Source: Blastocatellia bacterium (GTDB lineage Bacteria; Acidobacteriota; Blastocatellia; HR10). From it: a stretch of 63,256 nt of DNA. Below, one piece after another: positions 1 to 63,256 of the stretch (positions within the stretch are counted from its first letter, which is position 1; every line of letters starts with the position of its first letter). The notes beneath the pieces were generated by a model. It was not told the origin of the DNA. It saw only the letters and a program-made list of their open reading frames with translations, and ran no database searches. The translations under genes were made by a program, and so were the position numbers. The DNA lies in contig DATLZR010000179.1 in the NCBI GenBank assembly GCA_035573895.1, forward strand, positions 1 to 63,256. Direction: 5' to 3'.

Positions 1-1112
1 GCTTGCTCCCGCAACAACCGCCGAGCACGCCGGTGCGCGACCGAGGCGGGAACTTTCCCCTCTTCCTCGAACGCAGCCGTCCCTTCCTCATCCGAATAGA
101 CGAAGACGCCAACATGGTCGAACTCCATCGCGCGACAAAAATCGAGCAGCTCGGCGAAGTCTGCATCGGTCTCGCCGGGATAGCCGACGATGAAGGTCGT
201 TCGCAGCGCCGCCCGGGGAATGCGCGAGCGAATCCTGCTCACCAGCCGTTCCAGCGAGGCCCGCGATCCTCCCCGACGCATCCGCTGAAGCACAGATGCG
301 CTCACATGCTGGAAAGGAATATCGAAATAGGCGCAGACTTTTTCCTCCTCGGCGACGGCATCAATCAAAGCATCCGTGACGTGATGCGGATAGCCGTAGA
401 GGAAGCGAATCCACCGCAGGTCGGGAATGCGAGCGAGCCGTCGGAGCAATGTCGCCAGTCCATCCACCAGACCGAGATCAGCTCCGTAGTGCGTCGTGTC
501 CTGGCCGACGAGGACGATCTCCTTCACTCCTCGGGCGGCCAGCTCTTCGGCTTCGCTCACCAGGGAATCGAGGCGGCGACTCCGAAACGGTCCTCGCAGT
601 CGGGGAATGACACAGAACGAACAAACGTGATCGCACCCTTCGGCGATCTTGACGTAAGCCAGATAGGGCGGCGTCGCCAGGACCCGGGGACGGGTGTGGT
701 CGTAGAGATACGGCGCTGATGCCGACTGCTCCTCCACCGATGCATCGTCGTCCCGACACAACCGGACGATCCGCTCGATCTCCTGCGTGCCGAGCATAGC
801 ATCAATCTCCGGGACCTCCGTCCGCAGCTCGTCCCGATACCGCTCGACCAAACACCCGGTGACGATCAATCGTCGGCATCGGCCCGTTTTCTTCAGTTCG
901 GCCATCTCCAGAATCGTCTCCACTGACTCCTCTTTAGCCGGATCAATGAAGGCGCAGGTGTTGACGACGATGATGTCGGCGTCGGCGGCGTCCGATGTCA
1001 GAGTGAATCCTTCACGGGCCACCAGTCCCATCATCACCTCGCTGTCAACGAGATTCTTCGGACAGCCGAGACTGACAAAACCGATCTTTGCCTTTGAACC
1101 GACCTGACTCAT
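1..1112 (-). CDS. rimO: Ribosomal protein uS12 methylthiotransferase RimO (C-terminus beyond window)
   Basis: Reading the minus strand from ATG at 1112 gives an open frame of 370 codons that runs off the left edge without a stop, so the C-terminal part (TRAM domain) is missing. RimO is a cytoplasmic radical-SAM enzyme with two 4Fe-4S clusters that methylthiolates an aspartate of ribosomal protein S12. The N-terminal MTTase domain starts with KIGFVSLGCPKNLVDSE, typical of RimO, and contains further cysteines in NTCAF and VTGCLVE. The radical-SAM triad is CDHVCSFC (Cx3Cx2C). The segment IPFQHVSASVLQRMRRG is also characteristic. The LGCPKN..DSE signature favours RimO over MiaB. It lies downstream of the sprT-like/thiO/truD set, separated by a 145-bp gap that contains an inverted repeat. 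Confidence 0.93.
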   Translation of the reverse strand, partial: MSQVGSKAKIGFVSLGCPKNLVDSEVMMGLVAREGFTLTSDAADADIIVVNTCAFIDPAKEESVETILEMAELKKTGRCRRLIVTGCLVERYRDELRTEVPEIDAMLGTQEIERIVRLCRDDDASVEEQSASAPYLYDHTRPRVLATPPYLAYVKIAEGCDHVCSFCVIPRLRGPFRSRRLDSLVSEAEELAARGVKEIVLVGQDTTHYGADLGLVDGLATLLRRLARIPDLRWIRFLYGYPHHVTDALIDAVAEEEKVCAYFDIPFQHVSASVLQRMRRGGSRASLERLVSRIRSRIPRAALRTTFIVGYPGETDADFAELLDFCRAMEFDHVGVFVYSDEEGTAAFEEEGKVPASVAHRRARRLLREQ

Positions 1113-1165
1113 GGGCTGAGCATGGTAAATGACGCCGCTTCCATTGTAAAGGAAAGAGGGCCGCG

Positions 1166-1235
1166 GGCAAATTCCCCGAGAGAAGAGGCCGGGGACGCTC
1201 TCCTCGCCGCACTCCTCTCTTACGGGGGAATTGCC
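1166..1235 (-). terminator. Imperfect inverted repeat between truD and rimO, possible terminator
   Basis: Left arm 1166-1188 (GGCAAATTCCCCGAGAGAAG...) and right arm 1214-1235 (...ACGGGGGAATTGCC) are complementary with a few bulges, across a 25-nt spacer. On the minus strand the hairpin follows the truD stop at 1258 and is followed by a pyrimidine stretch rather than a clean T run. It may be a terminator or a structured leader for rimO. Confidence 0.35.
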
Positions 1236-1257
1236 GCCACCCCGGCCCGGGACGACC

Positions 1258-2529
1258 TCAGGGCGACGGGTTTCCCGGAGCCGACGCCATCCGATCCGCA
1301 GCACCGTACTTCACTTTCAGCGTGAGCCGTTTGAGCACCATCGTTCCATACGACCCACGAGGGAGGAAAAAGCGGACCGTCGCCTTCACCCGTCCCGGAT
1401 AGAGATCATCGGGAGCGACATCGAGCAGCTCCAAGCCCTCGGGCATCACCAGCACGTCCCGCGGGAACGAGCTGAAATAGGCCCGATACAGCTTCTTCAG
1501 CGCGAAGGCCGACGGGGGCACTCCCACGCGCTGAAGCGTCGTGGTGAAGATGTGCTCGGTATAGGGATCGGGGAACGAGACCTTCGGTCCCGGCGTGGGC
1601 AGTCGCAGCGCGCGCAAGTAGTCGAAGGCATCCTCCGGCAGTTCGATGTAAAAGACGTAGCTATTGGCCACTCCCGGCACCGACAGCGTCCGCGAAGCCA
1701 GATGGGTGATCATCTCCGCCACCATCTCATTCCAGAGATAGGACTGATAGGCCGCCAGAATCAACGACAGCTCCTCACGCGGCACCAGATTCATGGCCCC
1801 AACGTAATTACCGCCGCGCCGGACGAGGTAATCGAAGATCATCTGCTCGGTGACGGTTCGGGCGTGCTCCCGACACAGCTCCCATTGCCACCAGTGGTCG
1901 CGGAAGAATTGCTTGCGTTTGCGGGTCGCCCGGGTTTGCTCGGGATATTCCAGCGTCAGGTAGATTTTGAGTCCCTCCTCCCACTGATCCTTGAGCAACT
2001 TCTCAGCGATGAACCCTCGCTTCTTGTCGTAGGATCCAAATCGCTGATCATCGAAATAATTCGGCACTCCTCGCGCTCGAATCGCGTGGAGATTGCGTTT
2101 GAGAAAGAGGACTTCGGGCTCCCTTATCGCCCGCAGCGTGATGAGGAACCGATTTCCCCGGATGCGTTCGGGCGTCATCGGTTGCGTGACGAAACCGAGG
2201 GATTCGAGCCGATAGTTCTCCTCTTGCAGCGAGAAATCGCGCCGATCGCGAATGGTGATGTATTGCTCGGTCAGGGCGTGACGATCTTTTTTACCCCCGT
2301 AGGAGATCGCCTGATACCGCAGTCCGAAGCGTTTGGCCAATCGCAGCAGAAGATCGGTCGTATTCCATCCCGATTTGGTCAAGCGATAGAGGCGATACTC
2401 GCCTCCACCCTCGGGGACCAGATCAGCCACTTCGACGACGTGGAAATCTTCGGGGCGAACTTTGACTTTGAAGCTGATGGTCGGTTTGCGTCTTCTCTCC
2501 ATGGACGGGTGCAGGGAAACCGCTCTCAC
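1258..2529 (-). CDS. truD: tRNA pseudouridine(13) synthase TruD
   Basis: A 423-residue protein of the TruD family, which isomerises uridine 13 in tRNAs. The catalytic motif GGKKDRHALT places the nucleophilic Asp at residue 82, matching Asp80 of the E. coli enzyme. NYFDDQRFGS and YQSYLWNEM are the conserved RNA-binding and core motifs. The start shown is a GTG overlapping the thiO stop by 4 nt (GTGA), which suggests translational coupling. An ATG nine codons downstream (M10, MERRRKP) is a possible alternative, and neither has a strong ribosome-binding site. Last gene of the sprT-like/thiO/truD group. Confidence 0.93.
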   Translation of the reverse strand: MRAVSLHPSMERRRKPTISFKVKVRPEDFHVVEVADLVPEGGGEYRLYRLTKSGWNTTDLLLRLAKRFGLRYQAISYGGKKDRHALTEQYITIRDRRDFSLQEENYRLESLGFVTQPMTPERIRGNRFLITLRAIREPEVLFLKRNLHAIRARGVPNYFDDQRFGSYDKKRGFIAEKLLKDQWEEGLKIYLTLEYPEQTRATRKRKQFFRDHWWQWELCREHARTVTEQMIFDYLVRRGGNYVGAMNLVPREELSLILAAYQSYLWNEMVAEMITHLASRTLSVPGVANSYVFYIELPEDAFDYLRALRLPTPGPKVSFPDPYTEHIFTTTLQRVGVPPSAFALKKLYRAYFSSFPRDVLVMPEGLELLDVAPDDLYPGRVKATVRFFLPRGSYGTMVLKRLTLKVKYGAADRMASAPGNPSP

Positions 2530-3641
2530 GACGAGAAGCGCAGCGGACTGAAGGGTGTGAGATCGAGCGAGGAACTTCCGGTGAGAACCAGCTCGCTGAG
2601 AATTTGCGCCGTAATCGGTGCCAGTAAAATCCCGTTACGAAAATGGCCGGTGGCCACGAGCGCTCCCCGCAGAGGCATCGCTCCGAGGATCGGCCAGTGA
2701 TCGGGCGTGTCAGGGCGCAACCCCGCCCACGCGGTGACAAACCGGCACCGGGCGATGCGGGGCGACATCTTCTCGACCGCCCGGAGGAGCCCAACGACGG
2801 CCTCCGCCGTCACGCTCTTGTCGAATCCCACCATCTCCATCGTGCTGCCGATGAGCATTCGTCCGTCGCGGCGGGGAGCCACGTAACATTCCGCCGAATA
2901 AATCACGTGACGGAAAAGAGGGGGCGATGCCTCCAGGACGACGATCTGGCCGCGAATCGGGGTGACGGAGAACGTCTGGGCGAAGATCGGGTCAACGGTC
3001 GAAGCCCAGGCGCCGGCACAATTGATGACGACGGCCGCCGATAACGTCTCCCGATTCGTCCGCACGCCCACGACGCGATCCCCCTCACGGAGCAAACCGA
3101 TGACCGGCGTGCCGCTGAGAAATCTGACGCCCCGCTGCTCGGCCGCGATCAGAAGCGCCCGCATCAATCGCTGATTGTTCACCTGATGATCGCCGGGGAT
3201 ATAGAGAGCCATCGGGATGTTCTCCGACAGAGCCGGTTCGCGCGCCCGAAGCTCATCCGCCGTCAGATCCTCGACGGCCAATCCGGCCCCTATCTGCTTC
3301 TCCAGAGCGGCACTGAGAATCTGCCCTTCCGCGAAGTCGTAGGCGAGAAAGAGCGACCCTTCCGTTCGATACTCCACCGTCAGCCCGGACGCTTCTTCCA
3401 CATCCGCGACGAAATCGGGATAGAGCTGACGGCTGCGATAACACAGCTCAAAGAACGGGCCGCTCGGCTCATGGGCGATCTCCGATTGAGGAGCGAGTAA
3501 TCCGGCCGCCGCCCGCGAGGCTTCCTGCCCCGGCTGATCCCGATCCACAACGGTGACCGAAAGCCCCTCGCGGGCCAGCCGATAGGCAATCGAGCACCCG
3601 ATGATTCCTCCCCCGATAATGATGACGTCGGCTGTCGGCAT
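2526..3641 (-). CDS. thiO: Glycine oxidase ThiO-like FAD-dependent amine oxidoreductase
   Basis: A 371-residue protein beginning with a Rossmann FAD-binding motif (IIIGGGIIGCSIAYRLA) followed by the RAAAGLLAPQ segment typical of ThiO/DAO-type oxidases. ThiO oxidises glycine to iminoglycine (dehydroglycine) for the thiazole moiety of thiamine. The second FAD segment INCAGAWAS and the C-terminal GHFRNGILLAP are also family features. It starts 10 nt after the sprT-like stop and overlaps truD by 4 nt. No other thiamine gene or thi-box riboswitch is visible nearby, so the assignment to thiamine synthesis rests on family resemblance. A related D-amino-acid or sarcosine oxidase activity is possible. 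Confidence 0.8.
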   Translation of the reverse strand: MPTADVIIIGGGIIGCSIAYRLAREGLSVTVVDRDQPGQEASRAAAGLLAPQSEIAHEPSGPFFELCYRSRQLYPDFVADVEEASGLTVEYRTEGSLFLAYDFAEGQILSAALEKQIGAGLAVEDLTADELRAREPALSENIPMALYIPGDHQVNNQRLMRALLIAAEQRGVRFLSGTPVIGLLREGDRVVGVRTNRETLSAAVVINCAGAWASTVDPIFAQTFSVTPIRGQIVVLEASPPLFRHVIYSAECYVAPRRDGRMLIGSTMEMVGFDKSVTAEAVVGLLRAVEKMSPRIARCRFVTAWAGLRPDTPDHWPILGAMPLRGALVATGHFRNGILLAPITAQILSELVLTGSSSLDLTPFSPLRFSS

Positions 3642-3651
3642 CCCCTAACAA

Positions 3652-4380
3652 CTAGCGCACCGCCCGTTGCCCGGCGATCCTCTTGATCCAGTTGTACGCC
3701 TCGGCATAGCGCGGAAATTTTTTCTCGTCCTGTTGAAACTCGCTCGTGTGAAAGTATCGCTTGCCACGAATGGTCCGGGGCGGGTGAACGAGATGAAGCA
3801 TCTCGTGATAGAGCACGTACTCGAACACGAAATCGGGGATGCGCGGATCATCCAGGAGCCGGCTGATGACCAGCGTGTTGTGCGTATGATCAAAATACCC
3901 CAGAACGGTTCGGCTGCGACGGAGGCTCCAGGTGAGTGTGGGCTTTTTCAGTCGTCCGCTGAAATAGCGCCGATTGAGCTGCTCAAACGCCTCGTTCAGA
4001 TCACGGTGGCGACCGCGCGGACCGACGATTTTTTTCCTTCCCCGGCACCGGGAGATCTGCTCCAGCCGGCGCATCACATCCGCTCGCCGGGCATAGGCCC
4101 GATAAATCTCCTGATACTGCCGATTGACCACCTTGCGGAAGAGCTTGGCGACGAGAATATGGGCCAGCGCCTCGTGGACAGACCGCGGCGCGTCCTCCAG
4201 CATGTCGGACAATTTGACCAGGACGCGCCCCTGACGAATGCGAATGTAGCTGTTCAATCCGGCGAAAGGATAAAATCCCACCTCGATCTCCGGCACCGTG
4301 CGCCGATGGGTGATATCGCGGAGAGCTTCAGCGAAATAGTTTTTGACCTCGTTCAATGAAACAGCCACAACACCTTTCAC
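3652..4380 (-). CDS. SprT-like zinc metalloprotease domain protein
   Basis: A 242-residue cytoplasmic protein. The C-terminal half has the SprT-like arrangement: LNEAFEQLNRRYFSGRL, then a strand segment, then HEMLH (His192, Glu193, His196), a zinc-metalloprotease HExxH motif, followed by HTSEFQQDEKKFP, where a third ligand could lie. The N-terminal 110 residues are rich in basic residues and may bind nucleic acid; I do not recognise them. The listed start is a GTG. A GTG four codons on (4368) has a better-placed AAAGG and may be the true start. It is the first gene of a tight set with thiO and truD, with no obvious functional link. Confidence 0.75.
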   Translation of the reverse strand: MKGVVAVSLNEVKNYFAEALRDITHRRTVPEIEVGFYPFAGLNSYIRIRQGRVLVKLSDMLEDAPRSVHEALAHILVAKLFRKVVNRQYQEIYRAYARRADVMRRLEQISRCRGRKKIVGPRGRHRDLNEAFEQLNRRYFSGRLKKPTLTWSLRRSRTVLGYFDHTHNTLVISRLLDDPRIPDFVFEYVLYHEMLHLVHPPRTIRGKRYFHTSEFQQDEKKFPRYAEAYNWIKRIAGQRAVR

Positions 4381-4764
4381 TCCCTATCACGTACGCCTGA
4401 TATTAACGAAAGCGGTTGTCATTCGTCAACACGAGGATTCGGCAACCATCGTCCACTCTCACGCGTTCGCGTGCAGCGGAGAAAAGACTCAACGCGCGGC
4501 ATGATCTCTCGCCTCGAGCTTTCTCGCTTCGAGACTCCGCCAGACGAAGTTCCTGCATGAGACGGCGATCGGGTTTTCGGCTTCCCGGGCGATCAAAAAT
4601 ACCCCGATGATCCGGGAGAACGGAGGCGCGATGCATCTCCACCCCATCACGCCATCGCTTGAATCCGCTTCAGCGTCGGAGAAACGGTCGCCTCTCCCCC
4701 GACGACGAGTAAGCGCCCTTCCCGTTTGAGCGCCGGATTTCACCGACATCGGGGTTAGTTTTCG
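4381..4764. other. Intergenic, no gene recognised
   Basis: 384 bp between the sprT-like gene start and the GntR-type gene stop. Short open frames exist on both strands, but none has a ribosome-binding site or a recognisable product. I see no clear promoter. Confidence 0.5.
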
Positions 4765-5457
4765 CTACCGCCCACGTTCTCGATGATGCTGGATGAACTC
4801 CTTCAGTTCGCTCCCGGCACGGAGAATGTGCCGCTCTAGCAGTTCCATAGCCGCCTGCACATCTTTTGCGCGGCAGTATTCCAAAAGCAGCCGATGTTCA
4901 TCCTTGGATTGAGCGTGAATTTGACGGAAGAAGCGAATATGCAGCCGAATATATCGGTCTGCATTCCGGTTGATCGTTTGAATGAGGGACATGAACCGGG
5001 GCCGCCCGGCAGCCGCATAGAGAAGGGAGTGGAAGTTCCAGTGCAGCTCTCCCCAACTCCCGCTATCGGATTCATCGGCCACCGCTCGCTCATACTGGGC
5101 GAGAATGTCCTCGGCCCGGCGGAAATCCTCAGGCGTCAGCCGGGGGATGGCCTGACGTAAGATGGCGCATTCGAGCACGGCGCGAATTTCAAAAAGCTCC
5201 TCAATTTCATCCGGCGACAAGGCCGAGACGACCGCTCCGCGATGAACGACAATGGTGACCAATCCCTCGGCTTCCAGTTGGCGCAACGCCTCGCGCACGG
5301 GAATGCGACTCACCTGAAACTCCGCCGCGATGGCATCCTGACGCAATTGCTCGCCCTCTTTCAACTCGCCGCGAAGAATCTTCTCCCGCAGCCGATCGGC
5401 CACTTCCAGGGTCAACGAGGTTCGTCGAATCAACGGAGTCTTCGTTTCGTTCGGCAT
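4765..5457 (-). CDS. GntR-family transcriptional regulator, FCD (FadR-C) subfamily
   Basis: A 230-residue repressor or activator. Residues 14-80 form the GntR winged helix (LTLEVADRLREKILRGEL, QVSRIPVREALRQLEAEGLV). The rest is an all-helical FCD ligand domain with metal-binding histidines in WNFHSLLY, KDEHRLLLEY and LERHI. The start chosen is ATG 5457 (MPNETK), preceded by GAGGGAAG at good spacing; an upstream in-frame start would add 34 low-complexity residues. It is divergent from the acyl-CoA dehydrogenase at 5777, so control of that gene, with an acyl or organic-acid effector, is a reasonable inference. The effector cannot be read from the sequence. Confidence 0.88.
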   Translation of the reverse strand: MPNETKTPLIRRTSLTLEVADRLREKILRGELKEGEQLRQDAIAAEFQVSRIPVREALRQLEAEGLVTIVVHRGAVVSALSPDEIEELFEIRAVLECAILRQAIPRLTPEDFRRAEDILAQYERAVADESDSGSWGELHWNFHSLLYAAAGRPRFMSLIQTINRNADRYIRLHIRFFRQIHAQSKDEHRLLLEYCRAKDVQAAMELLERHILRAGSELKEFIQHHRERGR

Positions 5458-5723
5458 TCTTCCCTCGTGTGCTCGTTCATTTCGGTGCTGGCTCAAACCG
5501 CCAGTTTCCCGTACCCCCTCGCGCTCATGATCCAGCACACGGTTTGATTCTTCTGGCATTATCCTCGCTCATCGAGCTGCCACATCTTCATAAATGCACG
5601 GCGGAAGTATATCAGAGTCTCCGAGGAAGCGGAAAATCCCACCGGGTGCTCATGAACGAGGGAGGCGAGTGAGGGAATTCGGATCGAAACCGTGATTCGC
5701 TGTACCGGAGCGACGGGAAGCGA

Positions 5724-5757
5724 TATAATTGTGCCTTATTTCGCTCTAAGGACAATT
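5724..5757 (+). promoter_or_regulatory. -10 element with overlapping inverted repeat upstream of acyl-CoA dehydrogenase
   Basis: A perfect TATAAT lies at 5724-5729, about 50 bp before the GTG start of the dehydrogenase; the -35 is weak. An inverted repeat AATTGTGCCTTA (5727-5738) / TAAGGACAATT (5747-5757), with one bulged base, overlaps the -10 and the expected start of transcription. This position suits a repressor site, with the divergent GntR regulator as the likely binder. The rest of 5458-5776 shows no other structure I can defend. Confidence 0.5.
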
Positions 5758-5776
5758 TATTACTGGAGGTGACGCC

Positions 5777-6940
5777 GTGGATGTCCTCGTGATCGAGCAG
5801 CAGGTCGGTGTTCGACAGGCCGTCCGCGAATTTGCTCAGGCCGAGATCGCTCCCTTCTGCCGCCAGTGGGATGAAGAGGAACGTTTTCCCCACGAGCTGA
5901 TCCCCAAGCTCGGCGCGATGGGACTTCTGGGTGCTATCTTCCCCGAAGAGTACGGCGGCGCAGCGATGGACCCGACCGACTATGCGATTGCCATCGAAGA
6001 GCTGGCCCGCGTTGATCCGGCCATCGCGTTGCTGGTCGCCGCCCATACGGGGCTGTGCGCCAATCACATCTTTCTCGCCGGTAGCGAAGAGCAGAAACGG
6101 CGTTATTTGACGCCGCTTGCCCGGGGCGAGAAATTAGGGGCATGGGGACTGACCGAAGCCACAAGCGGCAGCGATGCCTCTCACATGCGCACGACCGCCG
6201 TGAAGAAAGGCAACGTCTGGGTTCTCAACGGAGCCAAGAATTTCACCACGCATGGAAGCTACGCCGACATTTACGTGATTCTGGCGGCCACCGATCGGAG
6301 CGCCGGAAAGAAAGGCATCTCCGCCTTCATCATTGAGAAGGGCACGGCGGGACTGCGCCCCGGACGAAAGGAGAAGAAGCTCGGGATGAGGGCCAGCGAT
6401 ACGTCGCAAGTCATCCTCGAAGACTGCCTCGTCCCTGAGGAAAATCTCCTCGGCGCGGTGAATCACGGTTTCCTCGATGCCCTTCAGGTGCTCGATGCCG
6501 GGCGCATTACGATTGCAGCGCTGGCCGTCGGAGCCGCTCAGGGAGCCTACGACGCCGCCGTCGCCTACGTCCAGGATCGGTACGCTTTTGGCCGACCGAT
6601 TGCCGAGTTTCAGGCGATTCAGTTCAAACTGGCCGACATGGCCACCGAGATCGAAGCCGCGCGGTTGCTCACCTATCGCGCCGCTGCGCTCAAGGCGCAG
6701 GGTCAGCGCATCACCAAAGAGGCTGCCATGGCCAAACTCTTCGCCAGCGAAATGGCCGTGCGCGTCTGTGAACAGGCCATTCAAATTCTCGGCGGCTACG
6801 GCTACATCCGTGACTATCCGGTGGAAAAATTCTGGCGGGACGCCAGGCTCCTGACCATCGGCGAAGGCACAAGCGAAATTCAACGCCTCATCATTGCCCG
6901 CGAACTCCTTCGGGAAGCGGGATACGTCAAAAGAGAATGA
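5777..6940 (+). CDS. Acyl-CoA dehydrogenase
   Basis: A 387-residue FAD enzyme of the acyl-CoA dehydrogenase superfamily, the usual length for short/branched-chain members. It catalyses alpha,beta-dehydrogenation of acyl-CoA and passes electrons to ETF. Visible are the N-terminal helical domain, the FAD-binding [17 protein letters not shown] and [12 protein letters not shown] segments, ERYAFGRP-like [13 protein letters not shown], and the C-terminal [20 protein letters not shown]. The catalytic base is predicted to be Glu363 in GEGTSEIQ. The start is GTG 5777 with GGAGGT at 5766-5771. No other beta-oxidation gene is adjacent, so chain length or branching specificity cannot be assigned. It could act in amino-acid, butyrate or glutarate degradation. 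Confidence 0.92.
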
Positions 6941-7885
6941 CGACCGGTCGAGCGTAAACCTTCGTTCCCTGGTCACACGGGCTTTCTCCACCCGGGAGAA
7001 ATCCGAACCGCACGTCACGACAAGGACCCTCTGTGCCGGACGGGCCTTCGACCGGTCACGTCTTCCCCACCGATGCCTGCGAGCCGCCTACCCCAAGGGT
7101 TCACCTCTTTAAATCGAGTCCCATTGGCCTACCGTCACCTGGATAAGTATTGAGCTGTCAAACAACTGGCGGAGCGTTTTCGCCGATCACTGGTAAAGAG
7201 CCCGTCGCACGCCGCCTCTTCTACCACAAAACCGAGGCTAACTAAGTCCAGAAATTTCTTTGAGTGCGAGTCACGGTCGAAGACTCAGGGGGTGGATCCT
7301 CAGTGAACCCCATGATTTTGCCAGAGATAGTCCTCATCCGGGCAACTTATGCGGGAAATCATGCACAGATCCGCACCGGGAATTTGTGCCCCCGGCGCGG
7401 ATGAGGATTCGGTAGCAAAGCTCCACATCTTCAGCGCGTTACACGCCATGCCAGGGACTCCAGAGGAGCGACAGAGGGGCCGGTGCGGATCGAAAAGCAC
7501 ATGATGTCGCGGTCAGATTCCCATTAGGCTACATGATGTTGGGGTCTCCGACGGTATCGAACAGGAGTGGCCTGACATCGGCCGAGAGTTTCGATCCTGT
7601 CCGCGGTCCTCTGTTCTGGGCAGCCCTATGTGAGATCGCGGTTACGACCGAACCTCTCCCCCTGGCCCGTTCTCCACTGGCCGGGGGGTGAGGCGGGCTC
7701 GTGCCTCCGCATCCACCACGGTTCATCGTGGAGTCATTCATTGCTCTGCCGCCGTTTCCACACTTGATTGCTTGCCCTCCGAAAAATAGCCGCCCAGACA
7801 CGTGAACAACGGGAAGGGAGGTCATCTTGCTCGTTCTCGGTGTGCGAAGGTTCAGGGGCGATTCCCTTAAAGATGGCCAGGGAAG
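6941..7885. other. Intergenic, about 0.95 kb, no gene recognised; one hairpin
   Basis: Open frames on the minus strand (for example 7529-7891) have low-complexity Pro/Gly/Arg-rich translations, no ribosome-binding sites and no family resemblance. The clearest structure is a hairpin, ATCCGCACCGGG (7369-7380) / CCCGGCGCGGAT (7391-7402), with one mismatch and a 10-nt loop. Two copies of TCCTCATCCG in opposite orientation (7331-7340 and 7398-7407) offer a competing fold. The stretch looks like decayed sequence. Confidence 0.45.
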
Positions 7886-7923
7886 GGTCACACGGATCCA
7901 CCCCCGCGAATCCGTGTGACCCT
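7886..7923 (-). terminator. Perfect 13-bp hairpin after the giant secreted protein gene
   Basis: GGGTCACACGGAT (7886-7898) and ATCCGTGTGACCC (7911-7923) pair perfectly around a 12-nt loop. On the minus strand the hairpin begins 14 nt after the stop at 7938. It is followed by TTCCC rather than a long T run, so termination is likely but not certain. Confidence 0.6.
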
Positions 7924-7937
7924 GTGGTGATTGTTGG

Positions 7938-10900
7938 CTAGAACGAGCTGATCACGGTGAACCGGCCGCTCACGCCTTGACCTGTACGACCGCAGGAATC
8001 GCGGGCGGTGACGCGCACGCGCCCATTGGTCGTGCTTGTTCCCGCCGGAATGGTCCAGACGAAGGATCGAGCGGTGGCTGCGACATCGGCCAGCGTCGTC
8101 CAGGTCGTGCCGCCGTCGGCGGAGAACTCGATGGTCTGAGATGTAATGCCGACATCATCCGCCGCTTCCCAGGCAATGGTCACCGATTGACGGGCGAGGA
8201 AAGCGTTCCCCGGTCCGATGGTCACTGAGGTCACGATCGGATTTTGTCCGTCAATGGCGAAGACGCGATCGCTCACATCGCTGGCGACATTTCCGGCGTA
8301 ATCGCGCACGCGAACGAGGATCACGGCTCGGGTCGAGGAGAGGCCCGCCGGGACATCCCACTCGAACGATTGGGTTGTTCCGGGCAGGCGCTCGACAATG
8401 GGGGTGAAGCTCGCACCGCCGTCGAGCGAGAGCAAGATGTCGGCCCACTGCACGGCCGTGTTATCCGTGGACTGCCATTGGATGGTGAAAGGTCGGCCCG
8501 CGCAGACGATTTCGCCTCCGTTGGGACTGGTGACGCGAATGAACGGCGGCTCGTTCTCAAACGGGATCGTCCAGAAGTCGGCATCGCTGTCGTCCGAGAC
8601 GACGTTGCCCGCCACGTCTTCGACGATGACGCGCACGCGCCCCCGCAAGGTGAAGAGCGTGAGCGGCACTTTCCAGTCGAAGCGCTGCGGATCGTTGCCG
8701 TCGAGCGTCACGATGTCGCTGAACGTCGCTCCGCCGTCAATAGAGATTTGCACCGTCTGGCGCACAAGCTGCACGTCATCCGATGCCCGCCAGAGGATGG
8801 AGAAGACATCGCCTCCCCGGAAGACCTCGCGCCCGTTGGGCGAGACCACACGCACCGCGGGCGGACGGGAGTCAATGATGAAATCACCGTCGCTGTCATC
8901 GCTCGCGATACGACCGGCGGCATTCTGAGCGATCACCCGGATGCGACCATGCCGCGTTGAAAGAGTCGTGGGGACCACCCAGTCGAATGTCTGCGTTGAT
9001 CCGCTCACTCCCGACGCAATCGTGATGGGGAAGGAGGCGCCTCCGTCGAGCGAGAGGAGAATTTCCTGCTCGACGATCCGTTCCGAAGTCGTCCAGCGGA
9101 TGGTGAATCGGCTGCCGCCAGTGAGAACTTCGCCGCCGTTGGGGCTGAGGACGCGCACGCTCGGCGGAACCTGAACGATGGTGAAGTTCGAATCGTTGCA
9201 GTCCTGAAGTTCGTTCCCGGCAATATCGCGGGCCCGGACGCAGATGCGCCCCTCGGTCGTTTGCAGCTCAAAAGGAACTTCCCAATCGAAGAATTGTTGA
9301 TCTCCCGGAAGCCCGGTCGTCCTCTGACCGGCGGCATCGGGCAAGGGACCGAAGCTCCGGAGGCCGTCGGTTGACAGCAGCAGATCATGCGATGCGACCT
9401 GGAGATCGTCCGAGGACCGCCACTGGATGCGGAACCGCGATCCGGCGCGAATGACCTCTCCGCCATCGGGCGTGAGAACGGTCACCTGAGGCGGCGTTGA
9501 ATCAACGGTGAAATCGGCATCGCTGTCGTCAACCGCGCGCCGGTTCTGCGTATCGGTGCAGGCGACGCGAATGCGTCCCTGTCGGGTCGAGATCGTGCCG
9601 GGCGCCCAGAGATACGACGATTGCGTTCCCGGCAGATTCCCGGCAAGCAGGGTATAAGTTGCGCCTCCGTCGGTCGAGAGCAAAACATCGCACGCCGTGA
9701 TCGTGCCGAGCGCCGACCAGAGGATACGAAATCGCGAGCTGCCGGGCACGATCTCACCGCCGTTGGGGATGAGGACGGTCACCACCGGCGCGTTGGGATC
9801 AATGGTGAAATCGCCGTCGCTGTCATCCTGACCTACATTGTTGGCGGCATCTCGCACGACGACGCGAATCCGGGCCCGGCTGGTGAGGAGATCGCGAGGA
9901 ACATCCCAGCAGAATCGTTCCGTTGGCCCGGACGTGGTGCCGATCTGATTAAACGTCGCTCCGCCATCGGTGGAGAGCAGGATGTCCGAGGCGACCACGC
10001 CGACGTTGTCGGAGGCGGTCCAAGTGATGCAGAACGTCGTCCCCGAACGGATCGCTTCGCCGCCGTTGGGCAGAACGACCGTAACCGTCGGCGCGACGAG
10101 ATCCACGACGAAGTTCTCGGAAAACTCCGACGTATCGCCGCGGAAATCGGTGGCCGTGACCGTGATCCAGTCTCCGTCAGACCGGCCGAGGACGGTCAGG
10201 GCGAAGCGGCCCCGCGCATCTGCTTTCGTGCTGCCGAGGAAGGTGCGTCCCTCGCCTCGTCCACTCGGGTCGGGATCTGCGAGGAAGGCTTCAATGGTCG
10301 CGCCTTCAGGAGCCGTGGCCGGGAAGATGCCGCTGACGGTAACGCTCCCGCCTCCGTTGTTCGTCACGGCGGTGATCCGGGGCAGCACCTCCGTGCCGCC
10401 ACGATCAATGCCCAGACCCTCGTTAGCGAAGATCGAGTTGCGCGACACCTGGTTGCCGGAACTCGAAGTGAGGATCTTCACGCCGGCGCCGCGATTGTGC
10501 GCGATGGTGTTATCCTGGACGAGATTTTGGCCGGCATGCCCCTCGGCGCTGAGAATGAGCACGCCGTTACCGCCGTTAGGTCGCGCCTCCGCGCCCGTGG
10601 CATCCAGACCGATGATGTTGAAGGTGAGGCGATTGCTGCTCGAATTCAAAATCTTGACGCCGTCGCCGGCGTTGCCGCTGATGACGTTGCGACCGGCGCG
10701 ACTGCTGCTTCCGATCTGATTATTGCTGCCTCCGCTAATGGTCACGCCATCGCCGCCATTGCCAAGAGCCGCGCGTCCCCCGGCATCGAGGCCGATGATG
10801 TTGCCGACAATGAGATTTCCCTGTCCGTCCCGGCTGATGAGCACACCCGCCGAGCCGTTACCGGAAATCACATTGCCTGCTCCCTCGTCTTCTCCGCCAA

Positions 10901-13238
10901 TGGTGTTATTTTGCGAGCCGTCATCGAGAAGGATTCCCACGCCGCTATTGCCCACCGCCGCGCGCCCCTCGGCATCGGTGCCGATGAGATTGCCCTCGAT
11001 ACGAATGAGTGCGCTCCGAATGAGCGTGATGCCATTGCCGCCATTGCCGGAGATGATGTTCCGCGCCGCCCGATCCGGTCCCCCGATGACACTGTTTCGG
11101 GCATTGACGAGCAGAATTCCGTCCCCGTTGTTGCCTCCGCGCTCATCCTCTCGAAGACTCAGGCCGATGCGATTCCGTTGAATGCGCGTGCCGGCGCTCT
11201 GCTCAACCGAGATTCCGTTTCGTCCGTTGGCGATGATGAGGTTTCCGGCTCCTTCGCCCGTTCCGCCGATGATCGTATTCTCGGCTCCACTGACGGCGAT
11301 TCCATCGCCGCCATTACCCAATCGGCGACCGGCGACGATGGCGCCGATGAGGTTATTTATGATCTGCGTCTGACGCACGCCCGCGCCGATGTCAATCCCG
11401 TTACTTCCGTTGCCGGCGATCAGATTGCGATCGGCGGTGGCGGGCCCTCCGATGAGAGTGTTTTCCACGGCGCGACCGGAGAGTGCGATCCCGGCCAGTC
11501 CATTGCCGGGCAGACGCGGTGCCGCCGGATCAAAACCTATGATGCAGCCCGCGACGATGTTGCCCGTGACCGGCGCATCGGTGCCGCTGATCTTCACCCC
11601 GTTTCCACCGAACCCGGTGATGATGAGGCCACGCACGACATTGAGGCTGGAGGTAATCGTCACGCCGTCGGCAGCGCCGATCTGAGAACCCTCCAGCACA
11701 ACGATCGGCGTCGTCGAGAACCCTCGTTGCGTCGTTCCATCAATGGTCGTTCCCCCATCGGTGAGGGCGGGCAGGGGGCCGAGCGCCGAATTGAGTCGTA
11801 GGACAAAACGATCGCCCGTCTTTTCCGCATCCGGGATGTCAAAGCCGATCACATCCGGGGCGCCACTGCCCCGACCCGAGGGGACATCCGAATTGGGCGG
11901 ATTGCCGTTAGCTGCCAGAATGGCTTCGCGGAGAGTCACCTTACCGTCCTGAGCGATTCCATCGGCGGCGGTGTTTACGACGATGGTGGGAGGAGCAGTG
12001 AGTGAGACGACGAGACTGGCTCCACCGATCTTCGCCACCGCCAGATCATCCAGCCCGTCCGTGTTAAATCGTCCGGCAGTGAGAGCGACCGGCTGACCCT
12101 GCACGTCAAGACTGACGGGTGACTGGAACGACCCGCTGCCCGTGGCCAGAAAGAGAAGGACCTGATTCCTCCGCACGTCAACGACGGCGAGGTCGGGCAG
12201 TCCATCGCCGTTGAAATTAGCTCTGGTCAGCGGACCGGGTTCGACGCCCGCCGCCAGGGAGGTTGGACCGGAGAACTGCCGTCCGGCGCGCCCCATCCAA
12301 ACGCTCAATTGCCCCATTCCGCGTTCGGTGGCGATGAGATCGAGCCAGCCATCTCCATTGATATCGGCCAGGGTCAGATCATCCAGTGGCGCCGCTGTTG
12401 GAATATACCACGGCGGAGTCAGACCGCCCGCCGACCGACCATAGAGAAGGGCCACTCCACTGGAAGGACCGCGATAGATCACGACGGCATCCCGCACGCC
12501 ATCCCGGTCCACATCCTCAGCACGAACGCCACCGAGTCTCATCGAACTAGCATCAAGCGCCAGGGAGATGAACTGGGCCTGACCCCATCGGCCTCCCCCC
12601 ACTCCCGGCAGAAGAGCCAGCAACGGCGAATCCGTCGCTGCAAGTAAATCCTTCACCCCATCGCGTGTGAAATCGGCCCAGGCGAGTCCGGTCACCGCCA
12701 ATCCCAGATCCACCGTGTTTTTCAATAGCAGACTGCCACTTTCGCTGCCCGCGTAGAGGGTCAGGATCGTCGCATCGCTGTAGCCGACAACGACATCATC
12801 GAAACCGTCTCCGGTGACATCCTCAACGACCAGCGCTGAGGGCGTCTCTCCGCTCAGGCGAACTCTCAGAGGAGCCAGAAACTCACCCTGACCGCGTCCC
12901 AAGCGAACGGCCAGTTCCCCACCGCCCGCTTGAGTGAAGCCGATGACCAGATCCACAAGGCCATCCCCGTTGATGTCTCCCTGAGCGAGGACCGTGGGCG
13001 TGAGGGGCGAATACCCGCCGTCTCGTTCTCCACGATCTCCTCGCTCGGTGGCGGCTTCGATGCCATCCTGTAACGTGATCTGCGGGGCCCCGCGGCCGCT
13101 CGCCCGCAAACCAATCGTCGGTGAGAATTCCTTTTCCTGAGGAGAAGTCATCACCCGATCAGCTTTCACCATCGGGAAACTGCACAGCATGAGGAAGGCG
13201 AAAACAGGGATGCGATGTCCTCTCGCCCGGCTTTTCAT
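7938..13238 (-). CDS. Giant secreted multidomain protein: FG-GAP propeller, beta-helix, seven Ig-like repeats
   Basis: A 1,766-residue exported protein. The start is ATG 13238, preceded by GGAGAGG. The first 27 residues form a signal peptide ending around VKA-DR. Residues of about 80-430 contain seven FG-GAP/VCBS blades, each with a calcium-type DxNxDGxxD loop (for example DINGDGLVDLVIG, DVTGDGFDDVVVG). Next comes a CSLREA-like segment (VNTAADGIAQDGKVTLREAI), then some 450 residues of right-handed parallel beta-helix with recurring GNGGNGI and NxIGxxxxG coils. The last about 700 residues are seven tandem repeats of roughly 100 residues, each opening with a form of PxVxVLxPNGGE and containing LLSxDGGASF and DDSDxDF. 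No sortase, PorSS or autotransporter anchor is visible at the C-terminus (ends VISSF). Its role is unknown; adhesion or polysaccharide binding would fit the folds. Confidence 0.85.
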   Translation of the reverse strand: MKSRARGHRIPVFAFLMLCSFPMVKADRVMTSPQEKEFSPTIGLRASGRGAPQITLQDGIEAATERGDRGERDGGYSPLTPTVLAQGDINGDGLVDLVIGFTQAGGGELAVRLGRGQGEFLAPLRVRLSGETPSALVVEDVTGDGFDDVVVGYSDATILTLYAGSESGSLLLKNTVDLGLAVTGLAWADFTRDGVKDLLAATDSPLLALLPGVGGGRWGQAQFISLALDASSMRLGGVRAEDVDRDGVRDAVVIYRGPSSGVALLYGRSAGGLTPPWYIPTAAPLDDLTLADINGDGWLDLIATERGMGQLSVWMGRAGRQFSGPTSLAAGVEPGPLTRANFNGDGLPDLAVVDVRRNQVLLFLATGSGSFQSPVSLDVQGQPVALTAGRFNTDGLDDLAVAKIGGASLVVSLTAPPTIVVNTAADGIAQDGKVTLREAILAANGNPPNSDVPSGRGSGAPDVIGFDIPDAEKTGDRFVLRLNSALGPLPALTDGGTTIDGTTQRGFSTTPIVVLEGSQIGAADGVTITSSLNVVRGLIITGFGGNGVKISGTDAPVTGNIVAGCIIGFDPAAPRLPGNGLAGIALSGRAVENTLIGGPATADRNLIAGNGSNGIDIGAGVRQTQIINNLIGAIVAGRRLGNGGDGIAVSGAENTIIGGTGEGAGNLIIANGRNGISVEQSAGTRIQRNRIGLSLREDERGGNNGDGILLVNARNSVIGGPDRAARNIISGNGGNGITLIRSALIRIEGNLIGTDAEGRAAVGNSGVGILLDDGSQNNTIGGEDEGAGNVISGNGSAGVLISRDGQGNLIVGNIIGLDAGGRAALGNGGDGVTISGGSNNQIGSSSRAGRNVISGNAGDGVKILNSSSNRLTFNIIGLDATGAEARPNGGNGVLILSAEGHAGQNLVQDNTIAHNRGAGVKILTSSSGNQVSRNSIFANEGLGIDRGGTEVLPRITAVTNNGGGSVTVSGIFPATAPEGATIEAFLADPDPSGRGEGRTFLGSTKADARGRFALTVLGRSDGDWITVTATDFRGDTSEFSENFVVDLVAPTVTVVLPNGGEAIRSGTTFCITWTASDNVGVVASDILLSTDGGATFNQIGTTSGPTERFCWDVPRDLLTSRARIRVVVRDAANNVGQDDSDGDFTIDPNAPVVTVLIPNGGEIVPGSSRFRILWSALGTITACDVLLSTDGGATYTLLAGNLPGTQSSYLWAPGTISTRQGRIRVACTDTQNRRAVDDSDADFTVDSTPPQVTVLTPDGGEVIRAGSRFRIQWRSSDDLQVASHDLLLSTDGLRSFGPLPDAAGQRTTGLPGDQQFFDWEVPFELQTTEGRICVRARDIAGNELQDCNDSNFTIVQVPPSVRVLSPNGGEVLTGGSRFTIRWTTSERIVEQEILLSLDGGASFPITIASGVSGSTQTFDWVVPTTLSTRHGRIRVIAQNAAGRIASDDSDGDFIIDSRPPAVRVVSPNGREVFRGGDVFSILWRASDDVQLVRQTVQISIDGGATFSDIVTLDGNDPQRFDWKVPLTLFTLRGRVRVIVEDVAGNVVSDDSDADFWTIPFENEPPFIRVTSPNGGEIVCAGRPFTIQWQSTDNTAVQWADILLSLDGGASFTPIVERLPGTTQSFEWDVPAGLSSTRAVILVRVRDYAGNVASDVSDRVFAIDGQNPIVTSVTIGPGNAFLARQSVTIAWEAADDVGITSQTIEFSADGGTTWTTLADVAATARSFVWTIPAGTSTTNGRVRVTARDSCGRTGQGVSGRFTVISSF

Positions 13239-13293
13239 GATCACCTCTCCATTACCGTTTTAGTCTTCAGTCTTCTGCAGGAAAGTCGGCCAG

Positions 13294-13322
13294 ATTGTAA
13301 AGATGAATCAAGCCGTTGTCAA
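13294..13322 (-). promoter_or_regulatory. Strong sigma-70-type promoter for the giant secreted protein
   Basis: On the minus strand TTGACA (complement of 13317-13322) is followed by exactly 17 bp and TACAAT (complement of 13294-13299). It lies about 56 bp upstream of the ATG at 13238, so the leader would be about 50 nt. Confidence 0.7.
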
Positions 13323-13663
13323 GCAATGTTTTCGCCGATGAGAATAGCGAACATCCGAAAGTGCCCAGCAAAGGCGACTTCTGACGGGACGACTGAGACC
13401 CAACTACCCGGTGAAAACAGATGATCCCATCCATCGGGATTTAGGGCCGGCAGGGGAGCGACGATCTTTCGGGAAAGGGCATCCCCTGAAGGCCATGGCG
13501 GTGAAGGCGGAACGGGGAGTGGACCTTCAGGGGATGGTGGTATATCTCAGGGGGTCTATCAACACAGAGGCGAGCGAAAAATTGCACGAGTTGATCGGGC
13601 GACGCTTTCCAACGATGTTGAGAAAATCGCGTTCGCTGGACTCACCGAACGCATGCCTTCTCC
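13323..13663. other. Intergenic, no confident gene
   Basis: An 87-codon plus-strand frame (13411-13674) includes the segment MVVYLRGSINTEASEKLHELI, which faintly recalls the first strand and helix of a STAS domain. It lacks the conserved D-SS region and a ribosome-binding site. I treat it as non-coding or a remnant. Confidence 0.3.
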
Positions 13664-15211
13664 TCACTTTGTGATCGTCCAGGACAGGCTCGCCGAGAGA
13701 GCACGTGCGGGATCACGACGCACAAGCGGCGTGGGATCGCTGACCGTGACCGTAATTGTATGCTGCCCACGAGCCAGGCCGTCGAGCGAAAGAGCCAGCG
13801 TTGAATCGGTGTGATCGAGGATCGCACCATCGAGCGCCCAGGTGATGCGGAGCGAGTGGCCGACTGGCTGAATCGGTGTGACGGTGAAAACTACAGAGGT
13901 GCTCCCGGTCAGTGATAGGCTCCCCTTCGCCTGAGGGGTCACGGATTCAATGGGGCGAAAGTAGGTGTACAATCGCTTGATGATCTGCTCGGTGCACACG
14001 GGACAGAAGGGAGCGGAGATCGTTCTCATCCTGCAGGTACGGCTGGGGCGATAGACTCCGACGCGAGAGCCCATCCCGCCCGGGAAGAGTCCGACGCGCT
14101 CGGAACCGGAATCAATCCAGTAATCCCACTTCCCGACTTTCTTGAGCCCCTCAACCGTCGCCTGAAGCGTCACGTTCACCTGCGTCGGCTCGCGCAGAGG
14201 CGGAGCCTGCCGACCGTCGCTTTCATCGCCAAGAAAGCCCAGGGAATGGCCCAACTCATGAACCAAAAGGTCCTTGCTGACAGGGTTCGTCGTCACGACG
14301 GTGAAGTTGTGCAACGGCCCGGAGGAGCCGCCGAACTGAGGATCGTTGGCGAGAACCACAATCGCATCAGCCTGCGGTACGAGTGCTGCTGCTTGATAGA
14401 CTTTGTACTCACTCTCCAGCGGCAGATAAACGGCCTGGGAGATGCCGCCATAGTTGAAGGTCAGGTCAAGCGCTGTGTCCCGGAAAAGATTTTGCTCCGG
14501 ATGATCAATGCCCGACTGCCGGGAAATGACGTTGACCTTGTGGATGTTGAACATCTGCCGGTAGTTTGAGAACGGCGGCGTGCTGAGAAGATACTCGCTC
14601 ATGGCGCGAACATCCCGATCGTATTTGCCCATGTCGGCGGCCTGATAGCCGTCTCCAAGAAATACGATGTCGAAACGATTGCTCGCGGGACCATTGTCGA
14701 GGACGGTCTCGGTCGTATAGGGAGGAAGGCCGCTACTTGCCCAACTCTCCGAACCGGTCGCTGTGAGATCAATCGTTCCAACCACTCTGTCTTTCGACCA
14801 TACCTGAAGCAGGCTCAGAGAGTGATCCGAAGGAACTCGCACCGGCAGGAGAGTTGCCGAAACGGGAATCCGCTGGCTCACCAGTTGGCCATCCGGCATC
14901 AGCTCATGCGCCGATACCGCGAGGTCCTCGTCCGAAAGAGCCGCGACCACCATCTTCTCCATCCCCGCCGCGAGGTCAATGCGAAGACGTCCATCTCCCG
15001 GTGAGGCGTAGGGGACGGGGAGTACCTGACGACCCACCACTTCCCAGGACACACCGTCGAATTTGACGAGAAGTTGTTCTGTCCCCGCCGTGGGCACGAG
15101 GATGTTCTGACTGTGAACCACAAGCGGTATCGCCGAGGAAAGAATATAAGCGGTCAGGCTGAGAGCGAGCATCTGCCTCGCCTTCACCCGGAACGTCTGT
15201 GTCATTGTCAT
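13664..15211 (-). CDS. Secreted M64-type (IgA-peptidase-like) zinc metallopeptidase
   Basis: A 515-residue exported protein. The start is ATG 15211 with GGAGGT nine bases upstream. A signal peptide (LALSLTAYILSSAIPLVVHS) leads into a beta-rich N-terminal domain of about 150 residues. The peptidase part contains NRFDIVFLGDGYQ and the zinc motif HELGHSLGFLGDE (HExxHxxGxxxDE), as in family M64, followed by CRMR...FCPVC, also typical of that family. The final about 110 residues resemble a PKD/Ig-like domain with repeated LSLDG and TITVTVSDP strands. It may degrade extracellular protein or modify surface proteins. The substrate is not predictable. It has no partner gene nearby. Confidence 0.82.
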   Translation of the reverse strand: MTMTQTFRVKARQMLALSLTAYILSSAIPLVVHSQNILVPTAGTEQLLVKFDGVSWEVVGRQVLPVPYASPGDGRLRIDLAAGMEKMVVAALSDEDLAVSAHELMPDGQLVSQRIPVSATLLPVRVPSDHSLSLLQVWSKDRVVGTIDLTATGSESWASSGLPPYTTETVLDNGPASNRFDIVFLGDGYQAADMGKYDRDVRAMSEYLLSTPPFSNYRQMFNIHKVNVISRQSGIDHPEQNLFRDTALDLTFNYGGISQAVYLPLESEYKVYQAAALVPQADAIVVLANDPQFGGSSGPLHNFTVVTTNPVSKDLLVHELGHSLGFLGDESDGRQAPPLREPTQVNVTLQATVEGLKKVGKWDYWIDSGSERVGLFPGGMGSRVGVYRPSRTCRMRTISAPFCPVCTEQIIKRLYTYFRPIESVTPQAKGSLSLTGSTSVVFTVTPIQPVGHSLRITWALDGAILDHTDSTLALSLDGLARGQHTITVTVSDPTPLVRRDPARALSASLSWTITK

Positions 15212-15751
15212 CGGCTCTTTACCTCCGCCGATCAAAAAGCAAGTGGCGTACCGCAAGCGGAGGAAATGGAACGACGACCTTGATGCTCGATCTCCGGGGA
15301 GCAGGATGGCTCACTCCATCCTGAAACCACTGAAGAACTTAAGTGCAATGCCCGAGCAGAACGAAGAGGCGCTCGCTGGCAGGTCCCGCAGAGCTTCCGG
15401 CCGGCTTGTGCGCTTCATGCGTGAAACTTTGAGATCATCCGATTTTCATGGCTGAAACATGTCCCCGGCGCGCCTTCACGGCTTCTCCAACGAGCTGTCT
15501 CCCACGAGTTCCCCTGTGCGTAGTCTGAAAAATCACGGTGATGCTGGAGAGCGCACCCTTATTCGATCTGAATTCCGCAGGAATCAGGCATCGCTTTTGA
15601 GCAAAGACGGGGAAATGTGCGAATGGTAAACCTGGGGCTTTTGCGGAATCCTACCAACGACTTTTTTCTCTTTACGCCTACTGCTGGAATGGATCGCGCA
15701 GACTCACCAATCCACGACAGATGCGCGAACTGCAAAATCCACACGACATCT
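15212..15751. other. Intergenic, no gene recognised
   Basis: 540 bp between the M64 peptidase start and the cpaF stop. Only short open frames without ribosome-binding sites are present. No convincing hairpin terminator follows cpaF. Confidence 0.45.
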
Positions 15752-17224
15752 TCATTGGTCGTCCATGGCGGCGGGGGCAAAGATCGTGCTGGGAAGAGTG
15801 AACCCAGCGCGTTGCAGTTTTTCCGCAAATCGCGGGCGAATTCCCGTTGCCCGGAATTCACCGATGACCCGACCGTCCTGGATCCCCAGGCGCTCGAAGA
15901 CGAAGATGTCCTGCATGGAGATAATGTCCCCCTCCATGCCCGTGATCTCGCTGATCGAAATGACCTTGCGAGTCCCGTCGCTCAGTCGGGCCACCTGGAT
16001 GATCAGGTTGATCGCCGAGGCGATCTGTTGACGAATGGCCTTCTCCGAAAGCTTCAGCCCGGCCATCATGCACATGGTCTCCAATCGGGCCAGGGCATCG
16101 CGGGGCGAGTTGGCGTGAATCGTCGCCAGGCTCCCGTCATGCCCCGTGTTCATCGCCTGAAGCATATCTATCGCCTCGGCCCCTCGCACCTCCCCCAGGA
16201 TGATCCGATCCGGCCTCATCCGCAGGCTGTTGCGCACCAGATCCCGCTGCGTCACCTCCCCCTTCCCCTCGATGTTCGGAGGCCGCGTCTCCAGCCGCAC
16301 CACGTGCTCCTGTTGCAGTTGCAGCTCGGCCGAATCCTCAATGGTGATGATCCGCTCGTCCGACGGAATGAACGATGACAGCGCGTTCAAAAGCGTCGTC
16401 TTTCCCGCTCCGGTGCCGCCCGAAATGATGATGTTCAACCGGCACTTCACACACCCTTCCAGGAGCCGCGCAATGGCTGGGGTCAACGTCCCTTTTTTGA
16501 TCAGCTCCTCGATTGATGGCTTCACCGTCCCAAACCGGCGAATGGAGAGGATGGGTCCGTCAATGGCCAGCGGCGGGATGATGGCGTTGACGCGCGACCC
16601 ATCGGGCAACCGCGCATCCACCATCGGCGAGGACTCATCAATCCGCCGTCCCACCCGCGACACGATCCGATCTATGATCTGCATCAGGTGCTCGTCGTCC
16701 TTGAACATGACATCGGTCAGTTGGAGCTTGCCGAACCGCTCGACGTAGACCTGCTTGTAGGTGTTGACCAGAATGTCCGAGATGGTCGGATCGTTCAGCA
16801 ACGGCTCCAGCGGACCCAAACCGAACAGCTCATCGCGCACTTCGACCACGATGCGCTCGCGCTCGGCCATGCTGAGCGGAACGGACCGGGCTTCCAGCAT
16901 CTCTTGGACGATCCGGCTGATTTCGGCCTGCAGAACGGCCGGTTCAATGGTGTCGAGTTTAGTGAGATCGAGGCGCCTGATTAAATCCTGATGGATTTGC
17001 GTCTTGAGTTCCTGATAGACGTCACGCCGGGCGACAGGTGGGCGGGGCAGCGCGATGACTTCGCGGATGACGGGTTGAGCAACGGGCAGAGCGCTCTCGC
17101 CGGCGTCGGCAAACGCGGCACCACTCTTCCCGTTACCGCCGGGTGAGTCTGCACCGTTGCCGCTTTTGACTTCTCCCCCCTTTTCGGGAACGACCCCGAT
17201 AATTCGATTCTTCAATGCGCTCAT
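15752..17224 (-). CDS. cpaF: CpaF/TadA-type secretion ATPase
   Basis: A 490-residue ATPase of the type II/IV secretion superfamily, CpaF subfamily, which powers Flp/Tad pilus assembly from the inner-membrane cytoplasmic face. Residues 1-65 are a low-complexity Gly/Pro/Ala-rich leader. The N-terminal domain (about 66-235) includes [22 protein letters not shown]. Walker A is GGTGAGKTT (269-277). The Asp box/Walker B region [12 protein letters not shown] and [14 protein letters not shown] follow, and the His box is [18 protein letters not shown]. The start is ATG 17224, preceded by GGAGGT. Usually tadB and tadC follow; here the next 500 bp hold no gene and the neighbours are unrelated. It is therefore either a dispersed pilus component or a stand-alone motor. 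Confidence 0.9.
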
Positions 17225-17775
17225 CTACACCTCCACTCGGCGTAAAAGCAAATACTGTGCCTCGCCCCCGACCGAGTGCGGAGGAATCGGACGGTGAGGA
17301 GAAGCGGAGCGAACGATCTCTCAGCAGGACAAGCGGTTGATGAACAGAAAGAGATTTCATCATGATGCCCCCTTCCGTCGGCACGAGACCGGCACCACGG
17401 TGCCGATTTCACATCTGAAATATCCGGCCGGTTCAAGGTTGCACCCGTGAAAAATGCAGGCCCATTGACCGAACAAATCCAGAGCCCGCCTGAGAACGGA
17501 TTGTGGAAGTTTTTCTGTCGCCTGCGGCGACGGCCGGGAGCTGATCGCCACCCGATCACCGACGGCCATGAATACGGATACTCTTGATCGGTGTGAATTC
17601 GTGCGCATCAGTGGAGATTCTCGGGGGAGGCGTTCGAGGAGTTAGCCTGTGATTCTGAGAGGAGGGAATTCGGCGCTCCAGAGCGACAGTGAAACGTTCT
17701 CAAACGTATCGCGACTCTTGCTGAGGAGCAACGGGGTGCATCTGTGTTCGAAGCTCGGCGGTGTGGAGGAGGCGT
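17225..17775. other. Intergenic, no gene recognised
   Basis: 551 bp between cpaF and the upstream response regulator gene, both on the minus strand. Short frames on both strands have no ribosome-binding site or family resemblance. No defensible terminator or promoter is seen. Confidence 0.4.
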
Positions 17776-19170
17776 CTAGGAGTCACTGTCGGAGTGTGAG
17801 GCCCGTTTCGTCCTTGGCTTGGTCACGTCGTACTTCTTCATCTTGCGCCAGAGGGTGGTGCGACTCATGCCGAGGTCCCTGGCCGCTTTTTCCAGGTTCC
17901 ATTGATTTCGCTCAATGGCCTCGACGATCAAATCGCGCTCGACGTCGTTGAGGGCCCGCTCGATCTCCTTTTTCGGCGGGTTATAACTGTGCTCGCGCAC
18001 CGAGGGGGGAAGTTCGGCGGGCGTGATCCATTCTCCCGAGGCCATGGCGACGGCCTGCTCGACGATGTTCTCCAGCTCGCGGATATTGCCGGGGAAGTCG
18101 TAATTGATGAGCAGCGACAGCGCCTGTTCGGTGAACCCGATTAGCGGCTTGCGCTCGCGCTCGCTGTAAATCCGAAGAAAATGATTGGCCAGTAGAGGAA
18201 TATCCCCGCGCCGGGCCCGCAGCGGCGGCAGATGGATCGAGATCACATTCAGGCGATAGAAGAGGTCCTCACGAAATTCTTTTCGCTTGATGGCCTCCTC
18301 GAGGTTGCGATTGGTGGCGGCGATGAATCGCACATCCACGGTGATGGTTCGATTTTCGCCCAATCGCCGAATGGTTTTGTCTTCGAGCGTCCGCAGCAGT
18401 TTGACCTGGATCGAAAGCGGCGTATCGCCGATTTCATCGAGAAAGAGCGTTCCTCCGTGAGCCTCCTCGATCAGGCCGCGACGGGCGGAGATCGCGCCGG
18501 TGAACGCGCCTTTGGCGTGACCGAACAATTCGCTTTCGAGAAGCTGCTCGGGGAAGGCGGCACAATTGATGGAGATGAACGGTCTGTCGGCCCGACGGCT
18601 CAGGTTGTGAATCGCTTTGGCGATGAGTTCTTTACCGGTACCGGTCTCGCCGGTAATGAGAACGGTCGCCTCGGTGGGTGCGATTTTTTTCACCTTCTCC
18701 AGAACGCGGAGCAGTTCCTTACTCTCGCCAATGATGTTCTCAAAGCCAAACCGGCGCTGGAATTGCTCGCGCAGTATTTCCACCTCCTTGCGGAGCTGCT
18801 TCCTCTCCAGGACATTGCGAATTCGATGCGTCAGCTCCTCCAGTTGGAACGGTTTGGTGATGTAATCGCATGCCCCGAGTTTCATCGCTTGAACGGCCGT
18901 TTCAACCGTCGCGTAGGCCGTCATCATCATCACTTCGGTTTCGGTCGAAGCCGAGCGAATCTGCTTGACAAGGTCCATGCCCGAATCGGGACCGATCTTC
19001 AAGTCCGTGAGAACAAGGTCATAGACCTCCCGCCCGATCTTGGCCAGGGCTTCGGAGACGCTGGCCGCCGTGTCCAGGCGGTATCCTTCCAGTTCCAGGA
19101 CATCAGTGAGAAGGCGGCGGACGGGCTCCTCATCGTCCACCACGAGGATTCGGAAATGGCTCGGTTCCAT
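17776..19170 (-). CDS. NtrC-family sigma-54-dependent response regulator
   Basis: A 464-residue activator. The start is ATG 19170 behind GGAAGGAG. The receiver spans 1-120, with acidic pocket VDDEE, phospho-acceptor Asp56 (LVLTDLKIG) and switch residues in MMTAYAT and TKPF. The AAA+ domain (about 145-380) has Walker A GETGTGKE and an intact sigma-54 contact loop GAFTGA (221-226), then [11 protein letters not shown] and the arginine-finger region [10 protein letters not shown]. The C-terminal Fis-type helix-turn-helix reads [22 protein letters not shown]. The hybrid histidine kinase lies 111 bp upstream on the same strand and is the probable phospho-donor. It is a candidate activator of the sigma-54 promoters at 26848 and 33383. 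Confidence 0.93.
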
Positions 19171-19281
19171 GATGCTCCTTCCGGCGTCATCGTCTGAGGG
19201 TGATGCCCCGTTCCGGCTGACACCAACCACCCGTGAGTAATGATTTTACTCAGTCGCTCCGTAAAAGCCAACGGGAAGCAT

Positions 19282-22188
19282 CTACTTGCTCAGACAGGTG
19301 ACAGTAGCCACTGCTTGACGCAGTTCGTGCAGCTTGGGAGGCTTGCTGAGGATGAAATCCACTTCCGCCGGGACGTTTCCTTCGGCTCCGAAACGTTTGC
19401 CCCAACCGGTGAGCAGGATCACCGGTGTAGCAGCCGACGTCCGTTTCACGAGTCGGGCGACCTCCCGGCCATCAAGATGCGGCATCCCCAGGTCCGTGAT
19501 CACAACATCGAAGGGACGGCCCTGCTGCTGCGCCGCGTAAAAGGTTTCCATCCCCTCGTGTCCACCTTCAGCGACCTCCACCCTGTGGCCATCAATCTCC
19601 AGCATCTCTTTGATCAAATCGAGCACGGCAGGCTCATCATCAATAGCCAGGATGTGGAGCGGGCGGATCCCTCCAACGTGGTCCTCTCGTGCCGCTGCTC
19701 GGGTGGGCGACACCACAGGCTGGAGAGGGAAGATCAACCGAACTGTCGTTCCCTTTCCCAGTTCGCTCTCGATCTCGATCTCTCCATTATGTCGCTGCAT
19801 GATGCCATAAACCATCGCCAGCCCCAGCCCCGTTCCTTTCTCCCCCTTCGTCGTGTAGAACGGTTCGAGGCAGCGGTCCCGGGTTTTTTCATCCATCCCG
19901 GTTCCGGTATCGCTCACCTCGATGACAAGCTCTGTGAAAGAGGCGGGGACTGCTCCTTCGGGGGGCTCCCGCGTCGGCCGTGAAGCGGCCTGACGGGTGT
20001 AGGATCGAAGGGTGATCGTCCCACCGAGGGGCATTGCATCAACGGCGTTCAAAATGAGATTGGTCAGAGCCTCACGGATTTCACTTTCGATGCCAGGCAG
20101 CGGAGGAAGATCGGGTGCCACATCGGTCTTCACATCAATCACAATGCCGCGTTCCTGTGGCATATCGCGCCAGCGCGGGCGGGTCAACTCGACGACCTGT
20201 CTCACGACCTCAGCGACATTGACGGGCAGGACGATCTCCTGCTCTTCCCGCTGGCGATAGAACTCCCTCATACGGGTGACAATCTGCGCGATGTCCAGAC
20301 CGGAAGTCTTGATCATCTGAAGGTAATGTCGTAGGCGCTCCGGCAGGTTCTCCTGCTCCAGAAGCAGATCGGCGTATCCGACAATGGGCGACAGGGCGTT
20401 ACTGATGTCGTGGGCGATGCCCGAGGCCATCTGTCCCAGAGCCTGCAATCGTTCATGTTGCATGAGCGCGTGCTGAGTGCGGCGGAGATCGTCGTAAGCC
20501 CGTTGCACGTGCTGGCGTAATCGCGCCTGATGAGCGGCCAGCGAGATATGCTGGCGCAGCATCTGGAGGAATTCGATCTCCTGGGGCTGAAAGCCATCGG
20601 TGGGCTGACGGGCGACAATCAGGATGCCTTCGGGAGACTCTCCCGCCCCCAAGGGCACAGCCACCAGCGACCCCAGCCCCGCTTGAGCCAGTACTGCCCC
20701 TACGGCTGCCCGGGAGGATCGCAAATCGCTGAGGGAGACGACCTGGCCTTCCAAACAGCGGGCAAGTTCTCCCAGGTCCGACAGCTCCATAATCGCACTC
20801 GAGAGGAAGGGGACTCGGGGGGCAAATAAAGGATCTCGGCTTCGCGTCGCCGTGAAGGCAAACGTTTTAGCGCTTGCATCCAGGAGACCGATCCCGACAA
20901 AATCCACCGGCAAATCCTCCACCAGCCGTTCTGCGACGACCTCAAAAATGCTTTCCAGTTCCGCCTGAGCAAGGATAGCCTGAGTGATGTGGCTGAGGAG
21001 GGTGATGCGGCTGAGCTGTTGTCGGAGCCCCTCTTCAGCCCGCCGGCGCTCGGTGATGTCTGTGGCCATGGCTCCTAAGTAAAGCCGTCCGACGGCATCC
21101 TGAAAGGGAAAGGAAAAGACAAGCAACTCGGCGGGCGAGCCATCAGGCCGCAGTATCCTCAAAGATAGCTCCATCGGTCGCCCCTCGGACAAAACGAGGA
21201 TGTCAGTGCAACGGAACTGATGGGCCGTCTCAGTCGGCCAGAGATCGGCGTCCGTTTTCCCCAACACGTCGTCAAGGGTCCTCTGAAAGAAACGCTCGAA
21301 GGTTTGGTTCACGTAGACGTACCGTCCCGCTGCATCCTTCATGAACGCGATGGCCGGACTGTGATTCATGAATGCCTCGAACCGCGCCTCACTTTCTCGA
21401 AGCTGCTGCTCCACTCGTTTGCACTCGGTGATGTCCTCGACCATTCCCAGAGCATAGCCGATCTCGCCCTGCATCTGAAGCGTCGTCACAGTTAAGTTCG
21501 CCCAGCGAATTTCCCCCGTTTTCCTGACGTATCGCTTCTCTGAGCGATAACAGGTCAGTTGCCTGGTGAGGAGTTTTTGGAAAGCCGCCAGATCTTCCGC
21601 AATGTCTTCCGGGTGGGTGACGTCCATGAAAGTGAGACCGGTCAGCTCCGTCACGGTGTAGCCGAGCATATCCGCGAGGGCCTGATTGGCCTCGACTATG
21701 CGGCCATCCTGATTGATGAGCGCTATGCCGATGGGAGCCTCCTCGAACAGTTTGCGGAATCGTTCTTCGCTCTCTTGCTGAGAATCTTCCGCCCGCTCAC
21801 GCTCCACCCGTTCTTCGACTTCCCGCAAAGCGCGACGGACCACCGGAGCTAACCGGCTCAACCGATCTTTCAGGACGTAATCGGTCGCACCACTATTGAG
21901 GGACTCAATCGCCCGCTCCTCTCCGATGGCCCCGGAAACGACAATGTAAGGAACGCGCGGACACTTCCGTTGAGCCAGAGATAAAGCCGCTAACCCATCG
22001 AAGGTAGGAAGGCTGAACTCCAAGATGATCAGATCCGGCCGGAACTCATCGAGGGCAGACGCAAAGGCCGTCTGGGTCTCGACCCTCAACGATTCAAAAG
22101 CGTACCCCGCTTTCTCCAGTTCCCGACGGATCAACTCTGTATCATGCGGGTCATCCCCCAGGATGAGGATCCGAAGCTTTTCGTCCAT
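19282..22188 (-). CDS. Hybrid sensor histidine kinase: pseudo-receiver, two PAS, GAF, kinase, receiver
   Basis: A 968-residue soluble protein. The start is ATG 22188, preceded by AAGGAGG. The N-terminal CheY-like domain (1-125) keeps the acidic pair (Asp12-Asp13) and the Lys switch (YVLKDRL). The phospho-acceptor position is Glu57 (LIILEFSLP; codon 22018-22020 is GAG on the minus strand). Two PAS/PAC modules (about 145-390), a GAF domain (about 400-560) and a dimerisation domain with the phospho-His motif SGIAHDISNALSP follow. The ATPase domain has N-box LTNLILNAVDAM, DTGTGMD and GTGLGLAM. The C-terminal receiver has a normal Asp in VVITDLGMP. There are no membrane helices, so the signal is cytoplasmic. 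It probably works with the NtrC-type regulator just downstream. Confidence 0.92.
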   Translation of the reverse strand: MDEKLRILILGDDPHDTELIRRELEKAGYAFESLRVETQTAFASALDEFRPDLIILEFSLPTFDGLAALSLAQRKCPRVPYIVVSGAIGEERAIESLNSGATDYVLKDRLSRLAPVVRRALREVEERVERERAEDSQQESEERFRKLFEEAPIGIALINQDGRIVEANQALADMLGYTVTELTGLTFMDVTHPEDIAEDLAAFQKLLTRQLTCYRSEKRYVRKTGEIRWANLTVTTLQMQGEIGYALGMVEDITECKRVEQQLRESEARFEAFMNHSPAIAFMKDAAGRYVYVNQTFERFFQRTLDDVLGKTDADLWPTETAHQFRCTDILVLSEGRPMELSLRILRPDGSPAELLVFSFPFQDAVGRLYLGAMATDITERRRAEEGLRQQLSRITLLSHITQAILAQAELESIFEVVAERLVEDLPVDFVGIGLLDASAKTFAFTATRSRDPLFAPRVPFLSSAIMELSDLGELARCLEGQVVSLSDLRSSRAAVGAVLAQAGLGSLVAVPLGAGESPEGILIVARQPTDGFQPQEIEFLQMLRQHISLAAHQARLRQHVQRAYDDLRRTQHALMQHERLQALGQMASGIAHDISNALSPIVGYADLLLEQENLPERLRHYLQMIKTSGLDIAQIVTRMREFYRQREEQEIVLPVNVAEVVRQVVELTRPRWRDMPQERGIVIDVKTDVAPDLPPLPGIESEIREALTNLILNAVDAMPLGGTITLRSYTRQAASRPTREPPEGAVPASFTELVIEVSDTGTGMDEKTRDRCLEPFYTTKGEKGTGLGLAMVYGIMQRHNGEIEIESELGKGTTVRLIFPLQPVVSPTRAAAREDHVGGIRPLHILAIDDEPAVLDLIKEMLEIDGHRVEVAEGGHEGMETFYAAQQQGRPFDVVITDLGMPHLDGREVARLVKRTSAATPVILLTGWGKRFGAEGNVPAEVDFILSKPPKLHELRQAVATVTCLSK

Positions 22189-22270
22189 GTGCCTCCTTTC
22201 TGGCAAACGTCCTCATCGGATGGAAGCCCCTGCCCCGCTTCCACCGGCACCGGACGGCACCAATAATCTA

Positions 22271-22293
22271 GTGGCGCAAGCTTTCCGGCATGC
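22271..22293. repeat. Partial copy of the REP-like palindrome family
   Basis: GTGGCGCAAGCTTTCCGGC (22271-22289) resembles one arm of the palindromic elements at 43502-43578 and 51890-51944. It lies between the two divergent kinase genes. The second arm is degenerate. Confidence 0.4.
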
Positions 22294-22450
22294 ACAGAAG
22301 CCGCAGATTCGAAAATCTGCCCTCCTCTGGATTAAGCTTTTCACCCATGCGTACGTGCGCCCCGAACAGTACGGTGATCGTCATTCCCTATTCCCCTCAA
22401 CCTACGGCCCGCTCCAGCGGTCAAAGGAGTCGCAATACGACGCCGCCTAT

Positions 22451-22456
22451 ATTATA
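22451..22456 (-). promoter_or_regulatory. -10 element for the hybrid kinase gene
   Basis: The plus-strand ATTATA is a perfect TATAAT on the minus strand, about 260 bp upstream of the kinase ATG. The -35 region is weak, so this is tentative. Confidence 0.35.
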
Positions 22457-22514
22457 CACGGGATTGAGGAGAGAACGAGGATACTCGCATCCTGTTCGGT
22501 GGGAACCCTTGAGT

Positions 22515-22543
22515 TTGCCGTGAGCTGGCGTGACCTGTATGCT
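22515..22543 (+). promoter_or_regulatory. Probable sigma-70-type promoter of the second kinase/regulator operon
   Basis: TTGCCG (22515-22520), a 17-bp spacer and TATGCT (22538-22543) lie 130 bp before the ATG at 22673. Each hexamer has four of six consensus bases. The rest of the 484-bp divergent gap holds no gene. Confidence 0.4.
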
Positions 22544-22672
22544 AAAAAATGATGAAACCCGGGGCGACGCGGACGCCTGAATCTGCGGAAAATACGGGTG
22601 GAAACCCGCGCTCTTGAATCGGATGGCCGATCCCTTTACACGCCGTGGTTGCGCAGCTATCATCGAGGAGCG

Positions 22673-23968
22673 ATGAAGTTGGCTGCTCCATTTGCGCGCA
22701 TCTTCAAGCGAGCAGTGCCACAGCCGGGCGACCATCGGGTTCTCCGGGACTTCAATCGCTCGCTGATGCTCATCGTTGATCCGGAAGCGCTCCAGGCGAG
22801 CATCGCCGCTCGAATTCAAGAACTGTTCCGGCCCGAGCGCATCCTGATTTTTCACAGCGACCCCGAGAGGGAAATCTTCTCCCTCGGCTTTGCTTCCGGG
22901 GTGACGGCGGAAGAAGTGACAGGCGCGCACCTGCGGCGGCAGGGGCAACTGGCCCGTTGGTTGCTGGTCAATGAAACGTGTCTCGTTGTGCCGGAGCAGC
23001 GCGGTGTCTATGAATATCTGAGCGAGGACGAGCAACGGCTGCTGGACCGATTGCAGATTCGCATCTGTGTTCCGCTGATCGCGCTGAATCGCCTGGCGGG
23101 AGTCATCATGCTCGGCTGGTCGCAGCCCGATTGGATGCTCGATCATTCTGAGCGCGAGCTGTTGCGGTTGCTGGGCAGTCAGGCGGGCCTGGCCCTGGAA
23201 AATGCCGTGCTCTCGCGCCAGCAGCAGGATCGTCTCCGGCGGCTCTATCGAGCGGAACGGTTGGCCGCCGCCGGGCAGCTCGCCGCCGGCGTCGCCCACG
23301 AGATCCGAAATCCCCTGACGGCCATCCGGTCCACCATCCAATACATCTTGCGCGACTACCCGGAGGGCAGTCCAAAACGGGACCTGATCCACGAACTGCT
23401 CAGCGAAGTGGATCGGATTGATCGAACCGTCAACGGGTTGCTCAGCCTGACCCGCTCGAGCCCCTTCAATCCCGAACCGGTGGACGTGGTGGATCTTTTG
23501 CAGGAGTTGCTGGTTCTGGTGAGGATTCAGGCCGAGCGCCAGAACGTTCGGATCGAAGAGCACTATGATCGGCGCTCCCTGCGCGTCCTCGGCGAAGCCA
23601 ATCAACTGAAGCAACTCTTCCTCAACCTCTTCGTGAATGCCCTCCAGGCGATGCCCCAGGGAGGAACACTCTCGGTCAGTGTTACGTCGTCGGCGTGGTC
23701 GCCGCAGGGATGGCTGCAGATCACCGTTCGAGATACCGGGATCGGCATCCCGCCGGAAAATCTGGACAAAGTGTTCGATCCCTTCTTCACCACCAAGCGC
23801 GACGGGACTGGCCTGGGCCTTTTCCTCGGCTATGGGATCGTCGAGCGTCACGGCGGAGAAATTGAACTTCAGAGCCGCGTCGGCGAGGGAACAACGGTGA
23901 CGATTCGTCTGCCCCTGATCAAACACGAGGGGGAGAGAGTCGGCGCGGTGGGGGAATCGGCGCGATGA
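22673..23968 (+). CDS. Soluble sensor histidine kinase, GAF-like sensor
   Basis: A 431-residue kinase without membrane segments. The start is ATG 22673 (GAGGAG just upstream, short spacing); a GTG at 22598 would add 25 residues. The first about 195 residues look like a divergent GAF domain (VCVPLIALNRLAGVIMLGW-type core). The dimerisation and phosphotransfer domain follows, with GQLAAGVAHEIRNPLTAI carrying the phospho-His. The ATPase domain has N-box NLFVNALQAMPQGG, DTGIGIPPENLDKVFDPFFTTK and GTGLGLFLGYGI. It overlaps the response regulator gene by 4 nt (ATGA), so the two form a cognate pair in one operon. Confidence 0.92.
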   Translation: MKLAAPFARIFKRAVPQPGDHRVLRDFNRSLMLIVDPEALQASIAARIQELFRPERILIFHSDPEREIFSLGFASGVTAEEVTGAHLRRQGQLARWLLVNETCLVVPEQRGVYEYLSEDEQRLLDRLQIRICVPLIALNRLAGVIMLGWSQPDWMLDHSERELLRLLGSQAGLALENAVLSRQQQDRLRRLYRAERLAAAGQLAAGVAHEIRNPLTAIRSTIQYILRDYPEGSPKRDLIHELLSEVDRIDRTVNGLLSLTRSSPFNPEPVDVVDLLQELLVLVRIQAERQNVRIEEHYDRRSLRVLGEANQLKQLFLNLFVNALQAMPQGGTLSVSVTSSAWSPQGWLQITVRDTGIGIPPENLDKVFDPFFTTKRDGTGLGLFLGYGIVERHGGEIELQSRVGEGTTVTIRLPLIKHEGERVGAVGESAR

Positions 23969-25377
23969 ACCGCATCCTGATCGTTGACGACGAGAAACAG
24001 ATTCGGCGCATCCTGTCGGTATTGCTTGCCGAGCGCGGATATGAGGTGGCCGAGGCCGAATCGGGAGAGGAGGCGCTCTCCCGGTTCTCCGACTTGCGCC
24101 CGACTCTCGTTTTGCTCGATCTCAGTTTGCCCGGCATGGACGGCCTGGAAGTGCTGCGGCAGTTGCTCCAGCGCGATCCTCAGCTCGATTGCATCATCAT
24201 GACGGCCTACGGGACGATCCGCACGGCGGTCGAAGCCATGCGCCTGGGAGCCTTCGACTATTTGACCAAACCGTTCGATAATGACGAGCTGCTGCTCATC
24301 ATCGAACGGGCGCTGGAACGGCGCCGATTGCGGGCCGAAGTCGAAGAGTTGCGGACCGAGTTGCATGCCCGCTATGGCTTGAGCGAGATCATCGGGATCA
24401 GTCCGGCGATGCGGGAGATCCTTCGGCTGGTGGCGCGAGCGGCTGAGACCGATATGACCGTTTTGATCAGCGGGGAGTCGGGAACGGGAAAAGAGGTCAT
24501 TGCCCGCGCCCTCCACCGGCAGAGCAAGCGCGCTGCCGGCCCGTTTGTCGCCGTCAATTGCGGTGCCATCCCACCGACGTTGTTTGAGGCCGAATTCTTC
24601 GGCTATGAGAAGGGAGCGTTCACCGATGCCCGGCAGAGCCGCCCGGGGAAATTCGAGCTGGCTGCGGGAGGAACGCTCTTTCTGGACGAGGTCGGGGATA
24701 TTCCCCTTGAAGCGCAGGGGAAACTCCTGCGGGCGCTCGAAGAGCGGGCGGTCACGCGATTGGGTGCAGGCAATCCCACTCCGGTTGATGTCCGCGTCGT
24801 TGCCGCCACGCATAAGGACCTGGAACAGGCCATGGCGCGAGGCGAGTTCCGCGACGATCTCTACTGGCGATTGAACGTCGTCAGAATCCATCTCCCGCCT
24901 TTGCGAGAACGGCGAGAGGATATTCCCCTGCTGCTCGATCATCTCCTCGATCGCTTGAATCGCGAGCTGGGCGTGGGCGTTGTGGCGATCACCTCCGAGG
25001 CGCGGCAGCTCCTGATCGAGTATGACTGGCCGGGAAACGTGCGCGAGATGGAGAATACGCTCCGCCAGGCCATGCTCCTGTGCGAAGGAGGGACCATCAC
25101 CGCCGACGACCTCCCGCCACGCATTCGCGGGGAGACGTCAGCGAAGGCTCCCCACTGGGCCGATGAATTCAGCCATCTGACGCTCGCTGACGCCGTGCGG
25201 CGAGCCAGCGAGCACCTGGAGAAGCGACTGATCCTCGCGCGTCTGGCTCAGTACGGCGGCAATCGAACGCTCACCGCCGAAAGCCTCGGCATCAGCCGCA
25301 AGACGCTCTTCAACAAAATGCGCCAGTACGGAATCGCCGGCGCCGAGCAAGAAGCCCAGGATGAGAGCGGCCACTGA
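23965..25377 (+). CDS. NtrC-family sigma-54 activator with GAFTDA loop
   Basis: A 470-residue response regulator, translationally coupled to the kinase gene by a 4-nt overlap. The receiver has phospho-acceptor Asp52 (LVLLDLSLPGMDG), TAYGT and TKPFD. The AAA+ domain has Walker A GESGTGKE (170-177). The L1 loop reads GAFTDA (217-222) instead of the usual [17 protein letters not shown] and REDLYWRLNV-like RDDLYWRLNV follow. The C-terminal helix-turn-helix is TAESLGISRKTLFNKMRQYG. The Gly-to-Asp change in the loop occurs in other activators of this family and need not abolish sigma-54 contact. It is the second candidate for binding the palindromes at 26744 and 33269. Confidence 0.93.
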   Translation: MNRILIVDDEKQIRRILSVLLAERGYEVAEAESGEEALSRFSDLRPTLVLLDLSLPGMDGLEVLRQLLQRDPQLDCIIMTAYGTIRTAVEAMRLGAFDYLTKPFDNDELLLIIERALERRRLRAEVEELRTELHARYGLSEIIGISPAMREILRLVARAAETDMTVLISGESGTGKEVIARALHRQSKRAAGPFVAVNCGAIPPTLFEAEFFGYEKGAFTDARQSRPGKFELAAGGTLFLDEVGDIPLEAQGKLLRALEERAVTRLGAGNPTPVDVRVVAATHKDLEQAMARGEFRDDLYWRLNVVRIHLPPLRERREDIPLLLDHLLDRLNRELGVGVVAITSEARQLLIEYDWPGNVREMENTLRQAMLLCEGGTITADDLPPRIRGETSAKAPHWADEFSHLTLADAVRRASEHLEKRLILARLAQYGGNRTLTAESLGISRKTLFNKMRQYGIAGAEQEAQDESGH

Positions 25378-25965
25378 TTGCGCCCGCTGCGTAATGGCGG
25401 CCTTCCAAATGCACCAGCTCGCATGATGCGGACGCTCCCGACCTCCGGCCGAGAACCATATTTCCAAAAGCTTTCACGGTTGAGGAACACGCCTTTGCTT
25501 TTGTTGCTTTTGCCCGAGCACGGGCAGAGCGTCATGAGACAAGGCCCCGAGTGCGCCCCTTCGGCCAGGACCTCTGGATTTTGCCGGGCAGAACCTCTGC
25601 TCCACCGGGGATGGTCGAGAAAACATCCTGCCGACGAAGAAGCGGTTGGAATCTTCCGGAAAAGGCAGTCTGATTCGCGCAGCACGAAGAGCGCAGCCCC
25701 ATCACTTCCGGGGTACGGCATCGCCTCACAGCAGAGACTCGAGGACAACCCCTCGCTCCGTTCCGAGGGGCTGCGGCAGCAACGAGCGGATAAGCTCCAA
25801 CGGCCCTCCACGCAACGGGCGGTCGGGGACGCGTTCGGTCCCGATAGAATCTGAGGGATTCATCGGCGTGTTTAACGGCCGAGGGCGGGCCGATAAGGTC
25901 CGACTGAAGGGGAAAAGTCCCGCGTGTGCCATTCTCGGGTTCTTCATGGCTTCATCCCGACCATC
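25378..25965. other. Intergenic, no gene recognised
   Basis: 588 bp between converging genes. The open frames (the longest spans 25378-25854 on the plus strand) have no ribosome-binding site and low-complexity translations. No clear terminator hairpin follows the regulator gene. Confidence 0.45.
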
Positions 25966-26523
25966 TCATCGCAACAAATCTCGCAGATTGATCTCCAGCC
26001 CGGGGAACAGTCCAGGTTGAAACGTCTCCCCTTCGCTGACGCTTGCCGTGCGCAAGTAGCCTTTCTCCTCGGCATGATATTCCTCGATGGTCAGGGCATC
26101 CGGATCCACGATCCAGTACCAGGGAACTCCGGCTGCAAAGTAGGCGTTGAACTTCACCACGCGATCCCTGGCCAAGCTGTGCGGCGAGAGAATCTCTGCC
26201 ACCAAGTCAGGCGCCCCATGAATTTTCCCATCCTCCTCGTGGTAACGGTCCTGGTGCTCCGGGCTCAGGTAAACGATGTCAGGGATGTAGATGCGGTCCC
26301 CAGTCAGAAGAACGTCAATCTCAATCCACACAACACCGAGATGCTGAGCGCTGACGTGATTGTCCAAGGTCGCTCCCAGCCGCATGACGAGCTTCTGGTG
26401 CCTGGCATGTGGTCTCACCATGAGAATGGCTTCCCCCTGTTCAAACTCATAATCCGGTGGCCCCTCGGGTAAAGCGAGAAACTCTTCCTTGCTCATTCTC
26501 TGTTTGAGTGGATGAATGACCAT
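25966..26523 (-). CDS. Uma2-family (DUF820) putative endonuclease-like protein
   Basis: A 185-residue protein with the PD-(D/E)xK-like DUF820/Uma2 pattern: YEFEQGEAI, Arg/His-rich first helix (HARHQKLVMRLGATLD), IYIPDIVYL (catalytic-type Asp), and PDLVAEILSPHSLARDRVVKFNAYFAAGVPWYWIVDP (Glu and Lys of the core; written from separate motifs across residues 105-140). The start is ATG 26523 with GGAGGA upstream. The family is abundant in cyanobacteria, Chloroflexi and acidobacteria. Its biochemical role is not established, though it resembles restriction-type nucleases and is often found beside mobile DNA. Here a MITE-like element begins 49 bp upstream of its start. Confidence 0.82.
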   Translation of the reverse strand: MVIHPLKQRMSKEEFLALPEGPPDYEFEQGEAILMVRPHARHQKLVMRLGATLDNHVSAQHLGVVWIEIDVLLTGDRIYIPDIVYLSPEHQDRYHEEDGKIHGAPDLVAEILSPHSLARDRVVKFNAYFAAGVPWYWIVDPDALTIEEYHAEEKGYLRTASVSEGETFQPGLFPGLEINLRDLLR

Positions 26524-26571
26524 CCTGCTTCCTCCGACATCAATTGCGGCTGATCAGGCGATCTACCGGAA

Positions 26572-26668
26572 GCCATCTTGGCTCATGTCTAAAGCGAGTG
26601 CGCAATATGGAGGAATCCACCACTCCTCGGTCGTTGCTGCACCGGTTCTAGACATGAGCCGCCATCTT
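26572..26668. mobile_element. 81-bp MITE-like element with 12-bp terminal inverted repeats and 8-bp target duplication
   Basis: The element spans 26580-26660. Its ends are perfect inverted repeats GGCTCATGTCTA (26580-26591) and TAGACATGAGCC (26649-26660). The same octamer GCCATCTT abuts both ends (26572-26579 and 26661-26668), as expected for an 8-bp target-site duplication. It is too short to encode a transposase. No transposase with matching ends is present in the window, so mobilisation would be in trans. The intact repeats suggest a recent insertion. Confidence 0.7.
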
Positions 26669-26743
26669 TCGGCTGACTCAAAAAGCAAGCTTCATGCTAT
26701 CACCCTCCTATCGGGGAGTCAACCGAGATGATCTCTCGTCAAA

Positions 26744-26785
26744 TGTGTAACGGATTACACACGGGTGGGTAACCGATTACCCACC
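26744..26785. promoter_or_regulatory. Twin palindromic activator sites (UAS), copy A
   Basis: Two palindromes share the core GTAA-N4-TTAC. The first is TGTGTAA/TTACACA with centre CGGA (26744-26761). The second is GGTGGGTAA/TTACCCACC with centre CCGA (26764-26785). Their centres are exactly 22 bp apart, two helical turns. They lie about 75 bp upstream of the sigma-54 -24 element, the right range for an enhancer-binding protein. A TGAAAAATAA tract follows at 26814-26823. The same arrangement recurs at 33269-33348. Confidence 0.75.
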
Positions 26786-26847
26786 GCCAACGGGTATGGC
26801 CTTCTGCTTGGACTGAAAAATAACGACTTCGCTCCTCCGACGACTTT

Positions 26848-26863
26848 TGGCATGGTGCTTGCA
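26848..26863 (+). promoter_or_regulatory. Sigma-54 (-24/-12) promoter of the AraC-type regulator gene
   Basis: TGGCATGGTGCTTGCA matches the sigma-54 consensus TGGCAYG-N4-TTGCW with GG at 26849-26850 and GC at 26861-26862, the obligatory 12-bp offset. Transcription should start near 26873-26875, giving a leader of only about 12 nt before ATG 26886. Confidence 0.78.
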
Positions 26864-26885
26864 TTAAGCGAGCTGAGACGGTGTT

Positions 26886-27476
26886 ATGTTAGAGAGATCG
26901 GTCTACTGTCTGATCTGTCGCCAGTGGGTGAGGGCAGTTAGCGTGGCCGAGGCGGGCCAGACAGAAGGCGTGCATCCCCGGACGATCTATCGCTGGATGG
27001 CACAAGGAAAAATCCATCGCCTTAAAACCTCCAGCAGACAAATCCATATCTGCGAGAATTCGCTTCGGGCCGACAAGCGACCGCGGGGCAACGACCGAAG
27101 GGCTTTCGGTGACGAGCGAATCACACGCTTGCTCGAGTTGATCGAAGAGAACTATCCCGATCCCCGATTGACGCTCAGCAGGGCAAGCCACTGGGTGGGA
27201 CTGTCCATGGAATACGTTTCACGGCGATTCAAACAGGAGACGGGTTGTGGTTTCCGGCAATTTGTCAGGCGGGTGAGGGTAGAGAAAGCCGCTGTGTTGC
27301 TTGTGACAACCGGGCTCAGCATCAAGGAAGTTGCCGCGGCCGTGGGCTATATGCCCCACTGTGTCAGCGAGTTTGATCGTCATTTCAAAGAGACCTACGG
27401 ACTAACGCCCACCCAATATCGTGCCACTGCAAGGAAGGTTCCTGAACAAGGCGGACAGGAGGGGGCTGGTGTCTAG
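26886..27476 (+). CDS. Excisionase-like/AraC hybrid transcriptional regulator
   Basis: A 196-residue DNA-binding protein with two HTH modules and no recognisable effector domain. Residues of about 18-55 (SVAEAGQTEGVHPRTIYRWMAQGKIHRLK) resemble the MerR/excisionase-type winged helix; the segment is described here by its ends and spans 29 residues at 19-47. Residues of about 85-190 are an AraC-family double HTH (LTLSRASHWVGLSMEYVSRR...; VAAAVGYMPHCVSEFDRHFKETYG...TPTQYR). The start is ATG 26886; the Shine-Dalgarno is weak. It is driven by the sigma-54 promoter at 26848 and sits upstream of the Cys-rich peptide, propeller, thioredoxin and permease genes on the same strand, so it is a plausible pathway-specific regulator for them. 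Confidence 0.82.
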   Translation: MLERSVYCLICRQWVRAVSVAEAGQTEGVHPRTIYRWMAQGKIHRLKTSSRQIHICENSLRADKRPRGNDRRAFGDERITRLLELIEENYPDPRLTLSRASHWVGLSMEYVSRRFKQETGCGFRQFVRRVRVEKAAVLLVTTGLSIKEVAAAVGYMPHCVSEFDRHFKETYGLTPTQYRATARKVPEQGGQEGAGV

Positions 27477-27901
27477 GGGTGGTTGGTTCCGTGGGAGGAA
27501 ATTTCTCAAAATTTTCGCTCGCCGGGAGGTTCCCGGCGGAACCTTTCACCTGGGTGGCACGAGCCTGGGCGGAGCCAGTTCTAGCAAGGTTTGGACAAAA
27601 GGCTTCCCATACCGGAGATTGGGGTTCGACGATTGGAAACTGGTTCCGGCAGGATTGGGACAAGAGGTGACTTCAATCAGCCCGCCATACGGTTTCGGCT
27701 AAAGACAAGAGTACCCAACCTCTGATCGGGAGGCGGTCGTGTCATGGGCGCTTCGCGTTTTCCCTTGACGGAAGGGGTTTGCCCAGTGCCGGTAACAGAT
27801 GTCGCAAACTGTGACACCCGCGTACTCAACCCCTTGAATATCCTACTGCTGGCGAGAACAAAAAGAATCAACGGAAAGCAAAAACGATCAATTCAAAAGT
27901 G
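27477..27901. other. Intergenic after the AraC-type gene; one hairpin
   Basis: No gene recognised. The perfect hairpin CGCCGGGA (27520-27527) / TCCCGGCG (27531-27538) with a 3-nt loop lies about 45 nt after the regulator stop and may be a terminator, though no T run follows. A 93-codon plus frame and a minus frame here lack ribosome-binding sites. Confidence 0.4.
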
Positions 27902-27929
27902 TTGACAACAATAGGCCCAGGGCGAAAAT
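27902..27929 (+). promoter_or_regulatory. Possible sigma-70-type promoter for the mini-ORF pair
   Basis: TTGACA (27902-27907), a 16-bp spacer and GAAAAT (27924-27929) lie 30 bp upstream of the strong ribosome-binding site AAAGGAGGTGA and ATG 27960. The -35 is perfect and the -10 has four of six bases. Confidence 0.45.
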
Positions 27930-27959
27930 ATGAAGGAGACAAACCAAAGGAGGTGAGCG

Positions 27960-28055
27960 ATGGTAAGCATAAAGCAGGTGCTCATTACACTTGGCTTGGG
28001 GATTATCCTTACCCTTAATTTTGTTTTGTGGTTCTCACATCCTCTGTGCATATAA
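27960..28055 (+). CDS. 31-residue hydrophobic peptide (possible signal/membrane half of a Cys-rich peptide)
   Basis: ATG 27960 follows an excellent ribosome-binding site (AAAGGAGGTGA, spacing about 4). The product has two lysine-side residues at the N-terminus (MVSIKQ) and then an unbroken hydrophobic stretch (VLITLGLGIILTLNFVLWF), so it is a membrane helix or an uncleaved signal peptide. Its stop TAA overlaps the next ATG (TAATG), so the two frames are translationally coupled. A one-base slip in the T-rich run at 28019-28027 would fuse it to the downstream frame, giving a 69-residue exported Cys-rich peptide. I cannot tell a genuine two-gene pair from a frameshifted single gene. Confidence 0.6.
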   Translation: MVSIKQVLITLGLGIILTLNFVLWFSHPLCI

Positions 28056-28168
28056 TGGCACAGCAAACAGCTACAGGGAGGTGGGTTGACCTTGGTGGCG
28101 GTAAAGGAGCTTGTATCTGCCCAGACTGGAATGGCTGCCTGTGTATAAGACCAGGAGAAGACCAATAG
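28055..28168 (+). CDS. 37-residue CxC...CxC peptide
   Basis: ATG 28055 shares a base with the stop of the preceding hydrophobic mini-ORF (TAATG). The product has four cysteines arranged as CIC-x5-CLC (residues 20-30) after a Gly-rich stretch (VDLGGGKGA) and ends PGEDQ. Its frame is also open upstream to 28019, where a fused reading would place a second hydrophobic segment ending HIMA-QQ, a credible signal-peptidase site. Paired CxC motifs suit metal binding, disulfide formation or post-translational modification. The neighbours (propeller, thioredoxin-fold, ABC permease) recall operons in Bacteroidetes where small Cys-containing NVEALA-type peptides sit beside propeller and TlpA genes. This comparison is by layout, not sequence. 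Function unknown. Confidence 0.55.
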   Translation: MAQQTATGRWVDLGGGKGACICPDWNGCLCIRPGEDQ

Positions 28169-28450
28169 TCACCCAGGCTCCTGGCTCCCGTACCAGAGCA
28201 GGAAGGCACACAGTGCCGGGGGTTCATATAGCTGTCCAAAAAGGTCACGAGTGAAGGTTAACGCGACTCCCCGGGTGCATAATGGGTCAAAGGCCTGAGC
28301 CTGAAGGTGGACCAGTGCAAGGCTTGCGGCTATCCGACTTTTGCTCATCTTGCACCCATTGCGGCGAAGAAGCTGATGACGAAGGATCAGGGTCTTTGCC
28401 ACTTACCTCCTGAAGCGATTTAAAACCTTTGTTGGTCGTTCGGGGAAGCG

Positions 28451-29575
28451 ATGAACCGTGGCCGTCCATTTACGATATATCTTGCCGTTCTCCCTCTCGG
28501 TGCATTTCTACTTCTTCACTCTGGTTCTAAGACAGAGGGGTTCATCAGTCACCCTCATGTCTTCAGCTCAGAAGAACCATCCGTGAGAGGCAATGAGACT
28601 TTCCAAAAAACCTTCAAGCTGGAGAAGGAATACGTGCTGGAGAAGAAAGCGGGTACTGTCAATCAACTCATTGTTGACAAAGAAGGATACCTCTGGATCC
28701 GAGATTGGGACGAGGGGAAGATCGAGAAATATGATCAGAACGGGAAACTCGTGAGCGCCATCGGGAGTGCCGGTCAGGGTCCGGGGCGATTCCTTTTGCT
28801 CGCCGGTTTCGCCGTGGACGAAGAGAGAAGTCAGGTGTTTGCCATTGATTTGCAGCAACATCGAGTGAACCTCTTCGCAGAGGATGGGAGATTCCTCAAT
28901 TCCTGGATTGTTGCCCGGCCCGGCTACATGCCGCAGGCCATTGTGCTTGACAGCAAGCGAGGATTTTACTATCTGGGCGGTTCTCTCCCATTGAAGAAGT
29001 TTGTAAGCGAAGGAGCTCTCCACGTGCACAAGTATAAAATGGGAACGAACCAGTACCTGGGATCTTTTCTCGAAACTGATCGCAGCATTCACGAAAAGAA
29101 TCTCTTCAATTACCTCGTCGTTTCCTCCCTCGACATAGATTCGCTGGGACATGTCTACTGCACTTTAGCACCCGTTTACAAGGTCTTCAAGATAAACACA
29201 CAGCGGCGCGTGATACACTCTTTTGTTGGGAGGCATCGCTTCTATAAAGCTCCTCCCCTTTATCAGTCCGGTTTGAAGCCCCAGGAAATAAAAAAACTAC
29301 GGGAGACGTGGACGCAGACTGATCGAGTCGTCATCGTAGGGGGGATGGCGATTCTGTCACTGGAGATGCACGAACCTTTTCCTTATGGCCTTGAGGTGTT
29401 TGACCTGAACGGGAACGTCCTCAGGACCGATCTCCTCACCAACGGGCGTTTGGTGGGAAAAGACCACGAAGGGAATCTCTATTTTGCGTTAGTCAAGAAC
29501 GGGCGATACGTGATCGCCAAGTACAGGTTAACCCTCGGGGGAATAGGACAGCTCTTGCGTAAGGGAACAAACTAG
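28451..29575 (+). CDS. Exported six-bladed beta-propeller (NHL-like) protein
   Basis: A 374-residue protein with an N-terminal signal peptide or anchor (FTIYLAVLPLGAFLLLHSG). The body shows recurring propeller strands: VNQLIVDKEGYLWIRDWDEGKIEKYDQNGK, GRFLLLAGFAVDEERSQVFAIDLQQHRVNLFAEDG and LDIDSLGHVYCTLAPVYKVFKIN (each seen as separate blades; residues about 68-270). The family is the NHL/6-bladed propeller group common in Bacteroidetes and acidobacteria, usually secreted and of unknown ligand. It is 23 nt upstream of the thioredoxin-fold gene and probably in the same operon. Base composition is clearly AT-richer than the flanking core genes, which hints at acquisition by transfer. Confidence 0.75.
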   Translation: MNRGRPFTIYLAVLPLGAFLLLHSGSKTEGFISHPHVFSSEEPSVRGNETFQKTFKLEKEYVLEKKAGTVNQLIVDKEGYLWIRDWDEGKIEKYDQNGKLVSAIGSAGQGPGRFLLLAGFAVDEERSQVFAIDLQQHRVNLFAEDGRFLNSWIVARPGYMPQAIVLDSKRGFYYLGGSLPLKKFVSEGALHVHKYKMGTNQYLGSFLETDRSIHEKNLFNYLVVSSLDIDSLGHVYCTLAPVYKVFKINTQRRVIHSFVGRHRFYKAPPLYQSGLKPQEIKKLRETWTQTDRVVIVGGMAILSLEMHEPFPYGLEVFDLNGNVLRTDLLTNGRLVGKDHEGNLYFALVKNGRYVIAKYRLTLGGIGQLLRKGTN

Positions 29576-29598
29576 CTTGCGGCTTTCCTGTCGGCTCT

Positions 29599-30162
29599 AT
29601 GAACATGCAATCTCGCCTTCCCTCATTACTCTGCGTCGCTTTGGCTTTTCTTAATCTCTTGCTGCTGATTCGAACCCACCAAATGAAATCTTACCTCCAG
29701 AGCATCCCCTGGCATCCCAGCCCCAAAGGGGTATTCGAACTGCTGGAGAGATCGCGGTCTTGGAAAAGTACACACGGAGCGAATCCCTCTGTACAAACAG
29801 CCTCCCGGTACGTGCTTCTTCTCATCTTTGAACCCACCGACTGCTCGCTCTGCCTGGAAGAGCTCTTCACGCTCAATGAACTTCAAGGACAAGTACCTCG
29901 GCAGAGGCTACAAATCATAGGCGTCGCCTCTCATACTTCCACTGAGGAACTCCGAAAGCTGGCCGATGCCTATGGAGTGAGTTTCCCACTCCTCCTCGAT
30001 GAGTCTTCATCGGCTCGGAGACTTCTGGGGCTGGCGGAGACGCCTTGGAAAGTTCTGGTGGATCGTGAAGATCATCGTATAATTTTTGATATGGGCCCCA
30101 GCCTCTGGGAAGTTGAGAGACAGTTTTTCTCTCTGAGAGTGATGCGGATCGTTAAGGGCTGA
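29599..30162 (+). CDS. Membrane-anchored thioredoxin-fold (TlpA/redoxin-like) protein
   Basis: A 187-residue protein. An N-terminal hydrophobic helix (LLCVALAFLNLLLLI) anchors it, with the rest predicted outside the inner membrane. The thioredoxin fold shows strand LLLIFEPTDC, the CxxC pair in DCSLCLEEL, IIGVASHTSTEELRKLADAYGVSFPLLLDE and the cis-Pro-type TPWKVLVD (segments from residues 70-160). CSLC differs from the usual TlpA WCxPC, so redox properties may be unusual. It lies between the propeller gene and the ABC permease (3-nt gap), so redox handling of an exported cysteine-containing partner, possibly the CxC peptide upstream, is a reasonable guess. Confidence 0.75.
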   Translation: MNMQSRLPSLLCVALAFLNLLLLIRTHQMKSYLQSIPWHPSPKGVFELLERSRSWKSTHGANPSVQTASRYVLLLIFEPTDCSLCLEELFTLNELQGQVPRQRLQIIGVASHTSTEELRKLADAYGVSFPLLLDESSSARRLLGLAETPWKVLVDREDHRIIFDMGPSLWEVERQFFSLRVMRIVKG

Positions 30163-30165
30163 ACT

Positions 30166-31608
30166 ATGCTGAGGCTGCTGGTGAGAAAGGAGGTCCTCGA
30201 AAGCATCCTTTCATTCAAGTTTATCCTCGTCCTTGCGGTAACGATCACCTTGACCCTTCTGAGCATCAGCATGGGTCTGAACGAGTACTGGGCTCAAGTG
30301 AGAGCGCACAGTAACGTGGTGCAATTAAACAGGGATCAACTGGAACGTTCCACTGATTGGCATCAAGTCGGTCGCGCTGGAATCTTTGTCTCAAGGGTTC
30401 CCAGCTCGCCAGCGGTGTTCGCGACAGGAATTTTTGGGATTGCAGGCCAGGTAGCGAGAATCATAGATCGTGACGTGCCGGTAATTGAACGGGGACGCTT
30501 AGCCACCAATTCAGCCTTCATGCTCTTCGGGAGTTGGGATTTTCACTTTATGGTGAAAATCATTTTGAGTCTGGTGGCGTTGCTTTTTGCCTATGACGCC
30601 GTATCCGGGGAGAAAGAGATAGGTACCCTACGGTTGCTCTTAAGCAATCCCCTCCCGCGCAGCCGACTCATTCTCGGAAAGGCCTTGGGCAGATATCTTC
30701 CCCTCCTCACTGCTTTTACCCTCGCATTCATTCTTGGTGTGATATTTCTTTTTCTCCAAAGCGACATAACTTTTACGGTGAATGACCAACTGGGTATTCT
30801 TCTTATTTTTTTGGGCTCCTGCGTTTACCTTGGAGTCTGGTTCACCGTAGGACTTATGGCCTCATGTTTGACGAACCAGTCTCTAGTCTCTTTGCTTTTG
30901 TCATTATTCTTATGGATGTTGCTGATTTTTGCTATTCCCAAGGCGAGCATCTCTGTGGCAAGTTTTCTTCACCCCGTCCCCACCCCTGCCGAACTTGAGG
31001 CAAAGAAGGCCGCGTTGGCCAAGGATATGTATATCAAGCTCATGTTGAGCCAGGAGGAGCCCCTCCGACGCTGGATGAAGCGCCCTCCTGGGGACGTACC
31101 GGCTGAGGAGCTCTATCGAAGGCAGGTGGAATTCGAGAAGGAAGCTGGCCGCTTAAGACAACTGAACGAGGCGGAACATGCTGAGAAGCTCTATAGGCTC
31201 TACGAGCAATATCTGAGCGCACAAAGGGCCTTGGATCGAACAGCGTCTAGGTTGTCGCGTCTTTCTCCCTCTGGTTGCTATGACTATTTCATAACAGGGC
31301 TCGCTGGAACTGGTCCCCGTGATGCGGATTTTTTCCTCGATCAGCTAATCGAATACCAAAAGAGGTTTAGTAGCTTCATCAGTGATATGAAGCTTAAGCA
31401 GGAAATCGTCTATGTCGTCTACGTGCAGGAAGACCCATTCAAGCAAACGCGCCCTGATCTGAGTAAAATTCCTCCGTTTGATTATAAGACGCGGCCCTGG
31501 AGGGAGCGCTGGACATTAGGGATAGCGGATCTTGGCCTGCTGTGCCTGTATATCACGGTGTTGTTCTCCGTGACCTATCTGAGTTTCTTGAAATATGATC
31601 CAAGATGA
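30166..31608 (+). CDS. ABC-2 type transporter permease (DUF3526-like)
   Basis: A 480-residue permease. A first membrane helix (ILVLAVTITLTLLSISMGL) precedes a periplasmic segment, then a block of helices including WDFHFMVKIILSLVALLFAYDAVSGEKEIGTLRLLL, where the GEKEIGTLR motif is typical of ABC-2 permeases that pair with an ABC ATPase. A large second extracytoplasmic region (about 285-445, with a charged coiled-coil-like part) is followed by a last helix ending SFLKYDPR. No ATPase gene is in this cluster; the one at 35184 is the nearest candidate. The stop overlaps the start of a 32-codon mini-ORF (ATGA). Confidence 0.82.
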   Translation: MLRLLVRKEVLESILSFKFILVLAVTITLTLLSISMGLNEYWAQVRAHSNVVQLNRDQLERSTDWHQVGRAGIFVSRVPSSPAVFATGIFGIAGQVARIIDRDVPVIERGRLATNSAFMLFGSWDFHFMVKIILSLVALLFAYDAVSGEKEIGTLRLLLSNPLPRSRLILGKALGRYLPLLTAFTLAFILGVIFLFLQSDITFTVNDQLGILLIFLGSCVYLGVWFTVGLMASCLTNQSLVSLLLSLFLWMLLIFAIPKASISVASFLHPVPTPAELEAKKAALAKDMYIKLMLSQEEPLRRWMKRPPGDVPAEELYRRQVEFEKEAGRLRQLNEAEHAEKLYRLYEQYLSAQRALDRTASRLSRLSPSGCYDYFITGLAGTGPRDADFFLDQLIEYQKRFSSFISDMKLKQEIVYVVYVQEDPFKQTRPDLSKIPPFDYKTRPWRERWTLGIADLGLLCLYITVLFSVTYLSFLKYDPR

Positions 31609-31703
31609 GCTTTGCTCCCCCCGCGCTCGCTTCGTTGGTGTTATGGATGTCGGTCCTTGGGCTTGCCGCCTATTGGCGCTTTGAGCATTACGACCTCAGA
31701 TGA
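31605..31703 (+). CDS. 32-residue micro-ORF equal to the C-terminal tail of an ABC-2 permease
   Basis: ATG 31605 overlaps the preceding permease stop (ATGA), and its own stop TGA 31701-31703 overlaps the next permease start ATG 31700 (ATGA again). The product is one hydrophobic helix followed by YWRFEHYDLR. That ending matches the last helix and tail of the intact permeases in the window (SFLKYDPR, FARYDVR). The simplest reading is a large in-frame deletion of a middle permease gene that kept its first codons and last about 30 codons. It could still be translated as a single-helix membrane peptide. Confidence 0.5.
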   Translation: MSFAPPALASLVLWMSVLGLAAYWRFEHYDLR

Positions 31704-33063
31704 GGACGTTCGGGGTCATCTTTCGCCAAGAGCTTCACCAGGCGCTGACGACGTTCGCTTCTCCCTTCATCCTGGTGACTTTGACCGCGCTCATCCCACC
31801 GAGCGCCCACATCCAGGCGCACTTTTACCAGCATGCCCTCTCGGATTATGCCCTTCGTCAAGCGGCCCATCGGGAGGAAACGACAAGCGGGCGGCTCATC
31901 ATCACATGCCCGGTCCTCCCTCTCCTGCCCCTCTCCAATGGGCTTGTCGGCCGGCTGCCCGACGAGATCGTTCTCCTGCGTGAATCAGCTTCCTGGACAC
32001 CAACCAGCGAGGACCTTCGATTCCTGGACTGGCTCTTCTCCGGGGTTGACTTGATCGTGATCGTGGGTGTGCTGATGACACTGATGGCCTCGCTCATGAC
32101 ATATAACACCGTGACGGGAGAGCGAGAGCAGGGCACGTTAAAGCAGGTCCTGTCTTACTCGCTCCCACGACATACCATCCTGGGAGGTAAGCTGGCAGCA
32201 TCGGTTTTCCTCCTCACACTCAGCGTGTTCTATGCTGTTTCCCATACACCGCTTTGATCATCGCTTTCAGTGGCGGGATGTTTCGTCTCTCCCGGATCGA
32301 GGTTGCGGAAGTTCTGGCTATAGCAGTCATTGGAATGTTGGCCGTAAGCGTCTTCGCACTTCTTGGCCTCGCCATCTCTACTCTCGTGCGATCATCGGCG
32401 ACAGCGCTTGCTCTCTGGCTGACGATCTGGGTATCAGCGGTCCTTCTGTGGCCAAGCTGTGTCGGCTACCTGGCAGCTCCTCTCTGGCCCGTGGAACCCC
32501 GGCAGCTCGCGCGGCGCGAGCTTCTCACCCAGGAGGCGAGGCTTATTCGGAATGAGCTGGCTGATTACAGAAAAAGAGCAGCAGAACTAAGCTTGCAAGG
32601 GGCAGGCGTGAAGCACGCATGGGAACAACACCTGGAGATCAAGCGGCGCTAAAATGAGCGCAAGAGAGAAGAGATAAGGCGCGTGATGGCAGAGCAAGAT
32701 TCACCGTCAACAGACCCGGGGGATGGGGCTCGTTCTCCTCTCTCCTTATGGAGCCCTCCGAATTGCTTCGGACACCATCTGTCGGACCGGAGTGTAGGCC
32801 CATGACCTGTTCCTGACGGAAGTCGCTCGATACGAAAGAGAAGAATTCACCCAAAAAGTTTTCAGGCCCTCGCCCAGCAACAACCTGGAGACATGGAAGG
32901 AAAACCTGCTGCCTCGGTCTCGTTCCGACCGTTCAGTCTTTCACCGCCCTCTCTGCGGACCAGACTGACAACCGTGGCCGCGCCCGTCAGCGTCCTCATC
33001 CTCGAAATGGCCATCTTGTGGCTGATTAGCCTCTTTCGATTTCACCGCTACGACGTGCGGTAA
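31700..33063 (+). pseudogene. Decayed ABC-2 permease, frameshifted
   Basis: The first frame (31700-32257) encodes the permease N-terminus, including MASLMTYNTVTGEREQGTLK, and then stops. A -1 shift near 32243 continues it as FPYTALIIAFSGGMF into the frame 32254-32652 (membrane helices, then EPRQLARRELLTQEARLIRNE from the extracytoplasmic loop). After the stop at 32650 further fragments of the loop are visible (FLTEVARYEREEF around 32808), and the terminal helix with tail LFRFHRYDVR ends at TAA 33061-33063. At least two frameshifts and a stop separate the pieces, so a functional protein is unlikely. A sequencing error could explain one break but not all. Confidence 0.75.
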
Positions 33064-33268
33064 GAATCTTTCACCTTCGACGAAACTCCCCCGAACAGAG
33101 AAGGCAGCTTCGGAGAATCTCGTCGCTTTCTTTGCCAATCGCCTTGGCCAAGGGCGAACCGAAACCATAAAGCGCGTCCGGGCATGACGGGCTGACGGGT
33201 CCTCCGATCATGTGACCCAGAAGACACGGACGTCCCCCCAAGCGGGGAAGCTGAACGGATCGTCCGGC

Positions 33269-33311
33269 GTGGGTAATCAGTTACACACCAGTGTGTAACC
33301 GATTACACACT
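33269..33311. promoter_or_regulatory. Twin palindromic activator sites (UAS), copy B
   Basis: The first palindrome is GTGGGTAA/TTACACAC with centre TCAG (33269-33288). The second is AGTGTGTAA/TTACACACT with centre CCGA (33290-33311), perfect over 9-bp arms. Centres are 22 bp apart, the same spacing as in copy A (26744-26785). The TGAAAAATAA tract follows at 33339-33348, about 39 bp from the second palindrome centre as in copy A. The sigma-54 promoter lies 84 bp downstream. Confidence 0.75.
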
Positions 33312-33382
33312 GAGCCGGGGATGGTCAGATGGCCTTGCTGAAAAATAAGGAGTTGGTCGGAGACTCTCGCTGCCGACGCCTT

Positions 33383-33398
33383 TGGCACGCCAGTTGCC
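33383..33398 (+). promoter_or_regulatory. Sigma-54 (-24/-12) promoter of the NEW3/ABC genes
   Basis: TGGCACGCCAGTTGCC fits the sigma-54 consensus with GG at 33384-33385 and GC at 33396-33397. The start of transcription would be near 33409, only about 8 nt before ATG 33417, so the leader is almost absent unless a downstream GTG (33426) is used. Confidence 0.8.
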
Positions 33399-33416
33399 TA
33401 CGTTGGTGGAGATTCT

Positions 33417-35000
33417 ATGGAAGCTGTGAGAACGCACGCACGCTCTCGATTCAGCGGCGGGCATGTCCGTTTGGTGGGACAGCTCTGGTTGCTTCTCTCT
33501 TGCCTTGGGGTTCTCGTTTGGGGCCAGCAGGCTCGGATTAGCGACGAGCAGCGGCGTTTTCTTGAGGTGCGCCGTCGGCAAATCGAACTTCAGGCTGCCC
33601 GCCAGGAGGTGAAACGTCTGGAAGAGTTGTTCGGTCAAGGACTCGTTCCCAAAACCCAGCTCGATCGAGCCCGCACGGAACTGGAGAGAGCACAACTGAG
33701 CTATCAGGAAGCCGTGCTGTCGCTTCTGGCTCTGGAGCCGCGCCTGTCGGTTCGTCAGGCGGTGAAGTCCCAAACACCCGATGGGCGGAAGTTCGTTCGA
33801 CTGACGATCGCTAACCTCACCCCCACGTTCGATGATTCGCAATTCCGGCTGCTTCAGAATTTCGAGGGAGCCGATCCCATCCCCGATGAACTTCGCCGGC
33901 GCGATGTGCAGGATATTTTCGTCTCGCTCAAAGACCCTGGCGAGGCGCCGACGGGCTCGCTGACGGGAACCATTGCCGAGCGCAGCGTGCGCGGCACGAC
34001 CATTTCCCTGCCCTACGAGATTCACATCCCCAAACTCGCCTACGGGGAGGAGAAGACCCTGGAGTTCCAGTTGCTGCGGGATGTGGCCAGCGTCATCGTC
34101 TCGACGAGTTACAAGGGCCAGACCCTCGAACAGGTGATTCAGCTACAACAGGCCGAAGGCGAGCGCACCGTCACGGTCAGTTCCACCCAGTTTTCCCAGG
34201 AAGCTGATTTAGGCGGCCAGGCGACCTACGACCTGCGACTGGAGCGCTCGACCGTTGACGTGCGCAGTTTTGAACTGAAGGCGGTGAATCTCCCGCGCCA
34301 GATCACCTATAGCTTCATTGATCCCAACACGCAAGCGCGGCTGAGCCAGATCAACTTCCCGGCCGGAGTGACCGAGCAACGGCTGGGGTTGCGGCTGTTT
34401 TTGCCCGAGCGGGCCGATGAGCAGGTGCGCATTGACGAGCCGCTGGAGTTCTGGGCGCTGGCGATGGACGAGCAGCAGGCGCAACGGTTCCAGCAAGAGC
34501 GCATCTATTCACCGGCAGAGATCGAGCAGAGTCGCGCCGGGTGCGTCCGTCTGGTTGTCATCCCTCGTGGCGTTGGTCGCATTGAGGTCTCCGCCGTCAG
34601 CCTTTTTTCTGAGATTCATCCCGGCGAGAAGGTCGAGACGACCATTACCATTCGCAACACGGGCACGCGACGGCTGGACAATATCAAGCTCACGACCGAA
34701 TACCCGCTTAACTGGCGGGTCGAACTCCAGCCCGACATCGTCCCGGCGCTGGAGATCAACCGGGAGACGTCCATCACGCTCACGATCATCCCGCCCCCGG
34801 ACGTCCCCGTCGGAGATTACGAGGTGCGGCTGAAGACCGAAAGCTATGCCTACGGACGGCGTGTTCCCTCGGAAGACAAAATCTACCGCGTCAGCGTCAA
34901 AGCGCAGGCCAATATCTGGGGGACGGCGGGACTGGTGGGCGGGTTGTTGCTTCTGGTCATCGGGATCGTCGTCTTCGGCATCAGGCTCACCCGACGATGA
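33417..35000 (+). CDS. Exported membrane-anchored protein with C-terminal NEW3/Ig-like domain
   Basis: A 527-residue protein. It has a signal peptide (LVGQLWLLLSCLGVLVWG, ending about residue 38), then a charged helical stretch (about 42-105) resembling the coiled-coil hairpins of membrane-fusion proteins (LEELFGQGLVPKTQLDRA). Several beta-sandwich regions follow. Near the C-terminus a NEW3-like domain (ETTITIRNTGTRRLDNIKL, ...PPDVPVGDYEVRL) precedes one membrane helix (AGLVGGLLLLVIGIVVFGI) and a basic tail RLTRR. The bulk is therefore predicted in the periplasm with a cytoplasmic tail. It is followed by an ABC ATPase and permease, so a role as an accessory or adaptor of that transporter is likely. 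ATG 33417 has GGTGGA upstream. Confidence 0.78.
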   Translation: MEAVRTHARSRFSGGHVRLVGQLWLLLSCLGVLVWGQQARISDEQRRFLEVRRRQIELQAARQEVKRLEELFGQGLVPKTQLDRARTELERAQLSYQEAVLSLLALEPRLSVRQAVKSQTPDGRKFVRLTIANLTPTFDDSQFRLLQNFEGADPIPDELRRRDVQDIFVSLKDPGEAPTGSLTGTIAERSVRGTTISLPYEIHIPKLAYGEEKTLEFQLLRDVASVIVSTSYKGQTLEQVIQLQQAEGERTVTVSSTQFSQEADLGGQATYDLRLERSTVDVRSFELKAVNLPRQITYSFIDPNTQARLSQINFPAGVTEQRLGLRLFLPERADEQVRIDEPLEFWALAMDEQQAQRFQQERIYSPAEIEQSRAGCVRLVVIPRGVGRIEVSAVSLFSEIHPGEKVETTITIRNTGTRRLDNIKLTTEYPLNWRVELQPDIVPALEINRETSITLTIIPPPDVPVGDYEVRLKTESYAYGRRVPSEDKIYRVSVKAQANIWGTAGLVGGLLLLVIGIVVFGIRLTRR

Positions 35001-35183
35001 AAACGAAGAGGCGAGACGATCGGCGCGAATCCGCCTTCATCCGCGGTGAATGTCGGAGCAGTGGTTCATGACGCTCAAGCGACGCCCACACACGATGAAA
35101 AACCTGAAAGCGCACGCTCTCAGCGGGCCCAAGCGAGCGCGCCGGAGGCGCGCGCTCCCCAGCGATTTCCTCAGGAGGTGACG

Positions 35184-35924
35184 ATGATCGAAGCCATCAA
35201 TCTGACCAAGCGCTATGAAGACGGAGTACTGGCGCTCGATGCGCTGAACCTCAAGGTCAATCCCGGAGAGATTTACTGCCTGCTGGGCGCCAACGGCGCG
35301 GGCAAGACAACCACGATCAATCTCTTTCTCAACTTCATCGAGCCGACCGCCGGGCAGGCCTTCATCAACGGCATTGACGTGACGCGCGATCCCCTGGAGG
35401 CGAAAAAGTATGTCGCCTACTTGCCGGAGAACGTCATGCTCTACGGCAACTTCACGGCGCGACAGAATCTGGATTTCTTCGCCAAGCTCGGTGGCAAACG
35501 GAATCTGAAGAAGGACGACTACTACCGGGTGATGCGGGAGGTGGGCTTGCCCGAGCGAGCCTTCGAGCAGCGGGTCAAAGAGTTCTCCAAAGGAATGCGG
35601 CAGAAGCTCGGCATCGCCATCTGCATGATCAAGGATGCGCCGGCGCTGCTTCTGGATGAGCCGACGGCCGGACTCGATCCGGCTTCGGCAGCCGAATTCC
35701 TGGAGACGCTCGTGGAGTTGCGCCGGAGGGGGAAGGCCATCCTCATGTCCACGCACGACATCTTCCGGGCCAAGGAGATCGCCGACCGCGTAGGGATCAT
35801 GAAAGAAGGCCGCAAGGTCATGGAGCGCACTCGCGAAGAACTCGAATACGAAAACCTCGAACGCCTCTACCTCGATTACATGCGCGGCGGCATCGGACCG
35901 AGGGAGGAGCAAGAAAAGCGTTGA
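35184..35924 (+). CDS. ABC transporter ATP-binding protein
   Basis: A 246-residue ABC-2-type ATPase. The start is ATG 35184 behind CAGGAGGTG. Walker A is GANGAGKTT, the signature is a divergent EFSKGMRQKLGIA (SKGMRQ), Walker B is ALLLDEPTAGLD, and the switch His is in MSTHDI. It lies 183 bp downstream of the NEW3 gene and 471 bp upstream of a permease on the same strand. With the permease at 36396 it probably forms an exporter. It may also serve the permease at 30166, whose cluster lacks an ATPase. Confidence 0.92.
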   Translation: MIEAINLTKRYEDGVLALDALNLKVNPGEIYCLLGANGAGKTTTINLFLNFIEPTAGQAFINGIDVTRDPLEAKKYVAYLPENVMLYGNFTARQNLDFFAKLGGKRNLKKDDYYRVMREVGLPERAFEQRVKEFSKGMRQKLGIAICMIKDAPALLLDEPTAGLDPASAAEFLETLVELRRRGKAILMSTHDIFRAKEIADRVGIMKEGRKVMERTREELEYENLERLYLDYMRGGIGPREEQEKR

Positions 35925-36159
35925 GCGTTCCAATGGAAGGTGCGGCGACGCAGAGGCACAAGAGGCGGTCTCGCAAATTCCCTTCTGGAACTTCGCAAGC
36001 GCTATGAGGAGACTCAAGGAACACGCTCGTCGTGGCCTCGATGGGGTTGTCCACGCAGAGGCGGAAGGCCAAGCGCCGAGAGGATGTTTCTGTCCAAAGA
36101 CACTACCGTCATCAGCCTTTTCCGTCGAGTTCCAGGGCGAGTTTGCTGTGGGCCGGTTG

Positions 36160-36325
36160 GGCTCAGAGGCGGGGAGTATCTCGCCCCTTACCGAGAACCC
36201 TCCGAATCCAGGCGGGACCGGCAAGACGCACATCCAGCTCCCTCTGGATGGGCCTGCGTGCGCGGCTCGGGGAGCGCCTCTTGACAGAACTGCCCACCTT
36301 TTTTGAGATGGCTTCCAGTCACCGG
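36160..36325 (+). pseudogene. Possible remnant of an IstB-like transposition helper
   Basis: In the 471-bp gap 35925-36395 one frame reads NPPNPGGTGKTHIQLPL, like the P-loop region of IS21-family IstB. Adjacent frames continue as WACVRG and LLTELPTFFEMA, which also fit that family's next segments. The pieces are out of frame with one another and short. The remainder of the gap contains no recognisable gene. Confidence 0.25.
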
Positions 36326-36395
36326 TTATTGGTCCGTTGCAAGGAACAAATGACCAGGGACTCGCGAGAAATGACTGTAATGGGGAGAGTGACCT

Positions 36396-37925
36396 ATGGC
36401 CAGGACCTACGCACCCGCTCGTTCTCAGTTCGGCGCTGCCACTGCGCCCAGCGGTAGGCGCGTCGTGAAGACCATCGCCCTGCGGGAACTGACGGAGCAA
36501 CTGACGAGCTTGCGGTTTTTGATCATCACGCTGCTCCTGGTCGGACTCACACCACTGGCCGTGTATGTGGGAGCGCGGGACTATACCAACCGGCTTGAGG
36601 ATTACAACCGACTGGTAGCGGAGCAGCAGGAACTGATAGCAGGACCTGTCGGCAAACAGGTTCGAGGGATTGACGAACTATTTACATCGCAGAATGAACT
36701 CGCTGTGTTGCGGACGCTTCGACCGCCTGAGCCGCTGAGCGTGCTGGTTCGAGGCCTTGACGGTGTTCTCCCTGAGTACTGGGACTTCTCCCCCGCGGGG
36801 CTCATAGTGGGGCCGCCACCTTCGCGGGCGCACCGGCTGGCTGACCTGCTGGGCCAGCTCGACCTGGAATTTTTGGTCCGTGTCGCGCTGGGTCTGTTAG
36901 CCATTTCACTGGCGTTCGACGCGGTAGCCGGGGAGAAAGAGCTGGGCACACTGCGCGTTGCCCTCAGCCAGCCGATCTCACGTTCAGCATTTCTAGCCGG
37001 CAAGTTGGCCGGTGGTTCAATCACGCTCCTGGTTCCGCTCATCACTGCGTTCCTGCTGGCGCTGCTCAGCGCCCAGCTTTTTGACCTGAATCTGTTGGCT
37101 GCTGACACCCTGAAGAAGGTCGCGCTCATTGCCGCTACATCGAGCACCTATTTGGTTTGCTTCTATGCGCTGGGTCTCGTCGTTTCCTCTCTGGCTACGA
37201 GCCAGAAAACATCGCTGGTGGTGCTTCTGGTCATTTGGGTGGTAGCTGTACTGACTGTTCCTCCGCTGTCCACTCTTGTGGCTCAGGCAATCTCGCCAGT
37301 ACCGCCCGGGCATGCTGTCCAGGCGAAGAAGCGAGCGCTGGATGAAGACATCCGCCGCCAGGCAGAACGGGCCATGGGTGATATTTTCAGAGAGGTGACG
37401 GGACAGGACCGTATGGTGGGCACCAGTCTGTATCTGCAACACAAAGAAGCTATTGACCGTCAAATCGCACCGATCGTCACCAACTATGTCAGTAAGCGGC
37501 GTCAGCTTCTTGGCGAACTAGAGCGTGATGCCGAGCGGCGAACCACTCAGCAAAATGAAATAGCCCGAGCGATCATGGCGCTCAGTCCGGCGGCGGTGTT
37601 TGCGGGCGCCGCAGCAGATCTGGGCGGGACTGGCGATACTTACGCCAAGGCCTGGCTTGAAGCTGTGCGTCAGTACCAGAGCCGATTGAACGCGGCGCTC
37701 TTTGATGATCCGCCAGTGGTGCAGATGAGATTGAGGAACATGAGCATGGCGCTCGAACGGCTTCAACCACCGCCGCTGACGCGCCTGCCAGGCTCCGTTT
37801 CGCCCCGACGCAACACGACTGCGGCTATCGAGCGGGCGCTCCCGGCGTTGGGCTCGCTGGCACTGTACACTGGCCTTTTTATCGTTGGCGGATTTGTCGC
37901 CTTCGCGCGCTACGACGTGAGGTGA
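36396..37925 (+). CDS. ABC-2 type transporter permease (DUF3526-like)
   Basis: A 509-residue permease related in layout to that at 30166. The N-terminal helix (FLIITLLLVGLTPLAVYVG) is followed by a periplasmic loop, then helices with the ABC-2 motif AFDAVAGEKELGTLRVALSQ and several more membrane spans (IAATSSTYLVCFYALGLVVS, LVVLLVIWVVAVLTVPPL). A large charged extracytoplasmic region spans about 300-470, and the last helix ends FARYDVR. The start is ATG 36396 with GGGGAG upstream. It probably partners the ATPase at 35184 and the NEW3 protein. The substrate is unknown; family members are linked to export of peptides, proteins or copper (NosY-type), none of which can be chosen here. Confidence 0.83.
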   Translation: MARTYAPARSQFGAATAPSGRRVVKTIALRELTEQLTSLRFLIITLLLVGLTPLAVYVGARDYTNRLEDYNRLVAEQQELIAGPVGKQVRGIDELFTSQNELAVLRTLRPPEPLSVLVRGLDGVLPEYWDFSPAGLIVGPPPSRAHRLADLLGQLDLEFLVRVALGLLAISLAFDAVAGEKELGTLRVALSQPISRSAFLAGKLAGGSITLLVPLITAFLLALLSAQLFDLNLLAADTLKKVALIAATSSTYLVCFYALGLVVSSLATSQKTSLVVLLVIWVVAVLTVPPLSTLVAQAISPVPPGHAVQAKKRALDEDIRRQAERAMGDIFREVTGQDRMVGTSLYLQHKEAIDRQIAPIVTNYVSKRRQLLGELERDAERRTTQQNEIARAIMALSPAAVFAGAAADLGGTGDTYAKAWLEAVRQYQSRLNAALFDDPPVVQMRLRNMSMALERLQPPPLTRLPGSVSPRRNTTAAIERALPALGSLALYTGLFIVGGFVAFARYDVR

Positions 37926-38194
37926 GCCGAAACAGAACCTCGTGCCCGGCAGGCATCCCTGCGCTTCAGGATATGTCAGCACTTTTTGATGGCACCAAGT
38001 GCATCCATGTTCGTTCGCATTCATCCGTGACCTGACTGTCACCTCAACGATCAGACGTGCCGCTTCTGACGGGGCTCAGGAGCACGGGGAGCGGATGCAG
38101 CTCTAACACATGGTCCGGTTGCCGACGGGACCTCGCCCACTTGCAAGGCGAAAACTGATAAGCTATGCTGACGCCCCGTCAGTCTCCAGAGCCT

Positions 38195-39001
38195 ATGAGA
38201 CGCCAGGTGCTCATCGTCAGCCTTTTGATTGGGGGCGTGGCTGTTTCTGCGAGCGCCCATGACCTATTCCTCAAGTTCAACACATACTTTCTTCCGCCTC
38301 AGGCTCGGGTCACCGTGGGCCTTTTGTCGGGCACGTTCCAGACGAGCGAGAACACGATTGATCGCCATCGGATGCAGGATGTCAGCCTCGTCACGCCGAC
38401 GGGCCGGCTCCATCCGCCCATCTCCGATTGGCGCGACGAGGGCCAAACGACATTTCTCGATTTTGACACCCGTGAGCCGGGAACTTACATAGTGGGAGTC
38501 GCCCTCAAACCACGGGAGATCGAACTGAAAGCGGCAGATTTTAACGCCTATCTGGAACATGACGGTATTCCCGACATCCTGGCCGAGCGCCGCAAGAACA
38601 ATCAACTCCATCAGGACGCGCGCGAGCGATACTCCAAGTACGCGAAAGCCATCTTCCAGGTAGGCGAGCCTCGCACGGGGAATTTCCAGACGCGACTGGG
38701 GTATCCGGTGGAGATCATTCCCAGGCAGAACCCTTATGCCTTGACCGTCGGGCAGACCATCGAGTTTCTGTGCCTGAAAGAGGGAAAGCCGATAGCGAAT
38801 CAATTCGTGATGGCCGGCTGGGAGACCGACGGTCGCCTCTCGCCACCCCTCCACACGCGATCAGATAGTCGAGGGATTGCGCGGGTGACTCTGCAGGCGG
38901 CAGGCAAATGGTATGTCAAGTTCATCCACATGACGCCGGTCAAGGATTCGCGGGTGAATTACGAATCCCGGTGGGCGACGCTGACGTTCGAGATTCGCTA
39001 A
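38195..39001 (+). CDS. Secreted DUF4198-domain protein
   Basis: A 268-residue protein with a signal peptide (MRRQVLIVSLLIGGVAVSASA) followed by HDLFLKFNTYFLPP, the usual beginning of DUF4198 proteins. The rest is beta-rich with an internal carboxypeptidase-regulatory-like segment near the end (GQTIEFLCLKEGKPIANQFV, TRSDSRGIARVTLQAAGKWYV). DUF4198 proteins are often periplasmic partners of nickel or cobalt uptake systems, and others are of unknown role. No such transporter is adjacent. ATG 38165 would add ten residues before the signal peptide. The neighbouring ABC genes end 270 bp upstream, so co-transcription is possible. Confidence 0.78.
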   Translation: MRRQVLIVSLLIGGVAVSASAHDLFLKFNTYFLPPQARVTVGLLSGTFQTSENTIDRHRMQDVSLVTPTGRLHPPISDWRDEGQTTFLDFDTREPGTYIVGVALKPREIELKAADFNAYLEHDGIPDILAERRKNNQLHQDARERYSKYAKAIFQVGEPRTGNFQTRLGYPVEIIPRQNPYALTVGQTIEFLCLKEGKPIANQFVMAGWETDGRLSPPLHTRSDSRGIARVTLQAAGKWYVKFIHMTPVKDSRVNYESRWATLTFEIR

Positions 39002-39082
39002 AGCGCCAGAGGGGATTTGAGCAACCCACTCGCCCTATTCATCTCGCTCCCGGACAGGGAGGGTGATCTTTCCCATATTCGA

Positions 39083-39112
39083 TTGACAAGAACAATCCTT
39101 TGTTGATTTAAT
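39083..39112 (+). promoter_or_regulatory. Sigma-70-type promoter upstream of xylA
   Basis: TTGACA (39083-39088), an 18-bp spacer and TTTAAT (39107-39112) lie in an AT-rich patch 240 bp before xylA. Eleven of twelve hexamer bases match consensus. Confidence 0.55.
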
Positions 39113-39124
39113 GACAATTCGCTC

Positions 39125-39139
39125 ATCAATATGATTGAT
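39125..39139. promoter_or_regulatory. Candidate operator downstream of the xylA promoter
   Basis: ATCAAT-ATG-ATTGAT is a perfect 6-bp-arm palindrome just after the predicted transcription start, a position suited to repression by a sugar-responsive regulator. No regulator gene is adjacent. Confidence 0.35.
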
Positions 39140-39353
39140 CGGGCACATTTTGGCAGATGCTCTCCGATGGTCAAGCATGAAGTCAAATCCCTCAGGGAGT
39201 GGCAAGAGGTCCTGTGCCCTGGCGCCGGGGGCCAGAGTCACCGCATGACATGGATCCGGCGAGGGGGTATCGAGTTCTCACCGGGGGTGAAAAGTGGGAC
39301 CGGGCTACGGGCCGGCACGCCTGTGCTCGGATAAGACAGCAGGAGCGATGGTG

Positions 39354-40520
39354 ATGACCGACTACAAACCCACCAAAGAAGATAAATTCACTTTTGGCTT
39401 ATGGACGGTTGGCAATCGCGGGCGCGATCCGTTTGGAGATGCCGTGCGTCCGCCTCTGGACCCCATCTACATCGTCAAGCGGTTGAGCGAGTTGGGGGCG
39501 TACGGTGTCAACCTCCACGACAACGACCTCGTCCCCATTGATGCCACGGCGGCCGAGAGGGATCGCATCGTTCGAGAGTTCAAAAAGGCCCTCGATGATT
39601 ATGGCCTCGTGGTGCCGATGGCGACGACGAATCTTTTTTATGATCCCGTCTTTCGTGATGGGGCGTTCACGTCTCATGATGCGCGCGTCCGGGCCTATGC
39701 GCTGCAGAAGACGATGCGGGCGATTGATCTGGGCGTGGAGCTGGGCGCGCACATTTATGTCTTCTGGGGTGGACGGGAAGGCGCGGAAGTGGATGCGAGC
39801 AAAGATCCCTGCGAGGCCATCAAGCGGTATCGGGAAGCGATCAATTTCCTCTGCGAGTACGTGATTGATAACGGCTATGACCTGAAATTCGCCCTGGAAG
39901 CCAAACCGAACGAACCGCGGGGTGACCTCTACTTTCCCACCACCGGTTCGTATCTGGCTTTCATTGAGACGCTCGATCACCCGGAGATGGTGGGGGTCAA
40001 TCCGGAAGTCGGGCACGAGCAGATGATCGGCCTCAATTTCTACCATGTCGTTGCCCAGGCCATCGAGGCGGGCAAGCTCTTTCATATTGATCTGAACGAT
40101 CAACGATTCTGTCGCTTCGACCAGGACCTGCGCTTTGGGTCCGAATCGCTCAAGACGCTGTTTTTCCTCGTCAAGTTGCTGGAGGACTCCGGCTATGATG
40201 GTCCGCGCCACTTCGATGCTCATGCCTATCGGACCGAGGATGAAGAGGGAGTCTGGGAATTCGCCCGCGGTTGCATGAGGACGTATTTGATTTTCAAAGA
40301 AAAGGCTCGTCGCTTTAACGCCGATCCGGAGATTCAGGCGCTTCTGGCCGAGATTCGAGACGCTGATCCAACCTTTGGTGGGCTGATCGGCCCGTACTCG
40401 CGGGAGGCGGCGAATCGGCTCAAATCGCTGACCTTTGATCGGCGGGAACTGGCGAAAAAGAAGCTGCCCTACGAACGATTGGATCAACTGACGATTGATC
40501 TTCTGCTCGGCGTGCGATAA
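39354..40520 (+). CDS. xylA: Xylose isomerase
   Basis: A 388-residue enzyme that converts D-xylose to D-xylulose (also glucose to fructose). It is of the shorter class I, the Streptomyces-like type. With the start at ATG 39354 (AGGAG eight bases upstream), every catalytic and metal residue sits one position after the Streptomyces numbering: His55, Asp58, Glu182, Lys184, Glu218, His221, Asp246, Asp256, Asp258 and Asp288. The substrate-pocket Trp residues in GLWTVG and YVFWGG and Phe in [10 protein letters not shown] are present. The ATG at 39348 is a possible alternative start. It heads a xylA-xylB-mutarotase run and is probably controlled by the promoter at 39083. Confidence 0.95.
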
Positions 40521-40621
40521 GCCGAGAGCATCGCCGGGGGTGGTCTCCCTCCGTCTTGCCAGGACCCGGAGACGGCCCGATCAGACACCGAGCGAGACTC
40601 ACGAGCGAGAAGGAGAAAGCG

Positions 40622-42160
40622 ATGGGACGCTACACGATTGGCATTGACAGCGGCACCCAGAGTACAAAAACGGTGCTCTTTGATGCGACGAGCGGAGAGA
40701 TCATCGCCAGCCACACGGTCCCTCACCAGATGCTTCCCTCGACCGTCGCCGGATGCAAGGAGCAGGATCCAACCGAATGGATTCGCGCCGCCGAGAGATC
40801 CATCGAGCAGGTGATCGCATCGTTGAGCGATCGTCGTCAGGAGATCGTGGCCATTGGCATCTCCGGCCAGCAGCATGGTTTTGTTCCTCTGGACGCTCGA
40901 GGATCCGTGATCCGACCGGCCAAACTCTGGTGCGATACAACGACAGCCGATCAATGCCACACGCTCATCGAGCGGCTGGGCGGCGTGGAGCGCACGATTG
41001 AGCTTCTCGGCAACAACATTCTCCCCGGATACACGGCGTCCAAAATCCTCTGGCTCAAAGAAAACGAACCGCACAACTACGCTCGACTGGCGACGGTTCT
41101 TTTGCCCCACGATTATCTCGTCTATTGGTTGACGGGGCGACAGGTCATGGAATACGGTGATGCCTCGGGGACGGCGCTTCTGGATGTGCGCCATCGCCGG
41201 TGGTGCCAGGAGGTCATTGACGCCATTGATCCGTCGTTGATCCACAAACTCCCGCCGCTCATCCCTTCGACCGAACCGGCGGGACGGCTGCGTCCGGAAC
41301 TGGCGCGGCGATGGGGAGTGAGTGAGGATGTGATCGTCACCGGCAGCGGCGATAACATGATGGCCGCCATCGGCACGGGAAACGTACGACCGGGAATTGT
41401 GACAGCGAGTCTGGGAACCTCAGGCACAGTTTACGCTTGCTCGGACAGGCCGATCATTGATCCCAAAGGCGAAGTGGCGGCCTTCTGCGATGCGACAGGA
41501 CGATGGTTGCCGCTCGTGTGCACGATGAATGTCACGGTGGCAACGGAAATGGTACGGCGGAGATTTCAGCTCGATCACGATCAGTATGCCGAACTGGCGG
41601 CATCGGTTCCGCCCGGAGCTGATGGATTAATTCTCGTCCCGTTCTTTGAAGGGGAGCGCACGCCCAATTGTCCCGACGGGACGGGTGTCCTGTTCGGCCT
41701 CCGGGAGGCGACGTTTGACCCCGCACATCTGGCGCGGGCGGCTCTGGAAGGCGTCACCCTGGGACTGAACTATGGTGTGCGACGGCTGCGCGAGCTGGGG
41801 ATCTCGGCCACGGAAATTCGCCTCACCGGCGGAGGAGCGCGAAGCGCCCTGTGGCGACAGATCGTGGCGGATGTTTTCGCCTGTCCCGTCGTCTGCCCGG
41901 ACAATGAGGAGGGAGCCGCCTACGGCGCCGCCCTTCATGCTCTCTGGGTGTCGGAGCGGGAACGCGGAAGCACGCTCACCATCGAAGAAGTGGCCGAGCG
42001 CTACGTCACCCTCAATGAGACAACGCGAGCCTTCCCCCAAGCCGCTGCCGTGCGCATTTACGAACGGCTCCAGCCGATCTTTGAATCCATTGCATTCGAT
42101 CTGAGATCGGTCTTCGCTCGGCATCGAGCCTTTGTGACGTCTTCCACCGAACGCTCTTGA
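40622..42160 (+). CDS. xylB: Xylulokinase
   Basis: A 512-residue FGGY-family kinase that phosphorylates D-xylulose to xylulose 5-phosphate. The start is ATG 40622 with AAGGAG seven bases upstream. Visible motifs are the N-terminal ATPase strand GIDSGTQSTKTVLFD, substrate loop GISGQQHGFVPLD, RPAKLWCDTTTADQC, the catalytic Asp in YGDASGT, and phosphate-binding ASLGTSGTVYA and RLTGGGARSALWRQIVADV. It lies 101 bp after xylA on the same strand, the usual pairing, which supports xylulose rather than ribulose or glycerol as substrate. Confidence 0.94.
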   Translation: MGRYTIGIDSGTQSTKTVLFDATSGEIIASHTVPHQMLPSTVAGCKEQDPTEWIRAAERSIEQVIASLSDRRQEIVAIGISGQQHGFVPLDARGSVIRPAKLWCDTTTADQCHTLIERLGGVERTIELLGNNILPGYTASKILWLKENEPHNYARLATVLLPHDYLVYWLTGRQVMEYGDASGTALLDVRHRRWCQEVIDAIDPSLIHKLPPLIPSTEPAGRLRPELARRWGVSEDVIVTGSGDNMMAAIGTGNVRPGIVTASLGTSGTVYACSDRPIIDPKGEVAAFCDATGRWLPLVCTMNVTVATEMVRRRFQLDHDQYAELAASVPPGADGLILVPFFEGERTPNCPDGTGVLFGLREATFDPAHLARAALEGVTLGLNYGVRRLRELGISATEIRLTGGGARSALWRQIVADVFACPVVCPDNEEGAAYGAALHALWVSERERGSTLTIEEVAERYVTLNETTRAFPQAAAVRIYERLQPIFESIAFDLRSVFARHRAFVTSSTERS

Positions 42161-42287
42161 AGAGAGCGAAGATGGCGTCACTGGAGAGAGGGCTCGCCGG
42201 TAATGAGCGCAGCGACCGCCGCGGGACCTGACGTGAGCGAGGGTCAAAGCGAGGACAATTCCGATCGTCCTGTGAGGGAAGACAACC

Positions 42288-43436
42288 ATGACGCGAAGAG
42301 CGTGGGGAAAATGTCTCTTGATCCTCTTTTGGATGAGCATGGGCCCAATGGCAGCAGACGCCGCTCAAAAAATCACGCGCCAGCGATTCGGCCGCACGGC
42401 TGAGGGCATTCCGGTTGACCTTTTCACCCTCACCAACCGCAACGGCATGGAGGTGAAGATCACCAACTACGGGGGCATTGTCGTCTCGGTCAAAGTCCCG
42501 GATCGAAACGGAACACTGGGGGATGTCGTTCTCGGCTACGACACGCTGGAAGGTTACCTCAAAGATAATCGCCCCTACTTCGGCGCGATCATCGGGCGCT
42601 ATGCCAACCGCATTGCGAAGGGACGATTCACCCTCGACGGTCGAGAATACCGGCTGGCGCAAAATGACGGTGAGAATCACCTTCACGGCGGGATCAAGGG
42701 CTTCGACAAGGTCGTGTGGAAGGCCTCACCCGTGAGGACCCGGCAAGGAGTGGGCGTCCGTCTCACCTATCGCAGCCGGGACGGTGAAGAGGGCTATCCG
42801 GGAACCGTACTGGTGACGGTCACCTACACGCTCACCGATGCCAACGAGTTGAGAATTGATTACCTTGCCAGGACGACCAAAAAGACGATCCTCAACCTCA
42901 CCCACCACTCCTACTTCAATCTCGCCGGAACGGGAGATATTCTCGAGCATCGTCTGCGGATCAACGCCGATCTCTTCACTCCGGTTGATCGTACACTCAT
43001 CCCCACAGGGGAAATCCGGAGCGTCAAAGGCACGCCCCTGGATTTCACGCGGCCCACACCGATTGGTGCTCGCATCGAGCAAAAGGATGAACAACTGCTG
43101 TTCGGTCACGGCTACGATCATAACTGGGTTCTGAACAAAAGCGATGCTCCGTTGACGCTGGCGGCCCGCGTCGAAGAACCGCGCACGGGGCGTGTCCTGG
43201 AGGTCTACACGACCGAACCCGGACTTCAGTTTTATTCCGGTAATTTCCTCGATGGCTCCATCACCGGCAAGGCCAACAGGGTGTATGGACGGCGGGCGGG
43301 CTTTTGCCTCGAAGCTCAGCACTTCCCCGATTCACCGAATAAGCCCCATTTCCCTTCGGTGGTTCTTTCTCCGGGCCAGCAGTACCGACAGACGACCGTC
43401 TACAAGTTCTCCGTCAGCCCATCGCCGGGGCAGTAA
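42288..43436 (+). CDS. Secreted aldose 1-epimerase (mutarotase)
   Basis: A 382-residue GalM-family protein that interconverts alpha and beta anomers of aldoses. It has a cleavable signal peptide (CLLILFWMSMGPMAADA), so it acts outside the cytoplasm. The catalytic elements are NHLHGG (His131/His133), NLTHHSYFNLAG and the C-terminal FCLEAQHFPDSPN, whose Glu is the general base. GAIIGRYANRI is the usual N-terminal core. The start is ATG 42288 with GAGGGA upstream. The position after xylA and xylB and before the receptors fits periplasmic processing of released xylose or arabinose. Confidence 0.92.
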   Translation: MTRRAWGKCLLILFWMSMGPMAADAAQKITRQRFGRTAEGIPVDLFTLTNRNGMEVKITNYGGIVVSVKVPDRNGTLGDVVLGYDTLEGYLKDNRPYFGAIIGRYANRIAKGRFTLDGREYRLAQNDGENHLHGGIKGFDKVVWKASPVRTRQGVGVRLTYRSRDGEEGYPGTVLVTVTYTLTDANELRIDYLARTTKKTILNLTHHSYFNLAGTGDILEHRLRINADLFTPVDRTLIPTGEIRSVKGTPLDFTRPTPIGARIEQKDEQLLFGHGYDHNWVLNKSDAPLTLAARVEEPRTGRVLEVYTTEPGLQFYSGNFLDGSITGKANRVYGRRAGFCLEAQHFPDSPNKPHFPSVVLSPGQQYRQTTVYKFSVSPSPGQ

Positions 43437-43501
43437 CTTCCGGGGGGACCGGGCGGATAGAGGTCAAGATCACCTCCCGCTGCTGACTTCATTATAAAAA
43501 G

Positions 43502-43578
43502 CGCAAGCTGGAAAGCCTGCGCTACAGGTAGCGCAGACTTTCCAGTCTGCGGAAAGCCGGCTGGGAAGCCTGTGCCAC
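43502..43578. repeat. REP-like palindrome cluster
   Basis: Arms 43502-43525 and 43528-43551 are inverted copies (24 bp, three mismatches) with a 2-nt centre; the core is CTGGAAAGCCTGCGCTAC. A third, direct copy, GCTGGGAAGCCTGTGCCAC, lies at 43560-43578. On RNA the inverted pair folds into a long hairpin after the mutarotase stop and could end that transcript. A related pair occurs at 51890-51944 and a partial copy at 22271. Confidence 0.65.
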
Positions 43579-43695
43579 ACCTCGCGGGGAGCCATCCGGG
43601 TACCCGACCTACAAGGCAGCACCCCGGGAATCACGATTTTGTCACTTTTTAAGCAAAAAGATTTTTGTTTTTGGAAATTTCAATCAAAAAAATTC

Positions 43696-43725
43696 TTGAC
43701 AAGTGGTCATTTCGAGTCGTAAAAT
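43696..43725 (+). promoter_or_regulatory. Sigma-70-type promoter of the first Oar-type receptor gene
   Basis: TTGACA (43696-43701), an 18-bp spacer and TAAAAT (43720-43725) follow an A/T-rich run (about 43650-43695) like an UP element. The leader would be about 315 nt before ATG 44047. I do not recognise a riboswitch in it. Confidence 0.65.
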
Positions 43726-44046
43726 GCAGGTGACACCGGTTGTACGTGGTGCAGAAATGGTGCAAATCAAGCAGTTTCAAACAGGTCATCTGGTAAGTCC
43801 TGGCAACCGGGAGTCAGCTTCGGCCACTCGTGGAGATGATGGACGGCTCGGATAGCCTGCCACCATCTCTATTGCAAAGGGAATTCCAGCCAGAGCCAAC
43901 AGCAATCTGGCGTGGAGGGAGCGAGCTATCGAGGGGGAGATCATGAGGTTTTGCCTGCCAGAGAAAGATCCAGCAATCCATCACTGCTACTTCCTCAGTG
44001 TGTTCGCACCCGCCACGAAAGAGTAAAAATCACAGGAGGCGAACCT

Positions 44047-47000
44047 ATGAGGGGAGAGAAATCGAAGGCCCTTTTTCTTTGCTCGCTGCTGCTTTTTGCT
44101 GCCTGGGGATCGGCGGCTGTGGCACAGCAGCAGCTTGGAACCATTCAGGGAACCGTAGTGGATCAGACCGAGGCGGTCGTCCCCGGGGCAACGGTCCGTG
44201 TGACGAACAAAGAGACCGGGGAGGTGCGCACGGCCCTGACCAACGAAAGTGGTGTTTACCGGATCGTGAATCTTCCGCCAGGCCGCTACGATGTGACGGT
44301 TGAAGCGCAAGGGTTCCGGAAGATCGTGCGAACGGATGTCGTTTTGTTCGTCGGTGCGACGCTGGGGATGAACTTCGTCCTCGAACCGGGAGCGGTGGAG
44401 GAAACGATCGAGGTCACGGCGGGTGTGGCCCAGCTTCAAACGGAGAAAGGCGACATCTCGGCGGTTGTCGAGCGGAAGAAGATCGTGGATTTACCTCTTC
44501 AATTGCGGAACATCTTTCAACTGGCGGCCTTGCAGCCGGGCATCACCGGACTGGGGACGGGCAACGATTTCGTCACGCCCGAGAGCGGCATTGGGCTCAA
44601 TGCCAGCGGCTTGCGCGCGGGCACAACCAGCGCCACCGTTGATGGAGCCAGCATCAACGGCAATCCCTGGGCGGGAACGGTGCTCATCACGCCCAACGTT
44701 GACTCGGTTCAGGAGTTTCAGGTGATCACCAACAATCAGTCGGCGGAATACGGCCGCAATGCCGGCGCGATGATCAGCGTGGTGACGAAATCGGGCACCA
44801 ACGAATTTCATGGATCTCTCTATGTTTTTCATCGCAACGACAATCTTCAGGCGCTGAATATCTTTGCCCGAGGAGCCCTCCGGCGCGACGCCCCCAAGGA
44901 GGAAAAACAGCGCATTGTGCCCGAGACGCGCCGCAACGATTTCGGTTTCAGTCTTGGTGGTCCGATTCGCAAGGAGAAGATGTTCTTCTTCACCTCTTAT
45001 GAGGGGTTGCGTCAGGCAACGGGTCAAGCTTTCGTCACGACTGTTGAGACGCGGGAGTTCGTTGATCTGGTGCAGCGGACGCGCCCGAATTCGATTGCCG
45101 CGCAACTGTTGAAGAACTATCCGCCGCTGGCCTATCCGACGACGGGCTTACGTGATTTGGGGAGCCCGGTGCCGGGTGCGACCAACATTGGTCCGCCCGA
45201 TGGAATTCCCGACGTAGGCACCATCACGGTGGCTCCGGCGGGCACCCGCATGGGTGATCAATTCAACGGTCGTGTGGACCGACTTCTCTTTGATGGGAAG
45301 GGACGGTTCCGCGGCACCTACTACATCACCCGCTTCAACTCCCGCGATGCTGCCGTGCGTCCGAAGTTCGCTCAGCAGTATCCCCACCGGAATCAGTTTC
45401 TGAACCTCGCTTACACGCACATTGTATCTCCTCGGACGGTCAATGAGTGGAGCTTCGGGTACCTGCGCATGCGCGGCAATTTCCCCGATGAAAATCCCGA
45501 ATCCCCGACCATCGGGATCACCGGACTGGGAGCGGGATTCGGCACTCTCTTCTGGATTCCCATCCGGTTTGCCCAGAATGTGTTTGAGTTCAAGGACACG
45601 CTGATGCTCACGCGGGGCAATCACGGGGTGAAGATCGGGGCCGAGGTTCGCCGCATTCAGGATAATCACGATTTCCATCACTGGCAGCGTCCCAGTTACA
45701 CCTTCAACAGCATCCTCAACTTCGCCATGGATGAGCCGTTGACGGAGACGCGAGCCGTCAATCCGGCCACCGGGTTAGCGACGGGCATTGACGGGTACTA
45801 TCGCAATTTCGAGTACGGGCTATTCATTCAAGACGACTGGAAGGTGCGCCGAAATCTGACGCTGAATATCGGTTTGCGATACGAGAACTTCGGCACGCCC
45901 AGTGAACGCTACGACCGATTGCAAAACATCATTTACGGGCCGGGAACCAACGTCTTCGAGCGGATCGCAACGGCGCGAGTCGGTCCGGTGAAGAAGCTCT
46001 TCGAGTCCGACAACAATAACTTCGCGCCTCGGTTCGGGTTCGCCTGGGATCCGTTTGGACGGGGTCGGTTCGTCATTCGCGGTGGAACGGGGATTGCGTA
46101 CAATCGGCTGAACAACACCGTCTACACCGACGAGAAATTCAATCCGCCGCGATTCGCTCAGGCCTCGACTGATGTGCGCACGCCGGGAGCGCCACCGATT
46201 GTCTACACGTTGGGCCCGAATTATCCGCCCAATCCGGGCCTGGGGCGAGGCCTCGATGAACGTGGAGGAATTCGCGGCGCGCGCGTCGCGTTGCGCGTCG
46301 TTGATCCCAACGTGACGACGCCATATGCCCAGAACTGGTTCCTCGGATTCCAGCAGGAACTTCCCGGAGGATTCGTCGTCGAGGTCAACTACATCGGCTC
46401 GGTTGGTCGCCATCTGCACACCGGCGATGGGCCGGGAGGAGAGGATTACAACCGGTTTGCTGGTGATTTGCTCGATGGGCGACTTGACCGGCTCAACCCG
46501 AGTTTCGCCTCGGTGGGGCTTGGCGAGACCGGAGCGAGTTCCAGCTTCCATGGCGGAACGATTCAGGTCAATCGGCGTTACAGTGGCGGATTTGCTCTGC
46601 AAGCGGCATTCACCTTCGGCAAGGCGCTGGAGACGCCCGGTGCTGCCGTTGAAGTCACCCGACGCGATCTCGACCGCTCTGTCACCGGCTTCCATCGCGG
46701 GCGCAAGCTGGCCATCAACGCCATCTGGGAGATCCCCTTCTGGAAGGAGCGGCCCGTCATCAAGCATATCCTGGGCGGCTGGCAGCTCAATGCCATTGTG
46801 CAACTTCAGTCGGGAGCCCCCTTCACCGTCTTCACCTCGGCGGCCTATCCACGTGGAGATTTCAATGCCGACGGAACGAACAACGATCGGCCCAACACCC
46901 CGAGCTTCGGCAATACCAAGCGCGATCTCAGCCGCAGCGACTACTTGCGGGGAATCTTCAGCGTGAGCGATTTCCCGCTGCCGCCCAGCGGCTCGCTCGG

Positions 47001-47250
47001 CAACCTGGGCCGCAACACGTTCCGGGGTCCGGGCTACGCCAGCACCGATCTCTCGCTGTTCAAAAACATCCGAATGCCCTGGGTCACGGGCGAAGGCGCC
47101 ACGCTTCAGGTGCGGGCGGAATTCTTCAACGCCTTCAATCGGGTCAATCTGGGAACGCCAGCGTCCAATCTCGTGAGCACCGTCTTCGGTCGTTCGACGT
47201 CTGCCTCACCGGGTCGTGATGTACAGCTCGCGTTGAAGTTCATCTTCTAA
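44047..47250 (+). CDS. Oar-type TonB-dependent receptor
   Basis: A 1,067-residue outer-membrane receptor. The start is ATG 44047 behind AGGAGGCGAAC. A signal peptide (FLCSLLLFAAWGSAAVA) is followed by a carboxypeptidase-regulatory-like domain (about 30-110: GTIQGTVVDQTEAVVPGATV, GVYRIVNLPPGRYDVTVEA), a plug domain (VVERKKIVDLPLQLRNIFQL; AEYGRNAGAMISVVTKSGTN) and a C-terminal beta-barrel of about 800 residues that ends in Phe (LALKFIF), the usual outer-membrane assembly signal. Such proteins are the common large receptors of acidobacteria. Ligand prediction rests on context: with pentose genes upstream and arabinofuranosidases downstream, an arabinoxylan- or arabinan-derived oligosaccharide is likely. 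Confidence 0.88.
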   Translation: MRGEKSKALFLCSLLLFAAWGSAAVAQQQLGTIQGTVVDQTEAVVPGATVRVTNKETGEVRTALTNESGVYRIVNLPPGRYDVTVEAQGFRKIVRTDVVLFVGATLGMNFVLEPGAVEETIEVTAGVAQLQTEKGDISAVVERKKIVDLPLQLRNIFQLAALQPGITGLGTGNDFVTPESGIGLNASGLRAGTTSATVDGASINGNPWAGTVLITPNVDSVQEFQVITNNQSAEYGRNAGAMISVVTKSGTNEFHGSLYVFHRNDNLQALNIFARGALRRDAPKEEKQRIVPETRRNDFGFSLGGPIRKEKMFFFTSYEGLRQATGQAFVTTVETREFVDLVQRTRPNSIAAQLLKNYPPLAYPTTGLRDLGSPVPGATNIGPPDGIPDVGTITVAPAGTRMGDQFNGRVDRLLFDGKGRFRGTYYITRFNSRDAAVRPKFAQQYPHRNQFLNLAYTHIVSPRTVNEWSFGYLRMRGNFPDENPESPTIGITGLGAGFGTLFWIPIRFAQNVFEFKDTLMLTRGNHGVKIGAEVRRIQDNHDFHHWQRPSYTFNSILNFAMDEPLTETRAVNPATGLATGIDGYYRNFEYGLFIQDDWKVRRNLTLNIGLRYENFGTPSERYDRLQNIIYGPGTNVFERIATARVGPVKKLFESDNNNFAPRFGFAWDPFGRGRFVIRGGTGIAYNRLNNTVYTDEKFNPPRFAQASTDVRTPGAPPIVYTLGPNYPPNPGLGRGLDERGGIRGARVALRVVDPNVTTPYAQNWFLGFQQELPGGFVVEVNYIGSVGRHLHTGDGPGGEDYNRFAGDLLDGRLDRLNPSFASVGLGETGASSSFHGGTIQVNRRYSGGFALQAAFTFGKALETPGAAVEVTRRDLDRSVTGFHRGRKLAINAIWEIPFWKERPVIKHILGGWQLNAIVQLQSGAPFTVFTSAAYPRGDFNADGTNNDRPNTPSFGNTKRDLSRSDYLRGIFSVSDFPLPPSGSLGNLGRNTFRGPGYASTDLSLFKNIRMPWVTGEGATLQVRAEFFNAFNRVNLGTPASNLVSTVFGRSTSASPGRDVQLALKFIF

Positions 47251-47292
47251 ACGGGCGCATCAGAACCCCGCGAGCAGGTCTCTGGCTCAGGC

Positions 47293-47339
47293 GCGGGGGG
47301 AAGCCTTTTTGGATCCCCAGGAGGCTTCTCCCCCCCCGC
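47293..47339 (+). terminator. GC-rich hairpin after the first receptor gene
   Basis: GCGGGGGGAAGCCT-like left arm (47293-47306) pairs with AGGCTTCTCCCCCCCCGC (47322-47339), with small bulges, 43 nt after the stop. No T run follows. Confidence 0.5.
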
Positions 47340-47733
47340 CGCTCGTGAAGAGGTCGGAAGTCAAGGTATTCGTACAACCGACGGGGAGGGCTCTTTCCAA
47401 TGCGAAGGAGAAAGTACAAGATTCTTGATGAGCGGTTTCTGTTCCCTCCTCGATGCCTGTGTCGCCTGGTGTGCGCACTCATGGTGATCCCGGTACACGC
47501 TCAATTCAGGACCGACGCGGGAGGCCGGGAGTTCGAAGGCCAATTATGTGCTCGGAGACTGGGGCTCCGGAGGAAGCGAGATAAATACCTCCTCCAACAC
47601 CGATGCACCAGGATGCCGAGGAGAGGATGTTTTTCCTCGGGCACATCTCTGCCTACGGAATTTCCCCGCACGGACTGAGAAGGGGAAAAGGATCGGGCAT
47701 CATAAATAAAAAATCTGGAAGGGAGGATGTGCC
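47340..47733. other. Intergenic between the two receptor genes
   Basis: A 92-codon plus frame (47400-47678) has no ribosome-binding site and a basic, low-complexity translation, so I do not call it. The segment 47655-47730 is A/T-rich and may hold the promoter of the second receptor, but no clear -35/-10 pair is seen. Confidence 0.4.
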
Positions 47734-50700
47734 ATGAGGCTGAAACACTTTCTGCGGCATTTCGCTTTGGCGGGCGTAGTGGCCGGGTATGTTCTCAGCC
47801 CGTTTCCAGCGCTGGCACAATTGCGAATTGTCGGGGCGATCTCCGGGACGGTTGAGGATCCCACCGGCGCTGTTGTCGCCAACGCCAAGGTCATCTTGAA
47901 GGATGTAAAAACCGGTATCACAAAGGAGACGACATCAAGCGATCGAGGAACATTCCTGTTCCCCGATTTGGCCAGTGGCAGCTACGAGATCACGGTAACC
48001 GCACCGGGATTTCAAACCGCCGTTCTTTCCCAGATCACGGTCTTGACCAGCCAGACGACGGATGTGCGCGTCCGGCTCGAAGTCGGGCAACCGACCGAGA
48101 CGATTGAAGTCGTAGCGGGCACAACCGAGGGTTTGGAGACATCGTCCCAACTGGTTGCCACGACGCTCCGGACCGACACGATCTCCAAGCTCCCGGTCAT
48201 TAACCGGAGCAACGTCCTGGCTCTGGCGCGGCTGGCTCCCGGGGCAGCACCGGCGACCGGCGGAAGCACACGGTACAACAATCTCGCGGGAGGAGCCCTC
48301 AATGTCACCGTAGATGGGATCAACAACGCCTCCAACGGGTTCAAAAGCGGTGGAACGGTCTTCTTCATGACGGTGCCCGTGCGCTTGGGAGCCGTTGAAG
48401 AAGTTTCCATCGAAACGGGCGGTCTTGGAGCCGATTCGGGGGCGCAAAGCGGCTCCAACATCAAATTCACCACGCGCCGGGGCGGCAAGGAGTATCACGG
48501 AAGCCTCTTCTATGAGCCGCGCAGTGAGAAGTTTAATGCCAACACATGGGCGAGGAATGCCCAGGGGTTGCCTCGAGTTCGCAATCGCATTCACGACTAT
48601 GGCGGCAATTTCGGCGGTCCGCTGCTCCCCTTCGGCCCGTTCAAAGACAAGATGTTCGTCTTCGTCAACTTCGAGCGACGTCTTCAACCCCTGCGAGAAG
48701 TGCGCACCGTCTCCGTCCCCACACCGGAGGCTCAGCGCGGTATCTACACTTACATCGTCAGCGGTACGACAGATCAGGTGAGAACGGTTAACGTTCTCGA
48801 GTTAGCCGCTCGACGGGGGTTACCGACCAGGCTCGACCGGGTGACGCAAACGATCCTGGCGCTGCACAATCAAGTCCCACAGTTTGCGACGCGGGTTCCC
48901 GATACCGATCTCAATGCCGACGTTTATAGCTGGGATGAGGAGAACAATCTCTATCAATACTTCCCCACCGTGCGCTATGACTATCACATCACGCCCCAGC
49001 AGCAATTCACCTTCACCTGGAACTACTATCACAGTTGGCAGCCGGGAGGACGACGCCTGCCGGTGCCGGGAGTGAATCGGACCAATCCCTTCCGTCTGGG
49101 CTATTTCATCTGGTCGGTGGGTCTGCAATCAACATTCTCCACTCGAACTTTCAACGAGTTGCGCTATGGAGTGCAACACAGTGGGGACACCAATACCCGC
49201 GCCGAGTATGGTCTCTACTACCAGTTTGATGGCACGCCGCTTCGGATTGGAGCGACGCTTCCTTTCGGAGTGACCGTGCCCTTCATTGATCAGCAAAACG
49301 TCACGGGCCGGCATTACATCACCACGATCTACGACACGCTGACGCTCACTCGGGGCGAACACACCATTACGCTCGGCGGCAGCCTCCGCAAGACGGTGTG
49401 GAACGACTCGGCGGAAGTCTTTCAGCTTCCCACTTATGGACTGGGCACGCCCTCGGGTGACCCGTTGCAGGCGGCAACGGCCTTCACCACCACGACAATT
49501 CCGGGGATCAACAACACCGAACTGGGGAATCCGCTGGCGCTGTACAATCTGCTGACGGGTCGCGTATCCGTCGCCAACTTCGTCCGGGTAGTCAATCCCG
49601 ACACGTTCAAATACGATGGCTTCATCAACTTCACCTGGACCAATTCTCTCATGGGAGGCGTCTATGTGCAGGATCGGTGGCGAATCACGAGGAGCCTGAC
49701 CGCCAACTACGGACTGCGGTGGGAGATTCAGGGACCGATGAAAGATGGAAAAGGATTGGCTGCCGTGCCCGATCTCGCCGCCATCTTTGGCCCCTCGCGG
49801 CGGCTGTTCGCCCCCGGCGAACTGAGCGGAAATACCAATCCCACGCTCGAGGCGGGACGCGTTCCCTATCGTACTGACTGGCGCAATCTGGCGCCCAATC
49901 TCGGTCTGGCGTGGAATCCCTCGCGACTCTCCGGCTGGTTGGGCAAACTCCTGGGCGATGGGAAAACCGTCTTTCGCGCTTCCTATGGGATCATCTACTA
50001 CGACGAAGGGACCCAGTTTTTCGCAGCCAACCTGGGGCCCAACGTCGGAAAGCTCATCAGTGCGATCCCTCTCATTCCGGGACAGCCGGGACAAACCAAT
50101 CTGCCGGCGTTCTACACGCTGTCGGACATTGTCGCCAATCCGCTCACCGCTTCATCGTTTGCTTTCACCACCAGCGAGTATAAGAAGATCGTCAATCAAG
50201 CCGACCAGACCTTCGCTCGCACCATTAGCGGATTTGATCCGACGCTCCGCGCCCCCTACACCATTAACTGGAACGTGGGAATTCAGCGCGAACTGGGCAA
50301 GGGGACGGTGCTGGAGATCCGCTACGTGGGGAATCAATCGAAGCTCTCCTGGCGCACGAGCAATCTCAACGAGGTGAACATCTTCGAGAACGGGTTCCTG
50401 GAGGAGTTCAAGAACGCTCAACGAAACCTGGCGATTAACCAGGCGGCGGGCGTCAATAGTTTCCAGTATCGAGGACTGCCCGGTCAGGTGCCGCTGCCGA
50501 TCTTTGATGCGGCCTTTGGACCTCGCGGCGGCGTGCCGGCGATTGCGCCCGGCTCCGGCTACCAGTCACCCACTTTCATCACCCAATTGCAAACGGGAGC
50601 GGCCGGAGCGCTGGCAGCGACCCTGGCCACCAACCCCAACTACGTCTGTCGGATGTTCGGCAGCGCCTTCAGTCCCTGCCTGCGCATTGATCCACGGTAC

Positions 50701-51594
50701 AACGCGCCCGGCCCCTATCCCATCAACTTCTTTTTGCTCAATCCCTATGTGGCCGGTCGCCTCAATTATGTAGACGACACCGGCTGGCACAGCTACAACG
50801 GGTTGCAGGTTCAACTCCGACAACGCCTGTCGCACGGCTTAACCTGGACGACGAACTACACCTGGAGTAAGAGCCTGACCAATCTCGCCGTAGATAATCA
50901 AAATCAGAGCCGTGACTTCACCACCCTGCGCAACATCAAGCTCGATCGTCAAGTCTCGCCTTTTGACATTCGGCACGTGATTCAAACCTTCGGAACGTAT
51001 GACCTGCCCTTCGGGCGAGGGCGGTGGCTTTCGGTCAACAACCGCTTCCTCGATGCAGTGATCGGAGGGTGGACCTTGGGTTCGATCTTCGTCTTCCAGA
51101 CGGGAGCGCCGATCCAACTGACGGGCGGCTTCGAGACAGTCAATGCCTTGAACAATAATCCCTACCGCAACGGCGTCCGACTCGCTCCCGGCGTCACCCT
51201 TGAAGACATTCAGCGGATGTTCAACGCCCCGTTGCGTCGTTTGACCGGCCGGGCGGGAGCAACTGATCTGCAGCGGCTCGCCGTTGACCCGCGACTGATC
51301 GGTCCCGATGGCCGGGCCAATCCTCAGTTCCTGGCTCCCAACACCACACCGGGCGAGTTCGGGCAAGTGCTCTTTCTCCGGGATCGCAATACCTTCCAGT
51401 GGGATGTCTCCATCGCCAAGAATTTCTCCCTGTCCGAGAGGACTCGCCTGGAGATCTTTGCTGGTTTCAACAACGTTCTGAATCACCCACGATGGGGCTT
51501 CCCCAATACGAACGTCTTCAGTACATCCTTCGGCGTGGTGGGTGCACCAACGGGAAATCGCACGGTGAATCTGCGGGCCACGCTCAGTTTCTAG
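47734..51594 (+). CDS. Oar-type TonB-dependent receptor, larger paralogue
   Basis: A 1,286-residue outer-membrane receptor. The start is ATG 47734 preceded by GGAAGGAGG. It has a signal peptide (LAGVVAGYVLSPFPALA), a carboxypeptidase-regulatory-like domain (about 33-115: AISGTVEDPTGAVVANAKV, FLFPDLASGSYEITVTAPGF), a plug (ISKLPVINRSNVLALARLAP; SGAQSGSNIKFTTRRGG) and a long barrel ending RATLSF. It is about 220 residues longer than its neighbour, mostly in barrel loops. It probably recognises a second oligosaccharide of the same polymer. A SusD-like partner, usual in Bacteroidetes, is absent, as is normal for Oar-type receptors. Confidence 0.88.
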   Translation: MRLKHFLRHFALAGVVAGYVLSPFPALAQLRIVGAISGTVEDPTGAVVANAKVILKDVKTGITKETTSSDRGTFLFPDLASGSYEITVTAPGFQTAVLSQITVLTSQTTDVRVRLEVGQPTETIEVVAGTTEGLETSSQLVATTLRTDTISKLPVINRSNVLALARLAPGAAPATGGSTRYNNLAGGALNVTVDGINNASNGFKSGGTVFFMTVPVRLGAVEEVSIETGGLGADSGAQSGSNIKFTTRRGGKEYHGSLFYEPRSEKFNANTWARNAQGLPRVRNRIHDYGGNFGGPLLPFGPFKDKMFVFVNFERRLQPLREVRTVSVPTPEAQRGIYTYIVSGTTDQVRTVNVLELAARRGLPTRLDRVTQTILALHNQVPQFATRVPDTDLNADVYSWDEENNLYQYFPTVRYDYHITPQQQFTFTWNYYHSWQPGGRRLPVPGVNRTNPFRLGYFIWSVGLQSTFSTRTFNELRYGVQHSGDTNTRAEYGLYYQFDGTPLRIGATLPFGVTVPFIDQQNVTGRHYITTIYDTLTLTRGEHTITLGGSLRKTVWNDSAEVFQLPTYGLGTPSGDPLQAATAFTTTTIPGINNTELGNPLALYNLLTGRVSVANFVRVVNPDTFKYDGFINFTWTNSLMGGVYVQDRWRITRSLTANYGLRWEIQGPMKDGKGLAAVPDLAAIFGPSRRLFAPGELSGNTNPTLEAGRVPYRTDWRNLAPNLGLAWNPSRLSGWLGKLLGDGKTVFRASYGIIYYDEGTQFFAANLGPNVGKLISAIPLIPGQPGQTNLPAFYTLSDIVANPLTASSFAFTTSEYKKIVNQADQTFARTISGFDPTLRAPYTINWNVGIQRELGKGTVLEIRYVGNQSKLSWRTSNLNEVNIFENGFLEEFKNAQRNLAINQAAGVNSFQYRGLPGQVPLPIFDAAFGPRGGVPAIAPGSGYQSPTFITQLQTGAAGALAATLATNPNYVCRMFGSAFSPCLRIDPRYNAPGPYPINFFLLNPYVAGRLNYVDDTGWHSYNGLQVQLRQRLSHGLTWTTNYTWSKSLTNLAVDNQNQSRDFTTLRNIKLDRQVSPFDIRHVIQTFGTYDLPFGRGRWLSVNNRFLDAVIGGWTLGSIFVFQTGAPIQLTGGFETVNALNNNPYRNGVRLAPGVTLEDIQRMFNAPLRRLTGRAGATDLQRLAVDPRLIGPDGRANPQFLAPNTTPGEFGQVLFLRDRNTFQWDVSIAKNFSLSERTRLEIFAGFNNVLNHPRWGFPNTNVFSTSFGVVGAPTGNRTVNLRATLSF

Positions 51595-51889
51595 GAGGGC
51601 TCACAAGCGCGCATAAAAGGGGGTGATTCATGGATCGTCGCTCACGTGACTCATGAAAAGGAGTTCCACCCACGGGCGCTCCTCTACGGGGGGCCTTTCA
51701 TTCGTGACACGAACAACGGGCCGGCCGGGGAGAGGGTGATTCGCCGGTCGGCTCATCTCTTTGTTCGCTGGGGCTGCATATTGCAGGGCGTGAATAACAC
51801 GCTGAATGGAAAAGTACGATGGTGTAACGAGAATGCTCTCCGGCACGTAGTTGATCGGTGTGAAAACAAGGGTGTACATTGAGGCACAC

Positions 51890-51944
51890 GTGGCGCCGGC
51901 TTTCCCGTCGGCGATGGCTGCGTAAGCCGCAAAGCCTGCGCCAC
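51890..51944. repeat. REP-like palindrome, copy upstream of the GH51 gene
   Basis: GTGGCGCCGGCTTT (51890-51903) and AAAGCCTGCGCCAC (51931-51944) are inverted with one mismatch across 27 nt. The arms match those of the cluster at 43502-43578. The right arm ends 27 bp before ATG 51972, so the hairpin would lie in the leader of the GH51 gene. The preceding 295 bp after the second receptor hold no gene. Confidence 0.6.
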
Positions 51945-51971
51945 TTTTCGCCACTCCGTCAGAGGAAGACC

Positions 51972-53633
51972 ATGATGAGGAAACACCGGCGGCGTGAGTT
52001 CTTGACGACGACATTGGGCGCGACGGCAGCGTTGCTCGGGCGACCGACCCGATGGTCGCTCGGCTCCATCGCAGCTCGGGCTTTTGTCGCTCCAGCGGCG
52101 GACTCACGGATTGAGGTCCTGCTCGGCGAACCGACGGCGACAATTGCCCCGGAAATCTACGGTCACTTCATCGAGCATCTCGGCGGTGTCATCTACGATG
52201 GCGTGTGGGTGGGCGAGAACTCGCCGATTCCCAACATCGGGGGGATTCGTCGGGCGCTGGTGGAAGCGCTCCAGCGGATTCGGCCGGCTGTCATTCGCTG
52301 GCCCGGAGGATGTTTCGCCGACGCCTACGACTGGCGCGATGGGATCGGTCCGCGCCAGCGACGGCCCCGTCGCACCAACTTCTGGATAGATCAACGCGAA
52401 TGGGCCTCGGTCGGGATCGTGCCGCAGAAGTACGAGCCCAATGACTTCGGCACGCACGAGTTCCTGCGATTCTGTCGCCTGGTGGGAGCAGCTCCCTATC
52501 TGGCCGTGAATCTTCGGACCTTACCTGCCGACGTTTTTCATCGGTGGGTTGAATACTGCAACTCTCCCCGCGGCAGCACGACGCTGGCCCAGGAACGGGA
52601 GGCCAACGGTGATCCCGAACCCTTCGGCGTGCGGTACTGGGGCATCGGCAATGAATCCTGGGGCTGCGGGGGAAATTTCACGCCGGAAGAGTACGCCGCC
52701 GAGTTCCGCCGCTTCACCACCTGGGCCGTGCCCGACTATGGTGTCGGCTTGCGTTTCATCGCCGCGGGTCCGAGCGGCCGCGATCTGGAGTGGACGCGCC
52801 GGTTTTTCGCCAAGATGGCTGAACGGCGCGCCTTCAATCGCTTGTGGGGCTGGGCGCTCCATCACTATTCGAGCTACTCCGGTGGCGACGCGCTCAAGTT
52901 CGACACCTCCGGATGGTACGAATTGCTGGAGAGCGCCGACCGCATGGAATCGCTCATCACGGCGCACTGGCAGGTCATGGGCGAGACCGATCGGGAGCAC
53001 CGCGTCAAGCTCGTCGTTGACGAATGGGGCGCATGGTATCGGATGACCACCAATGTTGCTCCCACGCATCTCTTCGGCCAGCAATCTACGATTCGAGATG
53101 CGCTGGTCGCCGGTCTCACCCTGGATACCTTCAACCGCCACGCCGATAAAGTCGCTATGGCTAACATCGCTCAACTCATCAACTGCATCCACTCGCTCTT
53201 TCTCGCCGATGGGGAGAAGTTCGTGGCCACGCCGACCTATTACGTCTTCGCCATGTATGCGCCTCATCAGGGAGGACAGGCGGTGAGGACGATCTTCTCC
53301 GCCCCGCGCGTGGAATGGACCGATCGGGAGAACCGGCGGCACAGCTTCTGGGGGCTCAACGGGTCGGCCTCGGTCAAAGGAAAGACCGTGACGCTGACCG
53401 TGACCAATCCTCACATCGCTGACGGCCGGGAAACGGAGATCGTCGTACGTGGAGCAACGGTGACTTCTGTGACCGCGACCACGCTGACGGCCCGCGATGT
53501 CCACGACTGTAATACGTTCGATGCCCCTCGCCGGGTCGTACCGACGGAGGAGTCCATCCCGGTGCGCGGTCCGGTGATCGTCCATCGCTTTGCTCCGGCC
53601 TCGGTGACGAAACTGGAGATCGCCCTGAGCTGA
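51972..53633 (+). CDS. GH51 alpha-L-arabinofuranosidase with Tat signal
   Basis: A 553-residue glycoside hydrolase. The N-terminus KHRRREFLTTTLGATAALL is a twin-arginine (Tat) signal, so the enzyme is exported folded. The (beta/alpha)8 domain shows IYGHFIEHLGGVIYDGVW and RWPGGCFADAYDWRDGIGP. The acid/base is Glu228 in YWGIGNESWGCGG and the nucleophile Glu351 in VVDEWGAWY. A C-terminal beta-sandwich follows. It removes alpha-linked L-arabinofuranosyl side chains from arabinoxylan or arabinan. The start is ATG 51972 (or 51975); upstream extension would disrupt the Tat signal. It is followed by the GH127 gene, giving activities for both anomeric linkages. Confidence 0.92.
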   Translation: MMRKHRRREFLTTTLGATAALLGRPTRWSLGSIAARAFVAPAADSRIEVLLGEPTATIAPEIYGHFIEHLGGVIYDGVWVGENSPIPNIGGIRRALVEALQRIRPAVIRWPGGCFADAYDWRDGIGPRQRRPRRTNFWIDQREWASVGIVPQKYEPNDFGTHEFLRFCRLVGAAPYLAVNLRTLPADVFHRWVEYCNSPRGSTTLAQEREANGDPEPFGVRYWGIGNESWGCGGNFTPEEYAAEFRRFTTWAVPDYGVGLRFIAAGPSGRDLEWTRRFFAKMAERRAFNRLWGWALHHYSSYSGGDALKFDTSGWYELLESADRMESLITAHWQVMGETDREHRVKLVVDEWGAWYRMTTNVAPTHLFGQQSTIRDALVAGLTLDTFNRHADKVAMANIAQLINCIHSLFLADGEKFVATPTYYVFAMYAPHQGGQAVRTIFSAPRVEWTDRENRRHSFWGLNGSASVKGKTVTLTVTNPHIADGRETEIVVRGATVTSVTATTLTARDVHDCNTFDAPRRVVPTEESIPVRGPVIVHRFAPASVTKLEIALS

Positions 53634-53837
53634 AGCGATGACCTGATAATCGCCTATGAGCGGGGATCGGCCACGAGCCAAAACAACGGCGCTCTTTCAC
53701 AGTCCATCGCGGGCTCTTTTCGCAGGGATCACTCATGTGCTCATGCCTGCCACGAAGAAAAGCATCCACGAATTCACTGATGAACCGATCAAATCAGTAA
53801 TCCGGGGAATCAGTGCTTATCTTCCAGGGAGGAGAAG

Positions 53838-56231
53838 ATGAAGAAAAGACTGTCTCTCGTTGCGATGATTTGCACATTCCTGGCGTCCTGGGGGAGCGCG
53901 GTGGCATCGCGCGCAGTCGAAAGCCAGAAGATCAAGGTCCCCAACAAGGTTCCTCTTCAAGCGGTCCCGTTCGATCTCACCGATGTGCGACTGCTGGAGG
54001 GGCCGTTCCGTCAAGCCATGCTGCGAGATCAAAACTTCCTGCTCAGCATTGATACGGACCGCTTGCTTCACAACTTCCGGGTGAATGCCGGGCTGCCTTC
54101 GTCGGCCAAACCCTACGGGGGCTGGGAAGCGCCGGACGTGGAACTGCGCGGCCACAGCCTGGGGCATTTCCTCACGGCGTGTGCGCTGATGTATGCCAGC
54201 ACCGGCGATGCGCGATTCAAGACGAAAGCCGATGCCGTCGTCGCCGAACTGGCCAAGATTCAGGAAGCGATGCCCCAACGAGGATTCCACCCCGGTTACC
54301 TCTCGGCTTTTCCCGAGGAGTTCATTGATCGCGTGGAGAAGCGCGTCCGGGTGTGGGCTCCTTACTACACGCTGCATAAGATCATGGCGGGACTGCTGGA
54401 CATGTACCTGTATTGTGACAACCGGCAGGCTCTGGACATCCTGATCAAGATGGCCGATTGGGTCAAGTTCCGCATGGATCGGTTGAGTGAAGACCAGCAG
54501 CAACGAATGCTCGAAACCGAATATGGTGGCATGAACGATGTGCTGGCGAATCTCTACGCCGTAACGGGCAACCCGGAACATCTGCGACTGGCCCGGCTGT
54601 TCGATCACAAGGCCCTGTTTGATCCGCTGGCGCGAGGGGAGGATCCGCTCAATGGCCTGCACGGAAACACTCAGATCCCGAAAATGATCGGAGCGGCCCG
54701 AGAATACGAGCTGACGGGTGAACGCCGCTACGCCGACATTGCGACGTTCTTCTGGCGACGGGTGGCGCTCTTTCGGTCCTACGTCATCGGCGGCAACACC
54801 GATGGCGAACGCTTCTTCCCCATCGAGCAGTTCTCCCGGCGGCTGGGACCGGCAACGACCGAGACCTGCAACACCTACAATATGCTCAAGCTCACGCGCC
54901 ACCTCTTCTCCTGGAATCCGTCTGCCGAATACATGGACTTTTACGAACGAGCGCTCTTCAATCACATTCTCGCCTCGCAGGACCCGGCCACCGGCATGAT
55001 GTGTTACTACGTGCCGCTTCGTCCCGGTGCGTTTCGCACGTACTCCCGGCCCGAGGACTCCTTCTGGTGCTGCGTGGGAACGGGAATGGAGAACCACGCC
55101 AAGTACGGTGACACGATTTACTTTCACGATGACCGATCCATTTACGTCAATCTGTTCATCGCCTCGGAGGTCACCTGGCGGGAGAAAGGCATCACCGTGC
55201 GCCAGGAGACGCGCTTCCCCGAAGAGGACGCGACCCGATTGATCATCAAGGCGGCGCGTCCCGTGCGCCTGGCGGTGAAAATTCGCTATCCCTCATGGGC
55301 GGTATCGGGGATGACCTTGACCGTCAATGGGCGACGGGAAACCGTCGCGGAGAAGCCAGGCTCTTACGTCACGCTCGATCGGGAATGGAAGGATGGAGAT
55401 CGCATTGATGTGCGCCTGCCGATGAGCCTGCGCCTGGAAGCGATGCCCGATGATCCGAAGATGATCGCCGTGCTCTATGGTCCCATCGTCCTCGGTGGTG
55501 ATCTGGGCACAACGGGGTTGACCGAAGCCGAACGCTACGGACCGAGCGCCCCGCGTATTGGTCGGGTGCCCCCGGTCGAGGTCCCCGCTTTCGTCGCCGC
55601 GGAAGTGAAGGATGTCCTGACCAAAATCAAGCCGGTGGCCGAGGGCCCGCTCACGTTCCGCACGGAAGGATTGGCTCAGCCCCGCGAGGTGACGTTGCTA
55701 CCGTTCTACAAACTCCATGACCGCCGGTATACCGTCTACTGGAAGGTGTACACGCCGGCGGAATGGGAGAAGCGCAAGGCCGAGATTGCCGCCCGCGAAG
55801 CCCGTCGTCGGGAGATCGAACGGCTCACTCTCGACGCCGTGAACATCAACGATCCGGCGAGCGAGCGCGAACATGGCTTTCAGGGTGAAAACAGCAACGA
55901 GGGCTTCTTCGAGGGCCGACGCTGGCGGGCGGCCCGCAACGGGTGGTTCAGCTATCAGCTCAAGGGTGATCCCACCCGACCGCTCACTCTCGTCTGCACC
56001 TATCGCGGCAGCGAGGGACCCAATCGCGTCTTCGATATTCTCGTCGAAGGCGAGAAAATCGCCACCGAACGACTGGAAATGCATCCCACCGAGCTATTCG
56101 ATGTCGAGTATCCGCTGCCCGAAGCCCTCACGCGTGGCAAAGAACGCATTACGGTCAAGTTCCAGGCCCATCCGAATGCGCTGACCGGCGCGGTCTTCGA
56201 TGTGCGTCTCATTCCGCGAGAGCAAAAATAA
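53838..56231 (+). CDS. GH127-type (DUF1680) beta-L-arabinofuranosidase
   Basis: A 797-residue exported protein. The start is ATG 53838 with GGGAGGAG upstream, followed by a signal peptide (LSLVAMICTFLASWGSAVAS). The (alpha/alpha)6 barrel shows GHSLGHFLTACALMYASTGD, PYYTLHKIMAGLLDMY and HGNTQIPKMIGAAREYELTG. The catalytic zinc/cysteine site of the family corresponds to Glu342 and Cys344 (TETCNTYNMLK) and Cys411-Cys412 (SFWCCVGTGMENH). Beta-sandwich domains follow, and about 150 C-terminal residues form an extra domain (NSNEGFFEGRRWRAARNGWF onward). GH127 enzymes cleave beta-L-arabinofuranosyl linkages. The wider DUF1680 group is diverse, so the exact linkage is inferred. Confidence 0.88.
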   Translation: MKKRLSLVAMICTFLASWGSAVASRAVESQKIKVPNKVPLQAVPFDLTDVRLLEGPFRQAMLRDQNFLLSIDTDRLLHNFRVNAGLPSSAKPYGGWEAPDVELRGHSLGHFLTACALMYASTGDARFKTKADAVVAELAKIQEAMPQRGFHPGYLSAFPEEFIDRVEKRVRVWAPYYTLHKIMAGLLDMYLYCDNRQALDILIKMADWVKFRMDRLSEDQQQRMLETEYGGMNDVLANLYAVTGNPEHLRLARLFDHKALFDPLARGEDPLNGLHGNTQIPKMIGAAREYELTGERRYADIATFFWRRVALFRSYVIGGNTDGERFFPIEQFSRRLGPATTETCNTYNMLKLTRHLFSWNPSAEYMDFYERALFNHILASQDPATGMMCYYVPLRPGAFRTYSRPEDSFWCCVGTGMENHAKYGDTIYFHDDRSIYVNLFIASEVTWREKGITVRQETRFPEEDATRLIIKAARPVRLAVKIRYPSWAVSGMTLTVNGRRETVAEKPGSYVTLDREWKDGDRIDVRLPMSLRLEAMPDDPKMIAVLYGPIVLGGDLGTTGLTEAERYGPSAPRIGRVPPVEVPAFVAAEVKDVLTKIKPVAEGPLTFRTEGLAQPREVTLLPFYKLHDRRYTVYWKVYTPAEWEKRKAEIAAREARRREIERLTLDAVNINDPASEREHGFQGENSNEGFFEGRRWRAARNGWFSYQLKGDPTRPLTLVCTYRGSEGPNRVFDILVEGEKIATERLEMHPTELFDVEYPLPEALTRGKERITVKFQAHPNALTGAVFDVRLIPREQK

Positions 56232-56251
56232 TCACGGGACAGATGCACGGA

Positions 56252-56290
56252 GGGTGGAGCGGCGATCCCCCGCTCCACCCGGGGATCGCC
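56252..56290 (+). terminator. Two mutually exclusive hairpins after the GH127 gene
   Basis: Hairpin 1: GGGTGGAGCGG (56252-56262) with CCGCTCCACCC (56270-56280), a perfect 11-bp stem. Hairpin 2: GGCGATCCCC (56261-56270) with GGGGATCGCC (56281-56290), a perfect 10-bp stem. They share bases and cannot form together. They start 20 nt after the stop. This may be a terminator or an attenuator-like switch ahead of the BNR gene. Confidence 0.5.
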
Positions 56291-56449
56291 TGTTGATCAT
56301 CGCTCGAGGGGATTCCTCATCACCAACGAAGCGGATGGAATCGCCAGCAAACATAACCGGACACGAACGACACAACTCCGATGGGTCTTGGGGGGAGCGG
56401 TCGCATCCCGTCCAATCGCAGTCGTGACAATCGTCAGGGGGAGCCTACG

Positions 56450-59161
56450 ATGATTAGAAAAAAGATGGTGAGCGGATTCGTTTTTTTCCTCGTGATCGCG
56501 TGTCTTCAGCTTCCGCTTCGAGCCGATGAGGGACGGCTGGAGGAGATCATTCGCACGGGATTTGTCTACCGCAATCTCGGTCCGTTCCGCGCCGGGGCAT
56601 GGATTTCGGATATCGCGGTGCCGGACGGGCCCCCCACGGCTCATCTCTACACGTTTTATGTGGCCGCCCGCAGCGGAGGAGTGTGGAAGACGACCAACAA
56701 CGGGACGACGTTTGAACCGATCTTCGACAATCAGAACGTGGCTTCGATTGGAGCCATCGCCGTTGCTCCGTCGAATGCGAACATCGTCTGGGTCGGCACC
56801 GGTGACGCCTCGAGCGCACGCAGCGCCTACTGGGGCGATGGCGTCTATAAATCAACAGACGGGGGGAAGACGTGGCAGCATCTGGGACTCGCGGACACTC
56901 ATCACATTGCTCGAATTGTGATCCATCCGACAAATCCCGACATTGTCTATGTGGCAGCGATGGGACACCTGTTCACCCCCAATGAGGAGCGGGGCGTCTT
57001 TCGCACCACGGATGGGGGGCGCACCTGGCAGAAGGTGCTCTACGTCAATGATCGAACCGGAGCCGTGGATCTGGTCATCAATCGGCGTGATCCCATGACG
57101 CTTTACGCTGCCACGTATGAGTGTTTACGCTATCCCTGGCGATTGCACGACGGCGGCCCAGGCAGCGGCATCTACAAGACGACCGACGGCGGCGCGACCT
57201 GGCGGCGATTAGAAGGAGGATTGCCCCAAGGGACGATCGGGCGAATCGGGCTGGACATCTTTCAGAAGAATCCGGAGATCCTCTACGCCATCATTGATAA
57301 TCGGAACCCGCGACCGGCAACGGACGATCCAGGGCGGCAGACCGAGCAACGAGGACAATCGCCGGCCACTCCTCTGATCGGTGGAGAAATCTATCGCACC
57401 GATGATGGAGGACGGACGTGGCGGAAGATGAACTCGCCGCGCGACGACGTGAGCCGTAAGACCGGCTATGCGTTCAATCAAATTCGCATTGATCCGGCCA
57501 ATCCCGATCGCATCTTCATCACCGGGGCGACGCTTGCCCGTTCCGATGACGGCGGTCGGACGTGGGTGGGCTTGAGTGGCGGCCCGCAGCAGGATCGTCC
57601 CTTCCGCCGCGCCTTCGGCGATTTTCGCACGCTCTGGATTGATCCTCAGAATCCCCAGCGGATAATCGCCGGCTCCGACGGCGGCGTCTTCATTTCCTAC
57701 GATGGCGGACGAACGTGCGACCATTTGGCCAATCTCCCGCTCGGCGAGGTCTACGCCATCGGCGTGGATATGGAGGACCCCTACAACATTTATGCCGGGT
57801 TGCAAGATCACGAATCCTGGAAGGGGCCGAGCAACGGCTGGTCGGGCAGCGTCGGCCTGGAGGATTGGGTGACCGTCGGCGTCGGCGACGGGATGTATAA
57901 CCAGGTGGATCCCACCGACAGCCGCTGGCTCTACAACAACCAGGAGTTCGGTCGGCTGGCGCGAGTGGATCAGAAGCTTCGCCAGCGAAAAATCATCGAA
58001 CCGACGCGACCGGCCACTCTCCCGCGATTGCGCTGGAACTGGACGAGCCCGATTCATCTTTCTCCGCACAACCCCCAGACCATCTACACCGGAGCGCAGG
58101 TTCTCTTTCGCTCTCGCGATCGCGGCGAGCACTGGGAAGAGATCAGTCCCGATCTGACGACCAACGATCCGAGCAAAATCAGCGAGCCGGGCGCGGGCAT
58201 TCAGTTCTGCACCATCACAACGATTGCGGAATCGCCGGTCGTGGCGGGCATCATCTGGGTCGGAACTGACGACGGAAAGGTCTGGGTGACACGGGATGGA
58301 GGCGCCACGTGGAACGACGTGACGTCGGCCATCGCGAAGGCCGGCGGGCCCGAAGACGCCTGGGTCAGTCGGGTGATCGCCTCACGGTTCGATGCGGCGA
58401 CGGCATACGTTGCTAAGTCGCGCCGCCGCCAGGACGACTTCCGACCCTTTCTCTTCAAGACCACCGACTTCGGGGCGACCTGGACGCCCGTGATGGGTAA
58501 TCTCCCCGAGCGCCCCATCAACGTCGTCTTCGAGGATTACCAGAATCGGAATCTTCTCTTCGTCGGTAACGACATGGGCGTTTACGTCACCCTCGATGGA
58601 GGCCGACGGTGGATGGCGCTCAAGGGAAACATGCCGACGGTTCCGGTACACGATCTGCTCGTGCATCCGCGCGAGGGCGATCTGGTGGTGGGCACCTATG
58701 GTCGAGGCATCTGGGTGACCGACATCACCCCTCTGCGCGAGCTGAGTTCAGAGGTTGTGGCTCAACCGATCCACTTTTTCGCCGTTCGTCCTCGCGCCCG
58801 GAGAAACGAAGGGGCCTGGGGCAATTATCGGCTGTTCGGGGATCGTCACATCATGACCCCCAATGAACCCAATGGACTCGTCCTCACCTATTATCTGCGG
58901 GAGGAGAGGCCCGATGGGGTGACGCTCACGATCACCGATGCTTCGGGTGCTGTCATCCGCACGCTCGCGGGGACGACCCGAGCTGGGATCAATCGCGTCG
59001 TATGGGATTTTGGCGTGGGAGGCCCCGTTGCCGGTCGCGGGACTCCGGGCGGACGAGCGGTTGAGCAACGCATCGCCGCGCCAGGCGAGTATCTCGTCAC
59101 CTTGCAAACAGGGGAGCACAAACTCGTACAAAAAGCACGGGTGCTCCCACCCCGATCCTGA
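56450..59161 (+). CDS. Secreted sortilin/VPS10-like BNR-repeat protein
   Basis: A 903-residue protein with a signal peptide (MVSGFVFFLVIACLQLPLRA). About ten Asp-box (BNR) motifs of the form S/T-x-D-x-G-x-T-W recur (KSTDGGKTW, RTTDGGRTW, KTTDGGATW, RTDDGGRTW, RSDDGGRTW, VTRDGGATW, KTTDFGATW), spanning about residues 70-740 and forming two propellers as in sortilin-type glycosyl hydrolase-like proteins. The last about 110 residues resemble a FlgD-type Ig domain (LTITDASGAVIRTLAGTTRAGINRVVWDF region). The catalytic residues of sialidases are not apparent, so a binding or structural role is as likely as hydrolysis. The start ATG 56450 is the one that leaves a clean signal peptide. It is widespread in acidobacteria. 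The link to arabinose release is only positional. Confidence 0.82.
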   Translation: MIRKKMVSGFVFFLVIACLQLPLRADEGRLEEIIRTGFVYRNLGPFRAGAWISDIAVPDGPPTAHLYTFYVAARSGGVWKTTNNGTTFEPIFDNQNVASIGAIAVAPSNANIVWVGTGDASSARSAYWGDGVYKSTDGGKTWQHLGLADTHHIARIVIHPTNPDIVYVAAMGHLFTPNEERGVFRTTDGGRTWQKVLYVNDRTGAVDLVINRRDPMTLYAATYECLRYPWRLHDGGPGSGIYKTTDGGATWRRLEGGLPQGTIGRIGLDIFQKNPEILYAIIDNRNPRPATDDPGRQTEQRGQSPATPLIGGEIYRTDDGGRTWRKMNSPRDDVSRKTGYAFNQIRIDPANPDRIFITGATLARSDDGGRTWVGLSGGPQQDRPFRRAFGDFRTLWIDPQNPQRIIAGSDGGVFISYDGGRTCDHLANLPLGEVYAIGVDMEDPYNIYAGLQDHESWKGPSNGWSGSVGLEDWVTVGVGDGMYNQVDPTDSRWLYNNQEFGRLARVDQKLRQRKIIEPTRPATLPRLRWNWTSPIHLSPHNPQTIYTGAQVLFRSRDRGEHWEEISPDLTTNDPSKISEPGAGIQFCTITTIAESPVVAGIIWVGTDDGKVWVTRDGGATWNDVTSAIAKAGGPEDAWVSRVIASRFDAATAYVAKSRRRQDDFRPFLFKTTDFGATWTPVMGNLPERPINVVFEDYQNRNLLFVGNDMGVYVTLDGGRRWMALKGNMPTVPVHDLLVHPREGDLVVGTYGRGIWVTDITPLRELSSEVVAQPIHFFAVRPRARRNEGAWGNYRLFGDRHIMTPNEPNGLVLTYYLREERPDGVTLTITDASGAVIRTLAGTTRAGINRVVWDFGVGGPVAGRGTPGGRAVEQRIAAPGEYLVTLQTGEHKLVQKARVLPPRS

Positions 59162-59170
59162 AATCCCGTC

Positions 59171-59193
59171 GTGGCCCCTCAAAGGAGGGCCAC
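59171..59193. terminator. Bidirectional hairpin between the BNR gene and rplI
   Basis: GTGGCCCCTC (59171-59180) pairs with GAGGGCCAC (59185-59193), with one bulge and a 4-nt loop, in the short gap between converging genes. It can serve either transcript. T runs are short. Confidence 0.5.
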
Positions 59194-59250
59194 AGGTTTC
59201 ACCCATCCCCACCGGTTCTTGGTGTCCGCGAGGATCGGTGACCTTTTTCA

Positions 59251-59709
59251 TCATTGGTCCTCTTTGACGACCGTGAGCTTGACCGTCACCGTGACGTCGC
59301 GGTGGAGTTTGATGGGGACCTGATACTCGCCCAGGTACTTGATCGGCTGCTCCAGAAGAATTTTGCGGCGATCCACCTCGATTCCCTTCTCGGCGAGAGC
59401 GTGAGCAATATCGAGCGCCGTCACCGACCCGAAGAGCATGTCGTGTTCCCCGATCTTGCGCGGGAGGATGAGTTCCACCGCCCGGATTTTTTCCGCGAGC
59501 ATCTCGGCGTGTCGCTGTTCACGGGTTTCGCGACGGGCGAGAATCTGGCGCTCCTGTTCGAACTGTTTTCGGTTGGAGGCTGTCGCGGGCACTGCCAGCC
59601 GGCGCGGCAACAGATAATTCCGGGCGAATCCCGCTCGGACGCGCACAACTTCCCCTCGACGTCCGAGATTCTCCACATCTTCTTTCAGTAACACTTCGAC
59701 GGTTGCCAT
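59251..59709 (-). CDS. rplI: Large-subunit ribosomal protein bL9
   Basis: A 152-residue protein of standard bL9 length. The N-terminal rRNA-binding domain (VEVLLKEDVENLGRRGEVV, GFARNYLLPRRLAVPAT) is joined by a long helix (about 50-75) to a C-terminal domain (LFGSVTALDIAHALAEKGIEV, KYLGEYQVPIKLH). Last gene of the rpsF-rpsR-rplI set, 58 bp after rpsR. Confidence 0.97.
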   Translation of the reverse strand: MATVEVLLKEDVENLGRRGEVVRVRAGFARNYLLPRRLAVPATASNRKQFEQERQILARRETREQRHAEMLAEKIRAVELILPRKIGEHDMLFGSVTALDIAHALAEKGIEVDRRKILLEQPIKYLGEYQVPIKLHRDVTVTVKLTVVKEDQ

Positions 59710-59767
59710 AACTCCCTCCGATGTCTTTATTGATCCCCCTTGTGCGCGTTCGGGGTCCGGGACGATC

Positions 59768-60070
59768 TCAATCCGTTACATAGGGCAACAGGGCCATTGT
59801 GCGCGCTCGCTTGATCGCCCGCGTCAACCGACGCTGATGCGGAGCGCACACTCCCGACAACCGACGAGGGAGAATCTTCCCTCGCTCAGGGATGAAGGCG
59901 CGCAAAAGCTCCACATCCTTGTAGTCAATCAGGTCAATCTTCTCCTTGCAGAAGCGACATTCCCGGCGACGACGCACGCGCTGGTGTCCGGCAACGACCA
60001 CCGGCATCGGCTGCGTCGTGGAATTCTCCGCTGGAGGGGGCGTCTTTGATTTCTTCGGATTATTGCTCAT
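59768..60070 (-). CDS. rpsR: Small-subunit ribosomal protein bS18
   Basis: A 100-residue bS18 with a 30-residue basic/Pro-rich N-terminal extension. The core reads [19 protein letters not shown] and [20 protein letters not shown]. The CxxC and CxxH pairs suggest a zinc-binding form. Its start overlaps the rpsF stop region by 11 nt, so translation is probably coupled. Confidence 0.97.
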
Positions 60071-60470
60071 CCTCGATCACCTCCTCGAACTCTCGTCGGA
60101 TTGCTGGACGCGGTCCCGAGGTCTGTCTCAGGCGGGCCGCCTTTCGCGCGCGCAGTCTCTTGAATCGTTCGGCCCGCTTCAGATCCTCATCAATGCGCAC
60201 GATGAGATGGCGCAGGACAGCATCGGTCACCCGCAACCGGCGATCGAGTTCGGCCAGTTCGCTTCCCTTGCCCTCGAAGTGAAACAGCACATAGGTCCCT
60301 TCGCGACAGCGATCAATCTCATAGGCGAGCTGCCGGCGCCCGAGCGTCTGACTTTTGAGGATGGTTGCCCCCAGCGTGGTGAGGGAATTCCTGATCTGCT
60401 CGCTCAGACGCTCCACCTCCTGATCCGAGAGCGTCGGCCGAGCGATGAATAAAAGCTCATACGTTCTCAC
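60060..60470 (-). CDS. rpsF: Small-subunit ribosomal protein bS6
   Basis: A 136-residue bS6. The start is GTG 60470 ([18 protein letters not shown] follows) because AAAGGAGG lies nine bases upstream; a longer frame from 60554 lacks family support. The core [31 protein letters not shown] is typical (residues about 40-70). The C-terminal extension is basic then acidic. bS6 pairs with bS18 on the 30S platform, matching the gene order. Confidence 0.96.
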
Positions 60471-60600
60471 GTGATATTTCCTCCTTTCGGATGTTCTCTC
60501 GTTCGCCGACGGCGAACGAATCAAAACAGCCCGAGAGCATACCCCCTCGGGCAAGGAGTGGACGGATCAAGCGGGCGACCGGATCGGCAGTTTCGTTGTT

Positions 60601-61203
60601 TCATCTCTGCCCCACCATCATTTCCGGAGCCCTGCTGTTGAACCGTGACATGGCCGCATCAATGCCCTCCCGAAGAAAGACCGTGATCGCTTCAATGGCG
60701 CGCGCGATCATGGCCTCAACGAGGGGCCACTCGTGTTCCTCGAACTCCGAGAGAACGAAGGCCACCGTATCCTCGATGGGGCATTCCGGCTTAATCCCCA
60801 ATCGCAGTCGGGGGAAGTCCGTCGTCCCCAGCGCCTCAATGATGGATTTCAGGCCGTTATGCCCACCGGAGCGACCACGCCGCCGCAAACGGATCGTCCC
60901 GAGCGGGAGGGCCAGATCATCCACAACGACCAGCACATCGGCAGGTTCGAGCGCATAGGTTGAAACAAGACAGGCGACGGCGTCCCCGCTTCGGTTCATA
61001 AAGGTGCGCGGCTTGGCCAGCAGCACGGCGACATCGGCCACCCCTCCGCGTCCGACGAAGGCGTCACATTCAATCCGATCGAGCGAGATTCTCGCCCCCT
61101 CGGCCAGCGCGTCAACGACGAGGAAACCGAGGTTATGCCGCGTCCGCGCATAGTCAGGTCCAGGGTTGCCCAATCCCACGATGGCCTTCATTACCTGCGT
61201 CAT
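60601..61203 (-). CDS. pth: Peptidyl-tRNA hydrolase
   Basis: A 200-residue Pth that releases peptides from peptidyl-tRNA. AIVGLGNPGPDYARTRHNLGF contains the conserved Asn13 and catalytic His23 (read as separate parts of residues 7-27). KPRTFMNRSGDAV and LALPLGTIRLRRRGRSGGHNG are the other signatures. The start ATG 61203 has GGAG five bases upstream. It follows rplY by 25 bp in the usual order. Confidence 0.96.
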   Translation of the reverse strand: MTQVMKAIVGLGNPGPDYARTRHNLGFLVVDALAEGARISLDRIECDAFVGRGGVADVAVLLAKPRTFMNRSGDAVACLVSTYALEPADVLVVVDDLALPLGTIRLRRRGRSGGHNGLKSIIEALGTTDFPRLRLGIKPECPIEDTVAFVLSEFEEHEWPLVEAMIARAIEAITVFLREGIDAAMSRFNSRAPEMMVGQR

Positions 61204-61228
61204 GCCCGCTCCTTCACAGGAGCGCGAC

Positions 61229-61888
61229 TCACTCCTTCTCCTCCTCCTGCTCAGCCTTACCCTTGCGAATGACCTCCGGCTCCACCGGTTCCGCCATAGG
61301 AGGCGCTGGCGCAGTCACTTCCTCAACCCGCGGCGGCAGAACGCTCACGATCACCCGCTCCGGGTCCTCGAGAACCTTGATCGCATCGCCCAGGGCCAGG
61401 TCTTTGACGGCAATGTGTTCGTTGACCTTCAAGGCGCTCACATCCACGCGAATCCGTTCGGGAATCGCGTGAGGCAGACATTCAATGCGCAGTTCATGAG
61501 TGGCGAAATCGAGAAGTCCTCCCTGAGCCCTCACGCCAAACGGTTCGCCCACTACCTCGATGGGAACGCTCAGTCGCGTCGGCTTGGTCATATCCACCCG
61601 CAGCAGATCAGCGTGAATGAGCGTTCCTTTGACCGGATCCACCTGCCACTCTTTGAAAAGAACGGCGGTCGAGCCCGCGCCGTTGATCGCCACGGTGAAG
61701 ATTTTCGTGTGACCCATGCTGCGGATCAACCCCAGAACGCGGTCTCGGGCGGCGGCCAAGGCCAGCGGAGGCTCGTCCCCGCCATAGAGGACGAGCGGGA
61801 CCTTGCCCTCCCGTCGCAACTGACGGGCAGCGTTTTTACCCAGCCTCTGACGAATCTCTGCTTTCAGGACAACGTCGGTCGAATTCAT
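61229..61888 (-). CDS. rplY: Large-subunit ribosomal protein bL25 (CTC form)
   Basis: A 219-residue bL25/CTC protein with the 5S rRNA-binding domain (LKAEIRQRLGKNAARQLRREG, VPLVLYGG) and the longer C-terminal TL5-type domain (IEVVGEPFGVRAQGGLLDF, VNEHIAVKDLAL), ending in an acidic tail rich in Glu. The start ATG 61888 is preceded by GGAGGT. It lies between prs and pth. Confidence 0.95.
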   Translation of the reverse strand: MNSTDVVLKAEIRQRLGKNAARQLRREGKVPLVLYGGDEPPLALAAARDRVLGLIRSMGHTKIFTVAINGAGSTAVLFKEWQVDPVKGTLIHADLLRVDMTKPTRLSVPIEVVGEPFGVRAQGGLLDFATHELRIECLPHAIPERIRVDVSALKVNEHIAVKDLALGDAIKVLEDPERVIVSVLPPRVEEVTAPAPPMAEPVEPEVIRKGKAEQEEEKE

Positions 61889-61945
61889 ACGAAACAAACC
61901 TCCATGTGGCCCTCTGAGAGGGCCACCGTGATGCATCTCGCCTCT

Positions 61946-62878
61946 TCAGATGAACAATCGGCTGACGGATGTCTCCTCATGAATGGATCGAATCGCTTCG
62001 CCCAGCAAAGGGGCGACGCTCAGAACCTTGATCTTGTCAATGTCATGTGAATGGAGCGGGATGGTGTTGGTGACGACGACTTCGGTGATCGGCGATTCCC
62101 TGATCCGCTCCAGGGCCGGTCCGGAGAGCACCGGATGGGTGCAACAGGCGAAGACCTCGCGGACTCCATGATTGATCAAGACGTGGGCGACCTCGCGCAA
62201 CGTCCCGGCCGTGTCAATCATATCATCCACGATAAGGGCATTGCGGCCGGCAACATCGCCGATGACATGGAGCACCTCGGCGACATTGGCCTGTTCCCGG
62301 CGCTTGTCAATGATGGCCAGGTCCGCATTGAGTCGCTTGGCATAGGCCCGCGCCCGCTCCACCCCGCCGGCATCCGGCGAGACGACGACGAGTTGAGGAA
62401 TCGCCCGCTTGCGGAAATAATCCACCAGCACCGGCGCGGCGAAAAGATGATCCACCGGAATATCGAAGAAGCCTTGAATCTGCCCGGCATGCAAATCCAT
62501 GGCCAGAATGCGATTGGCTCCCGCCGTCGTCAGCAGATCGGCCACGAGCTTGGCCGAAATCGGCACCCGGGGCTTGTCCTTTCGATCCTGACGGGCATAG
62601 CCGAAATACGGGATGACGGCCGTGATCCGCCAGGCCGACGCCCGACGAAAGGCATCGAGCATGATCAGCAGTTCCATCAGATTGGAATCCACCGGCGGAC
62701 ACGTGGATTGCACGACGAAGACATCCGCCCCCCGCACATTTTCCAGAATCTGAAAGCTGATCTCCCCGTCGCTGAACCGACCGAGGCGAGCCTCTCCCAG
62801 CGGGACTTTCAAGTAGCTGGCGATTTCTTCCGCTAGCGGTCGGTTGGCATTGCCGGAAAAAATTTTGAGATCGTTCAT
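61946..62878 (-). CDS. prs: Ribose-phosphate pyrophosphokinase
   Basis: A 310-residue PRPP synthase, which transfers pyrophosphate from ATP to ribose 5-phosphate. Motifs: [72 protein letters not shown] and the PRPP loop [11 protein letters not shown]. The start is ATG 62878 (MNDLKIF); the longer frame would run through the tRNA gene. It sits between the tRNA-Gln and rplY genes. Confidence 0.97.
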
Positions 62879-62897
62879 TGCCCTGCTCCAACCGAGC

Positions 62898-62973
62898 TGG
62901 CTGGGGAGGGAGGATTCGAACCTCCGAATGGCGGATCCAAAGTCCGCTGCCTTGCCAGCTTGGCTACTCCCCA
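62898..62973 (-). tRNA. tRNA-Gln (anticodon UUG)
   Basis: Read on the minus strand: acceptor TGGGGAG pairs with CTCCCCA, D-arm GCCAAGCTGGCAAGGC, anticodon loop CTTTGGA (anticodon TTG) on stem GCGGA/TCCGC, T-arm GGAGG-TTCGAAT-CCTCC, discriminator G, and an encoded CCA. It lies between ispE and prs, its usual neighbours. Confidence 0.95.
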
Positions 62974-63010
62974 GCACTCACCAGGACAAGCGGCGCTCGC
63001 CCGCTTTTTG

Positions 63011-63256
63011 TCAGAGTCCCATCGCCTCAACGTACTCCCGGCGACTCACCGTTCGCGTGCGCCAGATTCGGACCGATCCATGCGCAACCCGCGCCTGTGC
63101 TTCAGCCAGGTCCTGTTCGTTGTCAAAGACCGCAAACAGCGTCGGACCGCTGCCGCTCATACGGACGACCTGCGCTCGCGTGTCCGCCAACCGATCGAAC
63201 ATCTGGCGGACAGCGGGAAAATGATCGAGAATGACCGCTTCAAGATCATTCCCGGC
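63011..63256 (-). CDS. ispE: 4-diphosphocytidyl-2-C-methyl-D-erythritol kinase, C-terminal fragment (gene continues beyond window)
   Basis: The frame enters from the right edge and ends at TGA 63011-63013, giving the last 81 residues. GNDLEAVILDHFPAVRQM and MSGSGPTLFAVFD are the C-terminal GHMP-kinase motifs of IspE, an MEP-pathway enzyme of isoprenoid synthesis. Position next to prs and tRNA-Gln supports this. Confidence 0.88.
   Translation of the reverse strand, partial: AGNDLEAVILDHFPAVRQMFDRLADTRAQVVRMSGSGPTLFAVFDNEQDLAEAQARVAHGSVRIWRTRTVSRREYVEAMGL

Follow-up and report, generated by a model that had tools for sequence, protein, structure and literature searches.

A probably split gene for a small cysteine peptide heads a propeller, thioredoxin, and ABC-2 permease operon in a Blastocatellia bacterium

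Small cysteine peptides escape annotation, and a frameshifted peptide gene can mimic a pair of coupled mini-ORFs. On contig DATLZR010000179.1 of a Blastocatellia bacterium, in the stretch of 63,256 nucleotides analyzed here (the window), a hydrophobic mini-ORF overlaps a cysteine-rich one ahead of genes for a beta-propeller, a thioredoxin-fold protein, and an ABC-2 permease. Does this locus encode two coupled peptides, as a sequence-only reading had proposed, or one, and do similar sets of genes occur in other bacteria?

The locus in the window

Both mini-ORFs, the strong ribosome-binding site, the TAATG overlap, the propeller, the thioredoxin-fold protein, and the ABC-2 permease were confirmed, all on the same strand (Table 1). 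Mini-ORF 1 (31 codons) encodes the hydrophobic product MVSIKQVLITLGLGIILTLNFVLWFSHPLCI, and mini-ORF 2 (37 codons), whose start lies inside the TAATG overlap, encodes MAQQTATGRWVDLGGGKGACICPDWNGCLCIRPGEDQ, in which the motif CIC-x5-CLC reads CIC-PDWNG-CLC. Inspection of the sequence upstream of the mini-ORF 2 ATG revealed no Shine-Dalgarno sequence, and the frame is open upstream of that ATG, back to the stop codon that precedes position 28019. Codon usage in the upstream half is coding-like; that of mini-ORF 2 does not look coding. Searched at the DNA level, the region of the mini-ORFs had no relatives above chance. The pattern CxC-x4..9-CxC occurred once in the six frames of the window, against 4 occurrences in a 400-kb background, and the stricter CxCP-x3..6-CxC occurred once in the window and 0 times in the background; thus, chance is an unlikely source of the cysteine motif that precedes the propeller. 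A further small ORF, MDQCKACGYPTFAHLAPIAAKKLMTKDQGLCHLPPEAI (28307 to 28423), lies between the peptide gene and the propeller.

Table 1. Features of the peptide locus and the genes that follow it
Feature	Position	Strand	Basis
Promoter-like TTGACA-16-GAAAAT	27902..27929	+	Consensus scan only, 1 found vs 0.7 expected; weak
Shine-Dalgarno sequence GGAGGTGA of the precursor gene	27949..27956	+	Sequence
Mini-ORF 1: N-terminal half of the precursor with the signal peptide (first ~20 codons); the remainder is out of frame	27960..28055	+	Alignment with the N terminus of the L040 and L041 precursors
Stretch of 37 nt open in both frames and containing two T4 runs; the halves are joined by a -1 shift within it	28019..28055	+	Upstream stop of the mini-ORF 2 frame at 28016-28018
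Mini-ORF 2: cysteine core, C-terminal half of the precursor	28055..28168	+	Motif and location agree with L040, L041, and L059
6-bladed NHL-type beta-propeller, N-terminal signal or anchor helix	28451..29575	+	PF17170, AlphaFold2, Foldseek, full-length homologues in L040 and L041
Membrane-anchored ResA/TlpA-like thioredoxin-fold protein; DCSLC at 29839-29853	29599..30162	+	PF00578; family with invariant CxxC
ABC-2 permease, intact	30166..31608	+	PF12679 (ABC2_membrane_2), E=1e-27
Possible C-terminal remnant of another ABC-2 permease, ending in LGLAAYWRFEHYDLR and a stop	31611..31703	+	Weak tblastn match to permease C termini
Second ABC-2 permease, broken: frame change at ~32200-32250 and later stops	31700..33063	+	Alignment of homologous permeases

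The propeller scored 33.3 bits against PF17170 (curated cut-off, 22.9) and belongs to that family, and its AlphaFold2 model (pLDDT 85) retrieved NHL 6-bladed propellers in Foldseek. The thioredoxin-fold protein, which contains DCSLC, likewise belongs to PF00578 (AhpC-TSA; 40.5 bits against a cut-off of 26); its best matches in a profile search were ResA structures, and its model (pLDDT 88) has one N-terminal membrane helix with DCSLC after it. The first ABC-2 permease shows 36% identity to each of the copies at the two related loci L040 and L041 described below. In the second permease, homologues align in frame 3 up to ~32200 and in frame 2 from ~32250; elsewhere in the window, most genes are intact. 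Farther along the same strand (33417 to 37925) lie genes for a NEW3-domain protein, an ABC ATPase (35046 to 35924), and a further ABC-2 permease (36396 to 37925), which may belong to the same transporter.

Homologous operons and the single precursor

In a protein search of relatives, two genomes of the same order gave homologues along the full length of the propeller (E=6e-38 and 4e-33; loci L040 and L041), and at both loci the same thioredoxin and then a permease lie downstream. Each operon is preceded by one ORF of 66 to 69 codons that encodes a signal peptide and CQC-x5-CFC; the ORF upstream of the propeller in L040 reads MKKLGMSVATFLLVALNLLVLLTPLEVQASTAPFPIPIYIPGTVVSVLPLICQCPGDGSCFCGLVF, and its relative is present in L041. 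Between these two loci, dS was 0.45 and dN was 0.10 in the frame of the peptide ORF (dN/dS, 0.23), versus dN/dS values of 0.41 and 2.3 in the two other frames, as expected of a peptide under purifying selection. Conservation beside propeller, TlpA, and ABC genes and constraint on coding, both of which the sequence-only reading had proposed to look for, were thus found in intact peptide genes at homologous operons.

When the window is read with one -1 shift in the 37-nt overlap of its two frames, it yields a precursor of 69 amino acids on the plan of these relatives, with a hydrophobic N terminus containing LNF-VLVVL (against LNF-LVVL in the N termini of the L040 and L041 precursors) and CICPDWNGCLC near the end. 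Furthermore, the peptide at L059, a more distant relative, can be aligned with the window core in the frame of mini-ORF 2, and this alignment starts before the mini-ORF 2 ATG. The two mini-ORFs are most likely one precursor gene of ~69 codons (27960 to 28168), split by a one-base frame change within the doubly open stretch. Whole-peptide similarity is weak: a frameshift-aware alignment of the whole-length window peptide with those of L040 and L041 was not significant by itself (rank about 17 to 22 of 420), and a direct search with the L040 peptide did not report the window locus, so that the single-gene conclusion is drawn from synteny, motif, size, and plan. The earlier idea of a small exported cysteine peptide with partners therefore holds as to kind, since the operon is conserved in relatives, whereas its coupled mini-ORFs are replaced by one frame-changed gene, and the ABC-2 permease is only a candidate export partner. 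Modules of the window's order alone are accompanied by ABC-2 permeases, none being found beside modules of other classes, which makes these permeases unlikely as the core exporter.

The split itself may be read in other ways. Translational coupling of two real peptides, one of them small and in the membrane, the other a CxC peptide of the cytosol, would explain the TAATG overlap and the strong Shine-Dalgarno sequence of mini-ORF 1, but we regard it as very unlikely, since the intact relatives join signal peptide and CxC core in one ORF, the L059 peptide aligns also with the open part of the mini-ORF 2 frame well ahead of the ATG, and mini-ORF 2, without a Shine-Dalgarno sequence, would not be exported by itself. 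A base-call or assembly error, or bypass of the frame change by slippage on a T run, would leave the window gene functional. The two T4 runs at the site, the coding-like codon usage of the upstream half, and the intact propeller, thioredoxin, and first permease all suit this possibility, which is a real one; we nevertheless doubt it, because several lesions in the second permease suggest real decay and because the relatives need no shift. A programmed -1 frameshift was rejected, as inspection found no canonical slippery heptamer in frame and the relatives do without a shift. Decay of the locus is thus the simpler reading. Since the frame change would cut the cysteine core off from export, the window copy is probably a damaged, defective member of its module, unless the base call is wrong. 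As a whole, the best explanation, and one we consider fairly probable, is a split single peptide gene that heads a propeller, thioredoxin, and ABC-2 operon, its exported peptide acting by a mechanism of the kind proposed below.

Recurrence of peptides, propellers, and thioredoxins

We searched for secreted cysteine peptides of 45 to 150 amino acids with a basic N terminus, a hydrophobic core, and at least 4 later cysteines, a definition that gave 5 matches in 400 kb of Blastocatellia DNA away from propellers. Such peptides lie beside propellers at L040, L041, L059 (two peptides), L083, L088, L095, and other loci, and at L082 under relaxed limits. They were present at 10 of 16 propellers with a thioredoxin neighbor versus 5 of 41 others (Fisher p=3e-4), the misses including the window (frameshift), L082 (just below the threshold), and L154 (where a transposase gene lies next to the thioredoxin). 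In four further genomes, the corresponding figures were 10 of 12 and 11 of 50 (p=1.4e-4); the two surveys share some loci and are therefore kept separate here. The cysteine number was even in all 21 module peptides listed, 20 of which are acidic, a parity that depends on grouping, as odd-cysteine ORFs near propellers (7 cysteines in L049 and L050, 9 in L042 and L044) were left out. All 21 combine this parity with a hydrophobic, signal-type N terminus, the window peptide doing so only in its joined reading. In a second survey (regions from G217 and G271 and two more genomes), 22 of 23 peptides near propellers had an even number (p=3e-6), some peptides being in both parity sets. Module peptides are thus small, of the secreted type, and usually acidic, with 4 to 12 cysteines, and the 6-bladed propellers next to them are preferentially ones that have a CxxC thioredoxin as neighbor.

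A phylum-level search found peptide and propeller together, mostly with thioredoxin, in distant relatives (L150, L151, L152, L153, L156, and L157), and the module also occurs in one Ignavibacteria genome (L053). Homology between peptides of distant genomes does occur: L095 and L204 matched at E=7e-12 when a small set was compared. The number of different peptides reaches about ten or more in some genomes; in the 2.5-Mb genomes G217 and G271 (L204 to L243), there are dozens of NHL-type propeller matches, many of them with no peptide nearby. None of the families in Pfam and NCBIfam covers any of ten module peptides, and a literature search found no paper on such a module, nor on NVEALA or DUF5128. 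Similar and undescribed sets of peptide, propeller, and thioredoxin are present in several Acidobacteriota lineages. That such a set recurs, and is expanded in some little-known bacteria, suggests that an envelope peptide system has so far escaped study, and it offers a concrete means of finding and testing this system.

Several variants were seen among these loci. In L083 (3395 to 5430), a thioredoxin domain and a propeller are apparently fused in one ORF, and the C-terminal part of the propeller seems to be placed in the next ORF, in another frame. In several module peptides (those of the window, L040, L041, L083, and L082, and L150a), the hydrophobic core of the signal sequence contains an asparagine. 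Another secreted peptide, of 114 to 130 amino acids with seven cysteines, stands beside another propeller in genomes G008 and G009 (L049, 1330 to 1722; L050, 1492 to 1836), where no thioredoxin was seen.

Possible roles and likeness to known systems

In the intact relatives, a Sec-type signal would export the small even-cysteine peptide and be removed in the envelope, where the membrane-anchored CxxC thioredoxin of the operon would form or correct its disulfides and the secreted or anchored propeller would bind the peptide encoded beside it as its specific partner. The Sec signal, the even cysteines, and the co-encoded membrane CxxC thioredoxin together suggest that the peptide resides in the envelope, carries disulfide bonds, and has a redox factor of its own, and the presence of different peptides beside different propellers in one genome suggests cognate pairs. 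The ABC-2 permeases of the window's order may move a product or ligand or protect the cell, and they would be accessory to the module in this one lineage. An acidic peptide would not be expected to act as a classical cationic antimicrobial. More tentatively, and with somewhat less confidence than an even chance would carry, we propose a diversified system that spans the phylum Acidobacteriota, in which each secreted peptide, hypervariable and stapled by disulfides, would have its own propeller as dedicated binding partner, whether receptor, immunity protein, or chaperone, and a membrane thioredoxin dedicated to its maturation; single 2.5-Mb genomes would contain about ten or more different peptides.

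The NVEALA (PF14055) layout of Bacteroidales likewise places a small exported peptide beside a PF17170 6-bladed propeller. The resemblance, which the sequence-only reading had confined to layout, indeed goes no further: ten module peptides gave no match to PF14055 at E<=10, Bacteroides ihuae alone among the controls exceeded the cut-off, and 0 of 198 genomes around the Ignavibacteria relative did so. SOQ1 and NHLRC2, which appeared among the profile matches, have a thioredoxin-like domain fused to an NHL propeller, but they are eukaryotic and lack the small secreted peptide. GldF and the lantibiotic-immunity permeases belong to the same ABC-2 family as the window permease, which nevertheless falls below the curated subfamily cut-offs, with no ATPase directly in the peptide operon.

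Other roles for the peptide may be considered besides that of a disulfide-bonded partner of the propeller. Methylamine dehydrogenase (MauA, MauB, MauD, and MauE) also combines a propeller, a small disulfide-rich partner, and a thioredoxin, and MauD and MauE are known to give redox assistance to its disulfide-rich small subunit. Propeller and peptide might thus be subunits of a comparable periplasmic enzyme, in keeping with MauE beside two modules (L053, by Pfam, and L157, judged from sequence), although none was seen in the window operon. We find this unlikely, because the peptides vary greatly in size, sequence, and cysteine number, unlike a catalytic subunit, and the propeller is of the 6-bladed NHL type; neither peptide nor propeller matched the small subunit or heavy chain in Pfam or NCBIfam. 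TlpA-type proteins keep copper chaperones reduced, and the peptides could similarly bind metal through their CxC pairs, which many of them have, with the ResA/TlpA-type thioredoxin keeping them reduced. This is quite unlikely, as CxC pairs are lacking in several module peptides, disulfides account more simply for the even parity, and no metal genes were seen in the window operon. A radical SAM/SPASM maturase and six CxC-rich precursors upstream of the homologous operon in G008 might suggest that a radical SAM enzyme modifies the peptide as a RiPP core, but this is hardly credible: the module peptides have Sec signals and no RiPP leader, and neither the window's genome nor G009, where the same operon occurs, gave a match to the G008 maturase at E<=1e-20, so that the radical SAM cluster is a neighbor in G008. 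A disulfide-bonded peptide paired with its propeller is the reading we retain.

The G008 cluster deserves description for its own sake (L244, 1164 to 4211). Its maturase, for which the best NCBIfam model is a Clo7bot-type one, scored below the cut-off, is followed by six tandem ORFs of ~51 to 54 amino acids and then by a peptide-type ABC exporter. The six precursors match no NCBIfam family and share an M[DNK]W[IL][IV]EP-like leader and CxCxGGLVVCxC-like cores, and judging from these features, the cluster is likely a new RiPP cluster.

Follow-up and report, generated by a model that had tools for sequence, protein, structure and literature searches.

Gene pairs sharing an ATGA stop-start overlap are described as coupled by termination-reinitiation (PMC6728339), bacterial gene remnants and pseudogenes form another described class (PMC522871), and ABC-2 permeases occur in pairs (PF12679 with DUF3526, PF12040) such as permA'-permB of Bacterium HR10 (G002:C2). 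No literature treating DUF3526 together with ABC transporter permease was found. The window analyzed here, a stretch of 63,256 nt from a Blastocatellia bacterium, contains a 32-codon micro-ORF that can be compared with each of these. It resembles the coupled pairs in having a 4-nt overlap, in this case at both ends, but the gene following its second overlap is a pseudogene. Like the remnants, it is homologous to part of a full-length gene and adjoins a disabled gene; unlike them, it happens to form an open frame that overlaps its neighbors at start and stop. The HR10 permease pair shares with it the tail homology and the 3' ATGA overlap, although the micro-ORF keeps only about 29 of the 445 residues.

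The micro-ORF lies between an intact permease gene and a broken one (see the table). The ATGA overlaps described in the earlier note are present at both ends: each junction reads AGATGA, with the stop of the 480-aa permease (TGA) sharing bases with the ATG of the micro-ORF, whose own TGA in turn runs into the ATG at 31700. No earlier start is available in this frame, and a same-frame stop is located three codons 5' of the ATG (31596-31598). As a bare ORF the micro-ORF is unremarkable given the 134 ORFs of at least 30 aa that overlap the 11 kb around it. A scan of the fetched loci for short tail ORFs with NTGA at start and end (N = A, G or T, a pattern laxer than ATGA) returned many that are mere ends of longer permease frames, including a 53-codon tail ORF with ATGA at both ends inside a G020 permease frame (L044). 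A Pfam search with the 32-aa peptide, which may be too short to be recognized, gave no family, PF12679 included (E up to 1); NCBIfam models likewise gave no hit (E up to 0.1). Judged by eye, the peptide looks like a membrane helix.

Table. Features of the micro-ORF locus (window coordinates)
Feature	Position	Strand	Remarks
6-bladed beta-propeller protein	28451-29575	+	First gene of the propeller-redoxin-permease unit
AhpC/TSA redoxin-like protein	29599-30162	+	Same unit as the 480-aa permease
ABC-2 permease, intact, 480 aa	30166-31608	+	Ends KYDPR; same clade as the YDPR-tailed permeases in G020:C61 and G021:C93
Micro-ORF, putative 3' stub of lost permease permA'	31605-31703	+	32 codons + TGA; residues 4-32 homologous to the permA' C-terminus
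Putative junction	31609-31613	.	Left, end of the 480-aa permease; right, permA'-tail homology from codon 4, base 31614
permB pseudogene	31700-33063	+	Relative of the G002:C2 and G160:C478 permB; 3 frameshifts, 2 in-frame stops; ends RFHRYDVR

Alignment of the last 29 residues of the micro-ORF with the C-terminus of the full-length ABC-2 permease permA' of Bacterium HR10, a genome of the same family, gave 18 identical positions (60-62%), which bears out the earlier description of the micro-ORF as the tail of a permease-family protein. The ungapped BLOSUM62 score was 106, compared with 53, 52, and 50 for the next three in a ranking drawn from 52 collected candidate ends (the best 40 of the 52 were listed, 31 of which are permease tails by eye). 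Ranks two and three are also permA' orthologs, from G160 (53) and G021:C59 (52), whereas the fourth ortholog, from G161, scored 44, no better than other permease clades. The tails of the two adjacent permeases, each with 10 identical positions over 26 residues, scored 52 (permB) and 35 (the 480-aa permease). In view of the values for G161 and for the window's own permB, the specificity of the permA' assignment appears to rest on the HR10 match.

When permA' of HR10 (459-aa frame) was searched against the genome of the window, the micro-ORF was found (E = 7.9e-6, 60% identity); a further 10 matches (E up to 1), located in other parts of the contig or on other contigs, were all at 27-33%. With nothing above 33%, the genome, which is 97% complete, thus showed no detached N-terminal part of permA'. 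With the micro-ORF as query against five relatives, two matches were obtained, in HR10 (E 1.3e-8) and G160 (E 0.06), both within full-length frames. Over the 29 codons, DNA sites identical to HR10 numbered 18, 24, and 9 of 29 at codon positions 1, 2, and 3, a pattern of protein constraint that is expected mostly from the time before truncation. Codons 2-3 have no match to the permA' tail. Judging from these sequence comparisons, the homology to the permA' end can be regarded as not due to chance. The features of a gene remnant were thus found in the micro-ORF: homology to an intact gene, specific over paralogs; the same neighbor; and the absence of the rest of the gene.

The permA' of HR10 is full-length (445 aa from its likely start), matches PF12679 at 2.5e-26, and adjoins a permB ortholog through the same AGATGA overlap as that at the 3' end of the micro-ORF. 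A class-wide search found permA' matches with E below 1e-60 in 4 of 162 genomes (HR10, G160, G161, and G021), and in all four the next permease gene belongs to the permB clade. The spacing between the two varies: they overlap in HR10, the start comes directly after the stop in G021, and about 225 nt (G161) or about 380 nt (G160) separate them in the other two genomes. By eye, the gap in G160:C478 (L067 3400-3700) contains short repeated units resembling GATCTGACG. In a tree of 24 permeases, these four genomes make up both a permA' clade (100/100) and a permB clade (99/97), each of which splits as ((HR10,G160),(G021,G161)). The permB fragment of the window was left out of the tree and was placed by pairwise identity, which is 42% to HR10 (first 181 residues), 41% to G160:C478 (171 residues), and 36% to G161. 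Since permA' and permB are adjacent in the relatives, the micro-ORF occupies the position expected of permA', and it is probably the stub of the lost upstream partner of permB. The full-length relatives with which the earlier note proposed to compare the micro-ORF therefore exist, in HR10, G160, G161, and G021, and permA' is the middle of three permeases in G021:C59 and G161:C132. The G021:C59 array also includes a 128-aa ORF (L073 3020-3406), which by eye resembles a permease N-terminus and is perhaps a remnant of decay. The only same-genus genome among the six of the family search is that of the window itself.

The downstream gene permB carries three frameshifts and two in-frame stops in 1361 nt when compared with permB of HR10 (194 identical residues in 459 aligned columns). 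A permB search of 396 genomes of the phylum at E up to 1e-40 returned one match, the window's own, HR10 evidently being outside that sample; a search of wider genome contigs returned one locus, in Bacterium HR10 at 100% identity, which is taken to be G002. The stop-start overlap of a translationally coupled operon member was found here, but not its intact downstream gene, permB being broken. Because permB is a pseudogene, translational coupling would serve no intact gene. From its lesion density, about 0.35 lesions are expected per 96 nt, and by simple arithmetic the stub is lesion-free with a probability of about 0.7. Other members of such permease arrays seem to decay too. A paralogous second locus in the same genome (L024 4937-9276, G000:C126) comprises an HTH-like protein, a broken first permease, and an open second permease, and also encodes a protein only weakly similar to the redoxin of the window (37.5% over 32 residues, E 0.03).

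The upstream unit has different relatives. The 480-aa permease matches PF12679 (ABC2_membrane_2) at 1.1e-27 and falls in one clade with the permeases in G020:C61 and G021:C93 that likewise end in YDPR (100/100, 35% identity); it belongs to another clade than permA'. The order propeller, redoxin, permease is common to the window and to these two loci, to which the propeller of the window is 28% and 26% identical and its redoxin 34% and 32% over about 113 residues. Downstream of the G020 and G021 units, the 4.9 and 4.5 kb covered contain no further permease; the permeases of these units end in CGG-TGA, and ATGG comes next, without an ATGA overlap. In the window, homology changes from the end of the 480-aa permease to the permA' tail between 31608 and 31614. 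Near the junction GC content rises from about 50% to about 57-60%; it is 50.0% for the 480-aa permease, 57.3% for the micro-ORF, and 58.4% for the initial part of permB. In synonymous codon usage, the 32 codons scored -3.0 nats, towards the upstream unit and within both control ranges (54% of 28 segments from the 480-aa permease equaled or exceeded this score, and 23% of 30 segments from the permease at 36396 equaled it or fell below it). With the GC step visible and codon usage within both control ranges, composition was not taken to prove that the upstream unit is foreign.

The surroundings also contain repeats and a regulator gene. Two families of direct repeats flank a 6.5-kb stretch at 26.7-33.3 kb, and an imperfect inverted repeat pair has one arm at 31701-31718. 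Palindromic sites similar to GTGTAACCGATTACAC are present at 26745-26760, 33271-33286, and 33293-33308; they precede the two neighboring operons and lie inside the diverged direct repeats on either side of about 26.7-33.3 kb. With up to one mismatch, three such sites occur in the genome, and none was found for a reversed control pattern. They look like candidates for a shared operator. Shortly after the left site, a regulator (26886-27476) combines an HTH_17-like N-terminal part, below the Pfam cut-off, with an AraC-type HTH_18 domain. A distant DNA search of plasmids gave no match.

The micro-ORF is, with high probability, a non-functional remnant of permA', by whatever route it came about. 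Most likely, a deletion or recombination fused a separate propeller-redoxin-permease unit, at the point where its 480-aa permease terminates, to the final codons of permA', which would have removed about 415 codons if this gene equaled the HR10 gene in length. The 3' ATGA would have been inherited from the permA'-permB pair, the 5' ATGA would have arisen from an upstream gene that ends in AGA then TGA with the stub in the right frame, and permB would have decayed as well. Since the upstream gene ends in AGA-TGA, the ATG of the micro-ORF was formed there and need not be an old start. An open stub needs only the right frame (a 1/3 chance) and escape from lesions (about 0.7), so that no selection is needed. 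The claim of the earlier note that start, stop, and overlaps had been preserved for a purpose is not supported: the start consists of the last Arg codon and the stop of the upstream gene, and the 3' overlap is that of permA' and permB in HR10. The absence of any lesion in the stub and the retention of both overlaps count against the remnant reading. That the micro-ORF derives from the end of a lost permease is nevertheless well supported; we infer the route and order of events and the absence of peptide function, and the stub may still be translated by termination-reinitiation.

A possible but rather doubtful route, whose share falls within the remnant reading, is an in-frame deletion inside a standing three-permease array, such that the start of the micro-ORF is the old start of the middle permease. 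The middle position of permA' in G021:C59 and G161:C132 fits such an event, as does the additional 128-aa ORF of the former array, which by eye resembles a permease N-terminus. However, the first permease of those arrays falls in another clade than the 480-aa permease of the window, a type that in G020 and G021 is the last permease of its unit; moreover, codons 2-3 have no match in the permA' tail, and AGA-TGA accounts for the ATG.

An assembly collapse or chimera of tandem permease genes is very unlikely, even though the assembly is a draft of 184 contigs. A collapse would need a shared k-mer, but no direct repeat of at least 16 nt was found at the junction (26-34 kb), which rules against a repeat-mediated event, and the switch between permease clades takes place within about 6 nt.

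Slightly less probable again is that selection has kept the micro-ORF as a functional peptide of one helix or as a translational relay. The open frame with its two ATGA overlaps would fit such a role, as would the 62% identity to the HR10 tail with codon positions 1 and 2 better kept than position 3, but this constraint is expected from the earlier time as part of permA', the downstream permB is broken, and at 5 lesions in 1361 nt a stretch of 96 nt escapes with a probability of about 0.7. In addition, a free-standing tail ORF was absent from the five relatives searched, the two matches both lying in full-length frames. The proposals of preserved coupling across the operon and of a single-helix regulatory peptide found no support. 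The specific version in which coupling to the 480-aa permease drives translation of the stub, and the C-terminal helix of the stub still packs against, or competes for, a permease partner, which if true would make it a gene reduced to a regulatory helix, is the least credible of all.

The remnant of permA' thus most likely represents ordinary gene decay in an ABC-2 permease array and not a novel type of peptide. Where a remnant lies in frame after AGA-TGA, a short ORF that cleanly overlaps both neighbors can result as a by-product. This calls for caution in small-ORF surveys, in which the ATG formed by an AGA-TGA overlap makes an in-frame remnant look like a coupled micro-ORF.
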